Shown piece by piece: positions 1 through 64,000 of a stretch of 64,000 nucleotides of DNA. A program made the position numbers and the translations under genes. The stretch's first letter is position 1. The number at the start of each line of letters is the position of its first letter. The stretch spans positions 1 through 64,000 of the forward strand of contig JADZFK010000138.1 in NCBI GenBank assembly GCA_020849945.1. The letters are read 5' to 3'. The DNA comes from Pirellulales bacterium. Its GTDB lineage: Bacteria > Planctomycetota > Planctomycetia > Pirellulales > Lacipirellulaceae. The notes under the pieces are model-generated. The model did no database searches. It had not been told where the DNA came from and saw only the letters and a list, made by a program, of their open reading frames with translations.

Positions 1-301
1 CACCTTAGCACGCTTGTGTCCAGCCATGCACCACAGTATGCACACACCGAATGAATCGCGCAAGTCCACCTAGATTCTATATTCCTTGTAATCTACACTG
101 CGCAAATCTTGTGCCGAACAGGATTGCTATCGTGGCGATTTTCAACCTTGCTAAGCTCGGAGCCTAGCCCCTCGCGACACACAAATCAGCGATTTGTTTC
201 AGCGAATTTCCAACGCAGGACACCAAAACCCCCGCATCTGCCGAGGAAGAATTCTGTACCAGGGAAGCTCTCCCGGTCTGTCGCGTAGCGGAATGGGGAA
301 G

Positions 302-763
302 TCAGCCTTCGCCACCCTCGTCGAATAGCATCGATTCTTGAAGCAGTTCGATTTCGGTTTGGTTGTGGCGATCGAGGTCCTCGATGAGTTGCAACAGTTC
401 ATCGCAGGCCAAGTCGAACTTGGAATCCTCCCATTCCTTGATATCACTCAGCATCGCATCCAAATTGCCGATCCGATGGCGAAGGGAATGATGCTCCTTA
501 GCCAGATGTTCTACCCGATCCTGAACGTAGGGTTTGCAGAGCGTGGCGTCGGCCATATAACCGCCGGTCTCCTCAATCGCAACGACTCGCTCGAAATGTC
601 GCTGGAACGATTTCATCGTGAATTGCAAGCTGGAAAGTTTTTGCGGCATGCTCACCGCGGGTGCCTGCCAATGGATCGTTACCAAGAGGGCCTGCTTGAT
701 ATGCTCAAATACTTGATGTTCCATGCAGGCGGATGAACTGACGGAATCGCGTAGAACGGTCAT
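302..763 (-). CDS. Hemerythrin-like (HHE) domain protein
   Basis: ORF with spaced His/Glu residues (EHQVFEHIKQ, FQRHFERVVAIEE, EHLAKEHHSLRHR, LDRHNQTEIELLQESM); internal Met at 763 preceded by GGGAGGA. Confidence 0.55.
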   Translation of the reverse strand: MTVLRDSVSSSACMEHQVFEHIKQALLVTIHWQAPAVSMPQKLSSLQFTMKSFQRHFERVVAIEETGGYMADATLCKPYVQDRVEHLAKEHHSLRHRIGNLDAMLSDIKEWEDSKFDLACDELLQLIEDLDRHNQTEIELLQESMLFDEGGEG

Positions 764-1480
764 GGGGCTTCCTCCCAGAATAGGTTGAGCGTAATCTTCC
801 TGCTTCACGACACAACGGGTCGCTCGGGTTCACCTTCAAGCCTAGGAGCTTCAGCAGACAGAAGAAAGGGCACCAGGGATCGAAGCTGGCCCCGGCAGTC
901 TTGACTCGCCCGTGCGAAACCGGGTTGTCCGCCGGCAGCCTCCCAACGACCTAAGTTGCGGAAGATCCACCGTCGGCAATCTTAAACCGAACCAGCATGT
1001 TGCACGCATCCCCTGCCTGCATTCGCCGCTTCTTCATTCCTGGTTCTCATGGAGGAGATCGTGGCAAGTACACTGCGTAGCTAGGAAACATAGCCCCAGG
1101 CTACTTCCTGGTACGTAGGCGCACCCACGCAAATCTCCTCAATGAGCTATCATGGCGAATCAAGTCCAACCACTAAGCGGGAAGTGAACATTCCGAAACC
1201 TCCCGCTCAACGGTATCGATCAAGCTCAAATAGCTTGCCCCGAGGAAGAGCACCCTAAGTATACCGCGCTTGCGAGAGAATACCAGACCGGTTTTGCGCG
1301 GGCACGAATCGATGCGACTTTTCACCGAGGAGGATATTGCCGCACAAACGGGCATGAATCCAAGAATGCTCCAGTTGCTCTCGTCGGTGGAAGGGCAGGG
1401 GGGCGTTCTTCGGCATATTTGTCTACTCAACTCTTCTCAACCCCGCCGCTGCCAGAAGTGAGTCGGAATCGAAACGACGC

Positions 1481-2200
1481 CTACTCTCTGACGAGGCGAA
1501 TCGAACGGATCATCACGGGGGTAGTTGGGGTTCTTGTGAGATCGCCGCCGCGATCAGTCGTGGGGGACTGAGAAATGTTCTCAGCCACGTCAAGCCCCTC
1601 GGTTACTTCGCCAAAGACACAGTAGCCATACTGGTCGGGAGAATCACCGACGTGGTCTCGTTGCGGGGCATCCGCCAAGTTAATGAAGAATTGCGAAGTC
1701 GCGCTGTCAATCTGGCCGGGGATGCGGGTCATCGCAAGTGTGGCCCGTTTATTCTTGAGGCCATTGTGGGCCTCATTGCGGATCGGTCCCCGGGGGGCCT
1801 TCGGTTCGTAGTTCGCCGCATAGCCGCCCGCGAGGATCATCTTGCCGGCATCCACATAATGGATGAGCGTGTTATCATAATAACGGTCATTGGCGTAGTC
1901 CAAAAAATTTCGGACGGTCCCCGACGCACGCACACCATCGAGGCGCACCACGATCGCGCCAAGCGAAGTTTCGATCCTCACCAGAGGACTTTCCAAATTG
2001 ATTTTCGGCGGCGCGGCCTGAAAGGTCTCAGACGTCGATTCTGCATTGGGCAAAGCCGCTTTCCCCGTCGAATCCCCCGCCTTCTCCCCGCAACCAGCAA
2101 GGGCGAACACGACGACACCAAGCAACACACCTGCAAGAACACGATCACGATAAGATAGGATCACGATTTGTTTTGCTCCGCCAGGAACAATAGGACCCAA
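1481..2200 (-). CDS. Cyclophilin-type peptidyl-prolyl cis-trans isomerase, predicted lipoprotein
   Basis: Lipobox LAGC after hydrophobic N-terminus; VRIETSLGAIVVRL...NFLDYANDRYYDNTLIHYV...SQFFINLAD...YCVFGEVTEGLDV. Confidence 0.85.
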   Translation of the reverse strand: MGPIVPGGAKQIVILSYRDRVLAGVLLGVVVFALAGCGEKAGDSTGKAALPNAESTSETFQAAPPKINLESPLVRIETSLGAIVVRLDGVRASGTVRNFLDYANDRYYDNTLIHYVDAGKMILAGGYAANYEPKAPRGPIRNEAHNGLKNKRATLAMTRIPGQIDSATSQFFINLADAPQRDHVGDSPDQYGYCVFGEVTEGLDVAENISQSPTTDRGGDLTRTPTTPVMIRSIRLVRE

Positions 2201-2315
2201 GAAATGTTATCGGCACCGACCAATCAGCTTACGTCGTTTCGCGGAATTCGACAACGTCACCAGCCAAGGTCGAAGGGCCGCGTGGGCCGATCTTTGATTC
2301 ACGTTAGCCGGAGAA

Positions 2316-2401
2316 GTAGGTGCCGCGAGCCGAGCGGCACCTATCGTGAAAGCGGATACGGAGTTGGAAATACCGTATCCAGCTCGGCTCGCAGGACCTA
2401 C
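2316..2401. repeat. 86-bp palindromic dispersed element, copy 1
   Basis: GTAGGTGCCGCGAGCCGAGC...GCTCGGCTCGCAGGACCTAC. Confidence 0.9.
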
Positions 2402-2627
2402 CTTGAAGCCCCCTACAATTGGAATACAGATCGGCCTCGATTTCACCAGCCGTATTTATGGATTTTTCACAATGGGGCGGGTAGAATAAACAGCGAGATT
2501 CGGCCTGCGCCGCAAGTCGTCGCTTTTAGAGCGGTCGAGGTTTGGCGATGCGGGCTCAAGGGGGAGTCATCCCCCGCGTACCTGGGCCTTGGATGCTGAT
2601 TCCATCCACTGATTGAGGAGCAGCGGA

Positions 2628-3542
2628 ATGGGCAACCGAGTATTTGTTGGTATTGTCGTCGTGCTCTGGGGCGGGGCGATGTCGTGGCTCATGGTCGCCC
2701 GCATTCTTCCGCCTTTCTTTCACGGCGAGCCTCCCACGCAGGGGGCACTCATTCCGCAGGGGCCCGCGTGCTGGGAGATTCATTACGGGGGCCGCGTGGT
2801 TGGCCATGCAGTTAGCCAGGCCGTTCCTGGTGCGCTCAGCACCACGGAGATTCACAGTCGCGTCCTATTTAACAACATCGATATTAAGGAGTTGGCACCG
2901 CAATGGATGGGTGGCCTCGTGCGAGCCTTGGGGGAAGTTTCGTTGGATATCCGCAGCAACTTTGTCCTCGATACATTAGGAAACCTAGCAAACTTTTCGA
3001 CCAAAGTACGCGTGAACGACTTGCCAACGGTCATGCGCGTAGACGGTAAGGTTGATGATGCGCAGCTGAGAATGCGGTTCCATTCCGGAGAAATAGCACA
3101 CGAGGTAGGGTATCCCATTCCGGCCGGTACCCAACTGACGAATGAAATGGTTCCCGATTCCAAGCTGCTACAAGTTTACGTTGGCCGCAAGTGGCAGCAG
3201 GAAGTGTATAATCCGTTTCGTCCGCCGGGCAATTCGTTGGAGATATTGCAGGCCGAGGTGAAGGAGGAGCGATGGTTTGAACATCGTGGCGAGAGATACC
3301 GGGCGAAGAAAATCGAATACCGAAGCTTGTCGACGGCGGGGGTTTCCACCGATAATACGCTGAGTGCAGTCGTTTGGGTGGCTGAGGATGGCATGGTGCT
3401 TTGCCAAGATATCTTTCTCATGAACGTAAAGCTCCGTTTCGAGCGCTGTACTGAACCCGAAATGATCGAACTGGCGGAACGACTGCTGGACATTGAATCG
3501 GTCGCGACGATTCCGCACCACGCATCGAGCCGCGATGATTGA
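2628..3542 (+). CDS. Hypothetical membrane-anchored protein next to ABC exporter
   Basis: ATG at 2628 preceded by GAGGAG; N-terminal hydrophobic segment; overlaps start of ABC ATPase gene. Confidence 0.6.
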   Translation: MGNRVFVGIVVVLWGGAMSWLMVARILPPFFHGEPPTQGALIPQGPACWEIHYGGRVVGHAVSQAVPGALSTTEIHSRVLFNNIDIKELAPQWMGGLVRALGEVSLDIRSNFVLDTLGNLANFSTKVRVNDLPTVMRVDGKVDDAQLRMRFHSGEIAHEVGYPIPAGTQLTNEMVPDSKLLQVYVGRKWQQEVYNPFRPPGNSLEILQAEVKEERWFEHRGERYRAKKIEYRSLSTAGVSTDNTLSAVVWVAEDGMVLCQDIFLMNVKLRFERCTEPEMIELAERLLDIESVATIPHHASSRDD

Positions 3543-4290
3543 TTTTCAGCAGGTGCATCGGAATTACGGCGAGAAGACCGCGGTCGAAGACCTCACCTTG
3601 CATATTGGTGCGGGGGAGCTTTTTTCGTTGCTCGGCCACAACGGCGCGGGAAAAACAACCGCCATCAAGATGCTTGTTGGCCTGATCCGGCCCTCTCGCG
3701 GCACGATTCGGGTGGGCGGATACGACCTGGTTGCGAAAACGCGCGAGGCCACTTCGCTCATTGGTTTCGTGCCCGACCAACCCTATCTGTATGACAAACT
3801 CTCGGGCCGCGAAATACTGCACTTCATCGGCCGCATGTATGGCATGGAGCATCACCAACTGCATGCAGCCACCGATCGCGAGATCCACCGCTTCGATCTT
3901 GGCGATTTCGTCGACGACTTGACCGAAACGTACTCGCACGGAATGAAGCAGCGGATGGTTTTTGCCACGGCGCTACTGCACGAACCTCGCGTGCTGGTCG
4001 TCGATGAGCCGATGATCGGACTAGACCCCTATAGCATCCGCCAGGTGAAAGACCTGCTTCGAGCCGAAGCATCGCGAGGCATGTGCGTGCTGATGTCGAC
4101 CCATACGTTGCAGGCCGCCGAGGAGATTTCGGACCGCGTGGGGATCATGAACCACGGTCGGTTGCTGTTCGATGGCACGGTCGAAACGCTCCGCGAGAAG
4201 TTTCCTTCTGAAAAACGGACACTTGAGGCAATGTACTTGGCACTCACCCAGAAAGGTGCCTCCCTGGCTGCGGAAGGTGGAAAAGCGTGA
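3535..4290 (+). CDS. ABC transporter ATP-binding protein
   Basis: Walker A GHNGAGKTT, signature-like YSHGMKQRM, Walker B VLVVDEPMIGLD; ATG overlaps upstream stop. Confidence 0.93.
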   Translation: MIDFQQVHRNYGEKTAVEDLTLHIGAGELFSLLGHNGAGKTTAIKMLVGLIRPSRGTIRVGGYDLVAKTREATSLIGFVPDQPYLYDKLSGREILHFIGRMYGMEHHQLHAATDREIHRFDLGDFVDDLTETYSHGMKQRMVFATALLHEPRVLVVDEPMIGLDPYSIRQVKDLLRAEASRGMCVLMSTHTLQAAEEISDRVGIMNHGRLLFDGTVETLREKFPSEKRTLEAMYLALTQKGASLAAEGGKA

Positions 4291-6161
4291 GCGCGGCCAA
4301 CTCCGAACAATTCGCTCCCGCGTTGACGCCGCACGTGAACGCTGCCCCTCACGATTCCGTGGTGCTGCGCATGGCGATCCCCAACCTCCCCAGCGAAGAC
4401 CGCGAGGCTCAGCTATTCTGGCGGTTGCGATACCGAATTGCCCAGAACCTGTTGCGGCAACACCTCGCTCAGAATCGCTTACGTACCGGTTTGGTGACAG
4501 GTTTAAGCTTGATCTTTTGGACCGGGCTGTTTGTTCTGTTTTATGAAGGGTTCGCGTTCATCGTCGAGAATATCGGACCCGCGGGGGCCACTTACCACGC
4601 TCAAACTGTACGATTTGTCTTCCACCTGTTCTTTGCTTCACTGAATGTGATGCTCGTTTTCTCGTCGGCGATCATTCTCTACTCGGGGTTATACAAAGCG
4701 CCTGATACGCCGTTGTTTCTCTCGATGCCCATTCGCCCCGAACGAATCGTACTCTACAAATTCCAAGAGGCTTTGTTCTATAGCAGTTGGGGATTCTTCC
4801 TGCTCGCCAGTCCGATCATGGTTGCCTACGGCATCGTGGTTCATGCTCCGCCGTATTACTACGCGATGCTCTTGCCGCTTATCGTCTCCTTCGTTTACAT
4901 CCCTAGCTCGCTCGGTGCAATTGCCTGCCTGTTCGTGATTTTGAAGCTGCCGAGGCTGCGTAAGTTCGTCTTGGTGCTTTCACTACTTGCGATTGGCGCC
5001 ACGGTTGGGCCTCTTGTGTGGAAAACGTTTAGCACGCCGCAAACGCGACTCTTCGGCACCGAATGGTTCCACGATACCGTTGCCAGGTTTCACGTCACCG
5101 AAATGGAGTGGCTACCCAGCTCGTGGCTGACGGGCGGGTTACTGGAAGCCGCCCGTCAAAATCCAATCCCGTTTGGCAGCCTGCCCGCCGATTCACCCGT
5201 CGTGCAGAGCATCTTGTACCTAGTGCTGCTAGTTGCGAACGCCTTGTTCGTGCATGTGCTGATGGTCTATTTCGCCAAGCGATGGTTTCGCACGAGCCAT
5301 GTCAACCTTGCCTGCCATGGAACGAAGCCTCCCGTCCCACGCGGGCTTCTCGCCGACCGAATCGTTGCCGCCGGTCTCTTCCTCTTCCCCAAACCTTTGC
5401 AACAACTGCTCTTGAAGGATTGGAAACTGCTCCGCCGCGATCCGGTGCAATGGTCGCAGTTCTTGATTTTCTTTGGCTTGCTCGCCCTGTATTTCATGAA
5501 TGTCGATCGGTTCAACAATCCTCACAGTGATATCGGCTACATCACCTGGATCAACATGGTGAGCTTTCTCAACCTGGCCGTTGTCGGGCTGATTCTTTCC
5601 ACTTTTACCACTCGCTTCATCTTTCCGATGCTTAGCCTTGAGGGACACTGTTTTTGGGTCCTTGGCCTGCTGCCCATCGATCGCGATACAATCCTGTGGA
5701 GCAAGTTCTTGTTCGCCTCGATCGGTTCCTGGATGCCGTGCTCGCTGCTGGTGTTGTTGAGCGACGGCATGCTGAACGTGCCCTGGATGGTGATTGCCGT
5801 CCACCAATTAACCTGCCTGTTGCTGTGCCTGGGGTTGGCTTCCATCGCCGTTGGGCTCGGAGCCATAATGCCCGTCTTCCGAGAAACATCGCCTTCAAAA
5901 ATCGCCGCCGGTTTTGGCGGAACGTTGAACCTCGTGCTCAGCGCACTGTACATTATGGTGGTCGTTGTCCTTACGGCTCTTCCGTGCCATTTCTACCTGT
6001 TGGCCAGCAACGAAGCCTGGGGAGACACTATCCTAAATCCAACTTATCTGCGAGTATGGTTGGTCCTCGGAACTCTCATGGCCATCGTCGTTGGTGGCGT
6101 TGCAACGGCTGTGCCGCTTCGCCGCGGGCTTCGAGCCTTCCGCCAACTTGAGTTTGTCTGA
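4287..6161 (+). CDS. ABC exporter permease, multi-TM
   Basis: 624 aa with many hydrophobic segments; GTG start overlaps ATPase stop. Confidence 0.8.
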   Translation: MSAANSEQFAPALTPHVNAAPHDSVVLRMAIPNLPSEDREAQLFWRLRYRIAQNLLRQHLAQNRLRTGLVTGLSLIFWTGLFVLFYEGFAFIVENIGPAGATYHAQTVRFVFHLFFASLNVMLVFSSAIILYSGLYKAPDTPLFLSMPIRPERIVLYKFQEALFYSSWGFFLLASPIMVAYGIVVHAPPYYYAMLLPLIVSFVYIPSSLGAIACLFVILKLPRLRKFVLVLSLLAIGATVGPLVWKTFSTPQTRLFGTEWFHDTVARFHVTEMEWLPSSWLTGGLLEAARQNPIPFGSLPADSPVVQSILYLVLLVANALFVHVLMVYFAKRWFRTSHVNLACHGTKPPVPRGLLADRIVAAGLFLFPKPLQQLLLKDWKLLRRDPVQWSQFLIFFGLLALYFMNVDRFNNPHSDIGYITWINMVSFLNLAVVGLILSTFTTRFIFPMLSLEGHCFWVLGLLPIDRDTILWSKFLFASIGSWMPCSLLVLLSDGMLNVPWMVIAVHQLTCLLLCLGLASIAVGLGAIMPVFRETSPSKIAAGFGGTLNLVLSALYIMVVVVLTALPCHFYLLASNEAWGDTILNPTYLRVWLVLGTLMAIVVGGVATAVPLRRGLRAFRQLEFV

Positions 6162-6460
6162 GAACAGAAGCCCGAAAAGCGGATTCTCGCCGTTTGTGCA
6201 AACCCAGGATACTTGTAACCGTGTTGTTCACTGAAGGAACCAGGTGAAACCTACCAGGATTTCACCACGATTCGATCAACCGTCATCGGCGTAAGCCGAC
6301 GATGTTGCCGCCACGAGCGGCCGGCTTCCGCCGACGGCTCGTGGAAACGTTACCGTCTCAATATCCTTTCCGAAAAATACCGCCAATCCCGTTATCCTGT
6401 CCATTTGTCTATTGTCGGTTCTGTGTGTTCAATGTGTCGTCATGCTTGAGGAGAATCTGA

Positions 6461-7258
6461 ATGGGGACTAATCTTTCCTCGGTAGCACTAGTTACGGGGG
6501 GCAGCCGAGGAATCGGCTTGGGAATCGCACGGGTACTTGCCCGCGAGGGGTGGCGTCTTGTCATCAATGGGATGCGTCCAGCCGATGCCGTTCTTGAGGC
6601 GATTGCCGAATTAACGGCGATCGGAAACCAGGTCGCCTACTGTCAAGGCGATATTTCTTCCGCGAGTGATCGCGAGCGAATGATCGATGCGGCATGTTCG
6701 AGCTTTGGGCAGATCGATCTCTTGGTCAATAACGCCGGCATTACGTCGCCAGGTCGAATGGACCTGCTGGAAGCGACCGAGGAGTCGTTCGATTGTGTGA
6801 TCGATACCAACTTCAAGGGCGCGTTGTTTCTTGCTCAACTTGCGGCCCGACGAATGATCGACCAGCATCAGGCTGGGCACCCCCGTGGGGGTTGTATCGT
6901 TAACATTTCCTCGATTTCGGCACACACCAGCTCGCTCAATCGCGGCGACTACTGCATCTCGAGGGCATGCACGACACAGGCCACTCGGCTGCTGGCTGCT
7001 CAACTCGCTTGCCACAACATCAACGTGTATGAGGTTCGGCCTGGGATCATCCGAACCGATATGACCCAAGCCGTCACCGAGAAGTACGACAAGCTGATCG
7101 CCGAAGGGCTTACAATCGAGCCTCGCTGGGGTGCGCCCGACGACATTGGCAGAGCGGTCGCCATGCTGGCCCGCGGCGACATAACCTATGCCCCGGGCAC
7201 CATGATCAACGTGGATGGTGGGCTAACCCTGCTGCAAGATTTGGGCGTGAATTGCTAA
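6461..7258 (+). CDS. Short-chain dehydrogenase/reductase (3-ketoacyl-ACP reductase-like)
   Basis: TGGSRGIGLGIA, NNAGIT, active-site YCISRA, VDGGLTLL C-terminus. Confidence 0.9.
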   Translation: MGTNLSSVALVTGGSRGIGLGIARVLAREGWRLVINGMRPADAVLEAIAELTAIGNQVAYCQGDISSASDRERMIDAACSSFGQIDLLVNNAGITSPGRMDLLEATEESFDCVIDTNFKGALFLAQLAARRMIDQHQAGHPRGGCIVNISSISAHTSSLNRGDYCISRACTTQATRLLAAQLACHNINVYEVRPGIIRTDMTQAVTEKYDKLIAEGLTIEPRWGAPDDIGRAVAMLARGDITYAPGTMINVDGGLTLLQDLGVNC

Positions 7259-7313
7259 TTCGAGATCCATCGTCTTTTCGTGAAATCCAAGCGATGGATT
7301 CCTACCAACGAAA

Positions 7314-7336
7314 ACCGGCGGCTCGAGGCCGCCGGT
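7314..7336 (-). terminator. Hairpin between convergent genes, with U-tract on minus strand
   Basis: Perfect 9-bp arms ACCGGCGGC/GCCGCCGGT; minus-strand transcript continues with UUUU; lies just 3' of the 7375..8085 gene. Confidence 0.6.
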
Positions 7337-7374
7337 CATATCGTTGAAATTGTGTCTGCCCGCTGCAGCGATTA

Positions 7375-8085
7375 CTAGCTACGTTGCTTTCCTACGAACA
7401 CTGCGGCTACTGCGGCGAGCACGAGGAGAGAGCTCAAAGCAGGTTCCGGAACAATGATGTTTTCGGTTCCCTCGATACCCACCAAGGCATCAGCGGTAAA
7501 TGGTTGCAATACGTCAGCAACAACAGCCAAGCCAGCACCGCCATTAATATTGGAGAGGTTCATGGAAAGAACCAAGCTGGTGGGAACGATGTACGACGAA
7601 AGCGAACCACCAGTCACCGTACTAACCGTGGTCGTAAACAACCCGCCAACCCCCGGAGGGCCGAGGTTGCCGGCCAACGCAGCGCTGCCCAAAGTTCCCG
7701 AAAGCAGCAATGTGTTTGAAGGGTCATACAAGTTAAAGGTTGCACCAGGGGCATAGTTTTGAATGACCAAGGAACCAAAAACAGATGCTGACCCAGAAGT
7801 AGCCAAACCACCCAGCGAAAACGATGCAGTCGAGGTATTGATATCCGAGAAGAGGCCGTCCATGAAATCGGTGTACTCGACCGCCGTATTCTGGTCGCCT
7901 GTTGTTGCGCCGTTGCCATCACTCATGGTGGCTAGAGTTCCACCAGCTACGGCCATTTGAACATCGGGACCAGTATCCCCCAAGTTCAACTTAATGATTG
8001 TGGCCGCTGGCGAAGAAGAAGCCATCGCCAGAAGAATTGCGCATATCGCGCCCCCCAAGAAAACATTTCGCTTGTTTTGCAGCAT
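7375..8085 (-). CDS. PEP-CTERM sorting domain protein
   Basis: Signal peptide; C-terminus VPEPALSSLLVLAAVAAVFVGKQRS. Confidence 0.8.
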   Translation of the reverse strand: MLQNKRNVFLGGAICAILLAMASSSPAATIIKLNLGDTGPDVQMAVAGGTLATMSDGNGATTGDQNTAVEYTDFMDGLFSDINTSTASFSLGGLATSGSASVFGSLVIQNYAPGATFNLYDPSNTLLLSGTLGSAALAGNLGPPGVGGLFTTTVSTVTGGSLSSYIVPTSLVLSMNLSNINGGAGLAVVADVLQPFTADALVGIEGTENIIVPEPALSSLLVLAAVAAVFVGKQRS

Positions 8086-8510
8086 TGGTTCTAACTCCAA
8101 AAAATGCCTTATCCTGTTGTCTCATTGTCCAGCCAACCATGGCTGTGCAATGTTGCAAAATCTTTCTGCACTTTTACTGAAATTGATTATAGCAGGTCTA
8201 TAAGGCCTAGCAAGAAGAAATGGAACAAATCCGTCAATCAATTCAGTTTGATAAACCATTTTTGGAGGGGGGGCCTAGCGTGGTCGGCTACGTTAGAGCC
8301 TGAAAGCACCTAAGTGCTAGCATCGTAAGCATTTGCAGATGACAATGAATCCTTGGATGTTGCAATCAGTTTCATGTGTCTCCCGTAAATCACCCGTCTT
8401 TCTTAGGCTTCTTGGTACCACCATAGTTCTAGTCGAGAACGGCCTGTATGGGGGGGCGCTTGCTGCCCCTTGGTCCTGTCGGGGCATAGTCGTCGATTGG
8501 TGTGATTGCA

Positions 8511-10457
8511 TTATCCCGCAGTGTCGAGATAGGGGTCTTGGCTCATTTGCCGTTGCATCTTTTGGCGTTCTTTCTCGTGGTAGAGGAGTACCTTCCGATC
8601 GCGGAAGTGGCGGCGTTCGACTTTTCGTTGGGCTTGGTAGAAGAGTCTTTCGAATCCGTCGAGAGGCCCGGTTCCGGCGAGTTGCAGGCCGCGGTTATTC
8701 AGTTTCTCGGCTTTGGCGGGGCCGTAGGCCGTCTCGATGATCTCGTCATCGAGTGCGAGAAACTGCCGATAGGTTCCCGGGTCGCCTTGTCGCCCGCAGC
8801 GTCCGATGAGTTGCCGATCGATGCGTTGCGCCTCGTGCAATTCGGTGCAAATCACATGGAGGCCGCCGAGTTCCTTCACGCCATCGCCGAGCCGGATATC
8901 GGTGCCACGGCCGGCCATGTTGGTGGCCACGGTGACTTTGCCGAGCTGCCCGGCTTGCGCAACAATCTCGGCTTCTCGGGCAACGTGCCGAGCGTTGAGC
9001 ACGGCGTGCTCGATCCCGCGTCGAGTAAGGAACGCGGAAAGGAGTTCGCTCTTGTCGATGGATCGAGTGCCGACGAGCACGGGCCGACCCGTGGTGTGGA
9101 GTTCGATGATTTCCTCGACGATCGCTTGCCACTTCTCTTCGGCCGATCCGAACACAAGCGTGGGCAGTTTCTGTCGGATGGGGGGCCGATTCGTGGGGAC
9201 TGGGATGACGTGGCACTTGTAGATTTTGTGCAACTCGCGGGCGCTGGTCGAGGCGGTGCCCGTCATGCCGGCCAATCGCGTGTAGCGCAAAAAGAAATCT
9301 TGCACCGTGATTCGAGCCGCCTGATTCGTGGCGAAAGTGATTTCGACGCCTTCTTTGGCCTCGACGGCCTGGTGGATACCGGCCCGCCATTTTCGGCCTT
9401 CGCCGAGCCGGCCGGTGAACTCATCCACGATGACGATTTCCCCGTCTCGGATAACGTACTGACGCTCATGGATCATTTCACGATCGACCTTGATGGCGCG
9501 TTCGATGTGTTCGTAGATCGTCGGCATGGGCATGCGATCCATCGCGGCCGGCTTGGGGAGTTCGCGCACCTTGCGCCGACCAGGAAGGGTTAGCTCGACA
9601 GTCTTATCCTTGTGGTCGTAATCGAAGTGTTCGTCTTCCGAGAATTCGCGGATTGCGGCGGCGGCCCACCGATAAGCCTCGGCTTCAAGTTTCTCATCTT
9701 CGCTCGGCAAAGCGCTAATAATGAGGGGCGTTCGCGCTTCGTCGATGAGGATGCTATCGGCCTCGTCGACAAGCATGAAGTGAAGTTCTCGTTGGACGGG
9801 CGTTTCTTGGCCGACGCCCGTCTTTCCGAGCATCGCGCCGAATAGATCGCGTTGCCCTTCGCTGATTCGGCGTTTGAGGAGGCGGTCGCGGAGAAAGTCG
9901 AACCCCATTTCGTTGGCGGTGCCGTAGGTAATGTCGCAGGCGTACTGCTTGGCCCGCTCGGGTTGCGGCATTTGCGATTGGATGCACCCAACCTTCATTC
10001 CGAGCGCTTCGTAGATTGGCCTCATGAGGTCGGCATCGCGTTGGGCAAGGTAGTCGTTCACGGTGGCAAGGTGTGCGCCTTTGCCTTCGAGAGCGGCCAG
10101 GTAGAGCGGCAACGTGGCAGTTAGGGTTTTTCCCTCGCCCGTTTGCATTTCGACAATCGAGTTGAAATGCACGGCGGCGCCGCCGAGGAGTTGCACGTCG
10201 AAGTGGCGCATATTGAGGCGGCGTCGGCCTGCCTCGCGGACAAGTGCAAACCCTTCGACAAGCAGGCGATCGAGTGGCTCGCCGCTGCGGGCCCGGTATC
10301 GAAGGGAAAGGCTCGTCTTTCTCAGGTCGAGGTCCGACTTGGCCATCAGCGGTTCCTCAATCGCCGCGATTTGAGCGATGTAACGCGACCATAGCCCCAA
10401 ACGCGAACCGGTGAGGCCGCGAACCCAACCACCGAACCACTGTGAGAATCCATTCAT
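8511..10457 (-). CDS. SecA-like preprotein translocase ATPase, C-terminally short
   Basis: MQTGEGKT, LVDEADSILIDEARTPLIIS, TNMAGRGTDI, GRCGRQGDPG motifs; about 648 aa; start taken at MNGFSQWF. Confidence 0.85.
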   Translation of the reverse strand: MNGFSQWFGGWVRGLTGSRLGLWSRYIAQIAAIEEPLMAKSDLDLRKTSLSLRYRARSGEPLDRLLVEGFALVREAGRRRLNMRHFDVQLLGGAAVHFNSIVEMQTGEGKTLTATLPLYLAALEGKGAHLATVNDYLAQRDADLMRPIYEALGMKVGCIQSQMPQPERAKQYACDITYGTANEMGFDFLRDRLLKRRISEGQRDLFGAMLGKTGVGQETPVQRELHFMLVDEADSILIDEARTPLIISALPSEDEKLEAEAYRWAAAAIREFSEDEHFDYDHKDKTVELTLPGRRKVRELPKPAAMDRMPMPTIYEHIERAIKVDREMIHERQYVIRDGEIVIVDEFTGRLGEGRKWRAGIHQAVEAKEGVEITFATNQAARITVQDFFLRYTRLAGMTGTASTSARELHKIYKCHVIPVPTNRPPIRQKLPTLVFGSAEEKWQAIVEEIIELHTTGRPVLVGTRSIDKSELLSAFLTRRGIEHAVLNARHVAREAEIVAQAGQLGKVTVATNMAGRGTDIRLGDGVKELGGLHVICTELHEAQRIDRQLIGRCGRQGDPGTYRQFLALDDEIIETAYGPAKAEKLNNRGLQLAGTGPLDGFERLFYQAQRKVERRHFRDRKVLLYHEKERQKMQRQMSQDPYLDTAG

Positions 10458-10529
10458 AATAACCATACCAACAATATAGCCCGAGAGCCCAATTGAAGGG
10501 GAGACAAGCAGTACGAGAACTGGGAAACA

Positions 10530-10607
10530 GGGGAGCAGGGGAGTAGGGGAGTAGGGGAGTAGGGGAGTAGGGTGTTCCGGCTCTTGGCTCTTGGCTCTTG
10601 ACTCTTG
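10530..10607. repeat. Two adjacent microsatellites: GGGGAGTA-type 8-mers then GGCTCTT 7-mers
   Basis: Direct reading: gggagcaggggagtaggggagtaggggagtaggggagtag, then ggctcttggctcttggctcttgactctt. Confidence 0.9.
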
Positions 10608-10850
10608 ACCAACACGTTTAGCCGCGACGCGAAGGGAGGCTTTGCGACCGGAGCGGAGCGCGAGAGCTTCGGGCGTTGCCCCAACCACCCGACGTATTGT
10701 AAAAAAAGATGACCGCCCCTGTTTCGGGCTGGCGAAACGAAACCCAATAACACGGTGTGTCAGGCAATGGTAGTTCCCGGCCAAGATGGCCGGGCTAAAT
10801 CATTCGCAAATCCTGCATCTCATATCACTTTTTTCCCAATATGGTGTTCG

Positions 10851-11240
10851 ATGGCGAAAATACTCTTCATTGCGGGCGGCGGTGCCCTTGGTTCGCTGTT
10901 GCGGTATGCCTTGCACGGTTGGGTTCAGCGATCGAGTGGCAGCGGTACCTTTCCCATCGGCACGCTTGCCGTGAATGTGCTCGGGTGTTTCCTTATCGGC
11001 CTCATTACCGCCTTCGTCACGCGCCCCTCTGCCTTGATTGCGGAAGAGTATCGGCTGGGGTTGACGGTTGGCCTCTTGGGTGGCTTTACCACCTTCTCTG
11101 CCTTCGGGCTGGAGACGTTCATTCTGGGCACTACCCAAAAGCTAGGATACGCCTTGCTCAACATCGTGCTAAGTTGTGGGCTCGGCCTCCTTGCTGTGTG
11201 GCTTGGCCATCTTGCGGCCGTACATTGGATCGATGATTGA
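10851..11240 (+). CDS. crcB: Fluoride efflux channel CrcB/FluC
   Basis: GGALGSLLRYALHGWV...GTLAVNVLGCFLIGL...GLLGGFTTFSAFGLET. Confidence 0.92.
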   Translation: MAKILFIAGGGALGSLLRYALHGWVQRSSGSGTFPIGTLAVNVLGCFLIGLITAFVTRPSALIAEEYRLGLTVGLLGGFTTFSAFGLETFILGTTQKLGYALLNIVLSCGLGLLAVWLGHLAAVHWIDD

Positions 11241-11348
11241 ACTGGCTGAAAGTCAAGCCGGGGAAAGCAATTCGAGCGTATGAGCGGCTTGAACTGGTCA
11301 GCCAACGAAAGATGCAACGTCAACGGACGTTGCTTGTTCACGCGATCT

Positions 11349-12671
11349 TCAGTTACCAACTGCCGCCACGCACAGGACGGCCGATTGGCCTTGAGGGGTG
11401 ACGCTGAGGTTTAGGAAGCAGGCCCCGCTGGGCAGGCCGGGGGCGGCGGCGATTCGGAGATTGCATGCCGGGTCGGGCGTCGTGTAGTTCAGTACCCGGG
11501 GCAACTTGCCTGCGCGAAGCGCGAAGACACTGGCGATGAGTTCGACTGCACCGCCGCCCGCCCCCAGGTTACCGAAGTAGCTCTTGAGGGCGGTCACGGG
11601 GAGGTCGTCGGTAAGGTGACCGAAGACGGCTCGGATCGCGCGGGCTTCGTCGGCGTCGCGGTCGGTTGTGCCAAGGCCGTGGGCGTTGATGTGCCCCACA
11701 TCGGCCGGCATTCGGCCCGCATCGGCAAGGGCGGCTTTCATGGCTCGTTCGAGCGAAACATCGCACTTGCCGCGAAGGGCCACGTCCGCCACATTCGCGA
11801 TCCCGAGTCCGAGAACCTCGGCATGGATCGTAGCGCCGCGAGCCTTGGCCGTTTCGTATTCTTCCAGCACGACCATGCCCGCGCCTTCGCCGGCAACCAT
11901 GCCGGTGCGATGCAGGTCAAAAGGTTTGCAGGCCGTGGCGGGGTCGCCATTCGGGCTTGCCATCTGTTCGGTTTGAAGCGCATGGATCGCTTGCATCGGA
12001 AGAATTCTCGTGCCGGTTGCGCCAGCCACCATCCAATTCGCATGGCCGCGTTGGATCGTTCGGAATGCTTCGCCAATGGCGAGGTTTCCCGAGGCCTCGC
12101 GCATGGTGAGCGAATTGTTGGGGCCGCGGAGGTCGTTGTAAATGGCGATGTGGCTGGCCGGCATGTTCGGCAGATACTTGAGCATCCACAGCGGGGCCAT
12201 GTCGCCAAGCCCCTCGGTTCCCCAACGGGCAAACTCGAACTCCCCCGCGGGGGCGCATTTTGTGATGCCGCCAGAATAGTCCTCGGGCATGGTCAGCATG
12301 TAATCACTTCCGAGCACGACGCCAGAAGTATCGGGCTCCACGGCCTGCTCGGCAAAGCCGGCATCAGCGATGGCCAGCTGCGCGGCGGCGACGGCCATCC
12401 GCGTTTCGCGGCACATGACCTTGAGGCCCTTCTTAATCGCTTTCTTTCGTTCCTTTTCGAGGGGGCCGAAATCTTCCACTTCGCCGGCGAAATCGCGGGC
12501 CTCGGCGGCGATGTGCAAGGGCTGGCCAGCCGGGGGCAAGATCGTCGTAGCGGCCACGCCGCTGCGACCCGTTTCGAGCGCATTCCACAAGGCCGCCGGT
12601 GAATTGCCCAACGGTGAAATCAGTCCTAAGCCGGTAATTACCACGCGGCGGTGTTGCGTCGCAGAACTCAT
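11349..12671 (-). CDS. Beta-ketoacyl-ACP synthase II-like
   Basis: VVITGLGLISPLG, NAHGLGTTDRD, KSYFGNLGAGGGAVELI. Confidence 0.85.
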   Translation of the reverse strand: MSSATQHRRVVITGLGLISPLGNSPAALWNALETGRSGVAATTILPPAGQPLHIAAEARDFAGEVEDFGPLEKERKKAIKKGLKVMCRETRMAVAAAQLAIADAGFAEQAVEPDTSGVVLGSDYMLTMPEDYSGGITKCAPAGEFEFARWGTEGLGDMAPLWMLKYLPNMPASHIAIYNDLRGPNNSLTMREASGNLAIGEAFRTIQRGHANWMVAGATGTRILPMQAIHALQTEQMASPNGDPATACKPFDLHRTGMVAGEGAGMVVLEEYETAKARGATIHAEVLGLGIANVADVALRGKCDVSLERAMKAALADAGRMPADVGHINAHGLGTTDRDADEARAIRAVFGHLTDDLPVTALKSYFGNLGAGGGAVELIASVFALRAGKLPRVLNYTTPDPACNLRIAAAPGLPSGACFLNLSVTPQGQSAVLCVAAVGN

Positions 12672-13023
12672 AGACGTACTAACATATCATGGATGCCCCC
12701 GACGAGGCAGTGGGAGTGCTGGCTTGGTTCCCAGGCGCTTACGCTTCCAACTCGTGGCCTGCAACCGCAACACGTACCACAGACTTCAGCCCGTGCCGCG
12801 ATACGCACGATTCGCGCATCCTACGAACACAGCTTTAGCCCGGATTTCTCACCACGGAGCACACAGAGGTCACGGAGAACAAGCCAAGAGATTATTTTAT
12901 GCAAGGTCAACCGCCCGTGGCTATGAGACAGGGTGTTTCCACTGTTCATGGTGGTAGGGGTACTTGCTACTGGTTTTCTCCGTGGCTCCGTGCCTCCGTG
13001 GTTTTGATTCTGAGAAATGCGGA

Positions 13024-14352
13024 TTAGTATCTTCCTTGAAAGGATTGGCGGGGCAGTGTGGCGGAGCGGGGGGCGATTGGCTCGGGGGAAGGTGTGGAGA
13101 CGCCGCTGCTTTCGATGAATAGGAGCGCATCGGCCCGGGGCGGGGTCTTGAGCAGTGGTACGGCTTCCTTCATGGCATCGGTGACGGGGTTTTCCTTGGT
13201 CGGCCCCGGGGTGGCGACCACTCCCATGCTTAGCAGCAGTACCTTGTCGGTTGGCCAGCGGAATCGTTCGTGCAGGTTCGAGGATGTCATCTGCGGCACA
13301 TCCACTTGCACACGCTGGTTCGGTGCGATGGTGGTGGGCAGATCGAGCTTGACGGGCAGCATTTTCTCGACTTGGTTGAGCCGCAATTTGACGACGGCGT
13401 CGGCCGAAGCCAGGTCGAGAGCCAGCAGCGGGCTGAACTCGAGCGAGAATCCTTCTTCGAGCGTGCCCATCTCGGGTTGGTAGCCGGGCCAAGCGGCTTG
13501 CGTGACGATGGCGTTACGAATGTACGTGCGTGGCCGCATCGTGGAAAGCACGATCGACTGGCCATTATTCACCAGCTGCTGGGCCGAGTTGTATTCGCGG
13601 TAGTCGGTGCGTCGGCTCAGTTCAGAAACGAGCAGGCGGGCGTTTTCCTTGGCCATCAACCAGCCTTGCACACCGGGCGATTGGACGGGAATCGGCGCCA
13701 TCACCGAAAGCGCTTTGGCCCGCCAGTTCGGGTTGCCCACCGTGGCAACGCGGAGCGTGAAGGCGTAACCGCCGGAGGCCGAGCTAACGAAGCGATCGAC
13801 GATATCGCCCACCAAAGCGTGCATCTCGGGCGTGTGGTAAACGCGGAGGGTTTCGCGGTTGGCGCTCAGCAAGCCGACGGGGTCCGAGTGCCAGGCTTCG
13901 TAGCCGGTTTCGCGCAAGATCCAATCGACGATGGCCTGCTCGGGACGAGCCGTCGTCGTAACACGCATCGTGTAGGGGCGGATATCGTACTCGCGCCACA
14001 CCTGGCCCTTGTCTTGCGGCAGCGAGCCGCTTCCTTTCGTAACGCGGGCGTGCGTGATGCCCGCATCGACGGGTGCGAGATTTCCGCCAATCGGCGTCAC
14101 GTCACCCGAAGGCTGCCCTGGCGACGCCGTTGTTGCAGCGGCCTGGCCCGGTGTCATCGCCGAAGCCGTGCTCGGGGGCGTCGAAAAAGGGCTTCTGCCG
14201 GCCTCGCCCGTGGTACTGCCATAACGTTCGCTGCCGGGGCTGGCTGTTTTCCATTCTCCGGCAGTTTGTGCCTTGAGCTGCCCAACCATCCCGCCACAAA
14301 CGAACAACGCCAGCATGCAAATTGTTGAATGCCACTTACTTTGAAACCACAT
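13024..14352 (-). CDS. Hypothetical secreted protein
   Basis: 442 aa ORF with hydrophobic N-terminus; no family recognised. Confidence 0.65.
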   Translation of the reverse strand: MWFQSKWHSTICMLALFVCGGMVGQLKAQTAGEWKTASPGSERYGSTTGEAGRSPFSTPPSTASAMTPGQAAATTASPGQPSGDVTPIGGNLAPVDAGITHARVTKGSGSLPQDKGQVWREYDIRPYTMRVTTTARPEQAIVDWILRETGYEAWHSDPVGLLSANRETLRVYHTPEMHALVGDIVDRFVSSASGGYAFTLRVATVGNPNWRAKALSVMAPIPVQSPGVQGWLMAKENARLLVSELSRRTDYREYNSAQQLVNNGQSIVLSTMRPRTYIRNAIVTQAAWPGYQPEMGTLEEGFSLEFSPLLALDLASADAVVKLRLNQVEKMLPVKLDLPTTIAPNQRVQVDVPQMTSSNLHERFRWPTDKVLLLSMGVVATPGPTKENPVTDAMKEAVPLLKTPPRADALLFIESSGVSTPSPEPIAPRSATLPRQSFQGRY

Positions 14353-14522
14353 GCGTCAGCCTCCTTGCCGAGCGCGGACCAAGAATTCTCAAAAGGCGCG
14401 GGCGGCGGAGTATAGGGCAAGCCCCACCCACTAGCAAGCCATCTCCTCCCCGCCCTTGCCACGCTAGCACGCGGCATTCTTCCCCCCCAGGGCCGATCGG
14501 TATTTCACTTTTGGGCCGCGAA

Positions 14523-14608
14523 GTAGGTGCCGCGAGCTGAGTGGCACTTCTCGTGAAAGTGGATACGGAGTTGGAAATTCCGCGACCCGCTCGGCTCGCG
14601 GGACCTAC
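14523..14608. repeat. 86-bp palindromic dispersed element, copy 2
   Basis: GTAGGTGCCGCGAGCTGAGT...CGCTCGGCTCGCGGGACCTAC; about 75/86 identical to copy 1 by eye. Confidence 0.9.
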
Positions 14609-14788
14609 CTTGAAGCCTTCGTGAGAGGACAGCGGATCGGCACTGAAAGAAGCCACCGGCCCCTTGGGCCACAACCACCAACGCGGTACCATGAATATGT
14701 GGCAAGGATATGCAACGCCTTCGCCAGCAACTCAGCATTCAATCCTCATTCCGCCTGAGGCTCCCTTCCACGACGAAAGGTTCCTGCC

Positions 14789-15385
14789 ATGACATCTCTC
14801 GTTCAACAGCCGGCCCCTGAATTTGAAGCCCAAGCCGTTATGCCCGATGGTTCGTTCAAAAAGGTGTCGCTGGCCGATTATCGAGGTAAGTGCGTCCTAT
14901 TGTTCTTCTACCCGCTAGACTTCACGTTCGTATGCCCGACGGAGATCATTGCGTTTTCAGACAGCATTGCGGAGTTCAAGAAGCGGAATGTCGAGGTGCT
15001 GGGGGTATCGGTCGATAGCCACTATACCCATCTGGCGTGGCGGGAAAAACCGCGCGCGCAAGGGGGCATTGGGCCGATTGAATACCCGTTGATCGCGGAC
15101 CTCGATAAGGCCATCGCCCAGGCCTACGGCGTTTTACTGCCAGCGGGAATCGCACTGCGTGGGTTGTACATCATCGATCGCCAGGGCGTCGTTCGCCACC
15201 AATTGGTGAACGACCTGCCGCTTGGCCGAAGTGTCGATGAGGCCCTGCGGGTGATCGACGCGCTCCAATTCCACGAAGAGCATGGCGAAGTTTGCCCCGC
15301 CAACTGGCACGCGGGCCAGCCCACCATGAAAGCCGACCCCGTGAAGAGCCGCGAGTTCTTCAAAGCCAGTTATTCTGGTGCCTAG
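14789..15385 (+). CDS. Peroxiredoxin (AhpC/TSA, 2-Cys)
   Basis: [20 protein letters not shown] and resolving HGEVCPANW. Confidence 0.95.
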
Positions 15386-15475
15386 CGTTGTTACGGGGAC
15401 TCCATGTTTATCCGCGACGCGAAGCGGAACTCGCCCGCGCGGGAACTTCGTGGTTCTACTCGCAAATGGTGTCGC

Positions 15476-16897
15476 ATGAAGCCTCCGGTATCTCCCTATT
15501 TGCTTCGGTACCAGCCCCTGCTGCTTTTCATCGCATTTGTTTTTCTTTCAGCGAATCCAAGCTTCGCACAATCAAGCGACTTGAAGCAAGCGGTCTCGCT
15601 ATCGCGCAAATACCTGGCCTCAACAAACGACGACGAACAACGCCAACTTGAAAAACAGTTAGCGATTCTAAAACCCGACTTGGATGCGGTCGTCGCCGAG
15701 CTTCGCAATCATTCTTACGAACCCGTAAAGCCCGGTTATTTTCCCGAGCAGCATTTCTTCGATCCCCAACGGCTGAAGAAACATCCGGACGACCTGCTGT
15801 ACTTCACGGTTCCGAAAAGCTACCAGCCCGATCGGCCGACGGGGCTTATCATCTTTCTACATGGAGGTGGCGGCAACACACCCCGCAAAGCGCCGGCCGA
15901 CTCCATGAACTTTCCGCACCGCGGCGAAACCGAGGAAGACTCTTCCCAGTTAGGCAACCTCTTCGAATCCACGGGGATGATCGCCGTTGGTCCTTCCGCG
16001 CCGTGGAACGAACGCTCGAACAATCGCTGGTGCCTGCCGGACGCCGACGAATATCTGGCCGACGTTATTGCCGAATGCAAGTCGCGGTTCAACATCGATC
16101 CGAATCGCGTGATCTTGCTGGGCCACTCGATGGGCGGCTTCGGCGCGTTCCACCACGCCCAACGCCAGCCCGATCGGTTTGCCGCAGTGATCATCATCGC
16201 GGGAGCTTTCAAGACTTCCTACTGGCCCGCCACTCGTGGCACGTCGCTGTGCATTATCCAGGCCGTGCAGGATGCCATGCCCAAGGAACGATGGCACTAC
16301 ACCGACATCGCCTTCGGCCGCCTGACGAACCAGCTTCTTTCGCAACACAAAATCGACCATGCCTACCTCGAACACAATGGCCACCACGGCCTAAACTTCG
16401 CCAAGAAGCGGCTTGCCGAGTTCCTGAAATCTGCCGATAAGCTGAAGCGTGATCCGTATGCACCACAAATTGCACTGGCCACGCCCGTCGGTTTCTCGCG
16501 AAGCTACCTGTACCCCGTGCAACACAACCGCTGGCTCACGCTCGATGAACCCACGGAAGGAACCATCCCAGTGGATGAACTCCGCGACAACGGCTCGAAG
16601 AATTTTGACGACTGGAAACTCTCACACGTTACCAGCGAGCTCCCGGGCGCGTTGATCGAAGCCGTCAATCGCGGCGACAACACGATCGATGTTACCGCGT
16701 CGAATGTCCGCCAGTTCACGGTCTGGCTCCACCCGCGGATGATCGACCTTTCGCGCCCCGTTAAGATCATCGTGAACGGCAAACAACGATTCCTCGACGT
16801 GGTTTCTCCCTCGTTGCCTGCGGCACTCGATTCGTACCAACGACGCCACGATTGGGGGATGATCTACCCCATCATGGTTCGAGTGGATATCGAGTAG
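15476..16897 (+). CDS. Secreted alpha/beta-hydrolase (esterase/PHB depolymerase-like)
   Basis: Signal peptide MKPPVSPYLLRYQPLLLFIAFVFLSANPSFAQS; LHGGGGN; GHSMGGFGAF. Confidence 0.75.
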   Translation: MKPPVSPYLLRYQPLLLFIAFVFLSANPSFAQSSDLKQAVSLSRKYLASTNDDEQRQLEKQLAILKPDLDAVVAELRNHSYEPVKPGYFPEQHFFDPQRLKKHPDDLLYFTVPKSYQPDRPTGLIIFLHGGGGNTPRKAPADSMNFPHRGETEEDSSQLGNLFESTGMIAVGPSAPWNERSNNRWCLPDADEYLADVIAECKSRFNIDPNRVILLGHSMGGFGAFHHAQRQPDRFAAVIIIAGAFKTSYWPATRGTSLCIIQAVQDAMPKERWHYTDIAFGRLTNQLLSQHKIDHAYLEHNGHHGLNFAKKRLAEFLKSADKLKRDPYAPQIALATPVGFSRSYLYPVQHNRWLTLDEPTEGTIPVDELRDNGSKNFDDWKLSHVTSELPGALIEAVNRGDNTIDVTASNVRQFTVWLHPRMIDLSRPVKIIVNGKQRFLDVVSPSLPAALDSYQRRHDWGMIYPIMVRVDIE

Positions 16898-17296
16898 CCC
16901 AATACGGCCACCCTGTTTTGGGTCGAAGAAATGTAAACAACTGACCCGTTTCGGCTCGGAACAATTTACATAGCCGACCCGTTTCGGCTCGGTGCATCGG
17001 CCAAGTTGTGCCATCGAATTGAATCGCGATTGATGACCCGGACCATTGGGCCGAGTTATCGGTTCCGAACGGATGATCGTAATCAGGCCGAAGCATCTCA
17101 TTGGCTTCGCGCAGAAATTTCTCTCGTTTGCGCGGCATCGGCCCAATTCCACGCGATTCATTCCGCCTGTTGAGTAGAATAGTGTAGTTGAGAACTGTCC
17201 ATTCAGCGCCTGCCAAGGCTCGGCCATCTGGACTTCTGTTGAGCGGCAGTTCTCAACGGGAACAGACGAGTTGGTCATCTTCGCTCTTGGAATTCC

Positions 17297-19624
17297 ATGC
17301 AATTCTCTTCTCGCTTTATGCGATTTCTCGTTTGCCTGAGCGCGATGCTCTGGATCACCGCGGGCCCTGCCGCGAGCACTTGGGCCACAGTCGCTTCGGC
17401 CGACGCCTGGGCCTCCAGCGGATTCCGCATCTGGGGCTTTGTCCCCTACTGGGCCGACCCAAGTATCTTTCCTGCTGACGGCATCTACCCCCACGTTTCC
17501 GATGTCCTCTACTTCGGCGGCGTCCGACCCAAAATCGATGGCTCGCTCTACACCATCTCGGGCGCGACCACTCAAATCAACACGCTTAAGAGCCACGCCA
17601 CCACCTACGGCTTCCGCCTTCACATGAGCATGTTTGAAGTGTACGACCCCGCTTCGAGCAACGATTACGACCTCGTTTGGAATACGATCGGTGCCAGCCC
17701 TTCGCTGCGGGCCACGTTCGTAAACAACGTCAAGAATCTCCTTCAGACGAATAATATGAAGGGCTTCAATTTCGATTACGAACGCCCCAGCACCGATACC
17801 CAATGGGCCAACTACACGCAACTTGCCAAAGACATGCGAGCCGTCATCAACCCGCTCGGCATGGAAGTTTCCGTCGACGATTTCGGCAGCACCGACTCGG
17901 ATTGGGACGACACTTCCACGTTCGATGCCCGTACGTACGACCAACTTTTCATCATGGGCTACCATTACGGCGCAAGTTCAAACGCCAGCTTCGCCAATGG
18001 CAAGCTTGCCCTGACGGCCCAAGGAGCTGAAAAGGCGTTCAAAAACGAGCAGCTCGTCCTTGGCGTGGGAACCTGGGGATCGGGGCCAACCACAAAAACA
18101 CTCAAGAGCATCGTCGCGGCCACGCCTAACTTGGCCTACAACGCCGAAACCTGGACGGATGGCACGAACACCTGGGAAATCGAAAGCCGCGAACAGGTCC
18201 GAGCCAAGACACAGCTTGCGCTTGACCGCAACATGCCGGGCATGATGAGTTGGACCATGCACTACGACGCCACCGGCACGATGAGCTTGCATCGGGTTAT
18301 GCATCATTACGCGATGGTGAAGCGCGAAGCGCCAGACCTCAATCTCGATGGCAAGATCAATGCTACCGATGCCACGATCATGGCGAACAACCAAGGCATG
18401 GCCCGCACCAACACCGGCATGGCGACCGCCGCCGAGTTCGATGCCTATTACCTGGCCGCCAATTGGGAGAATGGCGATCGCGACGGCAACGGCTTCGTCA
18501 ACCAAGCCGATGCCGATTGGCTTGCTGGTCGGTACAACACCCTCGGCATCACACTTCCCGATCGGCTTGCTTACTCCGGCACGTTCGAGAGCTTCACCAA
18601 CGCGGTTGGCGTGAACGGCCGCTGGCGCGCCGCCCGCGATGCCCAGAATAAACTCATCGAAACGGGCAACTTCAAGCAGGAGGCAACCAACTATCTGAGT
18701 TGGACCGGCACCGGGGCGGGAGCAAGTCAACGCAGTAACTCGTTCGTTACCATGCGGTACCAGAACGCCGCCGAAGTAACTGCCGGCGTGAATGCGCAAA
18801 CGCGTTCGATGAACGCCGACCTGAGTCAACCTATCGACCTTGCCCAAAACCAAGAAACCTACTTCACCTTCCTGGTCCGCGAGAACACCGGGTCTCTCTC
18901 TGGCTCGCAACTGGCTTCGCCGAACCGCAAGCTGACACTCGATTTCCTCGATGGCACCGGGGCAACGCAGTTCAACGTTGGCGTTCTTGGTTTGCAGCAG
19001 ACGGTTTCGCTCAATCATGTGGCCGATGCCGCCGGGCAAGACGTTATTTCCGCCGGGTTTGCACCAAACACAACGTATCTGCTCGTCGGCAAAATCAGCG
19101 GCAACGGCGCGGCAGCCAACACGTTGCAGGTCTCGTTTTTCGGCACCGGATCACTGGTTGCCAACTTCACCGATCCTTCTTTCAATTGGATGCTCACTGC
19201 AACGAGCGGCGTCGGCTTTAACCCGTTGATCACCGACGTGCAGTTCTCGAGCAGCAACCAGACCAACTTCACGGTCAGCAACTTGTGGATCGGCACCGCC
19301 GCCGCCATCCTTCCGCCCACGCTTACGTCTCAAGGCGATTTCAATCAGGATGGCACGGTCGATGGGGCCGATTATGTGTTCTGGCGTAGTACGCTCGGTC
19401 AAACTGGCGCCGGGCTGTTGGCCGATGGAAACGGCGATCTCCAAGTTACCAGTGCGGACCTTGCCACTTGGCGTTCTCACTTCGGAGCATCGGTGTCGAA
19501 TGGCAGCGGTTTGTTATCAGGCACCACGATTCCTGAACCCAACACATTGGCAGCCCTCGTGGTCTCCTTTCTGTTGCTCGTTTCGACGGGCCAGCGGTGG
19601 TACCGACCTTTGTTGCGCCGATGA
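17297..19624 (+). CDS. GH18-like glycosidase with dockerin-like repeats and PEP-CTERM anchor
   Basis: WGFVPYWADP, MKGFNFDYERP (GH18 DxxDxDxE-like), DLNLDGKINATD and GDFNQDGTVDGADYVFWR, IPEPNTLAALVVSFLLLVSTGQRWYRPLLRR. Confidence 0.8.
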   Translation: MQFSSRFMRFLVCLSAMLWITAGPAASTWATVASADAWASSGFRIWGFVPYWADPSIFPADGIYPHVSDVLYFGGVRPKIDGSLYTISGATTQINTLKSHATTYGFRLHMSMFEVYDPASSNDYDLVWNTIGASPSLRATFVNNVKNLLQTNNMKGFNFDYERPSTDTQWANYTQLAKDMRAVINPLGMEVSVDDFGSTDSDWDDTSTFDARTYDQLFIMGYHYGASSNASFANGKLALTAQGAEKAFKNEQLVLGVGTWGSGPTTKTLKSIVAATPNLAYNAETWTDGTNTWEIESREQVRAKTQLALDRNMPGMMSWTMHYDATGTMSLHRVMHHYAMVKREAPDLNLDGKINATDATIMANNQGMARTNTGMATAAEFDAYYLAANWENGDRDGNGFVNQADADWLAGRYNTLGITLPDRLAYSGTFESFTNAVGVNGRWRAARDAQNKLIETGNFKQEATNYLSWTGTGAGASQRSNSFVTMRYQNAAEVTAGVNAQTRSMNADLSQPIDLAQNQETYFTFLVRENTGSLSGSQLASPNRKLTLDFLDGTGATQFNVGVLGLQQTVSLNHVADAAGQDVISAGFAPNTTYLLVGKISGNGAAANTLQVSFFGTGSLVANFTDPSFNWMLTATSGVGFNPLITDVQFSSSNQTNFTVSNLWIGTAAAILPPTLTSQGDFNQDGTVDGADYVFWRSTLGQTGAGLLADGNGDLQVTSADLATWRSHFGASVSNGSGLLSGTTIPEPNTLAALVVSFLLLVSTGQRWYRPLLRR

Positions 19625-19804
19625 AATGGAACAACCCACGGGGCCGTTGTTCGGCCCAGCGGGTTGCATTCACTCCACGGACTTCCACCAGTCAATGCTT
19701 TGCCTGCCCATTACGGCTGCGTATCTCGGAATACGACTGGTCGGTTTCTTGTAACCGCCGGGTGGTGTTTGTGGTGGTGCAGGAGTAATACCTCCGGCTT
19801 CCGC

Positions 19805-20578
19805 CTACTTCACGCTCATGCGTCCACGCCGTGCGATTGCCAGGGTACTTAGGGCCAGGCACAATAACGAAACACTCGCCGCTTCGGGGACTACGATCGA
19901 ACCGGAGACGGTGATCATATCGTAACGGAGCGTGCCGGTGGTTCCATAGGTGGAAGTCGAGCGTGAGGCGAGATACGCAGTGCCACCCAACGCTGGGTCG
20001 AACTCGGTCACGACCCGGAAGGCAGCATTCGCGTTGTTATCCAGTCCGGCGACCGACGAGAGATCGGCGGAGCGGTTGTTGAACCACGTATCGCCCGTGC
20101 CGCTCGCTTGCGGTACGAAAGTGAACTGCGGGCCATCAACCCATACAGGAGAACCTGCCGTTGCATCAAGCGTGTATTGCAGGCGGGTCGTGTTGGCCGA
20201 GGTGTTACTATGCCGTTCGTCGAAGGTAACCAAGATGTTCTCGTAACCGGCTGTACTTGTGGCGAATTGGATCCCGGCCGTCTTGTTTCCGGTTCCTTGG
20301 GCGGGCCACGTCGTTACGTTGAAGGCACTATCATCGCCAACGTTTGGGTCGGTCGAGCCACCACTGGCATCGCCCGAAGCAAAGGTAACCGTGGTGCCTC
20401 CGACCGTGCCGATTATTCCCGAGCCGATGGTTGGCGTCGTGATGCCGGTCGAGGTGTTTGAATCGCTGGGATTGGAATTGAAATCCCATTGAGCGATGGT
20501 AGCTGCTGAAGCGTTCGCGCTCATCGTAATACAAGCGAACGCCAGCAGACAGGTTCTGGTGAAGAAATTTCGTTTCAT
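19805..20578 (-). CDS. PEP-CTERM-like protein with variant VPEA motif
   Basis: Signal peptide MKRNFFTRTCLLAFACITMSANASAA; C-terminus VVPEAASVSLLCLALSTLAIARRGRMSVK. Confidence 0.65.
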   Translation of the reverse strand: MKRNFFTRTCLLAFACITMSANASAATIAQWDFNSNPSDSNTSTGITTPTIGSGIIGTVGGTTVTFASGDASGGSTDPNVGDDSAFNVTTWPAQGTGNKTAGIQFATSTAGYENILVTFDERHSNTSANTTRLQYTLDATAGSPVWVDGPQFTFVPQASGTGDTWFNNRSADLSSVAGLDNNANAAFRVVTEFDPALGGTAYLASRSTSTYGTTGTLRYDMITVSGSIVVPEAASVSLLCLALSTLAIARRGRMSVK

Positions 20579-20806
20579 CAGGCTTCTCCATAGGGTGTTT
20601 ACCGATTGGACCCGCGGACCTCGCGTGTCTCATGAGCCATACGGTAACGCCTGAACGTGAAGAAGTTGCGAGAGTTGCAAGAAACTACGATTGAAGATTG
20701 TGCGCCAAGAATTCGCATGAACTTCACCTGAACTTAAAGCGGGGCGTGTATTCTTCCAGTCATCGAGTGTGAAAGTGTGAGTTGAAGAGTTGAACTACTG
20801 AACTCC

Positions 20807-20900
20807 GTTTGCCTTGACTCCACACCGCGATTCTCCTCTCTGCTCAAGGCAAACAGCAGTGGCCGCCCACTTCCACGGGGCGGCCACTGCCTCTTTTCTT
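20807..20900 (+). ncRNA. Candidate structured small RNA ending in a Rho-independent terminator-like hairpin
   Basis: Hairpin 1 GTTTGCCTTGA(20807-20817)/TCAAGGCAAAC(20844-20854); hairpin 2 GCAGTGGCCGCCC(20856-20868)/GGGCGGCCACTGC(20878-20890), then CTCTTTTCTTCTT; no plus-strand gene upstream. Confidence 0.45.
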
Positions 20901-21070
20901 CTTGGTCACTCTGCTGGGCTCGCCGATATGTTCGTTGGTCGGATCATACGGTGCGCGAAGTCAAGTTCGTGGCAACGCACTTACCCAGTGATACCTTTAC
21001 GAAGTATTATCTCATACGGGCGAAGAGAAGGTTCGTTGTCGGCAGAGGCGTACCAAAGCAGCGATGCGAA

Positions 21071-21538
21071 CTAATCATCTTCGCGGCCGTACTTTTTAGC
21101 TTCTTCGGGCGTTAGATTGATATCAATCACATTCAGCTGGTTCGGTAACACGGATACCTTGCTGGGTACCGCGATGCGCCCGCTGGGAAGGCGGACAGTG
21201 GCGAGGAAGCCTGCCGCGCCAGCAGGTGCGGCTCCAGAATGAATTGGCTGCGTCTCTTCATCGCGAAACAGTGTAACCCAATGGTCTCCCACGATCGCTC
21301 CATCCTCCGCGGAAAAAGTCGTCAGCGTAAAGTGCCCTTGCTCGGTCAGTTGGCCAAAGGCAGGCTTGCCTGCGTTACGCAGATCCCCTTGGGCAATCGG
21401 CGCGAACATGATCTTTCCGCCACACACCGGTTGATTACCAATCCGAACCGTACCGGTGACCGAGGCCAATTCGTAGGGTTGCGAGGAACACCCGACAAAC
21501 GCTGCGACAATTAAGAGCACAGGACAAACGAATCTCAT
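21071..21538 (-). CDS. Small predicted lipoprotein, transthyretin/carboxypeptidase-regulatory-like
   Basis: MRFVCPVLLIVAAFVGCSS lipobox; GTVRIGNQPVCGGKIMFAP. Confidence 0.65.
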   Translation of the reverse strand: MRFVCPVLLIVAAFVGCSSQPYELASVTGTVRIGNQPVCGGKIMFAPIAQGDLRNAGKPAFGQLTEQGHFTLTTFSAEDGAIVGDHWVTLFRDEETQPIHSGAAPAGAAGFLATVRLPSGRIAVPSKVSVLPNQLNVIDINLTPEEAKKYGREDD

Positions 21539-21637
21539 GTAATATCCAGGCAAAGAAAAAAGCTCGCACTACGAGCTATTGAACGAAAGCTACTTCGGCG
21601 AACGAAAAAGGGGGGCAACGATCGGCAACAGAAAAGC

Positions 21638-22780
21638 TTATTCGATCGAGCCTATGACCTCCCCATCCATGCGATCGCCGAGTAGTGCGAAAGTCCGCAG
21701 TTCGAGGTTTTCGGTAACACTGTGGACGGAACCATCGACGAAGGCGAACAACACAACGCCAACATGCCAACTGAAGGCGCAATCATCGGAGCCTTTGCCC
21801 GCCGGCAATTGGGCAATTTCCAGTTTGGAAAGCGGGAATGAACGCACCCCTGCAATGTTGCAATTGATGATGTCCTGCGTCTTGAAAAGCGAGCTGCCAT
21901 CTTCCCAGGCGGTTCCCATCCAGATCGGAAAATCGCCACGGTTAGTTCCATTACCACTCGAAAAATAGGAGGCCTCTCCGATGGCGATCGTTTTGCTTGT
22001 GCCGTCAAGCACGTCTTGAATGCGAACTCGTGAAAAGGGCGGCTTGATGATCGTGTCGAGTGTCCCATCCCCGTTGGTATCGATGGCGTTACAGGTTTGG
22101 TTGCTGTGTCCTTCTGCCGAGCGCCAATACATGCCTCGATCGCAGTAACCGCGTGAGGCTTTGTAATGCATGCCGGCGTAGCCCATGTTGATGGGCTCGC
22201 CAGAGCCACCGTAGTACGAATTGTCGGGTGCGTGTTTCGGCAAATCGACCGAAGGGCAGCGAAACGCCGTGAGCACGGTATCACCGCCGCTGAAGGGGCG
22301 TTTGCCGGCGGAATGAGCGGCCTTAAAGATTCCACCCATGTTCGCTTCATCTCGCTCGCGCCACGGATCGCCATCGTAGCCGGGTATGCCGTTGTGAACG
22401 ATCCGATCGTAAAGTGCCTGCTCCTCGATGTAGGGAAGCGTTTTCGTCGCCCAGCCTAAGCCATCTTCCGCGTTCGCGTGGTTCTTCGAAGGGTTCGTAT
22501 AGGCACCCCGAGGAAACTGCTTATGAGCGTCGTGAAAGGTTAACAAGCTGAGCGAGATTTGCTTGAGATTGTTCGTGCACTGTGCTCGCCGAGCCGCCTC
22601 GCGGGCAGCCTCAATCGCCGGCAACAGAAGCGCCACCAAAATGCCAATGATCGCGATCACGACCAAGAGTTCCACAAGGGTGAAGCCATGTAGGACGGTA
22701 GATCCGCCGAGCCAAGGCGGACAAGAACCACAAGCTCCCGAATGATGAATGTCGAATGACGGAATCTGGTCATTCGTCAT
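21638..22780 (-). CDS. DUF1559 domain prepilin-like protein
   Basis: GFTLVELLVVIAIIGILVALLLPAIEAAREAARRAQCTNNLKQI...FPRGAY; start uncertain. Confidence 0.88.
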   Translation of the reverse strand: MTNDQIPSFDIHHSGACGSCPPWLGGSTVLHGFTLVELLVVIAIIGILVALLLPAIEAAREAARRAQCTNNLKQISLSLLTFHDAHKQFPRGAYTNPSKNHANAEDGLGWATKTLPYIEEQALYDRIVHNGIPGYDGDPWRERDEANMGGIFKAAHSAGKRPFSGGDTVLTAFRCPSVDLPKHAPDNSYYGGSGEPINMGYAGMHYKASRGYCDRGMYWRSAEGHSNQTCNAIDTNGDGTLDTIIKPPFSRVRIQDVLDGTSKTIAIGEASYFSSGNGTNRGDFPIWMGTAWEDGSSLFKTQDIINCNIAGVRSFPLSKLEIAQLPAGKGSDDCAFSWHVGVVLFAFVDGSVHSVTENLELRTFALLGDRMDGEVIGSIE

Positions 22781-23305
22781 TTGTGCTTCGTCATTCAGTA
22801 AGGCCGCTGGGCGTGCGAATGATGGAACTCTTAGTGAATTTCTCGGAATGTTCGGGCAGCGATGCACGATTGGGTCGTCTGTCGTAATTTCCGGCCTGGT
22901 AAATATCGTCTTTACGTTTCGTCCAATCGAAATAGAACCCCCGTACTTGCGTCGTAATATCTCACATTGCATCGATCGTTTCCTTCGTAGGGTGAGCTTA
23001 TCCCTAATAGCTCCTTTTGACTCATCTAGCGAAGCTTGAGGCAAACGTAGGCCCACGTGAATTCGCAGATGCAAAGCAGGTTTCGTGCATCGTAAGTCAA
23101 AACGAAGTGCTGGCAAGGTGCGGCATCACGAATTCACATTTCTTTAACGAGGAGTTCACAATTGCCTGCGACACTAACTCACCATTCCCCCTGCATTCCG
23201 CAGTGTGCAGCGTGGGAGTCTTCTCGATTTGCATCGAGAGGTGAAGCGAGCCTAAGCGGGAAGGCAAGTCAACTTAGCAATCTAATCAATCACCCAGGTG
23301 TTGCC

Positions 23306-24679
23306 ATGCTCTTGCGACATTATCGGTCAATGTTCAACATTCTATTCTTACAGTTCATAGCCTTGGCGGCGGTTCCCTCCCAGGTTTCTGGCGAGCTTCT
23401 TATCAACGAGATCTACTTCGATCCCCCCGGTTCCTCAGGCGACAATTCCCAAGAGTACATTGAACTGCGAGGGACGCCGAACATGTCGCTTGATAATCAC
23501 TATCTCGTACTACTCGAATGCGAAAATGACGCGGCCGATACGCTCAAACCTGGCCAAATTGAGTTTATGTTCGATTTGAATGGCCGCTCGCTTAGCACGA
23601 ACGGGTTTCTCTCGCTTCGCCAGAAGAATAGCCCTTACTCGAACGTACCGAATGGTGTGTTCAACCCGATTATGTCGGGCACAGGCAACTACTGGGGAAC
23701 CACGGCCAGCGATAACGACATCGGCGCTCGTTCGAGCGCATTGTACAGCAGCGAACCCGGGAAGATTGAAAACAGCGGCTTCACCGCCATGCTGGTTCGA
23801 ATCAACGCCGGAGCTTCCGCACCGGTTCTAGGTCAAGAGCTTGATGGCTTTGTGGATAACAACGGGGATATGAACGCTTCGGATCACGATGGCCTCGACT
23901 ACCCGAATGGCGTACCCGACTTGCCGGGCGGAGGCCACGCTTGGGATATCCTCGACTCCATCGGCGTGTTCAGCGAACTGTCAGACACTTCTGGTCCAGG
24001 CGAGGCCATCTACGGTCGGACCTATGCCAAGATCAACTTCGGTCCCGAGATTCCAGGGCAGCAGTACTCGTTCCTAGATGGTGGCGTACCAACGACGGTT
24101 ACGTTTGAGCCTAACATCACGATCGATCAAGTTTACGTGGGTTTGGGTTTTGAAGTTGAAATGGTTGCGCGTTGGGGCAACTCCACCGGCCAAACCGCGG
24201 CAGACTGGCACATCACCAACCTTACTAACAACCCCCTCTCCGGCTTCACGAGCATTGCCGATGGGTATCGGCAATCGGGCGCCTACCACGATTCGCCGGT
24301 CGGCTCGGATGATTTCGTTCAAACAAATCAGTTCGTGCCGTACGGGGCTAACCTCACTTCCACGATAGGTTCTGCAAATTATCCCGCAAACCTTACCCAG
24401 CTTCCGTGGGACTACAACGCCAATGGCACCGTGGACGCTGCCGACTATATTGTTTGGCGAAAGACCTTCGGCTCGACGACGGACCTCGGTGCCGATGGCA
24501 ACAACGGAAAGTTGGTTGAGGAGGATGACTATGCTTTCTGGCGCGGCCGCTTCGGCGACAGCGCAGGAAGTTTCGATGGCGCTGCCGTTCTTGAGAGCAC
24601 CCGTACGGCCGTGCCAGAACCAGTGGCGGGCCTGTTCGGAATGGCATTAACGAGTCTGTTACTCAGCCGTCGCCGATAA
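23306..24679 (+). CDS. Lamin-tail-like / dockerin-like PEP-CTERM protein
   Basis: LLINEIYFDPPGSSGDNSQEYIELRG; YNANGTVDAADYIVWRKTFG; VPEPVAGLFGMALTSLLLSRRR. Confidence 0.75.
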   Translation: MLLRHYRSMFNILFLQFIALAAVPSQVSGELLINEIYFDPPGSSGDNSQEYIELRGTPNMSLDNHYLVLLECENDAADTLKPGQIEFMFDLNGRSLSTNGFLSLRQKNSPYSNVPNGVFNPIMSGTGNYWGTTASDNDIGARSSALYSSEPGKIENSGFTAMLVRINAGASAPVLGQELDGFVDNNGDMNASDHDGLDYPNGVPDLPGGGHAWDILDSIGVFSELSDTSGPGEAIYGRTYAKINFGPEIPGQQYSFLDGGVPTTVTFEPNITIDQVYVGLGFEVEMVARWGNSTGQTAADWHITNLTNNPLSGFTSIADGYRQSGAYHDSPVGSDDFVQTNQFVPYGANLTSTIGSANYPANLTQLPWDYNANGTVDAADYIVWRKTFGSTTDLGADGNNGKLVEEDDYAFWRGRFGDSAGSFDGAAVLESTRTAVPEPVAGLFGMALTSLLLSRRR

Positions 24680-25207
24680 GTGAGCGGCTATGATGAATGC
24701 CGTGCCAATCCTTGCAACTGCCGGGGATCAAGCGTTTCTGAGTGGCATGCTGCGAATGCTGATCATGTTAACGATAGCACTCAGCATCAGTATCTGGGTG
24801 AGCCACCACTTTGAGGAATGAATCGTGCATGGCCCGACGCGGCTTCTACCGACTCCGAAACCAGTGTCCCTCTGCAAAGCGTCACCTCGCGGCTAACTTC
24901 AAGGAGAAAGGGGCATCGATGGCGTTGTTAATGAATGCACCAGCAGCGTTCGGCTTGCACACTCGCATTAGTGCTAGCCCCGTTGCTTTGCTCAGCTCGT
25001 CCTTGCTTCTGCAACGATGCACCACTGGAAAAAGGACAGGAGAACTGCAAAGTCATTATTTTCAGGGCTGTCGGTGATGCGATTGCGTTGCAAGCGAGGC
25101 ACGTTTTCCAATGATTCGTGGTTGACTCGATATCGGGTATCAGCAGCGCTTGCTATTCCAAATAGACGGAATATCGACTTTGCAGTTCTCCTGGGAAAAA
25201 GGATGCA

Positions 25208-26716
25208 TCACTTGCCGCTCTCGGTTTTCGGTTGATCGAGTCGCACGAGGAGCCATTGTTGTGTGGTTCCATCGGCGAAGTGGACCAGGACAGGTGTGGT
25301 GTCTTGGGTGAGGTTGGAGATTCCGGTTTCCATGATGGGCCACGACTTGCCGGCGAGAGTCCAGGCGGCGCGTTGCGTTTGTTTGTCAACCATGCCTTCG
25401 ATGGACTGAGCGGAATCGGTGAGCGAATTCTGCAACGTGCCGGAAAGAACGCCTTGCTTGCTGACCGCCAGTTGAAGGTACTGAGAAGGATCGGCCTCGC
25501 CAGGTTTGCCATCGGTCGTAATGGCGAAAACGCCGAGAGGCATCCAATCCTCCGGTGCGGGTTTGGAGGCCGGCTCGCTGGAAGCGATGGCCGCGGCCTG
25601 TTGCGCATACTCCTCGGAGGTTGCGACGGGTTGGTCTCCGTAGTAAACCGTGTCGTTCTCGTAGTACACGTTATCGCCATAGTAGTAGTACACGGGCTGG
25701 CTCCAGCCATAGCCAACCCAGCCGATGACACTCGGCCAAGCAGCCCAGGCCCAGTAGTTGAAACCGGCGTTGTACGGATAGTAACAGTGGTGGTGGTCCC
25801 ACCAGTCGTGGTTGTACCAATTGCTGAAGGTGTGTCCATTATCGTGCCAATGATTCCACACGTTGTTGCGATGGTCGTTCCGCCAGTCCTTCCACTGGTC
25901 GCGATCGGGAATCCGTTCGGGGCGTTGCCCTCCGCCAGGTCGCAACCCCTCGCCGCCACCAGGCCGTAATCCTTCGCCACTACCTGGGCGATTTCCTTCG
26001 CCAACCCCCGGGCGCAGGTTGCCTGGCCCCGGGCGCGATGGAATTGTGCCAGGCAGCGTCGAGGGACGATTTGTAGCTAGGTCCTTAGTGCCAGGGAACG
26101 AAGTGGGGCGATCGCGAAGGAATTGTTCCGCCGCGTTACCGGCTCCGGCTTCACGCGTGGAAGGTCGGGCGGCCGAGCTGCCGAACGACGGAAGTTGGCC
26201 ACTGCCGGTCGGCAGATCGAGGAACTTGTTCAAGTCGTTCCGCGAGGGGAGATTGCCCGCTCGCGATATCTCGCCAGGGCGCGCGTTCGCATTCCCGATG
26301 CTACCCGGACGATTCAACCCAGCGGCGGGCCGATTTGAAATACTGCCTCCCGGCCGACCAGAAATACCGGAACTGGGCCGATTGGGTAGGCTCGATGTTG
26401 GCCGACTGCCCGACGCAGACCCACCCGGCCGCGTGCCGGGCGTTGGCAAGTTTCCAAACGATTGCCGACCACCGCTCGGCATTTTCATTGCCGGTTTCGA
26501 ACTAGGACGCGACATGCTAGGGGTGCGACCTGCCATGCTGCCGCCACTGAACCCACCACTTGGTCGGGCCCCGCCCGCCCCGCCGCCTCCGCGGCCTCCA
26601 CCACTAAACCCGCCTCCGCCTCCCCCACGACCACCGCGTGCGTACATCGCTCCAGTTACGAGGAACCCATGAACAAATACCGCAAGGAGCACGGCAACCA
26701 ATCCAGCGCGTTTCAT
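25208..26716 (-). CDS. Gly/Pro/Arg-rich secreted protein, low complexity N-terminal half
   Basis: MKRAGLVAVLLAVFVHGFLVTGAMYARGGRGGGGGGFSGGG...; Tyr/Trp/His-rich middle (NHDWWDHHHCYYPYNAGFNYW). Confidence 0.7.
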   Translation of the reverse strand: MKRAGLVAVLLAVFVHGFLVTGAMYARGGRGGGGGGFSGGGRGGGGAGGARPSGGFSGGSMAGRTPSMSRPSSKPAMKMPSGGRQSFGNLPTPGTRPGGSASGSRPTSSLPNRPSSGISGRPGGSISNRPAAGLNRPGSIGNANARPGEISRAGNLPSRNDLNKFLDLPTGSGQLPSFGSSAARPSTREAGAGNAAEQFLRDRPTSFPGTKDLATNRPSTLPGTIPSRPGPGNLRPGVGEGNRPGSGEGLRPGGGEGLRPGGGQRPERIPDRDQWKDWRNDHRNNVWNHWHDNGHTFSNWYNHDWWDHHHCYYPYNAGFNYWAWAAWPSVIGWVGYGWSQPVYYYYGDNVYYENDTVYYGDQPVATSEEYAQQAAAIASSEPASKPAPEDWMPLGVFAITTDGKPGEADPSQYLQLAVSKQGVLSGTLQNSLTDSAQSIEGMVDKQTQRAAWTLAGKSWPIMETGISNLTQDTTPVLVHFADGTTQQWLLVRLDQPKTESGK

Positions 26717-26950
26717 GATACCACCTGCCAATCGGTATGTGCGTTGAGGCATGGCCAAAGAAGAACGGAGCAACGAAGCGGAAAGGACGGTCTTGCGAGC
26801 AAACGTGCCAATTACGCCAAGCCTGGGGTGAGTGAAGAAGTGGAAAAAAGTGGAAAAAAGAAGAAAGAAGTGGTTCGTTGGATGAATTCGTGGGCGAATC
26901 AATACGGCGGAAAGCAGTTAAGTTTGAGTATTGGCCTTGTCTCAAAGCTC

Positions 26951-27053
26951 ACCTCCTTATCAGGGAGGGGGTGGGGGAGGGTTCGCGGATCGCCGGATTC
27001 TTGGCGTTGCTCGAACCGCTACCCGAATCAGAACCGGTCTTGAAACAAAGCCT
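26951..27053 (+). repeat. About 100-bp dispersed repeat (family 2), copy A
   Basis: ...GGGGAGGGTTCGCGGATCGCCGGATTCTTGGCGTTGCTCGAACCGCTACCCGAATCAGAACCGGTCTTGAAACAAAGCC. Confidence 0.85.
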
Positions 27054-27057
27054 AGTA

Positions 27058-27984
27058 TTACTCTTCTGCCTGGCGGACGATTAGTACTTCTTCCGTATTG
27101 GGTTGTATCTCATTGTCCACCACGCGGTCGGTCGATTGCCAAGTGAAGGAGTCGTTATCCAAGCGTTTGATGATGTTCGTGGCCGAGGTCATGCCCCCAT
27201 CCGGAAGTGTGCCTCGTTGCTGGATGAGCCACGCATCTCCCTTGCGAGTCCAAGTACCCTGATTGTAGCTGCCATCGGAATCGAAGACCCAGGAGCGAAT
27301 CTGCTTCGCCACCGGGTCCCAGCCGACAATCTGCATTCCCGAGTGCTTCACCTCATCGTCGACCGTCATCGAGAACGAACGGGTCATGAAGTTGCGGTTT
27401 TTCGTCCACGAGCATTCGGTGGCGATCGTCGAGTTGTCGCTACGATCGATCCAGGTGCCAATCATCCACTCCAATTCCTTAAGATGTTCATAGTTGGAAG
27501 GGGGCGGTTCGCCAGGGCGTTCAGGGGTATTCGTTTCGGTCACACGGTCGAGAAGCCATTGGCCGTCGCGTCGAACATGCACGGCCGCGTATTGAGTCTT
27601 CTCCACCGGAGACTTGGAATAGCTGACTTCAGCCGCTCCTTTTTCGATTGCCACATTTGGCGAGACGAACTCGACCGACTCGATGTTGACCTTCAGTTTG
27701 GCATCCTCGGCCCCGGCGAAGACATCGTCAAAGAGTTTCGTAAGGGCCTCTCGACCAACGACGCTGACGCCAGTTTCCTTGTCGGTGTAGACCGCATCCG
27801 GCGACCACATCGAGGCCATGGTCCTGGCATCGCGACGATTGTAGGCCTCAACGTATTTCCCCGCATTGGCACGGATGGCCGCTTCGTCGGACGTCTGATC
27901 GGCTAGTGCGAAAGGTGCCTCGGTTGCAAGGCAGGCGATCGCCGCAACGACTGCCAAGGGAAGCGAAAAAAATCTTGAATGCAT
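27058..27984 (-). CDS. SnoaL-like / SgcJ-EcaC family secreted protein
   Basis: DEAAIRANAGKYVEAYNRRDARTMASMWSPDAVYTDKETG. Confidence 0.75.
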   Translation of the reverse strand: MHSRFFSLPLAVVAAIACLATEAPFALADQTSDEAAIRANAGKYVEAYNRRDARTMASMWSPDAVYTDKETGVSVVGREALTKLFDDVFAGAEDAKLKVNIESVEFVSPNVAIEKGAAEVSYSKSPVEKTQYAAVHVRRDGQWLLDRVTETNTPERPGEPPPSNYEHLKELEWMIGTWIDRSDNSTIATECSWTKNRNFMTRSFSMTVDDEVKHSGMQIVGWDPVAKQIRSWVFDSDGSYNQGTWTRKGDAWLIQQRGTLPDGGMTSATNIIKRLDNDSFTWQSTDRVVDNEIQPNTEEVLIVRQAEE

Positions 27985-28228
27985 GGAAACTCCCCAAACG
28001 CAAGGATAGGTTCGGCAAGTGTATGGAAGCGCGACAAGGTTCCGCCAAGGGCAAGGCCGTTTCAGCGAGCGATCGCAGCGGATGGTTAGGTTCGGAATCC
28101 ACTCTATCGGAATTTATGGCATCGGCTGCCGCCCACTCCAATTATGCGCTTCTCAAGCAAATTGCAATAGGAGAAATCTGTCAGGTAGTAGGTCCGTTTC
28201 AAAGTACTCATCTCGCTCCGAGCTTGTA

Positions 28229-28320
28229 ATGAAACGTTAATTCGAGTTAGCGGCGGCCTCGTAGCCGCCGTTTGAACGAGATATCTTCGCCACTTGTTTC
28301 GCAATAGGTTGTAAACATTC
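28229..28320 (+). repeat. Dispersed repeat family 3, copy A
   Basis: ATGAAACGTTAATTCGAGTTAGCGGCGGCC...CGCCACTTGTTTCGCAATAGGTTG. Confidence 0.7.
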
Positions 28321-28507
28321 AAAAAGATTACAGCCTCTCCGCGAGTTGACATTTCCGCTCGCCGGGCGAGCAGGCCACTTTGCTTTTTCGAAACGGCACC
28401 ACGACCATCTATTACGATCGAAATATACGCGACGATGAAACCAAGCGGATTCACCGTTCCGTGTCGAGAAGGCAGGGCGAGAACCAACAAGCGTCGTTAC
28501 CGCCATC

Positions 28508-29662
28508 TCAATTGCGGCGAAGTTCGTCGACAGTGAGCTTGCGCTTCAGCCAATAGCTGGGGTCTGGATCGCTTCCGTATTTTGTCGGGTTGAACTTGCC
28601 GACGAGATGGACACTTGCCCCTGCTTGCGGAATCGTTTCTTCCAACCCCACACACCAGTAAACCGCGTTGACGAGCAGTCGGCGAGTGGCATCGTTAAGC
28701 AGGTCGACCGAGGCACCAATCGTGCTCGTGAACGCGCGGCCGGGCTTCCCGCCGGGTATTTGGTAGGTTCGGGTCCAGGCGATGGGCATCATGGGGTCGT
28801 TCTTTGGCCCGGCGACGGACGGGCCGTCGTCGGGTCGCATGCCGTAGAGCGTGTCGTTTTCGTCGTACTTCCCTTTTCGCGTAACGCACTGCCCCAATAC
28901 GAGTGATTGCGAATCGCCCGGCAACGGCAGCCGCACGGCATAGACGTCGGTAGGACCCCAAATTTGGCCATCCCCAATTCCACGCAAGATCGGGTGCTTG
29001 GCGGCACCTGGGGCAATCCTACCGCGCGTGCTTTCGTGGCGATGGCGGCCGTGATGCGCGACCCAATGTTCCCCGAGCACAACGCGGCCGAAACCGCCAT
29101 GCCATTCGTTCAGCGTCCCTTCGTAAGCATCGCTGTAATGGGCCCACTTCGACTCGGGGCCCGGTATGAAGGCGTGCGTGGCAGTGCGAATGCCAAGCAC
29201 CGGCTTGCCGGCCTTCAGGTACCGGTCGATGACTTCCATCTGTTCGTCAGGCAGATCGCGCCGACGCGTGAAGATAATCATCAAGTCGGCTCGGTCGAGC
29301 GCGGCAAGGCCGGGAATGTTCCGCCGATTGTTCGGATCAATGATCCCGCTTTTCGGATCGATGGCGAAGAGCACGGTGCAATCGAACCCGTGCTGCGTGG
29401 CAAGGATTTTGCCAAGTTGAGCAAGTGCCTCTTCAGAGCGATATTCTTCATCGCCCGAAATCAGCACGACGTGTTTGCCCTCGCCGGGGCCGTTCTGGCC
29501 TTTGCATTCGAGCCAGGTGTTCTCCGCCGCTTCGGCCGCTTGGCCGCCGGCAGCCAGTATGGTGGCGAGGGTAGCGATCCGCATGGCCACAAACCAACAT
29601 AAGGAAAAGGTCCAGGGAAACCGGGTAGCCGCATTGACATCGTTACACCCTGTGAAAACCAT
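28508..29662 (-). CDS. ThuA-like domain protein
   Basis: HVVLISGDEEYRSEEALAQLGKIL...LMIIFTRRRDLPDEQM...HPILRGI. Confidence 0.75.
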   Translation of the reverse strand: MVFTGCNDVNAATRFPWTFSLCWFVAMRIATLATILAAGGQAAEAAENTWLECKGQNGPGEGKHVVLISGDEEYRSEEALAQLGKILATQHGFDCTVLFAIDPKSGIIDPNNRRNIPGLAALDRADLMIIFTRRRDLPDEQMEVIDRYLKAGKPVLGIRTATHAFIPGPESKWAHYSDAYEGTLNEWHGGFGRVVLGEHWVAHHGRHRHESTRGRIAPGAAKHPILRGIGDGQIWGPTDVYAVRLPLPGDSQSLVLGQCVTRKGKYDENDTLYGMRPDDGPSVAGPKNDPMMPIAWTRTYQIPGGKPGRAFTSTIGASVDLLNDATRRLLVNAVYWCVGLEETIPQAGASVHLVGKFNPTKYGSDPDPSYWLKRKLTVDELRRN

Positions 29663-29942
29663 GTAATCGTCCTCGGTATTTGATCTTTCCCCACGCACCG
29701 CCCGGGTGTACCTTCTTCTTTCTTCAATCATCTAGAGATTGTTGTGCATGGCATGATCGTTTGCAACGTAGGGGTATGTAAAGCGGGGGCCAATCAGTTT
29801 TTTTCACGGGGAAGCTCCCGCCTCTGCCGGGGGCTAATGGATTTTCAGTTTCCGGATACCCGAAAACAACTGGTCGTCCTCGCACGCAAAGCCAGGCCCG
29901 CCTGAATCAACGATTCCGCGAGAAGTCCCGGAAAAAAAGAAT

Positions 29943-30410
29943 ATGAAACCAAGTCGTGCCACATCGGTAAACCGCGTACTGTTCTTGTGTACTGGCAATT
30001 ACTATCGCAGCCGGTTTGCAGAAGTTTATTTTAACCATCTAGCATCATCGCGTGGCCTTGCGTGGAAGGCCGATTCTCGCGGCTTGGCGATCGATGGCTG
30101 CAACTACGGCCCGATCTCGCAGCACACACGAGCCCGTCTGCAATCGTTGGGGATCACCTGTGCCACAGTCGAGCGGTTTCCGCGGCCGTTGAGCGAGGCC
30201 GATCTCGCGTCGGCCGACCTCGTGATTGCCGTTAAGGAGTCGGAGCATCGCTGGATATTCGAGCGAAACTTTTCCAGTTACCGCGATGAGATCGAGTACT
30301 GGCACGTACACGACCTCGATTGTGCGGGCCCCGAAGAAGCGATCCCCCAACTTATGCGCGAAGTCGAGGAGCTTGTCGAGCGATTGTGGGCCGAACGGCA
30401 AGCAGCTTGA
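29943..30410 (+). CDS. Low-molecular-weight protein tyrosine phosphatase family
   Basis: VLFLCTGNYYRSRFAEVYF (CX5RS loop). Confidence 0.8.
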   Translation: MKPSRATSVNRVLFLCTGNYYRSRFAEVYFNHLASSRGLAWKADSRGLAIDGCNYGPISQHTRARLQSLGITCATVERFPRPLSEADLASADLVIAVKESEHRWIFERNFSSYRDEIEYWHVHDLDCAGPEEAIPQLMREVEELVERLWAERQAA

Positions 30411-30562
30411 TAATAGCTCCCCTAGTCCCTTACGCCTCGAGCACACACCACACCCCTCACCTCCTCGCAACTCACAGCTCACCCATCGCCCCTCTGCAGG
30501 CCTAGGTGTATCGGCTATATTGGGAGGGCTGAATTCTGCCCACTTGCGAGGAGCCATTACCG

Positions 30563-31339
30563 ATGACTTCGGTCCCACATCGGCGCGTAGCGCTGAGTTT
30601 GCTTGCCCACCCAGACGATGCGGAGATTCTGTGCGCGGGCACACTCATTCGATTGGCCGCGGCGGGGTGGGAAATCCACATCGCAACGGTGGCGAGCGGC
30701 GATTGCGGATCGGCCACCCTGGGGCGGGAAGAGATCGCGGCAATACGACGGCAGGAAGGAGCGGCCGCCGCTGAACGAATCGGCGCCACGTATCATTGCC
30801 TCGACGAGCCCGACGTGAAGGTCGTATTCGATCGGCCGACGATTGAGAAGGTATACCACCTGATGCGCCGTGTCGCACCGACCTTGTTGTTCACCCATGC
30901 CCGGCACGATTACATGCTCGATCACGAGGTGGTTCACTTATTGGGGCGGGCTGGCGCGTTTGCCTACTCGATCCCGAATGCGTCGTCGGTGCCGCTCGTG
31001 CCGGGCTCGGCCATACCGTGGCTGTACTACTGCGACCCCGTCGAAGGCCGCGACCCCTACACACAAGAGGCCGCGCGGCCAACCACGATGGTGGATATCA
31101 GCGGCCAAATCGAGCGAAAATGCGAGATGCTGGCCTGCCATGCCTCGCAGCGCGAGTGGCTTCGCTCGCACCACGGCATGGATGAGTACCTTGAAGCCAT
31201 GATGCGATTCAGTGCCGAACGTGGTCGGCAATTCGGCGTACCGTTTGCCGAGGCGTTCGTGCAACATCGCGGCCATCCGTTCCCGCAGGATGATGTGCTG
31301 GCGACCGTCTTGTCGGCCACCAACGTTGTTGGAGCGTGA
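30563..31339 (+). CDS. PIG-L/LmbE family deacetylase
   Basis: LLAHPDDAEILCAGTLIRLAAAGWEIHIATVASGDCGS; FTHARHDYMLDH. Confidence 0.9.
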   Translation: MTSVPHRRVALSLLAHPDDAEILCAGTLIRLAAAGWEIHIATVASGDCGSATLGREEIAAIRRQEGAAAAERIGATYHCLDEPDVKVVFDRPTIEKVYHLMRRVAPTLLFTHARHDYMLDHEVVHLLGRAGAFAYSIPNASSVPLVPGSAIPWLYYCDPVEGRDPYTQEAARPTTMVDISGQIERKCEMLACHASQREWLRSHHGMDEYLEAMMRFSAERGRQFGVPFAEAFVQHRGHPFPQDDVLATVLSATNVVGA

Positions 31340-31446
31340 ATCCAAGCGATGTCTTCCTTGGCGGCGAAGGTATCCTGTTGTCTCCAATTTCATTCGTGGC
31401 GCATTAATGAATCGAAGGCTTGAGAGCAAAGTACTGGAGGTGTCCG

Positions 31447-32373
31447 ATGGCCCGCGCGATCAGCAAGGTTGCCCCCGAGTGGTGGGATTACACGACACTG
31501 GATACAGAGTTATTGGCCGATGCCGCGAGGCTCTCGGCCGACGATCTCTTGCAGTTATCGCGCAATGGATTTGAAGTTGCGATCTACGATACGCTGGAGG
31601 AGTTCTATTGTGCCGAGGCCTTGGAATACATCGGGGCATGGCAGCAGGCGACGCCAGACAACCCGGTGGGCCTATGTGGCCCGATCGGCCCGACCGAACA
31701 ACTGCCGCTTGTTGCCCGGATGGTCAACGCGCTGGGCCTGAATCTGAACAACGCCCATTTCTGGGGGATGGACGAATGGATTGAGAACGGTCGGCCCGTG
31801 TCGATGGATCACCCACTCTCGTTCGCCAAAGCCGATATGGAGCTGTGCTTCAACCGGATTCGGCCCGAGCTTAGGATGCCGGCGAACAATATTCACTTTC
31901 CCACTCAACTCGACGAGTATTCGCGCAGCTACGAGGGCGTGCGATGTGCCGTCATGCAAGGTGGCCAGGGGGAAGTCAAGCACTGGGCATTCAACGATCC
32001 GCCGAAGCGCGAGGGGGAGTGGAAGCACCAACCGCCGCCCCCCGGCGAATACTTGAAGCTGAAGACTCGCATCGCCGATCTTCACCCGATGACCGTTATC
32101 CAGAACGCTCGTACATCGGGCGGTGGTTACGTGCCACAGGTACCGATCCAGGCGGCCACGGTGGGGCCGGTCGAAACCTGGAAGGCCGACGTCGTTTCCA
32201 TCTGGCACCCCGGCACACACGACAATCCCTTCGGCATGCGGCTTACCGCTCTGATGATCGGCAAACGGATTCCCGATACAAGCGTGCCCATGTCGCTCTT
32301 GGCCGATCACCCCCATGTTCGGTTTAATTACTATCGCGGAGCGATCGGATCGGTCGCTGCGGAGATGCACTGA
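31447..32373 (+). CDS. Glucosamine-6-phosphate deaminase/isomerase-like
   Basis: [20 protein letters not shown]...[12 protein letters not shown]-terminal [14 protein letters not shown]. Confidence 0.75.
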
Positions 32374-32438
32374 GTTGCGAGGGGCGAGGAGCGAGGGGCG
32401 AGCCGGAACCATCAGTGCCCCGAGGAGCAATAGTTTTC

Positions 32439-35400
32439 ATGGATCGGAGCAGCCATTTCAAGAAACAAAGAGCATTCATCGCAAGCCTTGGTATGAGCTT
32501 GGCGATCGGCTGTGCCCGATCCGAGTCTCCCGTTCCCAACTTTCCACCCGCAACAACGGTGGTCGCCACGCAAGCACCGGCGAAGGCTGCCGCGGAAGGC
32601 GTCCAAGGACAAGCGGGGAACGTTGAGTCGCGGCCACTTTCGCCGCGGGACTCGCTTGCTCAAATCGTGCTCGAGCCGGGCGTTGCGGTCACACTCGTGG
32701 CGAGCGAGCCAAACATCCTGGATCCCGTGGCGGCACGATTCGATGAGGAGGGCCGCTTGTGGGTCGTCCAGATGCGCGACTACCCGACCGGTGCCACGAA
32801 GGAGTTTCCGTCCAAGTCGCGGATTTCGATCCTGAGAGATATCAACGGCGACGGCTTCTACGAAACGGCAACCGTGTTTGCCGATGACTTGACGATCGCC
32901 AACGGTGTGCAGCCCTGGAAGGGGGGCGTGTTTGTCACAATGGCCGGCGAATTGGCGTACATGAAGGATACCGACGGCGACGACCGGGCCGATCTTCGCG
33001 AAACGTGGTACACCGGCTTTTCGCTTCTAAATGAGCAGTTGCGGGCCAATCACCCTCGCTTGGCGCTGGATAACCACATCCACGTGGCGGCAGGCCTGCG
33101 CGGCGGCACGATCCTCGATGCCCAGAACCCCAAGGCCCCACCCATTTCGATCAGCGGCATGGACTTCCGCTTCGATCCGCTTACGCGATCATTTGAAGCG
33201 GCAACCGGCGAAGCCCAATTCGGGCTCACGTTCGACGACTACGGCAACCGCTTCGTCTGTGCCAACCGCGACCCCGCGATTCACATGGTGCTCGATGATT
33301 TTCATCTCAAGAAGAATCCGCTCGTGTCGTTCGAACGAGTTCTCGAACATGTGATCTACGGCGATTACGTTACGCCCATCTACCCGATCGCACGAACTTG
33401 GACTACGTACCATCACCACGTCGGCCAGTTCACGGCCGCTTGCGGCATCGAAATCTATCGCGGCGATGTGCTGCCGCCCGCCTGGTACGGAAACGTGTTC
33501 GTTTGCGAGCCGACGGGGTACCTGGTCCACCGCGAGTCGATTCGGCCCAATGGGGTGTCGTTTGCCGAAAGTTTCGAGCGTGGTCGCGCCGAGTTTCTCG
33601 CTTCGCGCGATTTGTGGTTTCGGCCCGTGAATTTGGAGGTTGGGCCCGATGGCGCACTCTACGTCGTCGATATGTACCGCCAGATCATCGAACACCCCGA
33701 GTGGATGCCGGAAGAACTCCGCGATCGACCGAACCTGCGGGCAGGCAACGATCGCGGACGAATTTACCGGGTTGCCGCGCAGGGGATGCCTCGCCGCCCG
33801 TCGCCCAGTTTTGCGGGCAAGTCGAACGTCGAACTGGTCGAGATGCTCGGGGCAAGCAATTCCTGGCAGCGCGAAACCGCGGCCCGGCTGCTGCTCGAAC
33901 GGCAGGACCCGTCGATCGCCCACGTTCTGCGCCAAGTGGCCCGCCAGCACGATTCGCCGTTGGCACGCATCCACGCCGTGCGGCTCCTCGAAGGTCTTCG
34001 GCTACTGGATGACCAACTGCTGGCCAAGTTGTGCGACGACGCCGACCCGCGGATCGTCGAGCAGGCGATCATTGCCGCCGATTCGCTGACCCCGTTGCCC
34101 GAGTCGCTACGCGCGAAGATTGGCGAGCTGGTGGATTCACCCGATTCGCGGGTGCGATTCCAGGCGTATCTGGTGGCGTTGCCGCTGCCCCAACCGCCTC
34201 GGTATGCTACCGACGCTTGGGAAGAAAATGCGATGCTCATCGCCGCGGGCCGACGCGGTGGCGAAGCTCTGCGGAACGTGCTCGAAAACTCCTACCGCCT
34301 GCATGCCAACGCAACCGATCCCGAACAGTTCGTGGTACGGCTTTCGCGTCTGGCGGCAGCTTCACGCGATCCGGAGCAATCTCGCATTGCACTCGATGCG
34401 TTGATGGCTTCTCCCGTATTCCGTCGCGCGGGGGTGGCTGGGTTGTTTGGCGAGGCCGCCCGGCAAGGCCTTTCGTCCGAAGAGCTTTGTGCCCCGCTCG
34501 ACGCATCGACGCGCGCCCGCGTCGAAGAACTCTTCGCGGCAGCCCGACTCGAATCGCTCAACACGGCACTCCCACTCGATGACCGCTGCGAAGCGATCGA
34601 CTTGTTGGCGTGCTCGGCCGAGCCGGCCACTACGCTTCTACCGCTTGTGCTCGAAGACCGCAACCAAGCCATTCGGTTGCGCGCTGTGCGGGCGCTTACG
34701 CGGTGCGACGACCTTCAAGCGTGGAAGGCCTTGTTGGCCGAAATCGCGAAGTTGTCGCCCGTGTTGCGGCGGGCCGTCTTGGATGGCGTGTACACAAACC
34801 CCGATCGCACGAACGCACTCCTCGATCTGCTGGAGAACGAACAACTCAAGATGTCGGTACTCGATCCGGCGGGCGTTCAGTTGTTATTGAATCACGCCGA
34901 GCCAACCATTAAACAGCGGAGCGAGAAACTGCTTGCCACACTCGTGCCAGCCGACCGCGAGGAGGCGCTCGCAACGTACCGGAAATCGCTCGATATGAAA
35001 CACGATCCACGCCGCGGTCGGGCCGTCTTCGAGAAAACTTGCGCCGCGTGTCACCGCGTGGCGGGGGTCGGGGTGTCCTTCGCGCCCGATATCTCTCACT
35101 CGGGCGAACGAACACCGCTCCAGATTCTTACCGACATCATTCAACCTAACCGGGCCGTCGATGCAAACTACATCAGTTATACCTTGACGACGACCGATGG
35201 CCAGGCTTTCACAGGCGTTCTCTCGGCCGAAACTTCGACCTCGGTAACCATTCGGCGGCAAGAGTTGCAAACGGAAACGTTCCGTCGCGAGGAAATCGAT
35301 GAACTGCGATCGAATAGTGTTTCGTTCATGCCCGAAGGGCTAGAGAAGAACCTATCGCTTCAAGAGATGGCGGACCTGATCGGGTTCATCAAGAACTGGC

Positions 35401-35444
35401 GCTACCTCGATAACCCCGTGCAAGCCCCCGCGGCCAAGCCGTAG
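32439..35444 (+). CDS. PVC-type heme-binding CxxCH membrane-bound dehydrogenase with HEAT-like region
   Basis: FDEEGRLWVVQMRDYP; PDGALYVVDMYRQIIEHPEWMP; heme site KTCAACHRVAGVG. Confidence 0.9.
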   Translation: MDRSSHFKKQRAFIASLGMSLAIGCARSESPVPNFPPATTVVATQAPAKAAAEGVQGQAGNVESRPLSPRDSLAQIVLEPGVAVTLVASEPNILDPVAARFDEEGRLWVVQMRDYPTGATKEFPSKSRISILRDINGDGFYETATVFADDLTIANGVQPWKGGVFVTMAGELAYMKDTDGDDRADLRETWYTGFSLLNEQLRANHPRLALDNHIHVAAGLRGGTILDAQNPKAPPISISGMDFRFDPLTRSFEAATGEAQFGLTFDDYGNRFVCANRDPAIHMVLDDFHLKKNPLVSFERVLEHVIYGDYVTPIYPIARTWTTYHHHVGQFTAACGIEIYRGDVLPPAWYGNVFVCEPTGYLVHRESIRPNGVSFAESFERGRAEFLASRDLWFRPVNLEVGPDGALYVVDMYRQIIEHPEWMPEELRDRPNLRAGNDRGRIYRVAAQGMPRRPSPSFAGKSNVELVEMLGASNSWQRETAARLLLERQDPSIAHVLRQVARQHDSPLARIHAVRLLEGLRLLDDQLLAKLCDDADPRIVEQAIIAADSLTPLPESLRAKIGELVDSPDSRVRFQAYLVALPLPQPPRYATDAWEENAMLIAAGRRGGEALRNVLENSYRLHANATDPEQFVVRLSRLAAASRDPEQSRIALDALMASPVFRRAGVAGLFGEAARQGLSSEELCAPLDASTRARVEELFAAARLESLNTALPLDDRCEAIDLLACSAEPATTLLPLVLEDRNQAIRLRAVRALTRCDDLQAWKALLAEIAKLSPVLRRAVLDGVYTNPDRTNALLDLLENEQLKMSVLDPAGVQLLLNHAEPTIKQRSEKLLATLVPADREEALATYRKSLDMKHDPRRGRAVFEKTCAACHRVAGVGVSFAPDISHSGERTPLQILTDIIQPNRAVDANYISYTLTTTDGQAFTGVLSAETSTSVTIRRQELQTETFRREEIDELRSNSVSFMPEGLEKNLSLQEMADLIGFIKNWRYLDNPVQAPAAKP

Positions 35445-35575
35445 GATATGGGCTCGTCGTTGATTACAATGGCCTGGCAGGTCGATTCTGTTGTTGATCC
35501 CCAGTGGTTGCTCGATTCAGTCGATTCACTTGCGAATTCTGCGACCAGTTCTTTGAGCCATGAATAAGGAAGACC

Positions 35576-36760
35576 ATGAGGAAGCAGTTCGCGTCATGTT
35601 GCATTACGATCGGCAGTTTGGCAACACTACTCGGGTTGTGTGTTGAGTTTTCGGCCTACGGCCAGCCGGGGGTTGTCACGGGCAAGAACACCACAAGATT
35701 GCCCGGGGCAAGGCCAGTTATCGAGGCCGCCGATTACCCCAGCCTTCAAGCGGCCATTGATGCCCTGCCGAATGAAGGCGGCTTGGTCCGCGTGCCGCCA
35801 GGCAAGTTTGAAATTACGTCCCCCCTTATCATCGTACACGGCGATGTCGCGATCGAAGGCTCGGGCACCGCCACGCTCATTCACAATGCCAACGAGCAAG
35901 GCCAGCCAGCCTTCGTGTTGCAAGGCAAGAAACGTAACGAAAAACTGTGGCGCATCCGGCTTGCCAACCTACGCCTCACCGGAAACCCCAAAAGCGGCGA
36001 TGGCATATCGGCCGCCCGCATTCAGGAAATCCACATCGAGGGCTGTACTATCAGCAACCACGGACGGCACGGTGTTTTCTTGGACGACTGCTACGAGGAC
36101 CCGCGAATCAACGACTCGATCCTCTCCTACAACCAAGCCACGGGGCTGCACATCGTCAAGTGCCACGATATCGTCGTTTGTGGCAACCATTTCGAGGAGA
36201 ATAAGGATGCCCTCAAGTGCCTCGATTCGTTCAACCTGTGCATGAGCGGAAACAACCTTGATGACCACCTGGGCGATGGCGTTACGATCGAGAATACTTA
36301 TGGCTCGATCGTCTCCAGCAACATGATCGAGGAATGCAAGGGCACGGGCGTCTTGCTCGATCGCGATTGCTACGGAATTTCCGTGAGTGCGAATGTAATC
36401 GCCCACAACCAGAATGGCGGCATCGAACTGCGCGATGCCCACGGCTGCGCCGTCAGTGCGAATACGTTCACGATCAATCCGCGGAGGGCGATGGTCGCGG
36501 GCCCAGGCAGCAGCCGGATCACCATCAGCGCGAATAATTTCTCCGATAGCGTTATCGATGACGCAAAGGAAAAACGCCCGCCAGACGACCAGGCCGCCAG
36601 CGGTATCGTGCTCGATGGCACGCACGACATCGTCATCGCCGGTAACCTGTTCTCGGGGTTGGATACCCCGGCTATCGAACGTACCGGCAGCCCGTGCCAA
36701 GGCATTCGCGTGCAGGCGAATTCGTTTGTCGAAACGGACGGCTCGAACGACGATGAGTAA
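35576..36760 (+). CDS. Right-handed parallel beta-helix repeat protein
   Basis: YPSLQAAIDALPNEGGLVRVPPGKFEITSPL; repeated NxIxxNxxxGI pattern. Confidence 0.8.
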   Translation: MRKQFASCCITIGSLATLLGLCVEFSAYGQPGVVTGKNTTRLPGARPVIEAADYPSLQAAIDALPNEGGLVRVPPGKFEITSPLIIVHGDVAIEGSGTATLIHNANEQGQPAFVLQGKKRNEKLWRIRLANLRLTGNPKSGDGISAARIQEIHIEGCTISNHGRHGVFLDDCYEDPRINDSILSYNQATGLHIVKCHDIVVCGNHFEENKDALKCLDSFNLCMSGNNLDDHLGDGVTIENTYGSIVSSNMIEECKGTGVLLDRDCYGISVSANVIAHNQNGGIELRDAHGCAVSANTFTINPRRAMVAGPGSSRITISANNFSDSVIDDAKEKRPPDDQAASGIVLDGTHDIVIAGNLFSGLDTPAIERTGSPCQGIRVQANSFVETDGSNDDE

Positions 36761-37171
36761 CTTGCTTCGGGCAAGCTCCATCGCCTGGGATGCACGATCG
36801 TATAGCCTACGAAAGCTCGTGCCACAAATAATTGGCCGCCACGCGCAGGGCCGAGCATTTATTCAAATTGGGCGAGTAGTAGATTGGAAATCAGCCCGAA
36901 GCATCGGCGAGGGAAAAAGCACCCATTCCCTCGCTGACGCTTCGGTTTCGTGAGTCCTCGCTGTCGTGAACATGAAGAACGGATCAGCCCTGGCAGAGCG
37001 AACGAACTGCTTGTTTATCTTGAAACGGCCGCATTACGCCACGAATTATTCGGCTAGGCGCGCGAGGATTCCCGGTCGTAAAATGCAGGGTCTAGATAAA
37101 GTTGCTCTTCGGTGCAGCGGCATCTATCGCGGAAAACGGAATTTTCGCATCGAACCCACGAGGCACATTCT

Positions 37172-38281
37172 ATGAGTTTGACGACAACTCTGTTGCGAGG
37201 GACTCGCACAGTTAGCCCTAGCGGTGGCGAGCGGGCTGAAGGCCGCGCTCACGAGTTGCTTCACAATTACCTCCGCATGATCCAGCAGCCCAAGCTGGGG
37301 TGGACGGAGCATCTGCGACTGCGGCGATTGCTCGGCAAGGGCGGCCAAGGCGTCGTGTACCTGAGCGAGCGGCGCGGGGCCGATGGCTTCACGCTGCCCG
37401 TGGCGCTCAAGTTCTTCTCGCCCGAGCGATATCACGATGAACGCGGCTATCGCGAGGCGATGGAACGGATGGCCAAGGTCAGTTCGCGCGTGGCCCTCAT
37501 TCAGCACGATCATCTGCTCGACGTGCAGAACTTCATCGAGCGGCGCCGCATTCGCGTTCTCGAAATGGAATGGGTCGATGGGTACGACCTCGATTCGCTC
37601 TTGGCCCCTACCATGCTCGATCGGGCCAAGGCTCGTGTGGGGCAACGCCGTTGGGACTACATCAACAACGTCATTGCCACGGCGGGGCCAAGCCACATTC
37701 GGCTCAAGCCCGGCATGGCGGCGGCCATCGTGCGCGAATGCCTGGCCGGCTTGGCGGCCCTGCATCGAGAGGAAATCGTCCACGGCGATATCAAACCCTC
37801 GAACATCATGATCAAACGCACCGGCAATGCGAAGATCATCGATATCGGCTCCGCGCTCGACCTTAACGATATGCCTCAGCAGAAGACCTGCACCCCGCAG
37901 TATGCCGCGCCCGAAGTGTTGGACCGCGAGGAAATGACGCCTCGCTCGGACTTGGCGAGCGTCGGATACGTGCTGGTCGAGCTTCTCTCGGGGCGCCCCT
38001 TGTTTGCCGAGTGCCGCGACTTGCCCGCTCTGCTCGATCGGAAACGTACCTTGCCGCAGTGGCTCCACAAAGTGTTGCCCCCCGAGGTCCGCCATAGCGA
38101 ACTGTTGATGACGATCTGTCGTCGGCTTACGGCACCCGACCCCATGTTGCGGTACGCCACGGCCGAACAGGCCGACACCGGTAGCGAAGGCCTCGCCGAG
38201 TTCCAACGCACACTCGTCCGCGGCGACTTGGCCAGCGAATACGAAAACGAACTTCGCGTCTGGCTCGAAGAATTGGATTGA
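37172..38281 (+). CDS. Serine/threonine protein kinase
   Basis: LLGKGGQGVVYLSE, VALKFF, IVHGDIKPSNIMI, IIDIGSALD (DFG position), APEVL. Confidence 0.88.
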   Translation: MSLTTTLLRGTRTVSPSGGERAEGRAHELLHNYLRMIQQPKLGWTEHLRLRRLLGKGGQGVVYLSERRGADGFTLPVALKFFSPERYHDERGYREAMERMAKVSSRVALIQHDHLLDVQNFIERRRIRVLEMEWVDGYDLDSLLAPTMLDRAKARVGQRRWDYINNVIATAGPSHIRLKPGMAAAIVRECLAGLAALHREEIVHGDIKPSNIMIKRTGNAKIIDIGSALDLNDMPQQKTCTPQYAAPEVLDREEMTPRSDLASVGYVLVELLSGRPLFAECRDLPALLDRKRTLPQWLHKVLPPEVRHSELLMTICRRLTAPDPMLRYATAEQADTGSEGLAEFQRTLVRGDLASEYENELRVWLEELD

Positions 38282-38408
38282 CGATAGCTCTTGCCAAGGC
38301 CGAATTTCGCCCGACCGAAACGGCCGGGCTATACAGCCGAGCCGTCCCGGCTCGCTTCCAAGCACATAGCCGAGCCGTCCCGGCTCGGCAAACGTCCAAG
38401 GAGGTACC

Positions 38409-39872
38409 ATGTTTCTCGCAAGCCAATTCAGGCATGAAAAAGGATTACGCTTGATAGCCAATGCTTGTTGCCACGGCGGTCTGGTGGCGAGAATCGGGTT
38501 GTTGGCTTCGCTCCTTGCGTTGGGTTTGGGCAACGGGGCCACCTCGCAGGCCCAAGATCGATATCCCGACCCCCCACAACCAGGCAGTAACCCGTTTTCG
38601 TCACCCCCAGCCTCTGCCCGTAGCGCCATCACCGCGCCGCCCGCGGCAACTACTGGCACGAACGGTGTAGCCAACACACGCACGAACGGCGGCATTGGTG
38701 TGAACGCTTCGGCGGCCAACCCGCCTGCAAGCGCTCCTGCCAACCCGCCGTCCCATTTACTGGCCAATCCGCCCACCAGTACGACTGGCAGTTCGTACGG
38801 AAGCGCGGGTTCGGGGGCAAGTTCCGGCTCGCTTCCACGGGGTTCGCAACCCATCGGGCAACCGACCTACGGATACTCGAATCCAACCGCAACGAGCACC
38901 ATGAAACCTTCCGGCATGATGCGGGCGATGCTCACGCCCCCGGTCGGCACCCAACTGCGTGGCCAGCCTCTTTCGCTACGCGATGCCGTCGCCGGTGCGC
39001 ATGATCGTGCCGATCAGTCGCAGCGGATCGAAGCCTATTGGGATATGTGTTCCAGCGTGGCCGATTATTACCTGGGCTTACGCGAACAAGAAGAGTTAAG
39101 TCGCTTGAGAAACTATCTCCAACACGCAGGGTCGATGTGGCAAGATTCCGAAGCCGAGTTGAATCGGCGCGTTGGCACTTCGCAGCGGGCGGCGTTGGCG
39201 GCTCAAATGCGCGTGGTCAGTTTAATGGGACGAGGCATGACCATGCTCCCGCTGCCAGCCGATTTCCCCCATTGCGGAAGCTATGACGCCCATTACGAAG
39301 AAATATTCCACGGCAGCGGCCCTTCAGAAGCACGCGAATTGGCGGCCTTGTTGCCGTTACGTTATGCCGAACTCAAAGACGCCGCGATGGCCGTCTCGCG
39401 GGCTGAAGAGTGGTACGACCGCGTCGCCACCAGCGGAGCCGGCAATACCGACGCCACCGGCGGCCTACGCGCGTTAGAGCTGCTAGCTTTGCGTCGCCGG
39501 GCGTTCGTGCAGATTGCCCGCGATTACAACCGCCGGATCATCCGCTACGCCGAATTGGCAACGCCTGGCCAACTTTCGCCCGACCAACTAACGAGCATGC
39601 TGATCCGAACGAACGCCACGGCCACGGCAACCCGGCCCGCGAATTCGTTGCCACCGAACAATCGTCAGTCTCAAGACGAACGGATGGCGCCACCGACGCT
39701 TGTCGGCGGAGAAGTTCCCGTTTCGGGGCAAGTGCCGGTATCAGAATCGAACGGCATGAGGCAAGATACGTCGGTGCGGCCGGCATCGGGCTCAAACCTT
39801 CCCCCCCGCGGTACAACCTTGCAGCGACTCGAGCCCAGCGAACACTCGGTTCTCGTACCGTCCCGCGATTAG
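38409..39872 (+). CDS. Hypothetical protein, Pro/Ser/Thr-rich N-terminal region
   Basis: 487 aa ORF downstream of kinase; no family recognised. Confidence 0.6.
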   Translation: MFLASQFRHEKGLRLIANACCHGGLVARIGLLASLLALGLGNGATSQAQDRYPDPPQPGSNPFSSPPASARSAITAPPAATTGTNGVANTRTNGGIGVNASAANPPASAPANPPSHLLANPPTSTTGSSYGSAGSGASSGSLPRGSQPIGQPTYGYSNPTATSTMKPSGMMRAMLTPPVGTQLRGQPLSLRDAVAGAHDRADQSQRIEAYWDMCSSVADYYLGLREQEELSRLRNYLQHAGSMWQDSEAELNRRVGTSQRAALAAQMRVVSLMGRGMTMLPLPADFPHCGSYDAHYEEIFHGSGPSEARELAALLPLRYAELKDAAMAVSRAEEWYDRVATSGAGNTDATGGLRALELLALRRRAFVQIARDYNRRIIRYAELATPGQLSPDQLTSMLIRTNATATATRPANSLPPNNRQSQDERMAPPTLVGGEVPVSGQVPVSESNGMRQDTSVRPASGSNLPPRGTTLQRLEPSEHSVLVPSRD

Positions 39873-39940
39873 CCTTCTTATCATTGGGCTTGCCGCAAGT
39901 TTCGTGCATAATAAGCTCTGCCCCCCAACTCCCCCGAATT

Positions 39941-40044
39941 CCCCTCCCTTTTAGAGAGGGGTTAGGGGAGGGTTCAAGGCCTGCCGGCCTTACTGGCCTT
40001 GCTTGAACCGCTACACAATTCGGAACAGGTTTCCACACAAAGCC
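39941..40044 (+). repeat. Dispersed repeat family 2, copy B (diverged)
   Basis: CCCCTCCCTTTTAGAGAGGGGTTAGGGGAGGGTTCAAGGC...GGCCTTGCTTGAACCGCTAC...CAAAGCC. Confidence 0.75.
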
Positions 40045-40054
40045 GATATTACGC

Positions 40055-41185
40055 ATGGGACCACTCGTTGCGACAAGGTTGATACCGAACGCCTCGCCCG
40101 ATTCGTCGACTGAATCGACGCCGAGCCCGCTCAAGCTGCGCCCGCTCTGGATCGGCCCCGTGCTGGTCGATCCGCCAATTCTTCAAGCTCCGATGGCAGG
40201 CTACACGAACTTTGCCTATCGCCAAATTGTGCGCGAGCTTGGCGGCGCGGGCCTGTTGGCCACCGAGATGGTGAGCGCCAGGGGCTTCGCCTGGTTGGCA
40301 GATCATGAAGCCGACCACCCCGATCGTTTATGGGGGGTGGCCGACGAGCCGAGGCCCCTCGCCGCGCAAATGTGGGATAACAACCCCGAAACGCTCGCCG
40401 CTGTCGGCGCGAGGCTGGCCCACGAGTTTCACGTCAGCGTGGTGGATATCAACTTCGGCTGCCCCGTGCGCGACGTCGTTCAAAAAGCCCAAAGCGGTTC
40501 CTACTTGCTCCGCGAGCCGAACCGCATGGGCCAGATCATCGAGCGGGTCGTCGCCGCTTGCGCGCCGACGCCGGTGACCGCCAAGATTCGCCTCGGCTGC
40601 TCTCGCGATAAAATCAACGCCATCGACATTGCTCAGGTCGTGGAAGACGCTGGGGCGGCCGCCCTCACGGTGCATGGCCGAACGGCGGCCGACATGTTTC
40701 GCGGCTCGGCCGACTGGAACCTCATCGCCGCCATCAAACCCCACCTGCGGCAAATCCCACTGATTGGAAACGGCGATTTGGATAGCCCCCAAAAGGTCGT
40801 GAATGCCTTCCGCCGTTACAATGTGGATGGCGTCATGATTGCCCGGGCGGCGCTCGCCAAGCCCTGGCTCTTTCGTCAGGCGGCCGCATTGCTTAGCGGT
40901 CAACCGATGCCGCCTGCGCCTAGCCTCTCCGAAGAACGCGCATTGCTGTTGCGCCACTTCGATCTTATCTGCGAACGCTTCGGCGATTACAAGGGCACGC
41001 AACTCATGCGAAAATTCGCTTGCTGCTACGCTCAGGGAAGGCCGGGCGCACGCGAGTTCCGCAGTCGCGTGGGCAAAACTTCAGTCCCCCACGAGTTTCG
41101 ACACGTTGTGCATGAATGGTTCCCACGCGACTTATCGTTGCTCACAAGGAGCAATAATGAGCCGACCCGTTTCGGGACGGAATAA
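40055..41185 (+). CDS. tRNA-dihydrouridine synthase family (DusB-like)
   Basis: LQAPMAGYTNFAYRQIVRELGG, DINFGCPVRDVVQKAQSGSYLL, LTVHGRTAADMFRGSADWNLI, IGNGD. Confidence 0.9.
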   Translation: MGPLVATRLIPNASPDSSTESTPSPLKLRPLWIGPVLVDPPILQAPMAGYTNFAYRQIVRELGGAGLLATEMVSARGFAWLADHEADHPDRLWGVADEPRPLAAQMWDNNPETLAAVGARLAHEFHVSVVDINFGCPVRDVVQKAQSGSYLLREPNRMGQIIERVVAACAPTPVTAKIRLGCSRDKINAIDIAQVVEDAGAAALTVHGRTAADMFRGSADWNLIAAIKPHLRQIPLIGNGDLDSPQKVVNAFRRYNVDGVMIARAALAKPWLFRQAAALLSGQPMPPAPSLSEERALLLRHFDLICERFGDYKGTQLMRKFACCYAQGRPGAREFRSRVGKTSVPHEFRHVVHEWFPRDLSLLTRSNNEPTRFGTE

Positions 41186-41299
41186 CTGATCGAGCACACT
41201 CAGTCACCGAGCGGTTGCCCCTTTCCCGGCCCAAAGGACCGGGCTATCTTTGCCAACATCCCGAGCCAAGTTTTAAACCGGCCCAATGCGCAACGCTAC

Positions 41300-41884
41300 T
41301 CACGGTTCCTCCCGGCTCGGATTCTTCTGTTCCGCTCTTTTCGTACACGTTGTGGTCGCTCCAAGAACGTGGCGCAAGTTCCGTAACGAGAAATTCGGCC
41401 CATGGGTTGCTTCGCTCGCCTTGAGTTGCTTGGAGAACTTCGGCTTGTGGTGACGTATCTCCAGGTCGAGTGCTTTGAGCGAAATATCAATATCGCGGAT
41501 GAAGAACACGAGCGAGGCAATCATGGAACCCAAACAGCCGACGAAAACGGCAACTACGACGAGAGCCATTTCAAACTTCAGCAAAACGCAGAGAAAGAGC
41601 ACGATAATCAGTAACGCAGCCAACAGAGCACTGATGGCTGCCAAAGTGATCGCCGTCCGCAATATCTTTGCGCGTCGCCAAAGCACTTCGAGCTGAGCGA
41701 CATGGCGAGGATCGTGGGGTGCGTCTTCGGCTTCTCCGTTAAGCACATCGACTATTTCGCGGGCCCGATCGATCGTGCGCCCCAGCCGATTGGTCATGGA
41801 AAGAAGTAGTAATCCCACGCCAGAGATCAATATTACGGGGCCAACGGCAATCTGGAGGACTGGGATCAGGTGCGTAAGCTGCAT
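41300..41884 (-). CDS. DUF2721-like membrane protein
   Basis: LTHLIPVLQIAVGPVILISGVGLLLLSMTNRLGRTIDRAREI. Confidence 0.75.
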   Translation of the reverse strand: MQLTHLIPVLQIAVGPVILISGVGLLLLSMTNRLGRTIDRAREIVDVLNGEAEDAPHDPRHVAQLEVLWRRAKILRTAITLAAISALLAALLIIVLFLCVLLKFEMALVVVAVFVGCLGSMIASLVFFIRDIDISLKALDLEIRHHKPKFSKQLKASEATHGPNFSLRNLRHVLGATTTCTKRAEQKNPSREEP

Positions 41885-41939
41885 GTCGGCTAAAAATGTA
41901 AGTCTTTGCCTGAACAAGGGTTGCGGCAAAAACCGATAA

Positions 41940-41963
41940 TTTTGACATAGGCACTTGTCAAAA
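41940..41963. promoter_or_regulatory. Candidate SufR-type operator: TTTTGACA-N8-TGTCAAAA
   Basis: Perfect 8-8-8 inverted repeat between divergent DUF2721 and SufR-like genes, overlapping a possible -35 (TTGTCA 41955-41960, -10 TAGGAT 41977-41982). Confidence 0.45.
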
Positions 41964-42033
41964 CTCGCCCCTTCTGTAGGATTATTGTAAAGACGAAACC
42001 AATCTTTCACACCCCCAATTCGCCCTGCTCCGC

Positions 42034-42657
42034 ATGAAACTTGCCCCAGAAACCTCGGATGAACAACTGCTCGATATCCTGCGGAAGCGGGGGGCAGCCA
42101 CGGTCTCTGAACTTGTCGCTCAAATGGGAGTCACTGCTACTGCGGTGCGACAACGCATCACACGGCTCGCGGCTGAAGGGTTGATCGAAAGGAAGACGGA
42201 GCGGATTGGCCGTGGCCGGCCCAACCATCGCTACACACTCACAGCCAAGGGCGAACGAACGGCTGGCGATAACTTCGCCGACATGGCCTCGGTCCTGTGG
42301 GAGGAGTTGAGGGCCGTCGAGGATGAAGCGGTGCGCCGTGGGTTGCTTAAGCGCGTTGCCAATCGGCTGGTCGATCGATATCGCGGAAACATGTCGGGGG
42401 AATCGGTTGTCGAACGGATGCATGCCCTCGTGGGCATGATGGAGGAGCGGCAAATCCCCTTTGCGGTGGATGAATCGCCTCCGTTGCCGGTGATTTCGGC
42501 CCTGGCTTGCCCCTACCCCGACCTTGCCAAGACCGATCGCGGCATCTGTGCAATGGAGAAGATGATGATCTCGGAAGTGCTGGGGGAAGAGATGCGGCTC
42601 GCAACCTGCCGACTCGATGGAGCGAACTGCTGCACCTTCACACCAAGCATTTCATAG
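42034..42657 (+). CDS. SufR-like HTH repressor with C-terminal Cys motif
   Basis: [40 protein letters not shown]12-C-X19-C-X6-CC; upstream of suf genes. Confidence 0.8.
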
Positions 42658-42725
42658 GCGATGATGATGGATTCTTGTTATCCCCGCAAGCACCCCACGA
42701 ATCGCGTAAAGGAAAGGCCGGTTTC

Positions 42726-43340
42726 ATGAATCAGTTCGAGCCATGGATTGAAGGGCGATTTGAAGAAAATGTCATCACGACGACAATCGAACAAGCGATC
42801 AATTGGGCCCGGCAATCGAGCGTGTGGCCTCTCACTTTCGGCCTGGCCTGCTGTGCGATTGAAATGATGGCGGCGGGGGCTAGCCGGTTCGATATGGATC
42901 GGTTCGGCGCCGGTGCGTTTCGCGCCACGCCCCGTCAGGCCGATCTGATGATCGTGGCCGGCACGGTCACTTATAAAATGGCGAGTCGCGTGCGGCGGCT
43001 CTACAACATGATGCCCGATCCGAAATTCGTGATCGCCATGGGCGCTTGCACCGTGGGTGGCGGCCCGTATTTCAAGTACGGTTACCATGTGGTGAAAGGC
43101 GTGGATCTCGTCGTGCCGGTAGATGTGTACGTGCCTGGTTGCCCGCCGCGCCCCGAATCACTGTTGGAAGGGTTGATGCGGATTCAAGACAAAATCAAGG
43201 GCCACAAAATCGCCCGCCAACATGGCGCGGCCATCGGCCTCAAGGTGGATGACGAGTTGCCCGTCCCCCATCACAGCGGATACGTATCGGCCCCCGCCAC
43301 CAACGAGCCTGTGTTCGATCACCAAAAAATCACCGCGTAG
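42726..43340 (+). CDS. nuoB: NADH-quinone oxidoreductase subunit B
   Basis: [67 protein letters not shown]. Confidence 0.95.
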
Positions 43341-43470
43341 AAAATCTAAGTCGTTAGTCGTTAGTCGTTAGTTACTCGTTATCAGTCATCAGCCTAACAG
43401 CTAACAGGTAACAGCTAACGCCTAACGCCTTCGTCCGCCGCTAACCCCCATTTGCCCCTGTAGTCTCCCA

Positions 43471-44301
43471 ATGCTTGAAACGCTGAAAATTACGAATCTC
43501 CACGTGGCCGTGGAGGGGAAGCCGATCCTCAACGGCGTGAACCTGACGATCCGTCGAGGCGAGGTTCATGCATTGATGGGTCCGAATGGCTCGGGCAAGA
43601 GTACGCTGGCCGGGGTCATCATGGGGCACCCAAGCTACGATGTTTCCGAGGGCACCATCGAGCTTAATGGCGATAACATTCTGGAATGGGACGCAAGCGA
43701 ACGAGCCAGGGCCGGTATTTTCATGGCCTTCCAGCGGCCGATGGCGATTCCCGGCGTCAAGATGGCCGACTTCCTGCGCCATGCCACCACGAACGTCCGC
43801 AATCCCAACCGAAAAGAAGGCGAGCAACTCATTCCGATGCGCGAATTCCGAAAGGAACTGCGCGAGAAGATGGCTCAATTGAAGATGGACGAAGAGTTCG
43901 CCCGCCGCTACGTAAACGACGGTTTTTCCGGCGGCGAGATGAAGCGGGCAGAGATTCTCCAGTTGGCCATGTTGCTCCCGAAGTTCGCGATCCTCGACGA
44001 GACCGATAGCGGCCTCGATGTCGATGCCGTAAAGCTCGCCAGCCAAAGCATTGCCGAGATCGGCGGCGCCGAGATGGGAATCCTCATCATCACGCATCAC
44101 GATCGGCTGCTCGAACACAATGTGCCCGATTTCACCCATGTGATGCTGGGGGGCCGAATCGTCGAAACTGGCGGCGTGGAACTTGCCCGCGAACTGTACA
44201 CCGAGGGCTACGAAAAGGTCCGCGAACGGCATCCCGAGGACGCGGCAGTCGAAAAAGAAATGTCGTCCACCGGCAAAACATTGGCCGCAGGCGTCGCTTG
44301 A
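43471..44301 (+). CDS. sufC: Fe-S cluster assembly ATPase SufC
   Basis: MGPNGSGKSTL, GFSGGEMKRAEILQ, ILDETDSGLDVDAV. Confidence 0.96.
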   Translation: MLETLKITNLHVAVEGKPILNGVNLTIRRGEVHALMGPNGSGKSTLAGVIMGHPSYDVSEGTIELNGDNILEWDASERARAGIFMAFQRPMAIPGVKMADFLRHATTNVRNPNRKEGEQLIPMREFRKELREKMAQLKMDEEFARRYVNDGFSGGEMKRAEILQLAMLLPKFAILDETDSGLDVDAVKLASQSIAEIGGAEMGILIITHHDRLLEHNVPDFTHVMLGGRIVETGGVELARELYTEGYEKVRERHPEDAAVEKEMSSTGKTLAAGVA

Positions 44302-44357
44302 ACTGCAATAGGTTCACCACGTCGGCCCGTTGTGGTGAAGCGTTATAGGACATACTC

Positions 44358-45770
44358 ATGGCTACCGATTTGATTGCATCCGACGAGACGGGAATTGGCG
44401 AAATCAATAAGTATGATTTCGTCACCCCCTCCCATGCCGTGTTCAAAGCCCGGCGCGGGCTCAACTCGCAAATCGTCGCCGAAATTTCCGAAATGAAGGG
44501 TGAGCCTCGCTGGATGCGCGATTTTCGGCTCAATTCGCTCAAACTGTTCGAGTCGCGGCCATTGCCTCGCTGGGGTGGTGATATTGCGCTCGACTTCCAA
44601 GACATCTACTACTACCTGAAGCCGACCGATCACCAAGGCAAAACATGGGACGATGTTCCGGCCGAGATCAAGGAAACCTTCGATAAACTCGGCATTCCCG
44701 AAGCGGAAAAGAAATTCCTCGCGGGCGTCAAAGCCCAGTTCGAAAGCGAAGTCGTCTACGGCTCGCTCAAGGAAGACCTGGCCAAGAAGGGTGTCATCTT
44801 CACCGATACCGATACGGCCGTCCGCGAGCACGGCGACCTGGTCCGAGAGTACCTGGGCACGATCATTCCCCCGGGCGACAATAAATTCGCCGCCCTTAAC
44901 TCGGCCGTGTGGTCCGGCGGGTCATTCATTTACGTTCCCAAAGGCGTGAAGATCGAGTTTCCCCTTCAGGCGTATTTCCGAATCAACGCCGAGCGAATGG
45001 GCCAGTTCGAACGAACGCTGATCATCGTCGATGAAGGGGCCGAGGTGCATTATGTCGAGGGCTGCACCGCACCCATGTATTCGACCGAGAGTTTGCACTC
45101 GGCCGTGGTGGAAGTGGTCGTTCGACGCGGTGCACGATGCCGTTACACCACGATCCAAAACTGGGCGAACAATATCTACAACCTCGTGACGAAGCGGGCC
45201 GTGGCCTACGGCGATTCGCTCATGGAATGGATCGACGGCAACCTCGGCAGCCGACTCACGATGAAATACCCGGCCGTGTACATGATGGAGCCAGGCGCTC
45301 GCGGGGAAATCCTCTCAATCGCGTTCGCCTCGAAGGGCCAGCACCAAGATGCCGGCGCCAAGGTAGTCCACTGCGCCCCCCACACGAAGAGCCGCATTAT
45401 CTCCAAGAGCATTAGCAAGAACGGCGGCCGTTCGAGCTATCGCGGCCTGTGCAAGGTGCAAGATGGCGCCATCGGCTCGAAGAGTAACGTCGTGTGCGAC
45501 GCCCTGATCCTCGACCCCGCCAGCCGGAGCGATACTTATCCGTATATCGAAGTGGAAGAGCAGGACGTGCATGTCGAACACGAGGCCAGCGTTTCGCGCA
45601 TTGGCGAGGAGCAGCTCTTCTACCTGCAAAGCCGCGGCCTGACCGAGGCCGAAGCCAGCTCGATGATCGTCAGCGGGTTTATCGAACCGCTGGTGAAAGA
45701 ACTGCCAATGGAGTACGCCGTCGAAATGAACCGCCTCATCGAATTGCAGATGGAAGGCAGCGTCGGCTAG
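44358..45770 (+). CDS. sufB: Fe-S cluster assembly protein SufB
   Basis: [69 protein letters not shown]-like C-terminus. Confidence 0.96.
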
Positions 45771-45797
45771 CACCTGCCAGTCCAAAGGGCCATCACC

Positions 45798-46349
45798 ATG
45801 AGCACCGCATTCCAACCCACTACCGAGCATTTGATTGCCGAGCTTTTTAGGATCGACGGCAAGGCTGAAATCGTTGACGGGAGGATTTTTGTCATGAGTC
45901 CGACAGGGGGGAGGCCAGGGCGAGCCAGTGGCGCAATTTACAGCAGTTTACGGGCGGTCGAAGCGCATGCCCATGGCTATGCCTATCCGGATAACGTTGC
46001 CTTCTTAGTGAATCTGCCGAATCGAAAGAGTTTTTCGCCAGATGCCGCGTTCAGCAAGGCGGCGCCAGACATGGAGTTTGTGAAGGGTGCTCCGGAATTT
46101 GCTGTTGAGGTCCGTAGCGAAGGCGACTATGGGCGTCCTGCGGAACGTGAGATTGTTCAGAAGCGAGCAGATTACTTTGCGGCTGGCACGAAGGTAGTTT
46201 GGGATGTCGATTTGTTGAGTGACGACGTGATTCGAGTCTATCGGATCGGTTCTCCCGACCAGCCCACCATTTACCGCCGCGCTGAATTGGCCGAAGCTGA
46301 ACCCGCCGTTCCCGGTTGGAAATTCGCGGTCGATGAATTGTTCGGTTAG
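45798..46349 (+). CDS. Uma2 family PD-(D/E)XK nuclease-like protein (A)
   Basis: SPDAAF...EFAVEVRSEGDYGRPAEREIVQKRADYFAAGTKVVWDVD. Confidence 0.85.
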   Translation: MSTAFQPTTEHLIAELFRIDGKAEIVDGRIFVMSPTGGRPGRASGAIYSSLRAVEAHAHGYAYPDNVAFLVNLPNRKSFSPDAAFSKAAPDMEFVKGAPEFAVEVRSEGDYGRPAEREIVQKRADYFAAGTKVVWDVDLLSDDVIRVYRIGSPDQPTIYRRAELAEAEPAVPGWKFAVDELFG

Positions 46350-46379
46350 TTGGTTTGGTGAAAGGCGTTTAGGAGAATA

Positions 46380-47720
46380 ATGGCTACCGCGATCGCGTCC
46401 CCTGGTTTTTCGCAGGCGTCGTTCGATGCCTTTCTCGCCGCGCGCAACGAGCCCTCCTGGCTGACCGATTTGCGGCTCAAAGCGTGGTCGAGCTTTCTCG
46501 AACTGCCGATGCCCTCCACCCACGATGAAGAGTGGATGCGCACCGACATCCGGCTCTTCAAGCTCGATCGATTCGAACTGCCAGAGCCAACCGGTGCAAT
46601 CTCGCCACAGGATATCGAATTGCCCAATGCCCTGTTGGCCGCTGGGGTCGATCTCGCCGGGCATGCCGTGGCGATGAACAGTCACTCGGTGGCCTCCGAA
46701 CTCGCGCCTCGTTGGGCAAGGCAAGGCGTGTTGTTCGGAAGCCTTGCGAAGCTCGTGCGCGAACACGGCGAATTGCTGCGCCCGTTCTTCGAACGCCACG
46801 TCGTCGATCCGTTCAAAGATAAATTCTCGGCTCTTAACGCGGCGTGTTGGTCGGGTGGCACCTTGCTTTACGTGCCGAAAGGAGTCGCGATCGAGGAGCC
46901 GCTCCATTCCCTATCGGCCATGGCGCCCCGCGGCGTCGATCTGGGAAAAACCCTCGTCATCTTGGAAACGGGTGCGGAAGCAACCTTCCTCTCAGAAACA
47001 GCCAGCACCTCGGCCGAGGGGAGTGGCCTCCACTGCGGGTCGATCGAACTCATCTTGGAACCAGCCGCTCGTTTACGCTATGTGAGCCTACAAAACTGGG
47101 GGCAAGAGGCTTGGCACTTCGCTCATCAAAAAGCCCACGTGGCTCGCGAAGCAAGCCTCCAATGGACGATCGGCGCACTCGGCGCGCGGCTAGCCAAGGT
47201 GAATCAACACGTCGCACTTACCGGGCCCGATGCCGAAGCCCAAGTTAACGGTGTGATGTTCACCGAAGGTCGCCAGCACCTTTCCTACAATACGCACCAG
47301 CACCACCAGGCACCCTACTGCAAGAGTGATTTGCTCTACAAAACCGCGCTCCAAGATCATTCTCGCACCGTGTGGCGGGGCATGATCCGGGTCGAACGCG
47401 AGGCCCAACGTACCGATGCCTACCAGCGAAACGACAACCTCATGCTCTCGCGCCATGCGCGGGCCGATTCCATCCCAGGCCTCGAAATCGAGGCCGACGA
47501 CGTTCGCTGCACCCATGGCAGCACCAGCGGTCGCGTCGATGACCACCAGTTGTTCTACGCCATGACTCGCGGTTACACCCGCCGAGAGGCCGTCCGCATG
47601 ATCGTTGCCGGGTTCTTTCAGCAAGTCTTCGACCGAATCACGATCGAAAGTGTTCGAGAGGCGCTCGGCGAAGCGATCGGCCGACGCGTGAGCGATATTC
47701 AGGAAACAGTCGTAGCGTGA
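46380..47720 (+). CDS. sufD: Fe-S cluster assembly protein SufD
   Basis: LPMPSTHDEEWMRTDIRLFKLD, FSALNAACWSGGTLLYVPKGVAIEEPL, CTHGSTSGRVDDHQLFYAMTRG. Confidence 0.93.
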   Translation: MATAIASPGFSQASFDAFLAARNEPSWLTDLRLKAWSSFLELPMPSTHDEEWMRTDIRLFKLDRFELPEPTGAISPQDIELPNALLAAGVDLAGHAVAMNSHSVASELAPRWARQGVLFGSLAKLVREHGELLRPFFERHVVDPFKDKFSALNAACWSGGTLLYVPKGVAIEEPLHSLSAMAPRGVDLGKTLVILETGAEATFLSETASTSAEGSGLHCGSIELILEPAARLRYVSLQNWGQEAWHFAHQKAHVAREASLQWTIGALGARLAKVNQHVALTGPDAEAQVNGVMFTEGRQHLSYNTHQHHQAPYCKSDLLYKTALQDHSRTVWRGMIRVEREAQRTDAYQRNDNLMLSRHARADSIPGLEIEADDVRCTHGSTSGRVDDHQLFYAMTRGYTRREAVRMIVAGFFQQVFDRITIESVREALGEAIGRRVSDIQETVVA

Positions 47721-47900
47721 TAGTGATGGCTCGGATGTCCGTCGCAAACGCCGCGCGGCTTGTGGTTGGGCATCTCACTGCCGAACCGAGGAACGCCACT
47801 TGGGAATTCCGAAAGAAAATTTGCGTCTACCGGCCAATCGTTTATTTGAAGGGTGTCCGAGAAATGGAGCCCGCTTTCAGCCCCCGGCCTTGAGCATGTG

Positions 47901-47990
47901 ATGAAATGTCGATTCGAGTTAGCGGCGGCCGCCAGGCCGCTGGATTAACCAGTTATTTCCACCACTTGTGCCGTAATCGGTTGCCCGCTT
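47901..47990 (+). repeat. Dispersed repeat family 3, copy B
   Basis: ATGAAATGTCGATTCGAGTTAGCGGCGGCC...CACCACTTGTGCCGTAATCGGTTG. Confidence 0.7.
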
Positions 47991-48111
47991 TCCGCAACAA
48001 GAATCAAAGCCTCAAAGCCGGGGGCCGTGTATCCAATTCCCAAACACCCTCGCTTATTTGCAAATTTCCGGAGTCGGTCGACGAGTTGGTGGATTGAGAA
48101 GGAATCGTGGC

Positions 48112-48444
48112 ATGGTGATGAATGAGCAGCCGTATGTGGCGGTGGCCAATGTGTCGGATGTGGTTGATCCAGGCTCGACCCTCGTGGAATTGGGCGAGCG
48201 GTTGGTCGTGCTCATCCACGCCGCCGGCCACTGGTACGCGCTCGACGACGTTTGCACTCACGATGGCGGCCCACTCAGCGAAGGGCCTATCGACCCACTG
48301 CTTTGCACAATCACCTGTCCTCGGCACGGCGCAAAGTTCGACCTGCGAACCGGCGCGGCCCTTACCTTGCCCGCAACGAAGCCGACGTCGGCGCATGAGG
48401 TGAAGGTCGAGGGTGAGAAAGTATTCGTGCGGCTCAGAACTTGA
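48112..48444 (+). CDS. Rieske [2Fe-2S] ferredoxin-like protein
   Basis: CTHDGGPLSEG...CPRHGAKFDLRTG. Confidence 0.92.
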   Translation: MVMNEQPYVAVANVSDVVDPGSTLVELGERLVVLIHAAGHWYALDDVCTHDGGPLSEGPIDPLLCTITCPRHGAKFDLRTGAALTLPATKPTSAHEVKVEGEKVFVRLRT

Positions 48445-48552
48445 GTTGCGATGTTATGCGGTTTCCCCAAGACCGTCCTCTGTCTGGTATCCGCCGTAAC
48501 TTGCTGTTCCGGCAAGATTGAAGATTCTGCCGGCTTGGCGTATCCTTTAAGT

Positions 48553-49140
48553 ATGAGTGCCGCACAAAAACGACAGCCCGTAACGATTGAAACGTACTTG
48601 GCTGAAGAGTTGAAGTCGCAAAAGAAGCACGAGTTTCTTGGTGGCTTCCTCCATGCCATGGCGGGGGGCTCGAACGCGCACAATCTAATCGCTACGAATG
48701 TGATCGGAGCACTGCACGGTCGGCTACGCGGCAAGCCCTGTGCGGCTTTCAATTCGGATACTAAAGTTCGCGTTTTCCTCCCGACAAGCGTGCGATTCTA
48801 CTACCCGGACGCTTCGGTCGTATGCCTGCCAAATGGCGGAGAGGATTCCTTCCAGGATCGGCCGGTTGTGGTTGTCGAAGTACTATCGAAGAGTACGCGT
48901 CGTATCGACCAAATTGAAAAAAAGGAAGGCTATCTCTCGATTCCAACCCTAAGTGTTTATATTCTCATTGAACAAGAGCTGTCGGCGGTAACCGTTTATC
49001 GCCGTTCAGAACTAGGCTTCGGTCAAGAATATTATCATGCGATGGATGATGTCATCCCCCTCACGGAAATTGGCGCCGAGTTGCCGTTAGCGGAAATCTA
49101 TGAACGGGTCGAGTTTGTTCCAGAACCTGTTGAGGAATAG
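48553..49140 (+). CDS. Uma2 family PD-(D/E)XK nuclease-like protein (B)
   Basis: FYYPDASVVC...VVVVEVLSKSTRRIDQIEKKEGYLSIPTLSVYILIEQ. Confidence 0.88.
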   Translation: MSAAQKRQPVTIETYLAEELKSQKKHEFLGGFLHAMAGGSNAHNLIATNVIGALHGRLRGKPCAAFNSDTKVRVFLPTSVRFYYPDASVVCLPNGGEDSFQDRPVVVVEVLSKSTRRIDQIEKKEGYLSIPTLSVYILIEQELSAVTVYRRSELGFGQEYYHAMDDVIPLTEIGAELPLAEIYERVEFVPEPVEE

Positions 49141-49151
49141 AGGTGTCGATT

Positions 49152-49469
49152 ATGCCCGTTGCTGAAGAAACGGTTCGTGAAGCGCTGAAAGTCGTGGTTG
49201 ACCCCGAGTTGTTTGTGAATATTGTCGACTTGGGACTCATCTACGAGATCAAGATCGACGAACAGCCGGAAGGAACATCCAACGTTCAGGTTGCGATGAC
49301 GATGACCAGTCCGGCATGCCCGGCAGGCCCTCAATTGCTCAGCCAATCGCACGCCGTGGTGCAACGACTCGACGGCGTCGGCGAAGTCGATGTGAAGCTC
49401 GTAATGGAACCACCCTGGACACCCGACCGCATGACCGAAGACGCCCGCGACCAGTTGGGAATCTTCTAG
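49152..49469 (+). CDS. SufT/DUF59 metal-sulfur cluster assembly factor
   Basis: VREALKVVVDPELFVNIVDLGLIYEIKI...MTSPACPAG...PPWTPDRMTEDAR. Confidence 0.92.
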   Translation: MPVAEETVREALKVVVDPELFVNIVDLGLIYEIKIDEQPEGTSNVQVAMTMTSPACPAGPQLLSQSHAVVQRLDGVGEVDVKLVMEPPWTPDRMTEDARDQLGIF

Positions 49470-49528
49470 GCGGATAATTGCGGATTATTGATTCAATCCG
49501 AAATCCGCAATCCGAAATCCGAAATCAA

Positions 49529-50545
49529 ATGCAGGTCTTCGTTTACGAGTGGGCGACCGGCGGCGGCTTGGTCGAGGAACCTGGCCCGTTGCCCGCTTCC
49601 TTGTTGCGCGAAGGCGGGGCGATGATCGGCGCGCTCGTGCGCGATCTGCATCGCATCGTCGGAACCCAGGTTATGGCGTTGCGAGACCCTCGCGTCGTTC
49701 AATTAACGCTGGAGCCGTGCGAGCCTGTGGAAGTGCTAAGTCGCTCCGCCCGCGACGAGCAATTCGACCTATATGCGAACCAAGCCGATGCCACGGTCCT
49801 CATCGCGCCAGAGTTCGACAACATTCTGCTCAAGTTGGCCAAAAGAGTCGAAGCGGCAGGGGGCCGCCTCGTGTCGCCAGCGTCTGCATTCATCCGAATT
49901 GCCGCCGACAAGCACCGCACCTGCCAGGTTCTGGAAGCGGCGGGCGTTCCCGTGCCGGTCGGATGTATGCTTGATCCCGAGGCTCCTCTGCCTGCCGATT
50001 TCCCTTACCCTGCCGTCGTCAAACCCGCTGATGGCGCGGGCTCGCAAGATACTTACTTTGTGCGAAGTGCAACCGACACGCCGCCCGCGTATGCTTGGCG
50101 CCGTCGGCTCGAACGCTACGTTCCTGGTCTGGCGGCCAGCACGGCAGTGCTCTCGGGGCCTGCGGGCAGCGTGGCGTTATCGCCTTGTGTTCAGCGTATT
50201 TCACAAGATGGCCGTTTCCGCTACTTGGGCGGAGAGCTGCCGCTCGCGGCCGGGTTAGCCGAGCGTGCGCGGGCGTTGGCCTTGAAAGCCGTCGGGGCGT
50301 TGCCTCGGGCCGTGGGGTACGTGGGCGTCGATTTGGTACTCGGCAGCGATCCCGCCGGCAGCGAGGACTTTGTGATCGAGATCAACCCTCGATTGACCAC
50401 ATCCTACGTAGGTCTGCGGGCGGCCGCTCGCACCAACCTTGCCGAGGCCATGTGCCGTATCGCAAGTGGCGAAACCGTAGGCATCCGTTTTTCGGATCAG
50501 GCTTTGGAATTCGACCCCGCCGGAAACGTGAGTTATTTGCGATGA
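49529..50545 (+). CDS. ATP-grasp ligase, H4MPT-pathway (MfnD-like)
   Basis: MQVFVYEWATGGGLVEEPGPLPASLLREGGAM; PAVVKPADGAGSQDTYFV; EINPRLTTSYVGLR. Confidence 0.75.
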   Translation: MQVFVYEWATGGGLVEEPGPLPASLLREGGAMIGALVRDLHRIVGTQVMALRDPRVVQLTLEPCEPVEVLSRSARDEQFDLYANQADATVLIAPEFDNILLKLAKRVEAAGGRLVSPASAFIRIAADKHRTCQVLEAAGVPVPVGCMLDPEAPLPADFPYPAVVKPADGAGSQDTYFVRSATDTPPAYAWRRRLERYVPGLAASTAVLSGPAGSVALSPCVQRISQDGRFRYLGGELPLAAGLAERARALALKAVGALPRAVGYVGVDLVLGSDPAGSEDFVIEINPRLTTSYVGLRAAARTNLAEAMCRIASGETVGIRFSDQALEFDPAGNVSYLR

Positions 50546-51558
50546 GTTGCCTCGGGCTCGATATCGGCGGCGCAAACCTCAAGGCGGCCCATCGAAATGG
50601 TTGGGCCGAAAGCCTTGCTTTTCCGCTCTGGAAATCACCGGAGAAACTAGCTTCCAAACTGCTTGAATTGATTGCTCAAGCTCCACCATCCGACTGCCTC
50701 GCCGTGACAATGACCGGCGAACTGTGCGATTGCTTCGCCTCGAAAGCCGAGGGCGTTCGCTTCATTCTCGGCGAAGTCGTGAAACCGGCCGATGGCCGAC
50801 ACGTTTTCGTTTACCTGACGAATGGTGAATTCGTCTCGGTCGATTTCGCATCTCAGAAACCGATGCTCGCGGCCGCAAGCAACTGGCGAGCGATCGCCGA
50901 GTTCGCTTCTCGATATGCCGCGGGCAACCTCGGGCTTGTCGTCGATATCGGATCGACAACCACCGACATCATCCCCATCCGCGATGGCCAGGTTGCGGCC
51001 CTTGGTCGAACCGATACGCAACGGCTAGCGTGCCACGAACTACTTTACACGGGCGTGGGGCGAACTCCGCTTTGCGCCGTGGTGAGCACCTTGCCCTGGA
51101 GACAAGCATCCTGCCCGGTCGCTGCCGAGTTCTTCGCCACGACCGCCGATGCCTATATCCTGTTGGGCGAGATACCCGAAGACCCCAGGGCCACGTCGGC
51201 CGCCGACGGAAGACCCGCCACACGCGAGTGCTCCCAACGACGCCTAGCGAAACAAATCTGCGCCGATCTGGCCGAGGTCGAGGAAGCCGATTTCTTGAAA
51301 ATGGCGGAAGTCATCCGTAACGCGCAACTCGACCGGGTGTCACAATCGCTAAGGCAGCGTATGGCTAATTTTAACCACCCGCCCGATTGGATCGTCATTT
51401 CCGGCACGGGCGAATTCCTCGCCCGCAAGGCGGTGGAAAGCCTGTGGCCCTCGGCCTTCATCACCAGCCTAACCGCCTCGCTCGGTAACGAAGTCAGCAA
51501 GGCCGCCGCCGCTTATGCCGTGGCCTGCTTGCTCGAGCCTTTGCAACCCAGTGAATGA
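50542..51558 (+). CDS. Hydantoinase/oxoprolinase-type H4MPT-linked C1 pathway protein (MfnF-like)
   Basis: LGLDIGGANLKAAH, MTGELCDCFASKAEGV, VVDIGSTTTDIIPI; ATGA overlap with ATP-grasp gene. Confidence 0.85.
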   Translation: MSCLGLDIGGANLKAAHRNGWAESLAFPLWKSPEKLASKLLELIAQAPPSDCLAVTMTGELCDCFASKAEGVRFILGEVVKPADGRHVFVYLTNGEFVSVDFASQKPMLAAASNWRAIAEFASRYAAGNLGLVVDIGSTTTDIIPIRDGQVAALGRTDTQRLACHELLYTGVGRTPLCAVVSTLPWRQASCPVAAEFFATTADAYILLGEIPEDPRATSAADGRPATRECSQRRLAKQICADLAEVEEADFLKMAEVIRNAQLDRVSQSLRQRMANFNHPPDWIVISGTGEFLARKAVESLWPSAFITSLTASLGNEVSKAAAAYAVACLLEPLQPSE

Positions 51559-51577
51559 TCGAAACAAAGCGAACCAA

Positions 51578-51663
51578 GTAGGTCCCGCAAGCCGAGCGGG
51601 ACACGGAACGACCTTGCCTGCAACCACTTGGGTGGATAGTCCCGCTCGGCTTGCGGCACCTAC
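51578..51663. repeat. 86-bp palindromic dispersed element, copy 3
   Basis: GTAGGTCCCGCAAGCCGAGCGGGAC...GTCCCGCTCGGCTTGCGGCACCTAC; same ends and length, different centre. Confidence 0.85.
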
Positions 51664-51721
51664 TTCTCTCCCCAGTGTGAGTTACGGATTCACCCCGCTG
51701 CACCGTGCCCAACGCTTGCGG

Positions 51722-53941
51722 CTACAACAACAACCGGCTGGCAACCTGGTACGTCACGAGCGCGCCGACGTAGGCGAGTATCGTCATGTAAGCGAACGTA
51801 AAGGTTGGCCAGCGCCAACTATTTGTTTCACGGCGGATGACGGCCAACGTGGCCGCGCATTGGGCACAAAGGGCAAAGAACACCATGATCGAAAGGGCCA
51901 CGGGCAAATTGTAAACAGGCTCGCCCGTGTCGTCCCAGCGGGCTGCTCGGAGCTGGGCCTGAAGCCGATGCTGATCGCTCTCGGCACCAACATCCACATC
52001 GCTGCCCAGGTTGTAGATGACGCCGAGCACGCCCATCACGACCTCCCGAGCCGGGAACGAGGCGATCACCGCGCAGCCGATCCGCCAGTCCCAACCGAGC
52101 GGCCGAACGGCCGGCTCGATCCACTGGCCCGCGCGCCCGAGCAAGCTGTAGCGCTGATGCAGGCTCGCCCTTAGGTACGCCAGGTTCTCGGAAGAGTCGA
52201 ACTCGGCCAGCGCGGCCGCATGGCCAGCCAGCGCGGCCCGCCGAGCCTCGAGCTCCGCGGCAACGCGATCTTCGCTCCGCGGATAGTAGGAAAGCGCCCA
52301 CACGACGATGGTCACAGCGAAGATCACCGTGCCAGCCCTGGCCAAAAATGACCATCCGCGTTCGGCCATCCGGAACCCCACCGTCCGCAACGATGGCATT
52401 TTGTAGGTGGGAAGTTCGAGCACAAACGGCGGAGTTTCTCCCCGCAAGATCGACTTCTTCAACCCCCATGCCACGCCGATCGCCACGACCACGCCCACCG
52501 CGTACATCCCCAGCAGCACCAGCCCTTGCAGCCCGACGATGCCCCCCAAGAAGTAGCGGGCGGGCACAAACGCACCGATCAAGATCACGTAAACCGGCAA
52601 CCGTGCCGAGCAACTCATGAGCGGGGCGATGAGGATCGTGGCGAAACGGTCGCGCCGGTTCTCGATCACCCGCGTTGCCATGATCCCCGGAACCGCGCAC
52701 GCGAACGACGAAAGCAGCGGAATAAACGACTTGCCGCTCAGCCCCACGCCAGCCATCAAGCGATCCATCAGAAACGCCGCTCGCGCCATGTATCCGCAAT
52801 CTTCCAACACGGCGATGAACATGAACAGGATCAGAATCTGAGGCAAGAAGACGACGACCGCCCCGACGCCGCCGATCACCCCGTTGACCAGCAGCGATTG
52901 CAAGGCCCCTTCCGCCATTCCCGCCTCGACCAAACTAGCAAGCCCCCCAACGGCCGAATCGATGACGTTCATCAGCGGGGCCGCCAACACAAAGATCGAG
53001 GTGAAAAGCGTCGCCATGGTGAGCCCGAAGATCAGCGTTCCCCAAACCTTGTGAGTCAGCACGGCGTCGATTCGATCGCTCGTCGTTCGCGTGTGGCCCG
53101 AGGGCCGACGGGCAACACCTTGCAGTGTTCGCGCGATCCAATCGTACCGGGCCATTGCCTCGACCGCCGGCACGGGCATCCCCGCGGCCGCAAGCGATTC
53201 GCGCGCCACGCGCAACCGCTCGGCGCCTTCTTGTGCCAGGCCATCCAGCAGTTCGCTTTCCAGGTATCCGCCCCCGTCGAGCAGCAATCGCTCGACTAGA
53301 AACGGCGGTAGCGGTGCCGGCAACCGCTCGTTCAACCACGCTCCTAGCTCGGTGGCGTGCTGTTGAAACGAGGCGGGGAATGGGTTCTCGCGGACCGGGG
53401 CCGCGGATGTTTCACCACCGCTTGCGGCCGCTGCTAAGGCGGTTTGCAGCTCTTTCAGTCCGGTTCGACGATTCGCCTGCACGGCCACCACCGGCACGCC
53501 CAGCCGCTCGGCCAGCCCCGCCACATCGATCTCCATCTGCCGCTCGCGCGCGAGATCGACCATGTTTAGCGCGATCACCATCGGCAGCCCAAGCGCGAGC
53601 ACCTGGCTCACCAGATACAAATTGCGTTCGAGGTTGCTGGCATCGACGATGGAAAGCACAACGTCGGGCGGCGCCACGTTGCCGCGCCGGCCCAGCAGCA
53701 CATCGACCGTCACCATTTCGTCGGGCGAACGCGGCGCCAAACTGTAAGTGCCTGGCAGATCGATCAACTCAAACGAGTGGCCTGCATGGCGCATGTGCCC
53801 GGTCTTTTTTTCGACCGTCACGCCTGGGTAGTTGCCTACCCGCTGCCGAACCCCCGCCAAGGCAGTGAACAGCGTCGACTTCCCCGTGTTCGGATTCCCG
53901 ACCAGGGCAACACGAATTGTTCTCGTCGAGGAACCCGGCAT
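51722..53941 (-). CDS. feoB: Ferrous iron transport protein B
   Basis: VALVGNPNTGKSTLFTALAG, DLPGTYSL, gate regions ALEDCGYMARAAFLMDRLM and MSCSARLPVYVIL. Confidence 0.95.
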   Translation of the reverse strand: MPGSSTRTIRVALVGNPNTGKSTLFTALAGVRQRVGNYPGVTVEKKTGHMRHAGHSFELIDLPGTYSLAPRSPDEMVTVDVLLGRRGNVAPPDVVLSIVDASNLERNLYLVSQVLALGLPMVIALNMVDLARERQMEIDVAGLAERLGVPVVAVQANRRTGLKELQTALAAAASGGETSAAPVRENPFPASFQQHATELGAWLNERLPAPLPPFLVERLLLDGGGYLESELLDGLAQEGAERLRVARESLAAAGMPVPAVEAMARYDWIARTLQGVARRPSGHTRTTSDRIDAVLTHKVWGTLIFGLTMATLFTSIFVLAAPLMNVIDSAVGGLASLVEAGMAEGALQSLLVNGVIGGVGAVVVFLPQILILFMFIAVLEDCGYMARAAFLMDRLMAGVGLSGKSFIPLLSSFACAVPGIMATRVIENRRDRFATILIAPLMSCSARLPVYVILIGAFVPARYFLGGIVGLQGLVLLGMYAVGVVVAIGVAWGLKKSILRGETPPFVLELPTYKMPSLRTVGFRMAERGWSFLARAGTVIFAVTIVVWALSYYPRSEDRVAAELEARRAALAGHAAALAEFDSSENLAYLRASLHQRYSLLGRAGQWIEPAVRPLGWDWRIGCAVIASFPAREVVMGVLGVIYNLGSDVDVGAESDQHRLQAQLRAARWDDTGEPVYNLPVALSIMVFFALCAQCAATLAVIRRETNSWRWPTFTFAYMTILAYVGALVTYQVASRLLL

Positions 53942-54051
53942 GATGGTTTACCACAAAGTCGGAGACACGGGGATGATTTGTAGGTGGGATATCCGAACCC
54001 GAAGGAACGTCGCACTTCCAACTTTATTCAACTTCTCGCGAAATCGGCGTT

Positions 54052-54115
54052 GTTTAACCTGGAGCCAACGACGACGGTATTCGGGTTGTTCCTCGCCGCT
54101 AGCTCGGGGTTAGAC
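54052..54115 (+). repeat. About 65-bp palindromic element (family 4), copy A
   Basis: GTTTAACCTGGAGCCAACGACGA...TCGCCGCTAGCTCGGGGTTAGAC. Confidence 0.8.
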
Positions 54116-54216
54116 GACCGACGGGGCTTTCGCTGCGCAGTTATTAATAGTTCGGTTAATCTCTGTGGCCCCTGTGGCTACGCAATAAAGTAATTGGCCC
54201 AAGTCACCCAGGCGGG

Positions 54217-54474
54217 TCATCCAAGCGGGGCATCTTCCGAGCCTTCTATCAGCTGCACCTCGATATGCTGGGCTTCGCTCTTGCGGAGGCTCAGTCGATA
54301 GCCACGGAGTTCGAACTCGAGCGGGTCACCCAGTGGCGCGGCACCAAGGCAAAGGATTTCGACGCCGGGGGTGACGCCCATCTCCAAGATGCGGCGGCTG
54401 ATCTCGTCGGAGCCAACGATCCGCTCTACGATTGCCGCCTGGCCGACCTTTAGCTCGGCCGCTGCCCGCTTCAT
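54217..54474 (-). CDS. FeoA-domain protein
   Basis: AAIVERIVGSDEISRRILEMGVTPGVEILCLGAAPLGDPLEFELRGYRLSLRKSEA. Confidence 0.88.
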   Translation of the reverse strand: MKRAAAELKVGQAAIVERIVGSDEISRRILEMGVTPGVEILCLGAAPLGDPLEFELRGYRLSLRKSEAQHIEVQLIEGSEDAPLG

Positions 54475-54707
54475 GCCGTCTTCCTCACGTGCACCAGAAC
54501 CCGCGTCGAATCATCTTCGCGAAAACAAATTTTACTGCCATCGACGCGAATGATGCACGGCGCGCCGGTGTGGATCATTTCCAGGCGAGCGCCCACGCGC
54601 AGGCCCAATTCCTCCAGATGATGCACCTGCTGCGGAGTGCCCAACACCTGCCCAATTTCGGCCATTTGGCCGCTACGGAGCACCGAAATGGGGACCAGTT
54701 CCATCAT
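54471..54707 (-). CDS. FeoA-domain protein
   Basis: MMELVPISVLRSGQMAEIGQVLGTPQQVHHLEELGLRVGARLEMI...; start set downstream of the palindrome. Confidence 0.8.
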   Translation of the reverse strand: MMELVPISVLRSGQMAEIGQVLGTPQQVHHLEELGLRVGARLEMIHTGAPCIIRVDGSKICFREDDSTRVLVHVRKTA

Positions 54708-54737
54708 GCCCAAGACCCAGATTGCGAAGCGTTTACG

Positions 54738-54766
54738 TTGATGTTGAGAACGATTCTCAACATCAA
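54738..54766. promoter_or_regulatory. Fur-box-like perfect palindrome upstream of feoA-feoA-feoB
   Basis: TTGATGTTGAGAA-CGA-TTCTCAACATCAA; core TGAGAACGATTCTCA resembles Fur 7-1-7 TGATAATnATTATCA. Confidence 0.7.
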
Positions 54767-55115
54767 TACTGGATTGTAGTGCCATTTCCGTTGCCTTTCA
54801 ATTGGGGTAACTGCCGAAATGCGTCGTTCCTATCCCGAATCCCCATGAAAGCCAACCGCCGGGTGGGTGGTCGGCCAACGCCAATTTCTGGCCCGTTCGG
54901 ACCGGCCGATTCGCTCGACCGGGGCGATTTGAACAGGCCCAGGTCGATGAGCAACACGAACGAACGGCTCTCCCACTTCGTTCCACGCAACCGCGGAAGA
55001 AAATCGTCCGCCGTGCGTAGCATCGCAACGAAAATAGTGGTTTAATGTTCGCTCACTCAAGATGTAGTCACCGCGTCGGTATTTAGCCCTCACAACTCAC
55101 ATTTCACAACTCATC

Positions 55116-55406
55116 ATGGACCTCGGACCTAAGTTATTCGTGTTCCTCCTATCCACGTTTCTGGGTTTGGAGGTGATTCGTCGTGTGTCGCCGTTGTTGC
55201 ATACGCCGCTGATGTCGTTGACGAATGCCATCTCGGCGATTTCGATCGTGGCGGCCATCCAGGTGATGGCCGAGGGAAACACGACCTTCAACACCGTGTT
55301 ATGTACGCTCGGCGTTGTGGCGGCCACGATCAACATTGTGGGTGGTTTCTGGATCACCGATCGCATGCTCAAGATGTTCCGCCGGGAGACTAACAACCGT
55401 GAGTAA
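55116..55406 (+). CDS. NAD(P) transhydrogenase alpha-2 subunit (membrane part)
   Basis: FLGLEVIRRVSPLLHTPLMSLTNAISAISIVAAI. Confidence 0.9.
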   Translation: MDLGPKLFVFLLSTFLGLEVIRRVSPLLHTPLMSLTNAISAISIVAAIQVMAEGNTTFNTVLCTLGVVAATINIVGGFWITDRMLKMFRRETNNRE

Positions 55407-56853
55407 CGCGGCATTGATGATCGGAACGATTTCGGAAATTCCGGCTGGCAACGTGCATGAAGCGGCCAATTCGTGGTTGGGGATCGCTTCGTATCTCATC
55501 GCGGCGGCCTTGTTTATTCTTTCGCTCAAGTGGCTGAGTCATCCTCGCACGGCGCGGCGCGGCGTACGGGCTGGCGAAATCGGCATGGCGGTAGCCATCG
55601 TGGGTACGCTGCTGATCTATCAAGCCGTTTCGTACCTGTGGATATTGGTAGGCGTCGTCGTCGGGTCGCTCATCGGCGCGCCGATGGCCGTGTGGATGCC
55701 CATGACCGCCGTCCCGCAGCGGACCGCGCTCTCTCACGCCTTCGGCGCGCTGGCGGCCGCGCTTGTTGGCACCGCCCACTACTTCCAGTTGTTCGGCAAA
55801 GAAAGCGGAATCGACCACTTCACAATGGCGATCTTGGCTTTGGAAGTGCTGCTCGGCTGCCTCACGTTCACCGGCAGCCTCGTGGCGTTTGGCAAACTGC
55901 AAGACCTCATCCCCAGTTCGATCAAAGGGCTGCCCCACCAGAACGCGATCAACATCGGCCTGCTGGCCTCGGCCGCGGGCATCTCGGTTATTCTCACCGT
56001 GTCGCCCGGCCATGCCTGGCTATTCCTCGTGTTGATCGTGCTCGGGCTGGCCTTTGGCCTGTGCCTGGTGATGCCCATCGGCGGTGCCGATATGCCCACC
56101 GTCATCTCGCTCCTCAACTCGTACGCTGGCCTTTCCGCCAGCCTGATGGGGTTCGTGCTCAACAACTACCTGCTCATCATCGCGGGCGCGCTCGATGGCT
56201 CCTCGGGCCTGATCCTTTCCATCATCATGTGCCGAGCGATGAACCGATCGTTCACGAATGTCCTTTTCGGCCGCATGGATGCCAGCCAAACGGCGTCGGC
56301 CGACGACGTGTACGGCGGCAAGGTGAAGAGCGCCTCGGCCGAGGACGTGGCCATGATCCTTGATGGGGTGCGACGCGTGGTCGTGGTACCGGGTTATGGC
56401 ATGGCGGTATCGCAGGCCCAGCATGCGGTGCGAGACCTATTCAACATGCTCGAAGAACGTGGCACGGAAGTTGAATTCGCGATTCACCCCGTTGCTGGCC
56501 GAATGCCGGGCCACATGAACGTGCTGCTGGCCGAGGCCGATATCCCGTACGACAAGCTCAAAGAGATGGAAGAGATCAACCCGAGCTTCGGCCAAACCGA
56601 TGTGGCGATCGTCATCGGCGCGAACGACGTGGTGAACCCGCTGGCCAACACCGATCCCAAAAGCCCGATCGCCGGAATGCCGATTCTGAATGTGGGCGAA
56701 GCCCGCACGGTCGTCGTGGTGAAGCGGAGCCTAAGCCCTGGCTTCGCGGGCATCCCCAATCCGCTGTTCGCCGCGGAGAATACGCTCATGCTATTCGAAG
56801 ACGGCAAGAAGGCGATCGTCGATGTCGTCGCCGCCATGAAAGAGGCGGCATAA
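55399..56853 (+). CDS. pntB: NAD(P) transhydrogenase beta subunit
   Basis: MPIGGADMPTVISLLNSYAGLSASLMGFVLNN; VVVPGYGMAVSQAQHAVRDL; IHPVAGRMPGHMNVLLAEADIPYD; GTG start overlaps previous stop. Confidence 0.95.
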   Translation: MSNAALMIGTISEIPAGNVHEAANSWLGIASYLIAAALFILSLKWLSHPRTARRGVRAGEIGMAVAIVGTLLIYQAVSYLWILVGVVVGSLIGAPMAVWMPMTAVPQRTALSHAFGALAAALVGTAHYFQLFGKESGIDHFTMAILALEVLLGCLTFTGSLVAFGKLQDLIPSSIKGLPHQNAINIGLLASAAGISVILTVSPGHAWLFLVLIVLGLAFGLCLVMPIGGADMPTVISLLNSYAGLSASLMGFVLNNYLLIIAGALDGSSGLILSIIMCRAMNRSFTNVLFGRMDASQTASADDVYGGKVKSASAEDVAMILDGVRRVVVVPGYGMAVSQAQHAVRDLFNMLEERGTEVEFAIHPVAGRMPGHMNVLLAEADIPYDKLKEMEEINPSFGQTDVAIVIGANDVVNPLANTDPKSPIAGMPILNVGEARTVVVVKRSLSPGFAGIPNPLFAAENTLMLFEDGKKAIVDVVAAMKEAA

Positions 56854-57710
56854 CCGCCGCCGATTCTCCGCGATACGATTGGCAGCCGCCGGCCGAAGCT
56901 GGCGGTTCCGCCATCTTGCAACCGCCGGATTCCGCCGGCGGCTGATCCCTTTCGTGCCTTCGCTGGGGGCCGCGTTCCGCTTCGCGTCGCGGCTAAACGG
57001 GTTTTTGCGCGTATTGCAACGGGTGCGGAAACGTGTTTTTGGATGCAATAATCGGCGCTATTTGCGACGGGTGCCGGGCGTTTCTGCCGGAAAATGAAGC
57101 GTTTTCCGGGGCGGGGGTGTTGCAATAATCGTCGATTTTGCTCTTGTTCGCGCGATTATTGTGCGAGGGGTGGGGAAAGCAAGAATCGGCGGCGGCATGG
57201 CGCGGAGCGGTGGCGGGGCCAACGCGAGGAATCAGCCGTGTGTTTGCCGTGCGAAATGATCGAATTGTCAAAGAGCGGAGGGTCGCTGGTGAGACGTGGG
57301 GGGCATCTTAGCAGGATACGGAACAAGATTCCACTAAAATTATTGGCCACTTGGAGTTGCGAGTTGCGAGGGGGGGAGGAGGGAGGGGGGTTTTGTGCCG
57401 TGCTGGTATGGCAATGATGTTGGGCGTAGGAGAACTGACAAGGTGGTATACACAACGATTTAGGTGGCACTGCTTGGTAGTTTGAGATGGCATGCAATAA
57501 TCCAGGATTTTTATGGCGATTCTCTGTCGGGAGTTCCGTTGAAACTGCGGTTTGTTAAATAGGGGACGCTCCACGGCAACCGCTCGCTATTCGTTGGTGC
57601 CCCCGGATTCTGCGGAGAATCGAAGCTTGCAGGGGTTTCTTTGCAACGGGGTTTCATCGCCGGGTTTGCGGACGACTATTGATCAATGGGCAGCGAAAGA
57701 CCCATCGTTC

Positions 57711-57775
57711 GTTTAACCCCGAGCCAGCGGCGAGGGAGAACCTTGCATCCCGTCGCCGTTGGCTCCGGGTTAAAC
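57711..57775 (-). repeat. About 65-bp palindromic element (family 4), copy B (inverted)
   Basis: GTTTAACCCCGAGCCAGCGGCGA...TCGCCGTTGGCTCCGGGTTAAAC. Confidence 0.85.
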
Positions 57776-58044
57776 ACTCCGTAAGAGTTCATTGGCAGTG
57801 CAGTCGTCAATAAATCGCAGGAGGAGAGCGAAATACGGAGGCGTAAGCCCTGGTGGGTGGTAGTAAGCGGTGACAGGCCTGTGTCACCGCAAGAACTGAA
57901 TTGGAAGAAAAAATGGCTTTGACGTTGTTACAAAAAACGTGATAGACAAATGTCTCGCAGTTGGCATCTCAACCCGCAAGCGAGGCGAGGGCGATGGACC
58001 AAGAGGATTGGAGTGCGATTGATTCGCAGTCTGAAGAGGATGTG

Positions 58045-58545
58045 ATGAAAATATCGCAATCGATTGCGTATGCCTTGTTTGCGACGACGTATTTGGCCAC
58101 GTTGGACGATCGTTGCCCGGTGCCTTGTAGCGAGCTTGCCCAGCGGGGAAAGCTGCCGATTCGATTCTTGCTTCAAGTTCTTTGCAAGCTGGTGAAGGGA
58201 GGGGTGCTGACAAGCGCATGCGGAACCTCGGGAGGCTACTCGTTGGCCAAGTCGCCCGACCAGATCAGCCTACGGGAGGTTTTCGAGGCGATCGATCCGC
58301 CGAGTAAAGACCATTACACCGCGTTAGGATGTTTGCCCTCGGGAACGCGGAGTCGGATCACCAAGGCGCTTACCTCGGCCCACAAGGTTCAAATGGGCGA
58401 ATTGCAATCGTGGTCGTTGGCGGACGTTGTGAACCATTCTCGGACCCAGGCGGGGGTGCTTGCGATGCCAGGCTTGAAAGCGATAACGAAGCCCCGCGCG
58501 AGCAAGGTCCCGACCGAGATCAAAGTGCCCAAGCAAACGGGTTAG
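58045..58545 (+). CDS. Rrf2 family transcriptional regulator
   Basis: MKISQSIAYALFATTYLATL...LLQVLCKLVKGGVLTSACGTSGGYSLAKSPDQISLREVFEAID. Confidence 0.85.
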   Translation: MKISQSIAYALFATTYLATLDDRCPVPCSELAQRGKLPIRFLLQVLCKLVKGGVLTSACGTSGGYSLAKSPDQISLREVFEAIDPPSKDHYTALGCLPSGTRSRITKALTSAHKVQMGELQSWSLADVVNHSRTQAGVLAMPGLKAITKPRASKVPTEIKVPKQTG

Positions 58546-58620
58546 TACGACGGCGCTGAGACACTTTCACCACGACGACACAACGGGCACGACGGGCGGA
58601 ATGAGATAGGATAAGGATAG

Positions 58621-58714
58621 GCTTTGTCTCAAAAGCGGTTCTGGTTTGGGTAGCGGATTGAGCAAGGCCAAGAATCCAGCGATCCGCGAACCCTCCCCAA
58701 AAAGGGAGGGGAGT
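58621..58714 (-). repeat. Dispersed repeat family 2, copy C (inverted)
   Basis: Reverse complement reads CTCCCCTCCCTTTTTGGGGAGGGTTCGCGGATCGCTGGATTCTTGGCCTTGCTCAATCCGCTACCC...GAGACAAAGC. Confidence 0.85.
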
Positions 58715-58767
58715 TTTTAGGCAAGGCCTGGGCCGCATGCCTCACAGGTGCTGGAAAGCATGTTGGG

Positions 58768-59787
58768 TTATTCGCTGAGTGAGTTGCTTCCGTGGCGTGA
58801 GGCACCGATGGGCATCCCTGGGGGCAGCGGGCGGACGGCGATGGCGAAACCCATTTGGCGGATGATACGTTTCATTTCGCGGAGCCGTTCGTAGTTGCCG
58901 GGGTAAGTCCAGATGGTGATGGTCGTGCCCTCTGGCCGATGTTGCTGGAGTTGCTGCACGAACTCGGAGTTGGCGGCGAGTGCATCGGCAGCCGGCTCGC
59001 CGGGTGGTGAAACCTCCGGTAGCATGTGGCAGTGCGAGAACTTGTAGGCTTGGCCGGCCATGTAATCTCCGGCGGCATTTCGTCCAACGAGTCCTTCCTT
59101 GACGAAGTAGTATTTTAGCCGAAAGCCACTGATGGGTCCGATCGTGCGTTGCATTTGGTCTTGTGTGCGAAGTCGCCAGACATTTGCCTGGGCATCGCTC
59201 TTCATTTGCTCCATGAGCGAATCGAAGGGCACGACCACGAGATGGTCTTCGGAGAGGAGCACGTGAATTTCTTTTCCGGTGACGGCCTGCGAGACCGGAG
59301 TGGGTTGGCATTCGAGTGATTCGGTGGGTGGGCCGCGCGAGATGAGGGCGACTTGCTCGCGGGTGAGGTCGTCGAGCTTTGCTTGAGCAAGGGCGATTTT
59401 GTGCCGCAGGTCGAAATCGCGTTGATCGTTGGTGGAAAGCTTTTGGCGTCGAGCTTCGATTTCTTTTTCGGCTTCGACGATGGCGGTGCCGAGCCAGGCG
59501 CGTTCGCTTTCGCGGAACTGGGTTTCGAGATGGGCGTTTCCGACTCGACCCACGAGGTTTCGGACATCGCGTTGGGTGTTTAGTGCATTTCGGTAGGCCT
59601 GCTGAAACTCTTGTTCGCTGTGGGCTTGGTCGGCAAGCAGTTCGTCGGTATCGCTGCGGACCGAATGGCTGGTGCGAAGGCCGACAACAAGCACGAGGAG
59701 AATGAGAATACCGACGATGTTCGTGATGACGTCCAGAAAGGAATCCTGGCCGGGCATTTGATCGGCTTCGATTTCGGCGCGTTTCAT
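58768..59787 (-). CDS. ExbD/TolR-like partner subunit with coiled coil (contains TM-proximal Asp)
   Basis: QDSFLDVITNIVGILILLVLVVGLRTSHSV; coiled-coil region; C-terminus TTITIWTYPGNYERLREMKRIIRQMGFAIAVRPL. Confidence 0.65.
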   Translation of the reverse strand: MKRAEIEADQMPGQDSFLDVITNIVGILILLVLVVGLRTSHSVRSDTDELLADQAHSEQEFQQAYRNALNTQRDVRNLVGRVGNAHLETQFRESERAWLGTAIVEAEKEIEARRQKLSTNDQRDFDLRHKIALAQAKLDDLTREQVALISRGPPTESLECQPTPVSQAVTGKEIHVLLSEDHLVVVPFDSLMEQMKSDAQANVWRLRTQDQMQRTIGPISGFRLKYYFVKEGLVGRNAAGDYMAGQAYKFSHCHMLPEVSPPGEPAADALAANSEFVQQLQQHRPEGTTITIWTYPGNYERLREMKRIIRQMGFAIAVRPLPPGMPIGASRHGSNSLSE

Positions 59788-61649
59788 GGGTTCTTCCGGG
59801 GCTGGGCGTCAGGGTTGGCCGGATCATCGATTCGGACTTCGAGGCCGCTGTTGCGGAGGAGTCGCTGGAGGTCACGTGCGCGTTGGGGGCCATCGGGGGC
59901 AACGCTCAGGAGGAGGACGGGGCGCCAGTAGAGCCTGTCGCCCGCCATGCCCCAACCGTCGATTTGGTTCCGGACATGCTTGACGAGTTCGTCGACGGCG
60001 AGGACGGTATCGCCCTGGAAGGGGATCGATTTTCCCGGCGCGTTAGCCGAGGGCGTACCATCGGACATGATCGTGAGCTGGTCGTTGCGGACGACGATGC
60101 GAATCGTGCGGCGAACGGGGGTCGCATGTTGAGGTTTTTGGCGTAAGGCCCAATCGTTTCCGCGGGAATCGGCCATGCTGGTGATGATGCGTTTGTTTGA
60201 TTCGGCATTGGCGTCGTAGTAGCCTGGCCCGGCGGGGGTGCCGCCGGCCATGACACTTACGTTGCGAGGCGAGTTGGTTTCGGTGGGGGCGCCGAGGTCG
60301 CTTGCGGTTGGCGAGCCGGGGGCGACACCGCGAGGGGCGTCGGAGGGGGGTGCGTTGGGGGGGCCGCTCGTTCCTGCTGAAGCAGGAACGCCGGGGGAGC
60401 CGCTGGAATGAATGCTGGAAGGGACGCCGGGGGAGACGCTGGAGGGGGCGCCGGGGGGGGCGTTCGATCCTGCTGAAGCAGGAACGCCGGAGAGGACGCC
60501 GGAGGGAACGCTGGAATGAACGCCGGAGAGAACGCCGGAGAGAACGCCGGAGGGAACGCCGGAGGGAACGCCAGCAGGAACGGTGGGGGGGGAGGCGCCG
60601 TTGGCTGTAGTGTTGGTTGAGATTTCGCCGTAATCGTCCTCGGCTTCTTGGAACGGTTGTTCGTCGTCGTTGACGCCGTAGCGTTCGTCGGCGGAGATGG
60701 CCGAGCCTCGGTATGCGCGAGGAGCTGCCGCGGCAAGGACTTCCTGCCGAGCGCGGGCTTGCTGCAGGGCCACTTGCTGGATGGACGCGAGATTGATATC
60801 AGGCTGTGGGAACTTCAGCTTCCAGTCGTCTTCCACGAGTTCGAAGCCGAGATCGAAATCGCCGGCCTCGATCGCTTGACGAGCGCGGTCGAAGGAGACC
60901 AAGCCGGCGGGCCGAACGAGGAGCAGGGGGTAGGGTTCGGTATCGCGGTTTTGCCCTTCCTTGGGGATGAGGCGAACATAGTAATCGCGGGAAGCGCGGA
61001 GCGTGGAAGCCAGCGGGTTGCCCGCGCCGTAGGGTGGCAGCAGGTCGTTGGCCGGCACGAGCACGCCTTCGGGCTGAAGGATAACGCCTTCCTTGACGCA
61101 CTCGACATACATGGGCCGACGAAACGTGCCGTTGGGTCCTTCGTAAGGCACGACCGCGTACGAAGCGGGAGCCTTCTGGGCTTCCTCTTGGAGAGAGCCG
61201 ATCGTGGTTTCGGCCTCGGAGACAAGTTCGTTGAGACGTCCGAGTTCTCTCTCGGCTTGGGCGCGGTCATCGAGGTGGTCTTTTTCGAGGGCGTCGAGTT
61301 CGACCGCGGCCGTTTGGACGGAACGTAATCGTTCTTGCAGTCGGCGGATATGGTCTTCGACGTGGCTGAGTCGTTGGTGTTCCTCGTGGAGTTTGTGTTC
61401 GGCCTGTTGACGGGCGGAGCCGAGGCTACCGGTGTAGGCGTGGACCATCTCAATTTGTTTGGAGAGGCCGCCGTCGGCATGTTTGGCGGCGGTACGGTTG
61501 GCCTCGATGTGTTCTTGGGCCGTGTCGCGCGCGCTGCGGCTAACCGCGACGAGGACGACCAACAAGGCGCCCATCGTGCAGAGCAGAATCCCGATAAAGG
61601 GAAACAGCGAAATCGGGCTAGAGACTTCGTGTTCGCGGAGGCGGCTCAT
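59784..61649 (-). CDS. Second ExbD-like partner subunit with long coiled coil and repeat linker (no TM Asp)
   Basis: SPISLFPFIGILLCTMGALLVVLVAVS; coiled coil; C-terminus RDLQRLLRNSGLEVRID; ATGA coupling. Confidence 0.65.
   Translation of the reverse strand: MSRLREHEVSSPISLFPFIGILLCTMGALLVVLVAVSRSARDTAQEHIEANRTAAKHADGGLSKQIEMVHAYTGSLGSARQQAEHKLHEEHQRLSHVEDHIRRLQERLRSVQTAAVELDALEKDHLDDRAQAERELGRLNELVSEAETTIGSLQEEAQKAPASYAVVPYEGPNGTFRRPMYVECVKEGVILQPEGVLVPANDLLPPYGAGNPLASTLRASRDYYVRLIPKEGQNRDTEPYPLLLVRPAGLVSFDRARQAIEAGDFDLGFELVEDDWKLKFPQPDINLASIQQVALQQARARQEVLAAAAPRAYRGSAISADERYGVNDDEQPFQEAEDDYGEISTNTTANGASPPTVPAGVPSGVPSGVLSGVLSGVHSSVPSGVLSGVPASAGSNAPPGAPSSVSPGVPSSIHSSGSPGVPASAGTSGPPNAPPSDAPRGVAPGSPTASDLGAPTETNSPRNVSVMAGGTPAGPGYYDANAESNKRIITSMADSRGNDWALRQKPQHATPVRRTIRIVVRNDQLTIMSDGTPSANAPGKSIPFQGDTVLAVDELVKHVRNQIDGWGMAGDRLYWRPVLLLSVAPDGPQRARDLQRLLRNSGLEVRIDDPANPDAQPRKNP
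60373..60588. repeat. In-frame 12-nt minisatellite, 18 units
   Basis: Constant 12-nt register with consensus GGAACGCCGGAG; encodes (P/L)SGV-type tetrapeptides on minus strand. Confidence 0.9.
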
Positions 61650-63493
61650 GCGGCTTGGTTGGCGGCTTCACCGCCAGCGAGATCAAGGGACCGAACGTGG
61701 AGTGGGTGCCCGAGGCGGGCACTGAGGAGCTGAATGGCGGCGGAAAGGTTGAGGGCCATCTCTTCGAAGTTGTGGGCATTCTGCACGGCGTTCAAGTTGC
61801 TGGAAAGCGACTCTTCGAGTTTGCGGATATGGCCAGTGGCATCGACGACTTTGAGGAGGACATCGGCTTGTCGGATTAGTTGTTCCTGTTGCTCGACGGT
61901 AGCGCTGGCTGCTTCCACAAGGGCGACCTGGATTTCTTTGAGGAGGTGTTCGCTTTGTTGGATGAGGCGTTCTTGCCGTTCGGCCGCGTTGGTCATGGCG
62001 ATGCCGAGGGCGGCCTCGACCTCGGTAAGGTGCTGGCGGTTTTCCGCGGCGAGTTCCTTTTCACTGGCGGTCAGCACTTCGCCGTGCCGTTCGAGGGCTT
62101 CGATCAGGAGTTCGGCAAGTTTTTCGAGGCCTTCTCGGAGCCGGTCGGTGGTGACTTGGGTGCTCAGGTCGAGTTGTTCGGCGTGTTGGGCCGAGCTGGC
62201 CACGAGGCGGTCTACGTGTTGCTTTGCGCCTTGGTTGATCGATTCGGCGAGGCAAGTGATGCTTTCCGCCACCGAGGTTGCGAAGGAATCGCGGAGCGTG
62301 CGAGCGGCACCGATGCTTGCGTCGGCCCATTGGAGTTGGGTTTGATCGAGGGTGTGCTTCCAAATGTCGGCTTGCCGGCCCGCGAGCGATTCGATGGCCA
62401 ACACCACCTGGTCGGTCATGCGGCGGATCGCGGCGACGTTGGGATCGGAGTGGTTGGCCTCGGGAACCTCGCCGGTGGACTGGAATCGGCCAACTAGTTC
62501 GTGAGCGACACGCTCATCGACGCGGCCGAGGAGTTTGTCTTCCACGCGTTCGACGGCAGACTTCGTAAACATCAGGATCATGGTAAGCGAAAGGGCGGTG
62601 GCGGTGTGATCGAAGGCCACGCCCAACCCGTGGGTGACTTTGGTCATCGATTCTTCGAGCGTTTCGGGATTCAAATTTGCGACGGCGATCGTGATGCCGA
62701 TGACGGTGCCCAACAGGCCTAAGATCGGGATGGCCCAAATGATGATCCGCACCGTGGCGTATGCGCCGTTGATGCGAACCGACTCGACCTCTTCCAGATG
62801 TCGGAGGCGCGAATCGAGCGTATCGGCCGAGCCGGTGCGGCGGATGAAATCGAGGGCGTCGCGGAGCCGGCGGACAAGGAAGGTATCTTCCAAGGTGCAA
62901 TGCTGGGCGAGTTGGGCGAGGAGGGCATCGCAATCGGCCACGGTGTTGCCGCCGTTGGGAACCGCGGGTAGTAGGATCGCGCGCAACGACGAGAATTGGC
63001 CCACGACATTTAAGAATCGCAGAACGAGGGCGGAAAGGCCAATGAAGAACACGGTCAGTTCGATGATTTCGATGGGGTGCCCGGCGCAGTAGCGCGAAAG
63101 CAACTGGCTTTGGATGATCCCCTGACTTAGGAGGGCGAAGAAATTCGCGGCGATCACCACGCCCCACATGAGCGGTTGGCCCAGGATGAGGTCGGCGAGC
63201 GGGTGGCGTTGCTCGATCGAGCGTGGTTGGAACAAGTCGAACATGCCGACGGCCGCACCGACCGCGGCGCAGAGTCGGAGAACGGTGATGAGTAGGTCGT
63301 GCCCTTGGGAAAGGGTGTTGGTATCGGGATCGCGGAGTACGAACGGCAACAACGAGGACCACGAGAACAGGCAAGCGGCGAGGATCCAGAACGTGCCACG
63401 AGGGCACTTGCCCAGCAGGGCGTTGAAGCCCCAGAGCGTGGCCGCCACTACAGCTAATGCCAAACCAAGATTGGTGATCGAAAGTGCATCCAT
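61646..63493 (-). CDS. MotA/TolQ/ExbB proton-channel family protein with long C-terminal coiled tail
   Basis: AIPILGLLGTVIGITIAVANLNPETLEESMTKVTHGLGVAFDHTATALSLTMILMF; about 250 aa of helical tail. Confidence 0.85.
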   Translation of the reverse strand: MDALSITNLGLALAVVAATLWGFNALLGKCPRGTFWILAACLFSWSSLLPFVLRDPDTNTLSQGHDLLITVLRLCAAVGAAVGMFDLFQPRSIEQRHPLADLILGQPLMWGVVIAANFFALLSQGIIQSQLLSRYCAGHPIEIIELTVFFIGLSALVLRFLNVVGQFSSLRAILLPAVPNGGNTVADCDALLAQLAQHCTLEDTFLVRRLRDALDFIRRTGSADTLDSRLRHLEEVESVRINGAYATVRIIIWAIPILGLLGTVIGITIAVANLNPETLEESMTKVTHGLGVAFDHTATALSLTMILMFTKSAVERVEDKLLGRVDERVAHELVGRFQSTGEVPEANHSDPNVAAIRRMTDQVVLAIESLAGRQADIWKHTLDQTQLQWADASIGAARTLRDSFATSVAESITCLAESINQGAKQHVDRLVASSAQHAEQLDLSTQVTTDRLREGLEKLAELLIEALERHGEVLTASEKELAAENRQHLTEVEAALGIAMTNAAERQERLIQQSEHLLKEIQVALVEAASATVEQQEQLIRQADVLLKVVDATGHIRKLEESLSSNLNAVQNAHNFEEMALNLSAAIQLLSARLGHPLHVRSLDLAGGEAANQAA

Positions 63494-63864
63494 GAGAAAT
63501 CATCCGCTAGTGTTTTGTAAGTCGATGGTGCCAACGGGCGGCGCGGCAGCTAGCGCCGCTGGCACGCACGGAGTGCGCAGCATCGACGACGAGTCATCGT
63601 CCTTAGTCCCTCAAAATCGACCTGATCGTTAAACTTGATGAGTTAAAGTTGCCGCAAATCTCGCAGTTTCGCTTTGCGATACAAGCCGCAGAATCGGTAA
63701 GCGTAGCCAAAAGGTTCCTACGCAGCTTGCCGATAAATCTGTTGCCCGGTCGAACAGGCAGGAAGTGCGAGATTGGGCGCGGCGCTAGTGTCGATGGCAC
63801 TGAGGTTGATCGCACGAGAAGGGAATTGAATCGAGCCAGATTGAGAACCGCATTCCCAGGGGGC

Positions 63865-63911
63865 GCAGTCCGGTGCTAGCTCGGCCGAGCTACCCGGACT
63901 GCTTTTTTTTT
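63865..63911 (+). terminator. Rho-independent terminator-like hairpin with T9
   Basis: GCAGTCCGGTGCTAGCTCGG/CCGAGCTACCCGGACTGC followed by TTTTTTTTT. Confidence 0.6.
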
Positions 63912-64000
63912 CGGGCGGCGTTGGCATAGCTGGGCTTGGAGTAAGGCAGCAGTGGAGCCGCCGGTGGAGCCCGGTGGCTATACCGCTCGCGGTCGGGATG
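63890..64000 (-). CDS. Possible C-terminal fragment of a gene entering from the right edge
   Basis: Open minus frame to window edge: ...HPDRERYSHRAPPAAPLLPYSKPSYANAARKKKQSG*. Confidence 0.35.
   Translation of the reverse strand, partial: HPDRERYSHRAPPAAPLLPYSKPSYANAARKKKQSG

Follow-up and report, generated by a model that had tools for sequence, protein, structure and literature searches.

A three-gene locus of Planctomycetia encoding an ExbB-like channel protein and two ExbD-like partners, one of which bears the membrane aspartate

Results

Gene organization of the locus

The window, a stretch of 64,000 nucleotides from a Pirellulales genome (GenBank assembly GCA_020849945.1, contig JADZFK010000138.1), carries three genes on the minus strand, here called A, B and C, whose start codons were picked by alignment (Table 1). 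A previous sequence-only reading had described them as three minus-strand genes joined by 4-nt ATGA overlaps, the first encoding a MotA/TolQ/ExbB core followed by a long helical tail. Strand, coordinates and both overlaps proved exact, and A matched PF01618 (MotA_ExbB) over residues 202-322 with a score of 40.4 bits (cut-off 22.9), followed by a tail of ~290 residues, in agreement with that description. All 61 aligned A orthologues likewise matched PF01618 above the cut-off.

Table 1. Features of the A-B-C locus in the window and additional ExbB/ExbD sets of the same genome.
Feature	Position	Strand	Remarks
Gene A (P0001, 615 aa)	61646..63493	-	MotA/TolQ/ExbB-type channel subunit with long helical cytoplasmic tail (PF01618, hydropathy)
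MotA_ExbB core of A (residues 202-322)	62528..62890	-	invariant Pro256, Thr263, Thr297
Cytoplasmic helical tail of A (residues 323-615)	61649..62527	-	sequence, alignment
Overlap ATGA, A stop/B start	61646..61649	-
Gene B (P0002, 621 aa)	59784..61649	-	Asp-less ExbD-like arm
B membrane segment (residues 12-37)	61539..61616	-	site 20 (codon 61590-61592) Gly; usually Ala in relatives
B coiled coil (about residues 43-159)	61173..61523	-	AF2 model; extent also read as about 60-159
B domain 1 (about residues 165-280)	60810..61157	-	predicted beta-beta-(beta)-alpha-beta-alpha-beta (AF2)
B disordered Gly/Pro/Ser-rich linker (about residues 330-484)	60198..60662	-	AF2 pLDDT below 50
B domain 2 (about residues 505-615)	59805..60137	-	predicted topology as in domain 1
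Overlap ATGA, B stop/C start	59784..59787	-
Gene C (P0003, 339 aa)	58768..59787	-	Asp-bearing ExbD-like arm
C membrane segment (residues 15-39)	59671..59745	-	invariant Asp19 (codon 59731-59733)
C coiled coil (about residues 47-150)	59338..59649	-	AF2 model
C periplasmic domain (about residues 165-325)	58813..59295	-	predicted beta-beta-alpha, three-strand insert, beta-alpha-beta (AF2)
Extra ExbB/ExbD sets, own genome	G000:C175:5311-7078; G000:C1:6374-7868		loci L003, L004, L185, L186, L188, L189

Pro256, Thr263 and Thr297 of A were invariant across the alignment of 61 sequences. By motif alignment they appear to correspond to the Pro and the Thr ring of ExbB/TolQ, where the Thr ring, with the Pro, faces the Asp (PMC12215075). 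The second Pro of ExbB (Pro190) had no apparent conservation in A in the same alignment. The A protein of the window's lineage is extended at its N-terminus by additional hydrophobic segments, which most orthologues, ~440 aa long, lack. The best match of the A profile in the PDB was 8vvn (E = 2.4e-7), aligned through the tail, which is the ZorA protein of type I Zorya (PMC11890865).

Predicted architecture of B and C

The AF2 models, with a mean pLDDT of 73 for B and of 88, a good confidence, for C, predict a membrane helix near the N-terminus of each protein, then a coiled coil and, towards the C-terminus, an alpha/beta part; the first two, and a C-terminal segment with an ExbD/TolR-like pattern, had been proposed from the sequence. 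B apparently has a pair of C-terminal domains, one on either side of the disordered linker, which are similar to each other by hhalign (E = 2e-6). The order of strands and helices in TolR and ExbD, beta-beta-alpha-beta-alpha-beta, is that predicted by AF2 for both domains of B and, with an insert, for the domain of C.

The ExbD/TolR nature that had been proposed for these C-terminal parts was reflected in the predicted topology and in none of the searches. A search of the own genome with PF02472 (ExbD) returned six ExbD proteins, neither B nor C among them, and this family was absent among the Pfam matches listed for 63 B and 77 C members. Profile comparison of B and C with an ExbD profile built from the same order was not significant, and Foldseek, run against the PDB with the whole models of B and C, found nothing significant (for B, TolR 5by4 ranked 49th with E = 0.22). 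Since Pfam, the ExbD profile and Foldseek thus gave no confirmation, we call B and C ExbD-like in plan, as judged from the predicted topology, and not members of ExbD; the missing matches of the periplasmic parts count against the motor interpretation set out in the Discussion. The matches of B and C that did appear in Pfam, NCBIfam and PADLOC were coiled-coil noise and were rejected.

The membrane Asp is present in C and missing in B

Asp19 of C lies in DSFLDVITNIVGILILLV, and the equivalent place in B, within SLFPFIGILLCTMG, is taken by Gly20; the two sites were in register in the C-B profile alignment, and the membrane segments of B and C taken alone were similar to each other with E = 7e-7. 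The Asp that marks ExbD/TolR, located in the membrane helix ~4-5 residues from the helix start, is thus found in C and lacking in B. That only one of the two partners bears the membrane Asp, as first noticed in the window, proved to hold widely among Pirellulales loci: C had Asp at this site in all 80 loci, whereas the B site, in the 68 of these loci with an intact B N-terminus, was Ala in 65 (four of these, L141, L142, L150 and L165, read by eye), Gly in one and Asp in two, that is Ala or Gly in 66/68. A pattern extending across 80 related loci shows that the asymmetry of the site is not due to chance. Twenty further loci from other families of the class agreed, with Asp in C in 20/20 and Ala, Ser or Thr in B in each of the 19 that have B.

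Canonical ExbD proteins of the same order, retrieved by profile search from 34 loci, carried the Asp in every case, including those encoded as adjacent pairs; one profile match, in L197, was a reverse-frame artefact. As canonical ExbDs of the order keep their Asp, the loss is peculiar to B. The own genome holds two more ExbB genes, each with two adjacent ExbD genes that bear the Asp (Table 1).

The two B proteins with the Asp belong to one lineage of Pirellulales (f19; L041, L044, L135 and L143), as FSFLDGML or FTFLDVML, and may have either kept or regained it. In this lineage A lies at a distance of ~600 bases in G036 and on a different contig in G019. A B protein with the Asp and an A gene set apart count against a heterodimer with one Asp.

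Conservation and distribution of the trio

C was present in 139/147 Pirellulales genomes, mostly in single copy, and in 163/199 genomes of the class. Among the eight Pirellulales genomes without C, G050, G052 and G135 retain A and B, which adjoin a contig end in G050 and G135; G075 and G086 are 62-65% complete; and searches of G097 and G099 gave no match for A, B or C. G251 likewise matched none of the three. Within the order, the trio is a core locus of near-universal occurrence. The expectation that the partners would be conserved beside the channel gene was borne out, the three genes forming a conserved unit: every complete trio among 80 named loci had the order A-B-C (67/67), and most of the incomplete ones run off the end of a contig.

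Around the trio, no gene family was conserved at the 21 loci compared or throughout the order, and the genomic context therefore gives no function. The neighbouring genes vary, and encode proteins which we take, from our own reading of the sequences, to be queC/queD-like, bioA-like, lspA-like, threonine synthase-like, accC-like and excisionase-like. A plasmid search with C and a phage search with A returned no match.

In the phylum-wide sample, close matches stayed within the class. The exception was a shorter trio of a second type (L092-L097, L099) with A of about 515-570, B of about 272 and C of about 375 aa. This second type has Ser at the Asp site of B and is found in scattered genomes, in some of them adjoining the first type. 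More distant trios of the phylum (L098, L101 and L102) have an Asp in the membrane segments of both B and C.

Coiled-coil lengths of B and C vary together

Coil length was determined in B and C at 72 loci as the span between the membrane site and the beginning of the domain; after removal of redundancy, the two lengths were compared by independent contrasts on the A-gene tree. They were strongly correlated (r = 0.75, 51 contrasts, p = 2e-10), and remained so when the three contrasts of greatest influence were dropped (r = 0.66, p = 2e-7), whereas four control pairs involving the B linker and the C domain gave |r| values of 0.02-0.23, none of them significant. At L053, for instance, ~80 residues have been added to the stretch in B and ~70 to that in C. 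As a paired coiled coil needs equal lengths, stalks of equal length fit a pairing of the two proteins, and the co-variation supports the view that B and C may work side by side; equal coil lengths would be expected as well if separate B2 and C2 homodimers had the same gap to bridge.

A sister family with the arms and without the channel

In f105, a sister family within the class, all 18 loci have B next to C, or have C at the edge of a contig, and A is not nearby. The Asp motif of C was missing in 18/18 of these loci and the B motif was gone too; in L243 and L278 the old C helix is still visible with Gly replacing Asp. Among 31 f105 genomes, searches with A detected distant A-like proteins only (E = 1e-34 or weaker), as compared with E values of 1e-64 to 1e-120 for A in the six families whose C carries the Asp. 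The joint absence of A and of the C Asp supports the conclusion that the Asp is retained where A is retained and, beside the coil lengths, is a second result in favour of joint action. The loss of both was probably a single evolutionary event, and f105 hence counts as one strong observation and not as many. That f105 keeps a divergent A-like protein elsewhere in the genome counts against the motor interpretation set out below. These orphan proteins are 433-522 aa long and carry the motif SALQIAFDSTLLALFLS (L262-L267, e.g. L267:7302-8867); at six such loci there was no B, C or ExbD neighbour within the stretches examined.

Discussion

We consider it fairly probable, with a probability of about 0.6, that A, B and C form one inner-membrane, ion-driven motor of the 5:2 type, the central dimer of which would be a B-C heterodimer with one ion-binding Asp. 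The heterodimeric stator or force-transducing machine suggested by the sequence-only reading finds partial support, in the conserved three-gene unit, in the asymmetric pair of arms, and in the signs that B and C work side by side and that the Asp goes with A. In such a motor five A subunits would ring one B and one C, a 5:1:1 ratio with B in the pore that we infer from the data given above. C would supply the sole ion-binding Asp, and B would contribute a helix of the same kind with Ala, Gly, Ser or Thr at the site. Both coiled coils would run jointly into the periplasm, where three small alpha/beta domains, one on C and two on B, may grip a target in the envelope. With ions passing through A by way of Asp19 in C, the two arms would rotate or rock relative to the surrounding ring, and the cytoplasmic tail of A could serve for anchoring or sensing.

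Models of rotary motors of the 5:2 type assume a pair of equivalent Asp residues that alternate. If there is indeed one Asp and the usual two-Asp alternation holds, half the ion-binding events per turn would be expected. A natural motor in which a single Asp has long been fixed would, if true, test the need for alternation, as well as the change in step and in ions per turn and the purpose of a dead arm.

In stating that stators usually employ a homodimer whose two copies each carry an Asp, the sequence-only reading leaves out known ExbD-like pairs, AglQ/AglS (PMC9389320) and the TolR-like and vWA pairs which occur in PVC and other bacteria (PMC12204202). The AglRQS gliding motor of Myxococcus xanthus, like the trio, combines one MotA/ExbB-like subunit with two MotB/ExbD-like partners that differ from each other. 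AglQ and AglS are, however, both described with a conserved Asp, and whether they form hetero- or homodimers was unsettled in 2022 (PMC9389320), whereas one partner in the trio is Asp-less with two C-terminal domains and A is long-tailed. The TolQ set of PVC bacteria shares with the trio the phylum level and the combination of one channel with two different TolR-like partners; it has a TPR gene and a vWA transducer adjoining it and may differ in this from the trio, beside which no family was conserved at 21 loci, and the section consulted of PMC12204202 describes no loss of the Asp. ExbBD/TolQR have in common with the trio the Thr-ring channel core, a short N-terminus, a helix of the P-F-x-(D)-V type and a small periplasmic domain, but possess two identical ExbD or TolR copies with an Asp each and no coiled coil of ~100 residues, and B and C give no Pfam ExbD match. 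Pairs of ExbD-like proteins are thus already known. Word searches of open-access papers found no description of a fixed Asp-less partner, and we therefore count the fixed Asp-less arm as new.

In the solved motors of this kind the central dimer consists of two copies of one protein (PMC9389320). The channel might accordingly be shared by two homodimeric complexes, A5C2 being the active motor and A5B2, in which the B helix could fill the pore without carrying ions, an inactive or locked regulator. The order of the genes, their 4-nt coupling, their near-universal co-occurrence and the co-variation of the coils fit one assembly better, and we regard two separate complexes as unlikely. Rather improbable, too, is an arrangement with C2 as the sole axle and B outside the ring as a TonB/TolA-like transducer: the missing Asp, the long Gly/Pro/Ser linker and the distal domain of B are transducer-like, but the B helix is homologous to that of C, the B coiled coil matches that of C in length, and B has no motif of the SHLS type, which TonB and TolA carry (PMC12204202). 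That A is a scaffold without ion flow and the Asp a structural residue is very unlikely in view of the invariant Thr pair and Pro in A, the invariant Asp in C and the absence of A and Asp together in f105, even though ion flow through A is here something that we infer.

ZorAB of type I Zorya resembles A in that a MotA-like core runs on into a long helical tail on the cytoplasmic side, the ZorA structure 8vvn being the best solved relative of A (E = 2.4e-7), and PADLOC returned weak ZorA matches to A (best 6.7e-7). It is unlike the trio in that ZorB is a homodimer with an Asp per copy and a peptidoglycan-binding domain, and Zorya is a defence system. PADLOC gave no ZorB-like match for B or C, and none at all for C; effector neighbours such as ZorC/D or ZorE are not conserved, the variable neighbours being housekeeping genes; and the trio has a single-copy core distribution. 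A Zorya-like anti-phage system is on these grounds hardly credible. Core-gene inheritance and the absence from plasmids and phages argue against a role in defence, and our guess is a vertically inherited envelope function, in stabilisation or growth, and not defence or the transport of a single substrate.

Returning to the B-C heterodimeric motor, we give about even odds to its extension to the whole class, in which a core 5:2 motor with an obligate heterodimer, a single ion site and a long-fixed Asp-less arm would be general and the sister family f105 would keep the arms as a passive envelope strut without the motor. The trio is a near-universal, single-copy and uncharacterised envelope locus in the Planctomycetes class of the window, and in one family, f105, the arms seem to have become separate from the motor.

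Two minor features of the locus deserve mention. A gene on the opposite strand just downstream of the trio (57961-58545) encodes a protein which, from its sequence, is presumably an Rrf2-like regulator; at just three other loci were members of its family found close to the trio. The junction between A and B is a 4-nt overlap in 56/66 loci, and A ends in Ala-Ala in 63/67 loci (positions 61649-61654 in the window; loci L104-L183), an end that may be dictated by the GCA-TGA overlap or may act like a degradation tag.
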